From: an uncultured bacterium
GTDB taxonomy: Bacteria > Omnitrophota > Gorgyraeia > Gorgyraeales > Gorgyraeaceae
Direction of reading: 5' to 3'
Assembly: GCA_913009675.1 (NCBI GenBank)
Contig: CAJVXD010000095.1
Span: forward strand, 1-5,630
DNA: 5,630 bases
Shown: in pieces, positions 1 through 5,630 of the stretch
Position numbering within the stretch: position 1 is the stretch's first letter
Layout of the letters: every line of letters starts with the position of its first letter
The notes under the pieces: model-generated
Database searches by the model: none
What the model saw: only the letters and a program-made list of their open reading frames with translations
What the model was told of the DNA's origin: nothing
Translations under genes and position numbers: made by a program

Positions 1-40
1 CTTGGTGTCTCTAGTTCTGTGTAGTACAGACATAGCCAAG
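1..40. other. Non-genomic left tail (sequencing noise, partly P7-like)
   Basis: This stretch lies outside the adapter and has no coding signal. Aligned without gaps to the outer part of the P7 oligo, positions 21-40 match about 12 of 20 bases, so it looks like the same adapter read at falling quality. Positions 1-20 match nothing I recognise. On the complementary strand it is the far end of a read that had already passed through insert, P5 adapter and poly-A, where base calls are unreliable. It should be trimmed and not annotated as genome. Confidence 0.8.
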
Positions 41-86
41 CGTGATATATCGGTGTGACGGGAGTTCAGACGTGCTCTTCCGATCT
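41..86 (-). other. Degraded Illumina P7/index (TruSeq-type) adapter
   Basis: Compared from memory with the reverse complement of the TruSeq indexed adapter, these 46 bases show three substitutions (in the outer P7 part, in the index and in the read-2 primer part) and a two-base deletion in the GTGTGC stretch, and end in the standard GCTCTTCCGATCT. The index reads ATATCGGT. That is one mismatch from the reverse complement of the index at the right end of the window, so both ends appear to come from the same library. This is a technical sequence. Confidence 0.93.
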
Positions 87-93
87 TCTTTCA

Positions 94-113
94 TTTTTTT
101 TTTTTTTTTTTTT
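94..113 (-). repeat. 20-base poly-T (read-past-end poly-A on the other strand)
   Basis: An uninterrupted run of 20 T directly precedes the P5 adapter; seven bases (87-93) separate it from the degraded P7 adapter. On the minus strand this is poly-A immediately after the last base of P5, the pattern seen when a sequencer runs off the end of a short library molecule. It is not a rho-independent terminator: no GC-rich stem is attached, and the flanks are adapter on both sides. Confidence 0.9.
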
Positions 114-171
114 AATGATACGGCGACCACCGAGATCTACACTCTTTCCCTACACGACGCTCTTCCGATCT
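114..171 (+). other. Illumina P5 / TruSeq universal adapter, full length
   Basis: All 58 bases match the TruSeq universal adapter as I know it, beginning AATGATACGGCGACC and ending CGCTCTTCCGATCT at 171. Genomic sequence starts at 172, where the frame becomes recognisably GlgX. Translation of this adapter gives the peptide MIRRPPRSTLF, a familiar contaminant in predicted proteins. It is technical sequence and the true left boundary of biological DNA in this window. Confidence 0.98.
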
Positions 172-972
172 ATTAACTTCATAACCTGTCATGATGGATT
201 TACTCTTCAGGATCTTGTCAGTTATAATGAGAAACATAATCAAACTAACGGCGAAGAAAATAAAGACGGCACTGGTGAAAATCTGAGCTGGAACTGCGGG
301 GTGGAAGGCCCGGCTGATGACGCTGAAGTTTTAAAATTACGCCGGCGTCAGAAACGTAATTTTTTAGCAGCGTTAATATTATCTCAAGGAGTCCCTATGC
401 TTTTAGCCGGTGACGAATTCGGGCGGACCCAGCGGGGAAACAATAACGCCTATTGTCAGGACAATGAAATTTCCTGGGTAAACTGGGATATTGGCCAGCC
501 GGAGCAGGAGCTGTTGGAATTTACAAAATATTTGATTAAGACAACCTACCGGCATCCGGCCCTGCGCCGGAGGAAATTCTTTCATGGCCGCAAAATCCGC
601 GGCTCTAAGGTTAAAGATTTAATCTGGCTTAAGCCTGATGGCGGGGAAATGACAGATAACGATTGGAGTATGCCCTGGGCGCATTGCCTGGGTTTACGTA
701 TAGCCGGTGATGAAATCGACGAAGTTGATGAGCGCGGGAATAAGGTTGTCGATGATACTTTATTGCTCCTCCTCAATGCCTATGATAAAACCGTTTCTTT
801 TATTCTGCCCGGTTCCGCGGTAAAAGCGCAATGGAGGTTGATTTTAGATACTCAGGTTGCGGATGGCCGAAGCGGTGAATTGTTGCTAAAGGCGGGGATT
901 GAGCCATACAGGCTGGCAGCGCGTTCCCTGGTATTATTATGTTTGCGAAAGGCGGGCGGCAAAATTTGTTAG
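172..972 (+). CDS. glgX: Glycogen debranching enzyme (isoamylase-type GH13), 5'-truncated
   Basis: This is the C-terminal 266 residues of a GlgX/TreX-type enzyme, which hydrolyses alpha-1,6 branch linkages of glycogen or limit dextrins in the cytoplasm. The fragment opens with FITCHDGFTLQDLVSYNEKHN, where the HD pair (codons 190-195) is the conserved region containing the third GH13 catalytic aspartate, the transition-state stabiliser. Family hallmarks follow: the NLSWNCGVEGP segment, SQGVPMLLAGDEFGRTQ and GNNNAYCQDNEISWVNWD, then a beta-rich C-terminal domain. Full-length family members are about 650-720 residues, so roughly 60% is missing, including the catalytic nucleophile and the general acid. 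The loss is caused by the contig ending in adapter at 171, not by a mutation in the cell. The frame stays open leftward to an ATG at 55, but that start and the next 39 codons are adapter translation. The stop is TAG at 970-972. A GH15 gene follows after 38 bp on the same strand, suggesting a shared glucan-use transcript. Confidence 0.95.
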   Translation: MNFITCHDGFTLQDLVSYNEKHNQTNGEENKDGTGENLSWNCGVEGPADDAEVLKLRRRQKRNFLAALILSQGVPMLLAGDEFGRTQRGNNNAYCQDNEISWVNWDIGQPEQELLEFTKYLIKTTYRHPALRRRKFFHGRKIRGSKVKDLIWLKPDGGEMTDNDWSMPWAHCLGLRIAGDEIDEVDERGNKVVDDTLLLLLNAYDKTVSFILPGSAVKAQWRLILDTQVADGRSGELLLKAGIEPYRLAARSLVLLCLRKAGGKIC

Positions 973-1010
973 AATATTTTTTGGTTATGTTCTTAAAGAA
1001 ACAGTAAACT

Positions 1011-2843
1011 ATGGCAGTGCAGTTTAAGAACCTTGAGGATTACGGAGTAATAGGGAATCTCCAGGCCTGCGCCTTAATTGGCAGAGACGGTTCGATAGAC
1101 TGGCTTTGTTTTCCCTACCTGGAATCGCCTTCCGTATTCGCGGCGTTACTTGACACAGAAAGGGGAGGATATTTTCAGATACAGCCGGCGGCAAAATATG
1201 AATCACTTCAGTCTTATATAGAAAACACAAATATTTTGCAGACCACATTTAATACTCCTTTAGGCGCGGCTGTTATCACGGATTTTATGAAGCCTGAAGG
1301 CCGAAAAGAAGATCATTACGTGAGAGAGGTTTTCAGGAAGGTTGAATGCATAAAAGGAGAAGTAGATCTGGAGATAAGTTTCAGCCCGCGCTTTAAGTAT
1401 GCAAAGGTCCTTCCTGATTTTGAACTCACAGAAACAGGGATTATTGCTCAGACTCAAAATGAAAGTTTGTTTTTGCAGTCACCTGCATCTTTAAAGGTTT
1501 ATGATCACGAAGCCGGGAGTATTATGACGTTGACAGGAGGTAAAACAGCCTGGTATGTTTTACAATACAATCATCGCGTCCCTCTATCTGAGCAAGACTG
1601 CGAGAAGTTGTTGAGTAGTGTCAGGGAATTCTGGCTCCGCTGGGTGCATAACAGCCTGCGTTCCATATATGCCGTAGAAGGACATTGGCATAGTCTTGTC
1701 GTGCGTTCAGGGCTGGTGCTGAAACTCCTGGCAAATCCGGAGACCGGGGCTATTGCCGCAGCGCCCACAACCTCTCTTCCTGAGAAGATTGGCGGTGTGC
1801 GTAACTGGGATTACCGTTATTGCTGGATCAGGGATTCGTCTTTAACTGCCCAGGCGTTGTTTCACATCGGGCATGTTAAAGAATCACAGGACTTTCGCCG
1901 GTGGATGAGAGATATTGTTGGTCAGACGAAAGACCCTTCTTCAATTCAGGTTATGTATGGCCTTGATGGGGAGGTTGACCTTGAAGAACGGATATTGGAG
2001 AATCTTTCAGGGTATAAGGATTCCAGCCCTGTAAGGATTGGGAATGGTGCCGCAAAACAGAAACAGCTCGATATCTATGGCGAGCTGTTAAATGCAGTAT
2101 ATGATACCACCCGTCACGGAGAAGAGATCTCGTTTGAAAATTGGAAGATCATTAAAAAGATTGTAAACTATGTGTGTTTGGCATGGAAAGAAAAGGATTC
2201 AGGGATCTGGGAAGTACGAGGGGGGACCCGCCATTTTGTCTATTCTAAACTTATGTGCTGGGTAGCTCTTGACAGGGCGGTTAAGGTATCGAGGTCTAAA
2301 GGCTTTAGTTCCCCGTTGGAAAAGTGGGAAAAAACAAGAGAGGCGATTAGACAGGCTATCATTGAGAGAGGATTTAGTAAAAGGCTTAATAGCTTTGTTC
2401 AGGCATTTGATTCAGAGACCCTTGATGCAACGAGTCTTCTTATCCCCTTGATGGATTTTCTCTCCTTTGATGACCCCAGGGTGCAGGGCACGATAGAGGC
2501 CGTCTTGAAAAAACTGGTTACGAAGGAAGGGCTGGTTTACAGATATGACTCTGACGATGGCCTTCCGGGCGGAGAGGGTTATTTTGTTCTTTGTTCTTTT
2601 TGGCTTGTCAAGGCCTTAGCCCTTTCGGGAAGGGTAGAAGAGGCGGAAGAAATATTTCTGAAGGTACTTAAATATATAAGTCCGTTAGGACTTCTTGCAG
2701 AAGAGATCGATCCGGAGAATGGCACACAATTAGGAAATTTCCCGCAGGCATTTAGTCATATAGGCCTTATAAACAGCGCCTTATATCTTGGTATCGCAAA
2801 GGGAAAGAAGTATAAAGGCCCGAAACCCATAGGCATATCCTGA
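1011..2843 (+). CDS. Glycoside hydrolase family 15 protein (glucoamylase/trehalase-like)
   Basis: This complete 610-residue protein has the usual length for bacterial GH15 enzymes. An N-terminal beta-sandwich domain of the trehalase-like type (residues ~1-220) opens with LEDYGVIGNLQACALIGRDGSIDWLCFP. The (alpha/alpha)6 catalytic barrel follows (~235-600). Visible GH15 motifs are GGVRNWDYRYCWIRDSS (from 261), PVRIGNGAAKQKQLDIYGE, GIWEVRGG with the probable general acid E401, and LLAEEIDPENG with the probable general base E564, followed by LGNFPQAFSHIGLI. Both catalytic carboxylates are present, so it should be active. GH15 includes glucoamylases, glucodextranases and trehalases; sequence reading alone does not decide the substrate. 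No signal peptide is seen, so it is probably cytoplasmic. It starts 38 bp after the debranching enzyme, which fits a glycogen or trehalose breakdown operon. The ATG at 1011 lacks a strong Shine-Dalgarno (only AAAG nearby), but the conserved N-terminus begins right after it. Confidence 0.93.
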   Translation: MAVQFKNLEDYGVIGNLQACALIGRDGSIDWLCFPYLESPSVFAALLDTERGGYFQIQPAAKYESLQSYIENTNILQTTFNTPLGAAVITDFMKPEGRKEDHYVREVFRKVECIKGEVDLEISFSPRFKYAKVLPDFELTETGIIAQTQNESLFLQSPASLKVYDHEAGSIMTLTGGKTAWYVLQYNHRVPLSEQDCEKLLSSVREFWLRWVHNSLRSIYAVEGHWHSLVVRSGLVLKLLANPETGAIAAAPTTSLPEKIGGVRNWDYRYCWIRDSSLTAQALFHIGHVKESQDFRRWMRDIVGQTKDPSSIQVMYGLDGEVDLEERILENLSGYKDSSPVRIGNGAAKQKQLDIYGELLNAVYDTTRHGEEISFENWKIIKKIVNYVCLAWKEKDSGIWEVRGGTRHFVYSKLMCWVALDRAVKVSRSKGFSSPLEKWEKTREAIRQAIIERGFSKRLNSFVQAFDSETLDATSLLIPLMDFLSFDDPRVQGTIEAVLKKLVTKEGLVYRYDSDDGLPGGEGYFVLCSFWLVKALALSGRVEEAEEIFLKVLKYISPLGLLAEEIDPENGTQLGNFPQAFSHIGLINSALYLGIAKGKKYKGPKPIGIS

Positions 2844-2926
2844 AGGATTGTTTTAGGGATATTCGAATCGCCAGCGTCATAGGCTTGTATGGGTAGAGGC
2901 AGACGGATTGAAAGGAAATCTTAATA
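2844..2926 (+). other. Intergenic gap before the two-component pair
   Basis: These 83 bp separate the GH15 gene from the response regulator and could hold a promoter. There is an 8-base perfect palindrome, ATTCGAAT, at 2861-2868, which could be a small operator or chance. I could not assign convincing -35/-10 boxes, and there is no hairpin plus T-run, so no terminator is called for the upstream gene. Read-through from the glucan genes is possible. Confidence 0.4.
2911..2916 (+). promoter_or_regulatory. Shine-Dalgarno for the response regulator
   Basis: AAAGGA lies 10 bases before the ATG at 2927. It supports that start, as does the canonical receiver N-terminus MRILVIEDE that begins there. 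Confidence 0.6.
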
Positions 2927-3598
2927 ATGCGCATTTTAGTTATTGAAGATGAGAAAAAGATAGCAAGTTTTATTAAGAGAGGGCTTAAGGAAAACAACTA
3001 CACGGTTGATGTCGCCTTTGACGGAGACAAAGGACTTTTCCTGGCCGAGATTAACCCCTATGATTTAATTGTGCTCGATATTATGTTACCGGGCAAAGAC
3101 GGTCTATTTATCTGCCGGGAGCTTAGAAAGAAGAATATAGGTGTACCGATTTTAATCCTGACAGCAAGGGATGACCTTGAAGATAAGATATCCGGCTTAG
3201 ACTCAGGCGCCGATGATTACCTGACTAAACCATTTGCTTTCGGAGAGTTTTTAGCCAGGGTCAGGGCCTTGATACGCAGAAAAGCCGATGTTAAGACCAC
3301 CAGACTTAAGGTAGCTGATTTGGAATTAGACCAGTTAACCCACAGGGTTAGACGCGCAGGCAGGGAGATTGAACTTACCCGCACTGAATACGCCCTTCTT
3401 GAATATATGATGCTCAATGCCAACGAGGTTGTTACCCGGACCATGATCTCAGAACATGTCTGGAATGAAGATTTCGACAGTTTTTCTAATGTAATCAATG
3501 TGTACGTCAATTACCTTCGCAAAAAGATTGATAGCGGATTTGAGAAAAAGCTTATCCATTCCATCCGCGGGACAGGTTATATTTTAAGGGAAGAGTGA
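2927..3598 (+). CDS. OmpR/PhoB-family DNA-binding response regulator
   Basis: This complete 223-residue protein is a cytoplasmic transcription factor activated by phosphotransfer from its partner kinase. The receiver domain (~1-115) has the acidic pair E7/D8, the phosphoacceptor D51 in VLDIMLPGKDG, the switch threonine T79 in LILTAR, the aromatic switch residue Y98, and K101 in the TKPF motif, so all phosphorylation-site residues are intact. The winged-helix domain (~125-221) shows the typical LTRTEYALLEYMM segment, the recognition helix region SNVINVYVNYLRKKID and the C-terminal hairpin IRGTGYILRE. The general pattern resembles the CusR/CopR-like subgroup, many of which respond to metals, but that does not fix the stimulus here. 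The kinase gene starts one base after the stop codon, so the two are almost certainly cotranscribed and cognate. Autoregulation is common in this family; the 83-bp upstream gap could carry its binding site, though I see no clear direct repeats. Confidence 0.95.
   Translation: MRILVIEDEKKIASFIKRGLKENNYTVDVAFDGDKGLFLAEINPYDLIVLDIMLPGKDGLFICRELRKKNIGVPILILTARDDLEDKISGLDSGADDYLTKPFAFGEFLARVRALIRRKADVKTTRLKVADLELDQLTHRVRRAGREIELTRTEYALLEYMMLNANEVVTRTMISEHVWNEDFDSFSNVINVYVNYLRKKIDSGFEKKLIHSIRGTGYILREE
3586..3591 (+). promoter_or_regulatory. Shine-Dalgarno for the kinase, inside the regulator's 3' end
   Basis: AAGGGA sits 8 bases before the kinase ATG at 3600 and within the last codons of the response regulator. 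This fits translational coupling of the pair. Confidence 0.7.
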
Positions 3599-3599
3599 T

Positions 3600-4754
3600 A
3601 TGCAGCTTAATTCCATCCGTTTTAAGACAACTATTCTTTACTCGAGCATTTTGGCTGTAATCCTGGTTATCTTCGGTGCCATTATTTATATCAGTATTAG
3701 CTATATACTTTACCGTGATTTGGACCATGACTTAAAAGTCAAGGCTGAAGAGATTGTGTCTATCTTACATGCATATGAAGAGGTTGGACAACTTGAGAAC
3801 CATCCTTTAGGACGCATATTAGATATACTCAGAAAGGGAGAAACCGAAGGTATAAGTGAGAAGGTAGTCATTGATGACCTATGGCGGAAGGAATTTAATC
3901 TGCTGGATCTTAAAAATGATTATATCAACGTAGTGAATATTAATGGGGTCTCTCTATTTATTTCGAATAATTTTACGGAAGACGTCGCTTCTTTATTTAG
4001 GAAGCAGTGCCCCTTTTCATTAGAAAGGACTGTTTGTAAGAACGTTGTTGCCGGCAGGACTAAACTGCGGGTTGTCAATTTACCTGCTTCCTATTATCGC
4101 TCTCGGTTGGCCATACAGGTCGCTGCACCTTTAGAGCCCATTACCAAAGAATTAGCTAACATTTTATTTTTTATTATTATCTCAGCACTTATCCTGCTTA
4201 TCTTGACAAGTTTCTTTGGTGATATTTTAGCTCGTAATATTCTCAAGCCGGTTGTGGCTGTTTCAAATTTAGCTGATAAAATTACCCACAAGGACCTGAG
4301 CTCGCGGATCCAGGAGCAGCAAACAGATAAGGAGATGAGGCACTTAGTCAGTTCATTTAATGCAATGATTGACCGCTTAGAGAAATCATTCAGGCATATT
4401 AATGAATTCAGCTCCCATGTAGCCCATGAGCTTAAAACCCCCCTGGCTATTATAAAAGGAGAGATGGAACTCGCCTTAGGACAAGATAGAGATTTGGAAG
4501 AATACAAAAGGGTCCTGGAGGGGTGCCTTGAGGAGATAGACAGGATAATACGAATTATACGGGATCTCCATCTTTTAGCCAAGTTAGACTATAAGCTGGA
4601 TATCTTCAAATTTGAGAAGTTTAATATTGTTCAGTTTCTCAATGATATCCATGAACATAGTAAGATTTTAGCTTCATCGAAAGATATCAAAGTAAAACTA
4701 AATGCCCCTGAGAAGGATATTTTTATCAGATCGGCGCTCACTAATAGTGATTAG
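3600..4754 (+). CDS. Membrane sensor histidine kinase, truncated in this window
   Basis: This is the N-terminal ~377 residues of a transmembrane sensor kinase partnered with the response regulator one base upstream. In order: TM1 (~11-37), an extracytoplasmic sensor of about 150 residues with two cysteines (C137, C146), TM2 (~187-208), a HAMP linker (~209-262), and a HisKA dimerisation domain with phosphoacceptor H276 in SSHVAHELKTPLAI. Family members run to about 450-480 residues, with an ATP-binding domain carrying N, G1, F and G2 boxes. Here homology stops at about R377 (codon 4728-4730), just where that domain should begin, and seven unrelated residues lead to a TAG stop at 4752-4754. As drawn it could not autophosphorylate. 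Because an unrelated O-antigen ligase fragment begins at the same spot in another frame, I infer a chimeric contig join or a real deletion, not a natural short kinase. The stimulus cannot be read from the sequence. Confidence 0.9.
   Translation: MQLNSIRFKTTILYSSILAVILVIFGAIIYISISYILYRDLDHDLKVKAEEIVSILHAYEEVGQLENHPLGRILDILRKGETEGISEKVVIDDLWRKEFNLLDLKNDYINVVNINGVSLFISNNFTEDVASLFRKQCPFSLERTVCKNVVAGRTKLRVVNLPASYYRSRLAIQVAAPLEPITKELANILFFIIISALILLILTSFFGDILARNILKPVVAVSNLADKITHKDLSSRIQEQQTDKEMRHLVSSFNAMIDRLEKSFRHINEFSSHVAHELKTPLAIIKGEMELALGQDRDLEEYKRVLEGCLEEIDRIIRIIRDLHLLAKLDYKLDIFKFEKFNIVQFLNDIHEHSKILASSKDIKVKLNAPEKDIFIRSALTNSD
4728..4740. other. Chimeric junction between kinase and O-antigen ligase fragments
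   Basis: Kinase homology ends and O-antigen ligase-like sequence begins within these few bases, in a different frame and without intergenic DNA. The bases at 4728-4734 are AGATCGG, identical to the first seven bases of the Illumina adapter complement that appears in full at 5433. A short adapter remnant that escaped trimming could have bridged two unrelated reads. A 7-mer match alone is weak, since chance would give one roughly every 8 kb when both strands are counted; its exact placement at the protein break is what matters. A small inverted repeat, CACTAATAGTG (4739-4749), lies next to it. A genuine deletion or rearrangement is the alternative. Confidence 0.65.
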
Positions 4755-5432
4755 AGCCGTTTGCATCTTAAGCAGTTTAGTAGCTCTCTTTGGAATCGTC
4801 GAATATGTTTCCGGCAGGAATTTTATATATGAATTTATAATAAACAACCCGTACTATAGACGGTATGTCATTGTCGGACGCCCTATGTCTACGCAGTTAC
4901 ACCCTCCGATACTGGGTTCTTTCTTACTTGCTTGTTTGCCGTTTGCCATTTTCTTGTTAAAGGATAAGAATAAAACCTTTCGCTATTTGGCAGTTCTTGC
5001 GCTGTTCGCAGAGACCTTTATTATCATACTTACTCGTTCAAGAGGTGTATTTTTAGGGTTGGTTGTCATGATATCGCTCTATCTATGGAATAAAAAAAAG
5101 TCATTTTTCTTATCATTTCTGGTATTCCTGACCAGCGTTATTATTCTTTTTTCTTATCTTAATAACTCACCCTTTTATAGATTTGGTTTCAATGGCATGA
5201 TCTTCGGAAGCCGCAACAGCATTTTTTCAGAATATAGGTATAGAAGGATATCTATGACTTTTAATATGTTGAAAGACCATCCATTTTTCGGGGTCGGCTT
5301 CAAGAATTTTAGAGTAAAATTTAATAGATACAAGATCGACAAGAATGAAAATACGCCGATGGAATTCAGGATACCCGACAACATGTACCTGACTCTGCTG
5401 GCAGAGACAGGCGTAGTGGGTTTTTCCGGTTT
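4735..5432 (+). CDS. O-antigen ligase/polymerase family membrane protein, internal fragment
   Basis: About 232 residues belong to a polytopic inner-membrane protein of the O-antigen ligase/Wzy polymerase superfamily (Wzy_C-like), whose members join or polymerise lipid-linked oligosaccharides on the periplasmic side. Several hydrophobic segments are visible: SLIVIRAVCILSSLVALFG, PPILGSFLLACLPFAIFLL, a segment before LTRSRG, and SFFLSFLVFLTSVIILF. Family signatures are the TRSRGVFLGL motif and, after a periplasmic-loop-like region, KDHPFFGVGFKNF followed by PDNMYLTLLAETGVVG. Typical proteins exceed 400 residues, so both ends are missing: the N-terminal helices at the junction near 4735, and the last helices at 5433, where adapter begins. 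The reading frame is open from an ATG at 4702 to 5499, but its first 11 codons or so are kinase-derived DNA and its last 21 or so are adapter. No true start is visible. Ligase versus polymerase cannot be decided from the fragment. Confidence 0.88.
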
Positions 5433-5498
5433 AGATCGGAAGAGCACACGTCTGAACTCCAGTCACACTGATATATCTCGTATGCCGTCTTCTGCTTG
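5433..5498 (+). other. Illumina TruSeq indexed (P7) adapter, full length
   Basis: The sequence begins AGATCGGAAGAGCACACG, continues through the read-2 primer site to CAGTCAC (ends 5466), carries the index ACTGATAT (5467-5474; as I recall, TruSeq index 25), and ends with ATCTCGTATGCCG and TCTTCTGCTTG. No mismatch is apparent against the adapter as I know it. Its translation gives RKSTRLNSSH and SRMPSSA, peptides often seen as contaminants at the ends of predicted proteins. It marks the true right end of biological DNA. Confidence 0.98.
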
Positions 5499-5513
5499 AA
5501 AAAAAAAAAAAAA
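5499..5513 (+). repeat. 15-base poly-A after the adapter end
   Basis: A run of 15 A begins at the first base past the end of the P7 oligo. This is the usual signature of sequencing beyond the end of the molecule, and it mirrors the poly-T at 94-113. Confidence 0.93.
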
Positions 5514-5630
5514 CAACTAACAAACTCGCTCACTAGTACCCATTCACGTCATGTAGTCCACCATCCCATTACATCACGACGTCTATCAACTTAACATCCA
5601 AGACAGGATCGCTTCATCCTACATCGCATT
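5514..5630. other. Post-adapter tail, not biological
   Basis: These 117 bases follow adapter plus poly-A. They contain only about 12 G, are rich in C, A and T, and have no open reading frame, repeat or motif that I can recognise. Strong base bias after the end of a library molecule is expected of base-calling noise. I see no gene or regulatory site here and would trim it. Confidence 0.85.

What the first reader, a model, noticed from the sequence alone, without database searches (positions are those of the whole stretch)
4702..4760. Histidine kinase and O-antigen ligase truncated at one point: probable misassembly
The kinase stops matching its family at about 4730, exactly where the ATP-binding domain should start. 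Recognisable O-antigen ligase sequence starts by about 4740 in another frame. Two unrelated membrane proteins are each missing the part facing the join, and the bases AGATCGG at 4728-4734 equal the adapter start. Together this suggests a chimeric join, so gene neighbourhood across this point should not be trusted.
Basis: partly seen in the sequence, partly recalled or inferred. Interest (0 to 1): 0.7.

Follow-up and report, generated by a model that had tools for sequence, protein, structure and literature searches.

The report
Probable false join of two genes
Half of a sensor-kinase gene sits directly against half of an unrelated sugar-polymer ligase gene, in a draft bacterial genome full of untrimmed sequencing adapters, so the junction is most likely a sequencing or assembly error and not real biology.

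Summary
The window is one whole contig (C95) of a 225-contig draft genome, probably an Omnitrophota bacterium. Kinase similarity stops at base 4727: 27 of the last 30 bases match the closest relative, then 6 of the next 30. The ATP-binding domain is missing. The ligase lacks about its first 95 residues. AGATCGG, the start of the Illumina adapter, lies at 4728-4734.

A false join is the best explanation. The draft holds 197 exact 13-base adapters; 58 relatives together hold 5. Both contig ends are adapter. Contig C87 of the same draft has an internal adapter, identical over 79 bases to this contig's 3' one, cutting the frame of a DNA methylase gene. No relative examined has kinase and ligase as neighbours.

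One correction: in the ligase frame TCAGATCGG (Ser-Asp-Arg) fits the ligase family (58 of 20,000 random stretches score as well), so AGATCGG may be native ligase DNA and the join probably ran through a short shared stretch. A real microhomology deletion is not excluded; no reads were available.

Verdict: artefact, low interest. Do not trust gene order across 4710-4740.

The parts
1..171 (-). Untrimmed Illumina adapter and read-through noise at the 5' contig end: P7-side adapter with errors, poly-T, P5-side adapter
   Evidence: exact AGATCGGAAGAGC at 74-86 and 159-171 on the - strand; sequence read directly; P5/P7 names recalled
172..972 (+). 3' part of a glycogen-debranching/isoamylase-type gene, cut by the adapter
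   Evidence: Isoamylase_C PF21331, just above its cut-off
1011..2843 (+). Complete GH15 family gene (TREH_N + Glyco_hydro_15)
   Evidence: Pfam; 64% identical relative in G188
2927..3598 (+). Complete OmpR-type response regulator
   Evidence: Response_reg + Trans_reg_C; together with the kinase 85.4% DNA identity to G196
3600..4727 (+). Histidine kinase, first 376 codons (HAMP, HisKA); ATP-binding domain missing
   Evidence: dN/dS 0.20 against G196 over 376 codons
4711..4734 (+). Probable join zone: kinase DNA up to 4727, ligase-like residues RRIFLSD (4711-4731) in the other frame
   Evidence: profile score 7.87, reached by 20 of 20,000 random open stretches
4728..4734 (+). AGATCGG, first 7 bases of the Illumina adapter; may equally be native ligase sequence
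4735..5432 (+). Middle part of an O-antigen ligase (Wzy_C) gene, N-terminal and C-terminal parts missing
5433..5630 (+). Untrimmed adapter with index ACTGATAT, poly-A and read-through noise at the 3' contig end
   Evidence: exact 13-mer at 5433-5445; first 79 bases identical to the internal adapter of contig C87

Best explanation
The junction near 4728 is most likely a false join, made in library preparation or assembly, between a read running out of a sensor-kinase gene and a read from an unrelated O-antigen ligase gene. The draft was built from reads whose adapters were not trimmed (shown by the adapters left in it). The two pieces probably met through a short shared stretch of up to about 20 bases (4715-4734, GGATATTTTTATCAGATCGG): kinase DNA plus the first adapter bases on one side, ligase DNA that happens to read nearly the same on the other (inferred). 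The true kinase would continue into its ATP-binding domain and the true ligase would have about 95 more residues upstream (inferred from relatives).
For: Sharp loss of kinase similarity at 4727 (27 of 30, then 6 of 30 bases). In one search (285 genomes, E <= 1e-90, a cut-off that itself disfavours short copies) 43 of 43 other kinase matches reach residue 487-489 of the 489-residue query; the window stops at 379. In one search 10 of 11 other ligase matches start at residue 1-12; the 11th starts at 67, near its contig's edge; the window starts at 95. No ligase in 36 kinase loci (35 distinct), none in 12 wider kinase neighbourhoods, and no such kinase or regulator in 7 ligase neighbourhoods. Adapter 13-mers: 197 in this draft, 5 in 58 other relatives. 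Same draft, contig C87: a full internal adapter cuts the frame of a DNA methylase gene matched only to profile position 182 of 324; contig C67 has the other adapter plus poly-A inside its start. Kinase under purifying selection, dN/dS 0.20, with no stop or frameshift before the break. AGATCGG exactly at the break: non-adapter copies number 94 in 1.307 Mb on both strands (291 less 197), about 4e-5 per position and strand.
Against: Only 7 adapter bases are present here, unlike C87, and they may be native ligase sequence. The overlap itself is only suggested: several stretches were scored, and the bases right of the join, which should be pure ligase, fit the profile only weakly (4735-4758: 883 of 20,000 random stretches as good; 4741-4758: 1,377). 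AGATCGG inside this draft is usually ordinary: 27 of 38 sampled sites lie at least 50 codons inside an open frame. The missing halves were not found elsewhere in the draft, nor a close fragment of the kinase C-terminus in the protein database (identity up to 57% in the 120 of 377 listed), as a real deletion would also predict; but the draft is only 73.6% complete. GC of the two sides is alike (0.384 and 0.379), so composition does not show two sources. Truncated kinases exist: P0030 (388 aa, contigs up to 56 kb) ends about ten residues later, also without HATPase_c; P0045 (384 aa, a 1,551-base contig) lacks it too.
Confidence: 0.87

Rival explanations
1. A real deletion or rearrangement in the organism joined the two genes at a short shared sequence (about 11-17 bases, ending at 4727), leaving both probably non-functional; AGATCGG is then ligase sequence and its likeness to the adapter is chance.
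For: Ligase-like residues RRIFLSD extend left over the kinase DNA (20 of 20,000 random stretches as good; for the kinase-only part RRIFL 404 of 20,000), which is what a microhomology join would look like; neither missing half is in the draft.
Against: Needs the 7-base adapter start to fall at the break by chance; no relative examined has the two genes as neighbours; no other lesion in the kinase; adapters inside contigs are shown in the same draft.
Confidence: 0.1
2. A sub-case of the best explanation: a chimeric molecule made during PCR or ligation in the library, not an assembler error; a strand ending a few bases into the adapter primed on the ligase gene.
For: Would give the same AGATCGG at the break and the same overlap; contig tips include read-through noise, so single reads could shape a contig (inferred).
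Against: Cannot be told from an assembler join without reads; its share is already counted within the best explanation.
Confidence: 0.25
3. Not exclusive with the others: the left part of the contig belongs to a different organism than the rest of the draft.
For: Regulator and kinase are 85.4% identical in DNA to a genome of another family, G196, while among the 18 other genomes of the own family only G014 has a match at E <= 1e-60, partial and 38%; the second-best database hit of the ligase, P0122, is encoded by G001 of the own family.
Against: Horizontal transfer would give the same picture; the ligase match is only about 50%; GC is similar. Similarity of the rest of the draft to G196 was not tested.
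Confidence: 0.3

Closest known systems
Adapter contamination of public microbial genome assemblies (Moeller et al. 2024, PMC11536531; abstract, background, results, discussion and methods read)
   Same: TruSeq adapter AGATCGGAAGAG at contig ends, reverse complement at contig starts; reported to lower assembly accuracy and contiguity
   Different: The paper describes adapters concentrated at contig ends and proposes that they break contigs; here adapters also lie inside contigs (C87, C67), and C95 has an abrupt junction at the adapter's first 7 bases
OmpR-family sensor histidine kinase of Omnitrophota (P0002, genome G196)
   Same: 79% protein identity, HAMP and HisKA, preceded by its response regulator
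   Different: the window copy stops before HATPase_c
Wzy_C O-antigen ligase family protein (P0121-P0127)
   Same: about 50% identity over the Wzy_C part
   Different: the window copy lacks its first 95 or so residues and its C-terminus

Membership tests
Adapter-contaminated assembly | Exact adapter 13-mers far above chance | tested here: met
   197 in the draft, reversed control 0; 58 relatives hold 5
Adapter-mediated chimeric contig | Adapter bases at the break between two unrelated sequences | tested here: inconclusive
   AGATCGG at 4728-4734, but these bases also fit the ligase family
Adapter-mediated chimeric contig | Adapter found inside other contigs of the same assembly | tested here: met
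   C87:1464 and C67:128; the far sides were not identified by homology (no Pfam match for C87; C67 not tested)
Adapter-mediated chimeric contig | No reads properly spanning the break | not testable with these tools
   reads not held
Functional sensor histidine kinase | HATPase_c ATP-binding domain after HisKA | tested here: not met
   absent in the window, present in P0002-P0029
Functional Wzy_C O-antigen ligase | Full-length membrane protein of about 400 aa | tested here: not met
   starts at residue 95-97 of relatives and is cut by the adapter at 5433

The most novel reading that the evidence does not exclude
A genuine microhomology deletion fused the start of a sensor kinase to the middle of an O-antigen ligase gene in this lineage, switching off a two-component sensor and a surface-polymer ligase in one event.
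Probability: 0.1. Interest if true: 0.2.

Novelty: not a real feature. Interest (0 to 1): 0.08.

Why it matters
It warns that gene order in this draft cannot be trusted across such points. Adapters are not confined to contig ends: at least two other contigs carry full adapters inside. Adapter-coded peptides have also entered protein databases. Annotators should trim and re-check this assembly before using it for operon or domain-fusion claims.

Tried and rejected
Kinase continuing past 4727 in a shifted frame: a gapped alignment to G196 ran on to 4743, but local alignment of the relatives' next 60 bases to 4728-4787 scored no better than shuffles (483, 264 and 245 of 500 shuffles reached the score for three relatives). 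Rejected.

AGATCGG as a systematic scar of false joins: not supported. Of the sites listed (contigs C1-C50 only, a part of 291), 38 non-adapter sites were read; one further internal site, C35:7601, was not taken. 27 lie at least 50 codons inside an open frame (either strand); 11 do not, of which 1 is a degenerate adapter at a contig end. The other 10 were not checked by homology.

Missing halves elsewhere: not found. only scores proteins of 0.55-1.75 times the 118-residue query and listed 120 of 377.

A first script for the ligase profile failed because the aligner misplaced the anchor; it was redone with pairwise anchoring, 42 of 42 ligases longer than 350 aa.

Literature: searches (listings seen; one paper, PMC11536531, read). 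The adapter peptide strings RKSTRLNSSH and STRLNSSH gave 0 papers.

Full report
What was checked. The window is the whole of contig C95 of an unnamed draft genome of 1,307,308 bases in 225 contigs, 73.6% complete. Named protein relatives such as P0002 and P0135 come from Omnitrophota, so the organism is probably of that phylum (inference). From left to right the contig holds adapter, the end of an isoamylase-type gene, a GH15 gene, an OmpR-type regulator, a histidine kinase, an O-antigen ligase fragment and adapter.

The break is real and sharp. The kinase has HAMP and HisKA but no HATPase_c. Its nearest relative, P0002, is 489 aa and 79% identical, and the window leaves it after KDIFI, at base 4727. 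At DNA level against that relative's genome (G196), 27 of the last 30 bases agree and 6 of the next 30. Of 44 kinase matches at E <= 1e-90 in 285 genomes of the phylum, the 43 besides the window all reach residue 487-489; the window stops at 379. That cut-off disfavours short copies, so truncated relatives could be missed. The ligase has the opposite fault: alignment begins at residue 95-97 of about 407. Ten of the 11 other ligase matches begin at residues 1-12; the 11th begins at 67, near where its contig begins.

The genes were not seen as neighbours elsewhere. No ligase was found in 36 kinase loci (L039-L044, L119, L125-L153; L042 and L131 are one contig, so 35 distinct; flanks of about 1.5 or 6 kb, less at contig ends). 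None was found in 12 wider kinase neighbourhoods of 9 to 20 kb, and no kinase or regulator of this kind in 7 ligase neighbourhoods of 12 to 20 kb. The left side itself looks natural: a GH15 gene, an unassigned ORF, the regulator and the kinase follow one another in G136 (L195). In G196 the kinase is followed by a receiver-domain protein, a GGDEF protein and an HD protein.

The draft is heavily contaminated. AGATCGGAAGAGC occurs 197 times in it and its reversed control never. In 58 other relatives it occurs 5 times in 3 genomes. Of the places listed (contigs C3-C92 only), C87:1464 is the one clearly internal by position; contig lengths were seen for only some of them. The tips of the window contain not only adapter but poly-A or poly-T and noise beyond it, so single reads were probably allowed to shape contigs (inference).

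Adapters inside contigs are demonstrated in the same draft. Contig C87 carries at base 1464 a full adapter identical over 79 bases, index included, to the one at this contig's 3' end. It cuts the frame of a DNA methylase gene that matches its profile only to position 182 of 324. Beyond the poly-A another open frame lies on the opposite strand, without a Pfam match. Contig C67 shows the other adapter and poly-A between two stretches within its first 260 bases; these were not tested by homology.

What AGATCGG means here. Non-adapter copies number 94 on both strands of the draft (291 less 197), about 4e-5 per position and strand; a first-order model of the window gives 7e-5. A copy exactly at the break is therefore unlikely by chance, though the test is post hoc. 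However, in the ligase frame TCAGATCGG reads Ser-Asp-Arg, and this fits the profile of 42 ligases (58 of 20,000 random open stretches score as well); RRIFLSD over 4711-4731 scores 7.87 (20 of 20,000). Seven stretches were scored, and those just right of the join fit only weakly (4735-4758: 883 of 20,000; 4741-4758: 1,377; 4735-4740: 4,055). So ligase similarity probably overlaps the kinase DNA, but this is not proven. The likeliest account is a join through a short shared stretch, kinase plus adapter start on one side and native ligase on the other. This step is inferred. The same overlap would also suit a real microhomology deletion, which is why that rival keeps 10%.

What could not be settled. 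No reads are held. The missing halves are absent from the draft and no close fragment of the kinase C-terminus was found in the protein database. Composition does not separate the sides (GC 0.384 and 0.379). Truncated kinases of this family exist (P0030 on contigs up to 56 kb, P0045 on a short contig).

Known context. Adapter contamination of public microbial assemblies, concentrated at contig ends and lowering their accuracy, was described by Moeller et al. 2024 (PMC11536531). The present case is an ordinary instance, with internal adapters as the added detail.

Noticed in passing
L223 (G000:C87) 1464-1542: Full TruSeq adapter plus poly-A inside a contig, cutting the frame of a DNA methylase gene: a second, clearer sign of a false join in the same draft.
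   Followed up: yes
L224 (G000:C67) 128-200: P5-side adapter plus poly-A inside the contig start, between two other stretches of sequence.
   Followed up: partly
5433-5496; proteins P0168-P0175: The adapter read as protein gives DRKSTRLNSSHTDISRMPSSA, and eight otherwise unlike short database proteins end in exactly this peptide.
   Followed up: partly
2911-4727: Regulator and kinase are 85.4% identical in DNA to a genome of another family (G196), while the own family has one partial 38% match in 18 other genomes: recent transfer or mis-binning.
   Followed up: partly
4738-4750: Perfect 13-base inverted repeat TCACTAATAGTGA just right of the join; probably chance.
   Followed up: no
P0030: A database kinase of the same family (388 aa, contigs up to 56 kb) also ends before the ATP-binding domain.
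   Followed up: no
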